A stretch of 5,017 bases of DNA from NCBI GenBank assembly GCA_016867055.1, contig VGKN01000134.1:1-5017 (forward strand), in the 5' to 3' direction. The DNA comes from Candidatus Omnitrophota bacterium. GTDB lineage: Bacteria > Omnitrophota > Koll11 > VGKN01. Below, piece by piece: positions 1 through 5,017 of this stretch (its first letter is position 1; each line of letters begins with the position of its first letter). Position numbers and translations under genes: made by a program. Under the pieces are notes generated by a model. The model was not told the origin of the DNA and made no database searches. It saw only the letters and a program-made list of their open reading frames with translations.

Positions 1-222
1 TAAAATTTCAATAAAGGTGTTTGAATTCGGGTCCCTTGGCTGAAGAATATTAAGCCTATAATTCAAGGCGAATCTCTTAATATCCGTAAAAGTCTCTTTT
101 AATCCCCGCCCCCTTTTAGCATCCGGTGCTGTCACGATAGAGACGATTTTATGCTTAGAATTATATATAGCCTCCAAGGAGTTAATGGCGAACTTATCTG
201 TTCCAAAAAAAACAATATTCAT
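1..222 (-). CDS. fmt: Methionyl-tRNA formyltransferase, N-terminal part (runs off left edge)
   Basis: This is the first 74 codons of the enzyme that formylates initiator Met-tRNA using 10-formyl-tetrahydrofolate, in the cytoplasm. I translated it by hand from the ATG at 222-220, and the frame stays open to the window edge. The protein begins MNIVFFGTDKFAINSLEAIY, matching the family's Rossmann-like opening (IVFxGTxxFA..SLEAL). This is followed by a second strand (VSIVTAPDAKRGRG, residues 27-40) equivalent to the usual VVTQPDxxxGRG loop, and by the ILQP motif at 59-62. The GTPDFA motif is here GTDKFA, a mild variant. The catalytic part and the SLLP signature lie outside the window. The start is 3 nt after the def stop, without a clear ribosome binding site, so translation is probably coupled to def. 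The def-fmt pairing is a standard operon and supports the call. Confidence 0.93.
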   Translation of the reverse strand, partial: MNIVFFGTDKFAINSLEAIYNSKHKIVSIVTAPDAKRGRGLKETFTDIKRFALNYRLNILQPRDPNSNTFIEIL

Positions 223-225
223 TGT

Positions 226-720
226 TTATGCTATGGCTTTAAACCTAAAAGAACCGATGGTTTTTATCCGTTTCAATAAATTAACCCTATCAAGGATCAA
301 AACGCCATTTAGGTGGTCTAACTCATGTTGAATTATCCTTGAAAGGAGTTCCCCAGCGTTTAGTTTAACCCTCTCGCCTTTTATATTCATTGCCTCCAAA
401 ACAATCTCATTATATCTTTTAACCTTCAGAGTTACGCCCGGAATACTCAGACATCCCTCTTCCATTATTAATCTTCCTTTTACAGATTTTATTCTGGGGT
501 TTAGAAGGACAACAGCGGGGTTTTCTTTTAATGGTTTAATAACGCTCAATTGAATGCTAAAACCCACCTGAGGTGCTGCAAGACCAACCCCACCTGCCTC
601 TTCTAAGGTTTCAATCATATCGGATACCAACCTTAATATCTCATCGGTAACCGTTGATATCCTCTTTGCCTTTTTTCTTAGAATAGGATCAGGATATTTT
701 CTTATATTCAAAATAGTCAT
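226..720 (-). CDS. def: Peptide deformylase (type I)
   Basis: This is a metalloenzyme that removes the formyl group from the N-terminal methionine of nascent proteins at the ribosome exit. All three family motifs are present in the 164-residue protein: GVGLAAPQ (residues 44-51), EGCLS (88-92) and QHELDH (131-136). Cys90, His132 and His136 are the expected metal ligands and Glu133 the catalytic acid, so the enzyme should be active. EGCLS and a short C-terminus (ending shortly after ILDRVNLLKR) fit type I bacterial deformylases, and the length is normal. The start gives the canonical N-terminus (ILxIRKYPDPILRKKA). It is probably the first gene of a def-fmt unit, because the next gene upstream lies on the other strand and a plausible promoter sits just before it. 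There is no good Shine-Dalgarno sequence; only an A-rich AAAAAGAT precedes the ATG. def and fmt act at opposite ends of the same formylation cycle. Confidence 0.97.
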   Translation of the reverse strand: MTILNIRKYPDPILRKKAKRISTVTDEILRLVSDMIETLEEAGGVGLAAPQVGFSIQLSVIKPLKENPAVVLLNPRIKSVKGRLIMEEGCLSIPGVTLKVKRYNEIVLEAMNIKGERVKLNAGELLSRIIQHELDHLNGVLILDRVNLLKRIKTIGSFRFKAIA

Positions 721-740
721 ATCTTTTTAAATAAAGTTTT

Positions 741-768
741 ATTTTATCATAATCTTTACAAATATCAA
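741..768 (-). promoter_or_regulatory. Predicted sigma70-like promoter for def-fmt
   Basis: On the minus strand, TTGATA (763-768, 5 of 6 to the -35 consensus) and TAAAAT (741-746, 5 of 6 to the -10 consensus) are separated by 16 bases. Transcription would start near 734-735, giving a leader of about 15 nt before the def ATG at 720. Position, spacing and orientation all fit. However, the region is very AT-rich, so box-like matches are easy to find by chance. Confidence 0.5.
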
Positions 769-779
769 ACATTATTTAT

Positions 780-808
780 TTGACATATTAAAAAGGAAAT
801 ATTATTAT
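780..808 (+). promoter_or_regulatory. Predicted sigma70-like promoter for the TPR gene
   Basis: A perfect TTGACA at 780-785 is followed after exactly 17 bases by TATTAT at 803-808 (5 of 6 to the -10 consensus). Transcription would start around 814-817, only 3-6 nt before the ATG at 820, so the mRNA would be nearly leaderless. The -35 box lies 11 bases from the -35 box of the divergent def promoter, so the two promoters are back to back. Confidence 0.55.
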
Positions 809-819
809 ATAAGAAATAT

Positions 820-1440
820 ATGGTTAATGAGAAAAACACAAATATTTTAACAAACGATACCCCGAAAGAGATAAAGGACCTTTTTGATAAAGGCGTGTCC
901 GCCTTTAATAGAAAAAATTACGAATATGCTATTGAACTTTTCTCTCAGATTTTAAGATTAAAATTTGACTTTGCCGAAGCCCGCCATTATTTAAGACTTG
1001 CAGAGCAAAAATTCTTCAAAGAACACCCGCCCAAACTCCTGTCACGAATCCTGAATAGATTCTACTGTTTTTTCTATGGGTTAAGGGCTTCAATATTTTA
1101 TTTGCAAAACAATATCAAAAGGTCGGTAGATGAGTATGAGAAACTCCTGCGCAAAGAACCATTTGATGAAAAAGCGCTTTTAAAACTTGCTAGAATATTC
1201 CAAAAGATTAATGATGCAAATTCTGCACTAAGGTTATTTGAGGAGGTAGTTCAGTTAAAACCAAAGAATATAGAAGCTCTAAAAAGACTTGGAGAACTTT
1301 ATATAAAAACAGATGACCTACCAAGAGCAAGAAGTTGTTTTAATGCTGTTTTATCAATCTCACCGTATGATTTAGATGCTGAAAAATTCTTAAGAAATTT
1401 AGATGCTCTTGGTACCTTAAAGAAAAATTTCCATCAATAA
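820..1440 (+). CDS. Tetratricopeptide-repeat protein, function unknown
   Basis: This 206-residue protein is built mostly of TPR helix-turn-helix repeats, which usually mediate protein-protein contacts. I see one repeat at about residues 21-54 (pattern G.SAFNRKNYEYAIELFSQIL...A). Three contiguous 34-residue units follow at about 84-117, 118-151 and 152-185, the last two being textbook (ALLKLARIF...A..LFEEVVQLKP; ALKRLGELY...AR..FNAVLSISP). The two blocks are separated by a basic, aromatic-rich stretch (71-83, with a hydrophobic run continuing to about 95). There is no signal peptide, so it is probably cytoplasmic, though that stretch could touch a membrane. The ATG at 820 is the only sensible start: an in-frame stop lies at 781-783 with no ATG, GTG or TTG between. 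No Shine-Dalgarno sequence is correctly placed (AAGGA at 793-797 is too far upstream). It lies antisense between priA and def. No specific function can be assigned. Confidence 0.88.
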   Translation: MVNEKNTNILTNDTPKEIKDLFDKGVSAFNRKNYEYAIELFSQILRLKFDFAEARHYLRLAEQKFFKEHPPKLLSRILNRFYCFFYGLRASIFYLQNNIKRSVDEYEKLLRKEPFDEKALLKLARIFQKINDANSALRLFEEVVQLKPKNIEALKRLGELYIKTDDLPRARSCFNAVLSISPYDLDAEKFLRNLDALGTLKKNFHQ

Positions 1441-1445
1441 ATTTC

Positions 1446-3440
1446 CTATCTCGGGTCTATATCAATAGAGATGTACCTTCTTGACCTACAACCTATTTTT
1501 TTGAAAATTTGCTTTAGCGCATTACATACGTAATTGTTGTCCTTGGCCTTTAGGATTAATTCCCATATAAAATAGCCCCTGATTTTTTTTATACGATGGG
1601 GACTGGGGCCAAGGATTTCTAACTTTTTAGTAAATCCCTCTTTATCCAAAACCTCTTTAAGTAAAAAGGATATTCTTTTTGCAGTATCTTCTATTTTTGA
1701 TTTAATTGAGATACTCGTCAAATGGCAGAATGGCGGGTAGTATAAATCTCTACGAAGAGACAATTCCTTTCTATAAAAACCATTGTAATCCATTCTTTTG
1801 ATAGCCTTGATAAGATACAAATCGGGAAGGTAGGTTTGGATTACCAATCTTGCATCTGGATGGCTCATACCTTTACTCATTAAAATATGCATTAATGTAT
1901 TAAACATCTTCTCGGTTGATCTGAAATCCGGAAGGTTTAAAAAAGTATCTAAAGAAAGGATAGCTATAAGTCTTATATATTCCAACTCCAAAACCTTTAA
2001 GGCCATAGTCGTCCCTATCAAAACGTCTATCTCATTCTTTTCAAATTTATCAATTATCTTATCCAAACCGATTCTTCTTGAATAAGCGTCGCTGTCAAGC
2101 CTTTCTGTCTTAAGAACTGGAAACAATCTTGCAATCTCGCTTTCTACCTTCTCTGTCCCAAATCCCGCAAACTCAATATGATATTTTCCACATTCAGGGC
2201 AGATGTCGGGTGGTCTTATAGAAAAGTTACAAAAATGGCATATCAGCATTTTATTATCAAAATGATATACAAGGGGATTGTTGCAATTGCTACATTTAAC
2301 TATAAAACCACAACCAATGCAACGGCAATACGTGGAAAACCCGCGTCTATTCACAAAAATAACTACTTTATTTTTATTACCTGCGAGAAATACCCTCCCT
2401 ACCTCCTCCTGAAGCATTCTGGATAGAAACCTGTTTTTAGTCCTATAACCATACGAGTCTCTCATATCAACCACTTTTATTTTTGTAGAAACTATATCTG
2501 GTTTTTTATCCCTTGTCTTAAGTAAGATAAACTCTCCCTGCTTTGCCTTAAAATAGGATTCCACCCTTGGGGTAGGACTAGCCAAAATGACAATCGCATT
2601 GGAGAATTCTGAACGCTTTAAGGAAACATTTACTGCATCATAGCGGGGGGTTCTATCCTGTTTATATGCCCCCTGGTGCTCATCCTCAACTATTATTAAA
2701 CCCATTTTTTTAAATGGGCTGAAAATAGTCATACGAGTGCCCAGGGCAATTAACGCCTTACCCTCAATTATCCTTTTCCAATTTGAAAATTGTTCTCTCT
2801 CAGTTAAACCGCTGTGCAGAATGGATACAATATCTCCAAATGCATCTTGCAATATCTCTCTATATTCATTTACATATAGAATCTCAGGAACCAAAAAAAT
2901 ACAATTATTTCCTTTTGAAAGAACCTTAGAGATGCTACTTAGAAATATACCGAATTTTTCTTCTTTTGATTTATAATGAAGTAGAAAAATCTTGTTTTGA
3001 CATTTCTCTATTTGAAAGGAGAGGTTTTTTGGGAGGTTTTTTATTTTGCCTCTTGGAAAAGAAAAACCATAATTTGCGTTTGAGTTCTGCTCTTCAAAAC
3101 TAATCCTGACTTTTTTCTTGGTTAATAAACTTGGTAAGGCTGCCTTTATAGCCTCTGCTTGGGAACATAAATAATACTCTGATAGCCATTTCGTAAGTTT
3201 TAGCATATCAGCGTCTAAGACCGCAACATCATCAAGAACAGCCAAAATCTCCTTCAGTCTTTTAATGGGCGAACTATCCAATAGCCCCACAATAAAACCA
3301 ATTCGCTCCTTATTTCCAAAGGGAACCACAACCCTTTTCCCGATAGTCAATTTAGTCTTTATAGCATCAGGGATAATATAATGGAAAAAATCCTGTTTTG
3401 GAATGTCAATAGCCACCTCTGCAATGTTATACGCCTTCAT
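1446..3440 (-). CDS. priA: Primosomal protein N' (PriA), apparent pseudohelicase
   Basis: PriA recognises stalled replication forks and nucleates replisome reloading. The 664-residue protein has the 3'-DNA-end-binding domain (about 1-105) and helicase lobe landmarks: LVPEI (183-187), HSGLTERE (209-216), GTR..IFSPF (234-243), EDEH (252-255), SPTP..ES (288-295) and NRRG (364-367). A complete cysteine-rich zinc module has pairs C374/C377, C383/C386, C401/C404 and C414/C417. LNLPDFR (501-507) and a C-terminal domain (YPPF 568-571, LGPSP 610-614, ending IDIDPR) follow. Catalytic motifs are ruined: the Walker A position (156-163) reads YKSKEEKF instead of GVTGSGKT, the GHDF of motif V is VLEL, and the QVAGRAGR of motif VI is HILMSKGM (518-525). 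The winged-helix segment is nearly absent. Fork binding and protein loading look plausible; ATP-driven unwinding does not. The start overlaps the upstream glycosylase stop by 4 nt (ATGA), implying coupled translation. Family identity is certain; loss of activity is inferred. Confidence 0.95.
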   Translation of the reverse strand: MKAYNIAEVAIDIPKQDFFHYIIPDAIKTKLTIGKRVVVPFGNKERIGFIVGLLDSSPIKRLKEILAVLDDVAVLDADMLKLTKWLSEYYLCSQAEAIKAALPSLLTKKKVRISFEEQNSNANYGFSFPRGKIKNLPKNLSFQIEKCQNKIFLLHYKSKEEKFGIFLSSISKVLSKGNNCIFLVPEILYVNEYREILQDAFGDIVSILHSGLTEREQFSNWKRIIEGKALIALGTRMTIFSPFKKMGLIIVEDEHQGAYKQDRTPRYDAVNVSLKRSEFSNAIVILASPTPRVESYFKAKQGEFILLKTRDKKPDIVSTKIKVVDMRDSYGYRTKNRFLSRMLQEEVGRVFLAGNKNKVVIFVNRRGFSTYCRCIGCGFIVKCSNCNNPLVYHFDNKMLICHFCNFSIRPPDICPECGKYHIEFAGFGTEKVESEIARLFPVLKTERLDSDAYSRRIGLDKIIDKFEKNEIDVLIGTTMALKVLELEYIRLIAILSLDTFLNLPDFRSTEKMFNTLMHILMSKGMSHPDARLVIQTYLPDLYLIKAIKRMDYNGFYRKELSLRRDLYYPPFCHLTSISIKSKIEDTAKRISFLLKEVLDKEGFTKKLEILGPSPHRIKKIRGYFIWELILKAKDNNYVCNALKQIFKKIGCRSRRYISIDIDPR

Positions 3441-4120
3441 TTTTTTAAAAACTGTATAATTTTTTTCATATCTTCCCAGACAAGCTTTTTATCCCTTGGG
3501 TTTCTCAACAGATAAGCAGGATGGAATGTAGGTATTACCGTTATGTTATGATAGTCATAGAAACTCCCCCTTAATACACTTATCGGTTCTTCCCTTTTCA
3601 ATAGATTCCACGCCGCATACTTTCCAAGGGCACATATGAGTTTTGGTTTTATTATGTTGATTTGTTCTATCAAATATTCCTCGCAGGATGCAAGCTCCTC
3701 TTTGGAGGGGGGTCTGTTTAAGGGGGGTCTGCATTTCAGACAATTTGTGATATATACCTCCCTTCTTTCTAAGCCGAGGGAGTTCATTATCTTTGAAAGC
3801 AAAGCCCCGGCCTTTCCCACAAACGGCTCACCTGTCAAATCCTCTTCTTCGCCAGGCGCTTCTCCGATAAATAGTAATTGGGTGTTTATATTTCCCTTTC
3901 CAAACACCACATTTTTTCTGTGTCTATACAAGGTGCATCTTCTACAATTAGATACCCTTTTAGAAAGAAGTTCTAAGGGTTTTTCTTTGCTTGGATTATA
4001 ATTTATGAGCTCCTCATCCTTTTTATGATTTAAGAGGTACTCTCTACAGCCAAAACCTTCCTCAATCTCAAGATAACCCTTCAACTGGTCAACGATTTGT
4101 TTTAAATTATCGCGTTTCAT
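3437..4120 (-). CDS. udg: Uracil-DNA glycosylase, family 4 (4Fe-4S)
   Basis: This enzyme excises uracil from DNA as the first step of base excision repair. The 227-residue protein carries motif A GEAPGEEED (86-94), followed by TGEPFVGKAG with the likely uracil-stacking Phe100. It also has TNCLKCRPP (125-133), with Asn126 at the usual base-recognition position, and the HPAYLLR motif (200-206). Four cysteines, C59, C62, C130 and C146, have the C-x2-C-x67-C-x15-C spacing expected for the family's iron-sulfur cluster. The family core starts near residue 50; the first 45-50 residues are a charged extension of no recognised function. No other ATG in that region gives a better start. Such proteins are often mislabelled as phage SPO1 DNA polymerase-related. 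The gene begins 1 nt after the glycosyltransferase stop and overlaps priA by 4 nt, so the three are very probably cotranscribed. No clear ribosome binding site is visible. Confidence 0.94.
   Translation of the reverse strand: MKRDNLKQIVDQLKGYLEIEEGFGCREYLLNHKKDEELINYNPSKEKPLELLSKRVSNCRRCTLYRHRKNVVFGKGNINTQLLFIGEAPGEEEDLTGEPFVGKAGALLSKIMNSLGLERREVYITNCLKCRPPLNRPPSKEELASCEEYLIEQINIIKPKLICALGKYAAWNLLKREEPISVLRGSFYDYHNITVIPTFHPAYLLRNPRDKKLVWEDMKKIIQFLKK
3706..3731. repeat. Short direct repeat with two G6 runs inside the glycosylase gene
   Basis: The 11-base unit AGGGGGGTCTG occurs at 3706-3716 and again at 3721-3731, a 15-base period equal to five codons. On the coding strand it encodes the two RPP triplets of the conserved CRPPxNRxP segment. 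It is therefore explained largely by protein sequence plus repeated CCC proline codons, in a gene that is otherwise AT-rich. Confidence 0.6.
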
Positions 4121-4121
4121 T

Positions 4122-5017
4122 CTAAAGGCTAAGCGTAAGGTTTGCTATATCTCTAGCTGCCTCTGGACGTGCCAAGGATTTTGAATTCTCACTCAGATTT
4201 TTAAGAATCTCTTTGTTTAAAATAATTCTTTCAACTAATTCATTAATATCTGATAGATTTTTTAGTTCAATAGCAGCTCCGCATTTAACCAGAATTTTTG
4301 TATTCCTTGCCTCCTGGCCAGGTATCGGCGATACTATAATCATAGGAGTACCTAAGGCTAAAGCCTCTGAACAGGTCAAACCGCCTGATTTACCTATCAA
4401 TATATCGCTTACCCTCATCAATTCATCCATATTTTCAACAAAGCCGAATATCTTGCAGATGTTTGGAAAATCCTTAGCAGCTGTTTCTAATGCCCCCTGT
4501 AATCTTGTATTTGTACCGCATACCACAAAAAGTTGTTTATCATATTTCAATCCTGCCAAATTCTTAAAGAGAATTCCCACGGGCCCTGCGCCAAATCCCC
4601 CGCCTGCTATGAGTATTGTAAATACCCCCTCCTTTGCGCCCAATTTGGAAAGTAGTTCTCTTTTATCTTTTTTCGTCACAAAAACTGACCTTATTGGAAT
4701 GCCCAATACATCTATTCTATTCTCGGATATCCCTCTCTCTAAAAGGTCTCTTTTGGTCAACTCGGTTGCCACTACATACCTATCCACCTCTTTTGAAACC
4801 CAAAAACTATGTAGCCCAAAATCTGTAACAACGGTTATCAGTTTCCCCTTAAATCTGCGTTTCCGTTTTAAGGAAGAGATTACCTCTACCGGTAAAAAGT
4901 GTGTTGTTATAATAACATCGGGATTATTTTTAATTATATAATTTTCTACATTCCTACAATTTAAATAATTTATTATTCTTCGTAATTTTGATACAGCCCA
5001 AAATAGGCATTTCATAT
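4122..5017 (-). CDS. Glycolipid glycosyltransferase, GT28 / MGDG synthase-UgtP-like (N-terminus outside window)
   Basis: This family transfers a sugar from a nucleotide-sugar to diacylglycerol or a related lipid at the inner face of the membrane (family knowledge; substrate unknown here). The visible 297 residues contain the end of the N-terminal acceptor domain, with PDVIITTHF (32-40) and the VTDFGLHSFWV segment (63-73). The C-terminal donor-binding domain follows, with GIPIR (105-109), a glycine-rich loop GGGFGAG (138-144), VVCGTNT (164-170), KSGGLTCSEAL (209-219) and PIPGQEARN (230-238). The pattern resembles Bacillus UgtP and plant-type MGDG synthases more than MurG. An ATG lies at 5015-5013, but homologues have roughly 80 more residues carrying the GxGH acceptor-site region. 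That ATG is therefore almost certainly an internal Met and the real start lies beyond the right edge; the frame is still open at 5017. It is the most upstream visible gene of the operon leading to udg and priA. Confidence 0.87.
   Translation of the reverse strand, partial: MKCLFWAVSKLRRIINYLNCRNVENYIIKNNPDVIITTHFLPVEVISSLKRKRRFKGKLITVVTDFGLHSFWVSKEVDRYVVATELTKRDLLERGISENRIDVLGIPIRSVFVTKKDKRELLSKLGAKEGVFTILIAGGGFGAGPVGILFKNLAGLKYDKQLFVVCGTNTRLQGALETAAKDFPNICKIFGFVENMDELMRVSDILIGKSGGLTCSEALALGTPMIIVSPIPGQEARNTKILVKCGAAIELKNLSDINELVERIILNKEILKNLSENSKSLARPEAARDIANLTLSL

Follow-up and report, generated by a model that had tools for sequence, protein, structure and literature searches.

The priA locus and its gene product

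The analysed stretch of DNA (the window) comprises 5,017 nucleotides of a Candidatus Omnitrophota bacterium contig and carries a gene for PriA, a protein by which stalled DNA replication is restarted. This priA gene is flanked by a gene for a family-4 uracil-DNA glycosylase on one side and by genes for a TPR protein and a peptide deformylase on the other (Table 1). The start of priA and the end of the glycosylase gene overlap by 4 bases (3437–3440), which suggests translational coupling. The window shows the same gene order as the genome G206 (locus L085/L106), namely an fmt-like gene, def, the TPR gene on the opposite strand, priA, the family-4 uracil-DNA glycosylase gene, and a glycosyltransferase gene. 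G206 is the only one of the 384 surveyed Omnitrophota genomes that belongs to the clade of the window PriA (see below), and it is also the only genome of its family and order in this set. The neighbour genes in G206 were named from reading their translations, and the identity of the fmt gene is putative in both loci. Comparison of the two priA genes over 642 codons yielded differences of 31%, 21%, and 60% at codon positions 1, 2, and 3, respectively, which is the pattern of a constrained gene.

Table 1. Genes, domains, and motif sites in the window
Feature	Position	Strand	Remarks
Peptide deformylase gene (def)	226..720	-	TIGR00079; order matches L106
TPR protein gene between def and priA	820..1440	+	Opposite strand to both; position matches L106
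priA, putatively ATPase-dead form	1446..3440	-	664 aa ORF, TIGR00595 match
PriA C-terminal domain (PriA_C, PF18074)	1452..1733	-	61.8 bits
Motif VI with arginine fingers	1863..1889	-	HILMSKGMS vs QVAGRAGRG
Motif V	1989..2015	-	GTTMALKVL vs GTQMIAKGL
Cysteine-rich zinc region (Zn_ribbon_PriA, PF18319)	2190..2321	-	8/8 Cys retained, C374-C417
Motif III	2568..2582	-	ASPTP vs GSATP
Aromatic-rich loop region (presumed)	2631..2675	-	Largely retained, YKQ..PRY
Motif II (Walker B), residues 252-255	2676..2687	-	EDEH vs DEEH
Motif I (Walker A) site, residues 156-163	2952..2975	-	YKSKEEKF vs GxxxSGKT
Glutamine column of the Q motif (presumed), residue 133	3042..3044	-	Ile here; column alignment
3' DNA-binding domain (3'BD, PriA_3primeBD, PF17764)	3132..3419	-	96.3 bits
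Family-4 uracil-DNA glycosylase gene	3437..4120	-	TIGR00758, 213.9 bits; comparable neighbour at L106

The whole window protein scored 424 bits against the PriA model TIGR00595 (cut-off 230.35), and the three domain models PF17764, PF18319, and PF18074 all matched over their gathering scores. The stricter PRK05580 models matched as well, with scores below their cut-offs, and the DEAD and Helicase_C Pfam models gave no match at E ≤ 0.001. Actinobacterial PriA is labelled helicase-defective in some databases. The window PriA is not of this type, since it reached at most 161.5 bits with the actinobacterial PRK14873 models compared to 543.8 bits with PRK05580.1-3 (NF004066), and its best match is thus not a PRK14873 model. 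PriA of M. tuberculosis is termed a helicase loader or a primosomal helicase in PMC5694481, whose passages on PriA make no mention of lost motifs.

The predicted structure of the window PriA aligned to PriA chain 8fak_H with a TM score of 0.84 at 27% identity, so that, as modelled, the PriA fold is retained despite the motif loss described below. Like canonical PriA (E. coli, Klebsiella; PDB 8fak, 6dcr, 4nl4), the protein has a 3'BD, two helicase lobes as judged by fold, the zinc region, and the C-terminal domain, but unlike canonical PriA it has no recognisable ATP site. The segment that separates the 3'BD from the Walker lysine site (2958–3131) is short in comparison to E. coli PriA, where the Walker lysine is K230: the 3'BD match ends at residue 103 and only about 59 residues then precede the Walker position. 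The intact relative P0007, with its Walker lysine at K169, is similarly short. Much of the winged-helix segment therefore seems to be absent from the window PriA.

Loss of ATP-site motifs in a six-member clade

The initial annotation had proposed that the Walker A loop of this PriA is replaced by YKSKEEKF between intact flanking landmarks and that Walker B reads EDEH. Both readings proved correct, with FLLH directly before the octapeptide and LVPEI at residues 183–187 after it. Among the best 120 of 1544 matches in a homologue search, six sequences (including the window PriA) had no P-loop and 114 had an intact one. Together with 17 homologues from a further search, the latter formed a reference set of 131 intact homologues. 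Within the matches listed, the P-loop GxxxSGKT occurs in 131/131 non-clade homologues and in none of the six, and DEEH occurs at motif II in all 131 as well, whereas the five relatives of the window PriA have DDEH, DEEE, or EDEE. These five proteins, which form a clade with the window PriA, are 48–58% identical and are encoded in full-length frames on other contigs. All six members are devoid of motifs I, III, V, and VI, including both motif VI arginines, and of the Q-motif glutamine, the column of which (we assume that it is the Q motif) holds Q in at least 95% of the 131 intact homologues and in 0/6 of the clade. All glycines of the P-loop and its Thr/Ser are gone in 6/6. Thus, the P-loop loss and the Walker B change stand as first described, but the damage is not confined to them, as Q, III, V, and VI are gone too. 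Motif II is the least damaged of the ATP-site motifs and is altered rather than lost: Asp252 is retained in 4/6, Glu253 in 1/6, Glu254 in 6/6, and His255 in 4/6 members. Invariant across the six proteins are E254, T477 of motif V, and K162, the lysine that had already been noticed at the Walker position. Residual nucleotide contact may occur through K162, E254, T477, and Asp252, the last of which is present in four of the six.

A GxxxxGK[ST] pattern was sought across the entire window PriA, and none was found; a loop restored elsewhere in the protein or intact loops in close relatives would have spoken against the initial annotation, but the close relatives share the loss. Misalignment or frameshift had been considered unlikely, and this view is upheld: motif I is missing from five further proteins on separate contigs and from 0/131 of the other homologues listed, so that the loss is not a matter of chance and hardly one of assembly error. 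A frameshift and a relocated P-loop were rejected as well. In the structure model, a 3-residue turn takes the place of the P-loop at the motif I site and is followed by a helix from residue 159, while in the model of the intact P0007 the helix begins at K169. Walker A GxxxxGK[ST], DEEH, and the motif VI arginines, the hallmarks of an active SF2 helicase, are not present in the window PriA. The protein does show the traits by which a PriA pseudohelicase is recognised in sequence, which are defective catalytic motifs next to retained DNA-binding modules.

A total of 183 columns show at least 95% conservation in the 131 intact homologues. Loss throughout the clade affects 20/66 of these columns in helicase lobe 1, 1/9 in one part of lobe 2 and 21/59 in the other, and 1/1 in the linker, whereas the figures are 0/16 for the zinc region, 1/13 for the 3'BD, and 3/19 for the C-terminus. 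All six members retain 84/183 columns. The region that we take to be the aromatic-rich loop keeps 81% of its conserved columns in the clade. Judged from these alignments, most of the residues predicted to bind or hydrolyse ATP are gone, and the DNA-binding and zinc modules are retained. One clade member, P0005, has a 44-residue in-frame insertion before motif V, which is not present in its close relative P0004.

Distribution, selection, and number of losses in Omnitrophota

The loss is not a peculiarity of the window copy; it is clade-wide and occurs in no fewer than 150 of the 319 Omnitrophota genomes with a PriA match. These 319 (match at E ≤ 1e-30) are part of a set of 384 genomes drawn from the phylum, and the 65 without a match stand outside the motif counts. 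The PriA ORF was read in 264/319 genomes (G206 and 263 others). Motif I was lost in 150 and intact in 105 of the 255 genomes in which it was readable (9 uncovered), and all 105 intact P-loop patterns sit at the expected site. Motif VI was lost in 152, intact in 105, and uncovered in 7 of the 264 genomes. Where both motifs were readable (248 genomes), both were lost in 145 and both retained in 103, without a single discordant case. One 'lost' call for motif VI, that of L135, comes from a truncated ORF whose motif VI is a nearly intact variant. Sampling was not random, since low and middle scorers were fetched almost completely, and the ratio of 150/255 is therefore inflated. About two thirds of the 55 unread genomes are high scorers, in which PriA is probably intact, and the rest are low scorers or fragments. 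Hence, 150/319 (47%) is a floor for the share of PriA-bearing Omnitrophota genomes with an ATPase-less PriA, as we call PriAs without these motifs. A high score does not guarantee a P-loop, as seen in G292 (L333), which matched at E 4.5e-165 without the motif. L333 has a near P-loop GPEGSGKM, YEEG at motif II, and no motif VI, and possibly represents an intermediate or a separate loss.

A profile built from nine ATPase-less proteins of the main group gave 3431 matches, the best 120 of which are all without a P-loop; an organism is named for a minority of these 120, and in all those cases it is Omnitrophota/Omnitrophica. In P0202, a hit to the P-loop pattern falls outside the motif I site. In a contig profile scan, the best 80 of 529 confirmed relatives all had a P-loop (80/80), and none came from the window's clade.

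The 149 other ATPase-less PriAs keep 82% of the consensus columns in the 3'BD, 81% in the zinc region (each Cys 93–94%), 74% in the aromatic-rich loop, 67% in the C-terminus, and 65% in motif II, compared to 43% in motif III, 33% in Ia, 20% in V, 16% in I, and 11% each in the Q motif and VI. That motif II still stands at 65% and the C-terminal domain at no more than 67% counts against the scaffold reading proposed below. The Walker lysine is retained in only 6% of them. Eight of the 149 (L146, L148, L149, L153, L154, L185, L187, and L267) have neither an ATP site nor a zinc region (no CxxC pair) and are, with frames of 531–585 aa, the most eroded forms seen. L285 (G005) and L302 (G037) have an intact P-loop and motif VI together with an incomplete cysteine set (two CxxC pairs each), and the PriA match of L210 (G322) contains one internal TGA.

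Selection was assessed by dN/dS in 23 independent pairs (60–99% identical) from ATPase-less lineages other than the window's clade and in 23 intact pairs. The median was 0.134 (maximum 0.269) in the ATPase-less pairs and 0.127 (maximum 0.325) in the intact pairs. Median pN/pS in the intact pairs was 0.163 for the helicase core versus 0.307 for the DNA-binding and C-terminal parts; the corresponding values in the ATPase-less pairs were 0.237 and 0.228. Given the near-equal pN/pS and the low dN/dS, the ATPase-less PriAs are kept under purifying selection, and their helicase core no longer shows the additional constraint that it has in intact PriAs.

The number of losses depends on the columns used and appears to lie between one and about six. 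Parsimony over 290 rows gave 1 change with all columns, 3 without the motif columns, and 5 without the helicase columns, and 6 changes resulted from the protein ends only (283 rows). An earlier sample of 305 rows had given 1 and 3 changes. A careful tree computed for a subset of 69 rows out of the 290 implied 4 losses. It places the window's clade and the main ATPase-less group as sisters, which is unsure in view of several long branches and a support of only 87/84. A single-clade constraint on this tree had a p-AU of 0.239 (0.253 without L333), so that one origin was not rejected.

Proposed role of the window PriA and alternative explanations

PriA helicase motifs are well conserved, with Deinococcus-Thermus as the named exception, where the GKT lysine is replaced by arginine and motifs I and II are poor (PMC4504706). 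PriA of D. radiodurans has no measurable ATPase or helicase activity and binds fork DNA as well as DnaB (PMC4504706). The initial annotation had cited Deinococcus PriA as a precedent for a pseudohelicase; the precedent is real and fits the kind of protein, but not the lesion. Both proteins retain DNA-binding parts and have defective motifs I and II. In contrast to Deinococcus PriA, which was compared by its published description, the window PriA does not show the GKT to GRT exchange but YKSKEEKF, it has lost the P-loop glycines as well as Q, III, V, and VI, and it comes from another phylum, which also holds intact relatives. In E. coli, the ATPase-dead PriA variant K230R (priA300) is reported to support replication restart all the same (PMC7326373). 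That variant is a single laboratory substitution, whereas the window PriA presents a natural wholesale motif loss. Among the titles and abstract openings listed in literature searches on PriA and on Omnitrophota, in which subscription journals were thinly covered, none reports motif loss in Omnitrophota PriA, so that this absence is a weak one.

The reading as a purely structural loader that has lost ATP binding, as proposed in the initial annotation, is supported as the best one for the window PriA. Probably, the protein is an ATPase-dead pseudohelicase that serves as a fork-binding scaffold and recruits DnaB. The 3'BD, the aromatic-rich loop, and the zinc region would still recognise fork and D-loop DNA, and DnaB would be recruited via DciA or directly, whereby the putative DnaB/DciA partnership is based on the presence of the genes in one genome, G206, which also encodes RecG, Mfd, UvrB, and DnaA. 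Replication would then restart without unwinding of the lagging strand by PriA, and other helicases would have to clear the lagging arm where needed. Omnitrophota with an ATPase-less PriA probably restart replication using PriA solely as a landing platform. For the wider proposal, in which about half of the Omnitrophota restart without a PriA motor, by means of an ATP-independent and in some cases zinc-less platform that arose either a single time at an early stage or several times and with DciA-type loading of DnaB, the chances seem evenly balanced.

Instead of loading DnaB, PriA could have been repurposed for the binding of branched DNA, either in fork protection or as an SSB or repair scaffold. 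The E. coli PriA zinc region is linked to primosome assembly, and it would be in line with such a change that this region is missing from 8/149 other ATPase-less PriAs and that the helicase core is, in relative terms, less constrained. However, the window's clade retains the zinc region and the C-terminal domain, the window and G206 have their gene order in common, and G206 has a single priA, so that we consider repurposing unlikely. It might also be that K162 and E254 form part of a rebuilt, non-canonical nucleotide site with a still active ATPase, as the invariance of these two residues and T477 in the six proteins and the presence of Asp252 in four of them would allow. This is very improbable in view of the Q glutamine, P-loop glycines, Thr/Ser, and motif VI arginines that are lost in 6/6, the first motif II Glu that is changed in 5/6, the 3-residue turn modelled without a P-loop, and the rarity of the Walker lysine in the other ATPase-less PriAs.

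A second, intact PriA elsewhere in the genome could supply the helicase work, and it has to be considered that the copy count comes from G206 and not from the window's own genome. Yet only one PriA over the family cut-off was found in G206, the lesser hits to the PriA model being RecG, Mfd, and UvrB, and second matches per genome are mostly pieces of the same ORF, which makes such a copy extremely improbable. The metagenomic-type sources and the insertion in P0005 might point to gene decay or to an artefact of assembly, an explanation that is barely credible, since six full-length proteins on separate contigs have lost an identical set of motifs, the codon-position pattern relative to G206 is that of a constrained gene, and other ATPase-less PriAs are under purifying selection.

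E. coli tolerates the loss of PriA helicase activity, which, given the good conservation of the motifs, raises the question of its value outside the laboratory. If the wider proposal is true, motor loss on the scale of a phylum would show that unwinding by PriA is dispensable in nature. The occurrence of intact and ATPase-less PriA among relatives offers a natural experiment on the purpose of the motor and on the partner that takes its place. The data also suggest that the helicase annotation is wrong for many Omnitrophota priA genes.

In E. coli, recG defects are reported to be suppressed by PriA without helicase activity (PMC4752480, PMC7326373), and for this reason RecG was compared between 80 ATPase-less and 80 intact genomes picked from the 150 and 105, respectively. 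RecG was over the cut-off in 67/80 and 66/80 and is not differentially lost, although its importance might be expected to fall when PriA is unable to unwind; the idea of RecG loss in ATPase-less genomes was thus rejected. Genome size in the same 80 and 80 genomes did not differ with the PriA state either (median 1.6 Mb for ATPase-less vs 1.7 Mb for intact, p 0.30). A search of G206 for a DnaC/DnaI loader with PF01695 gave three hits of about 20 bits, below the cut-off, and the candidate with the best hit (34.8 bits) turned out to be DnaA. The Mfd of G206 (L108) has 639 aa and is thus smaller than the Mfd models, which span 907 and 1148 positions, and ORFs near 639 aa recur as second hits to the RecG model in many Omnitrophota genomes.
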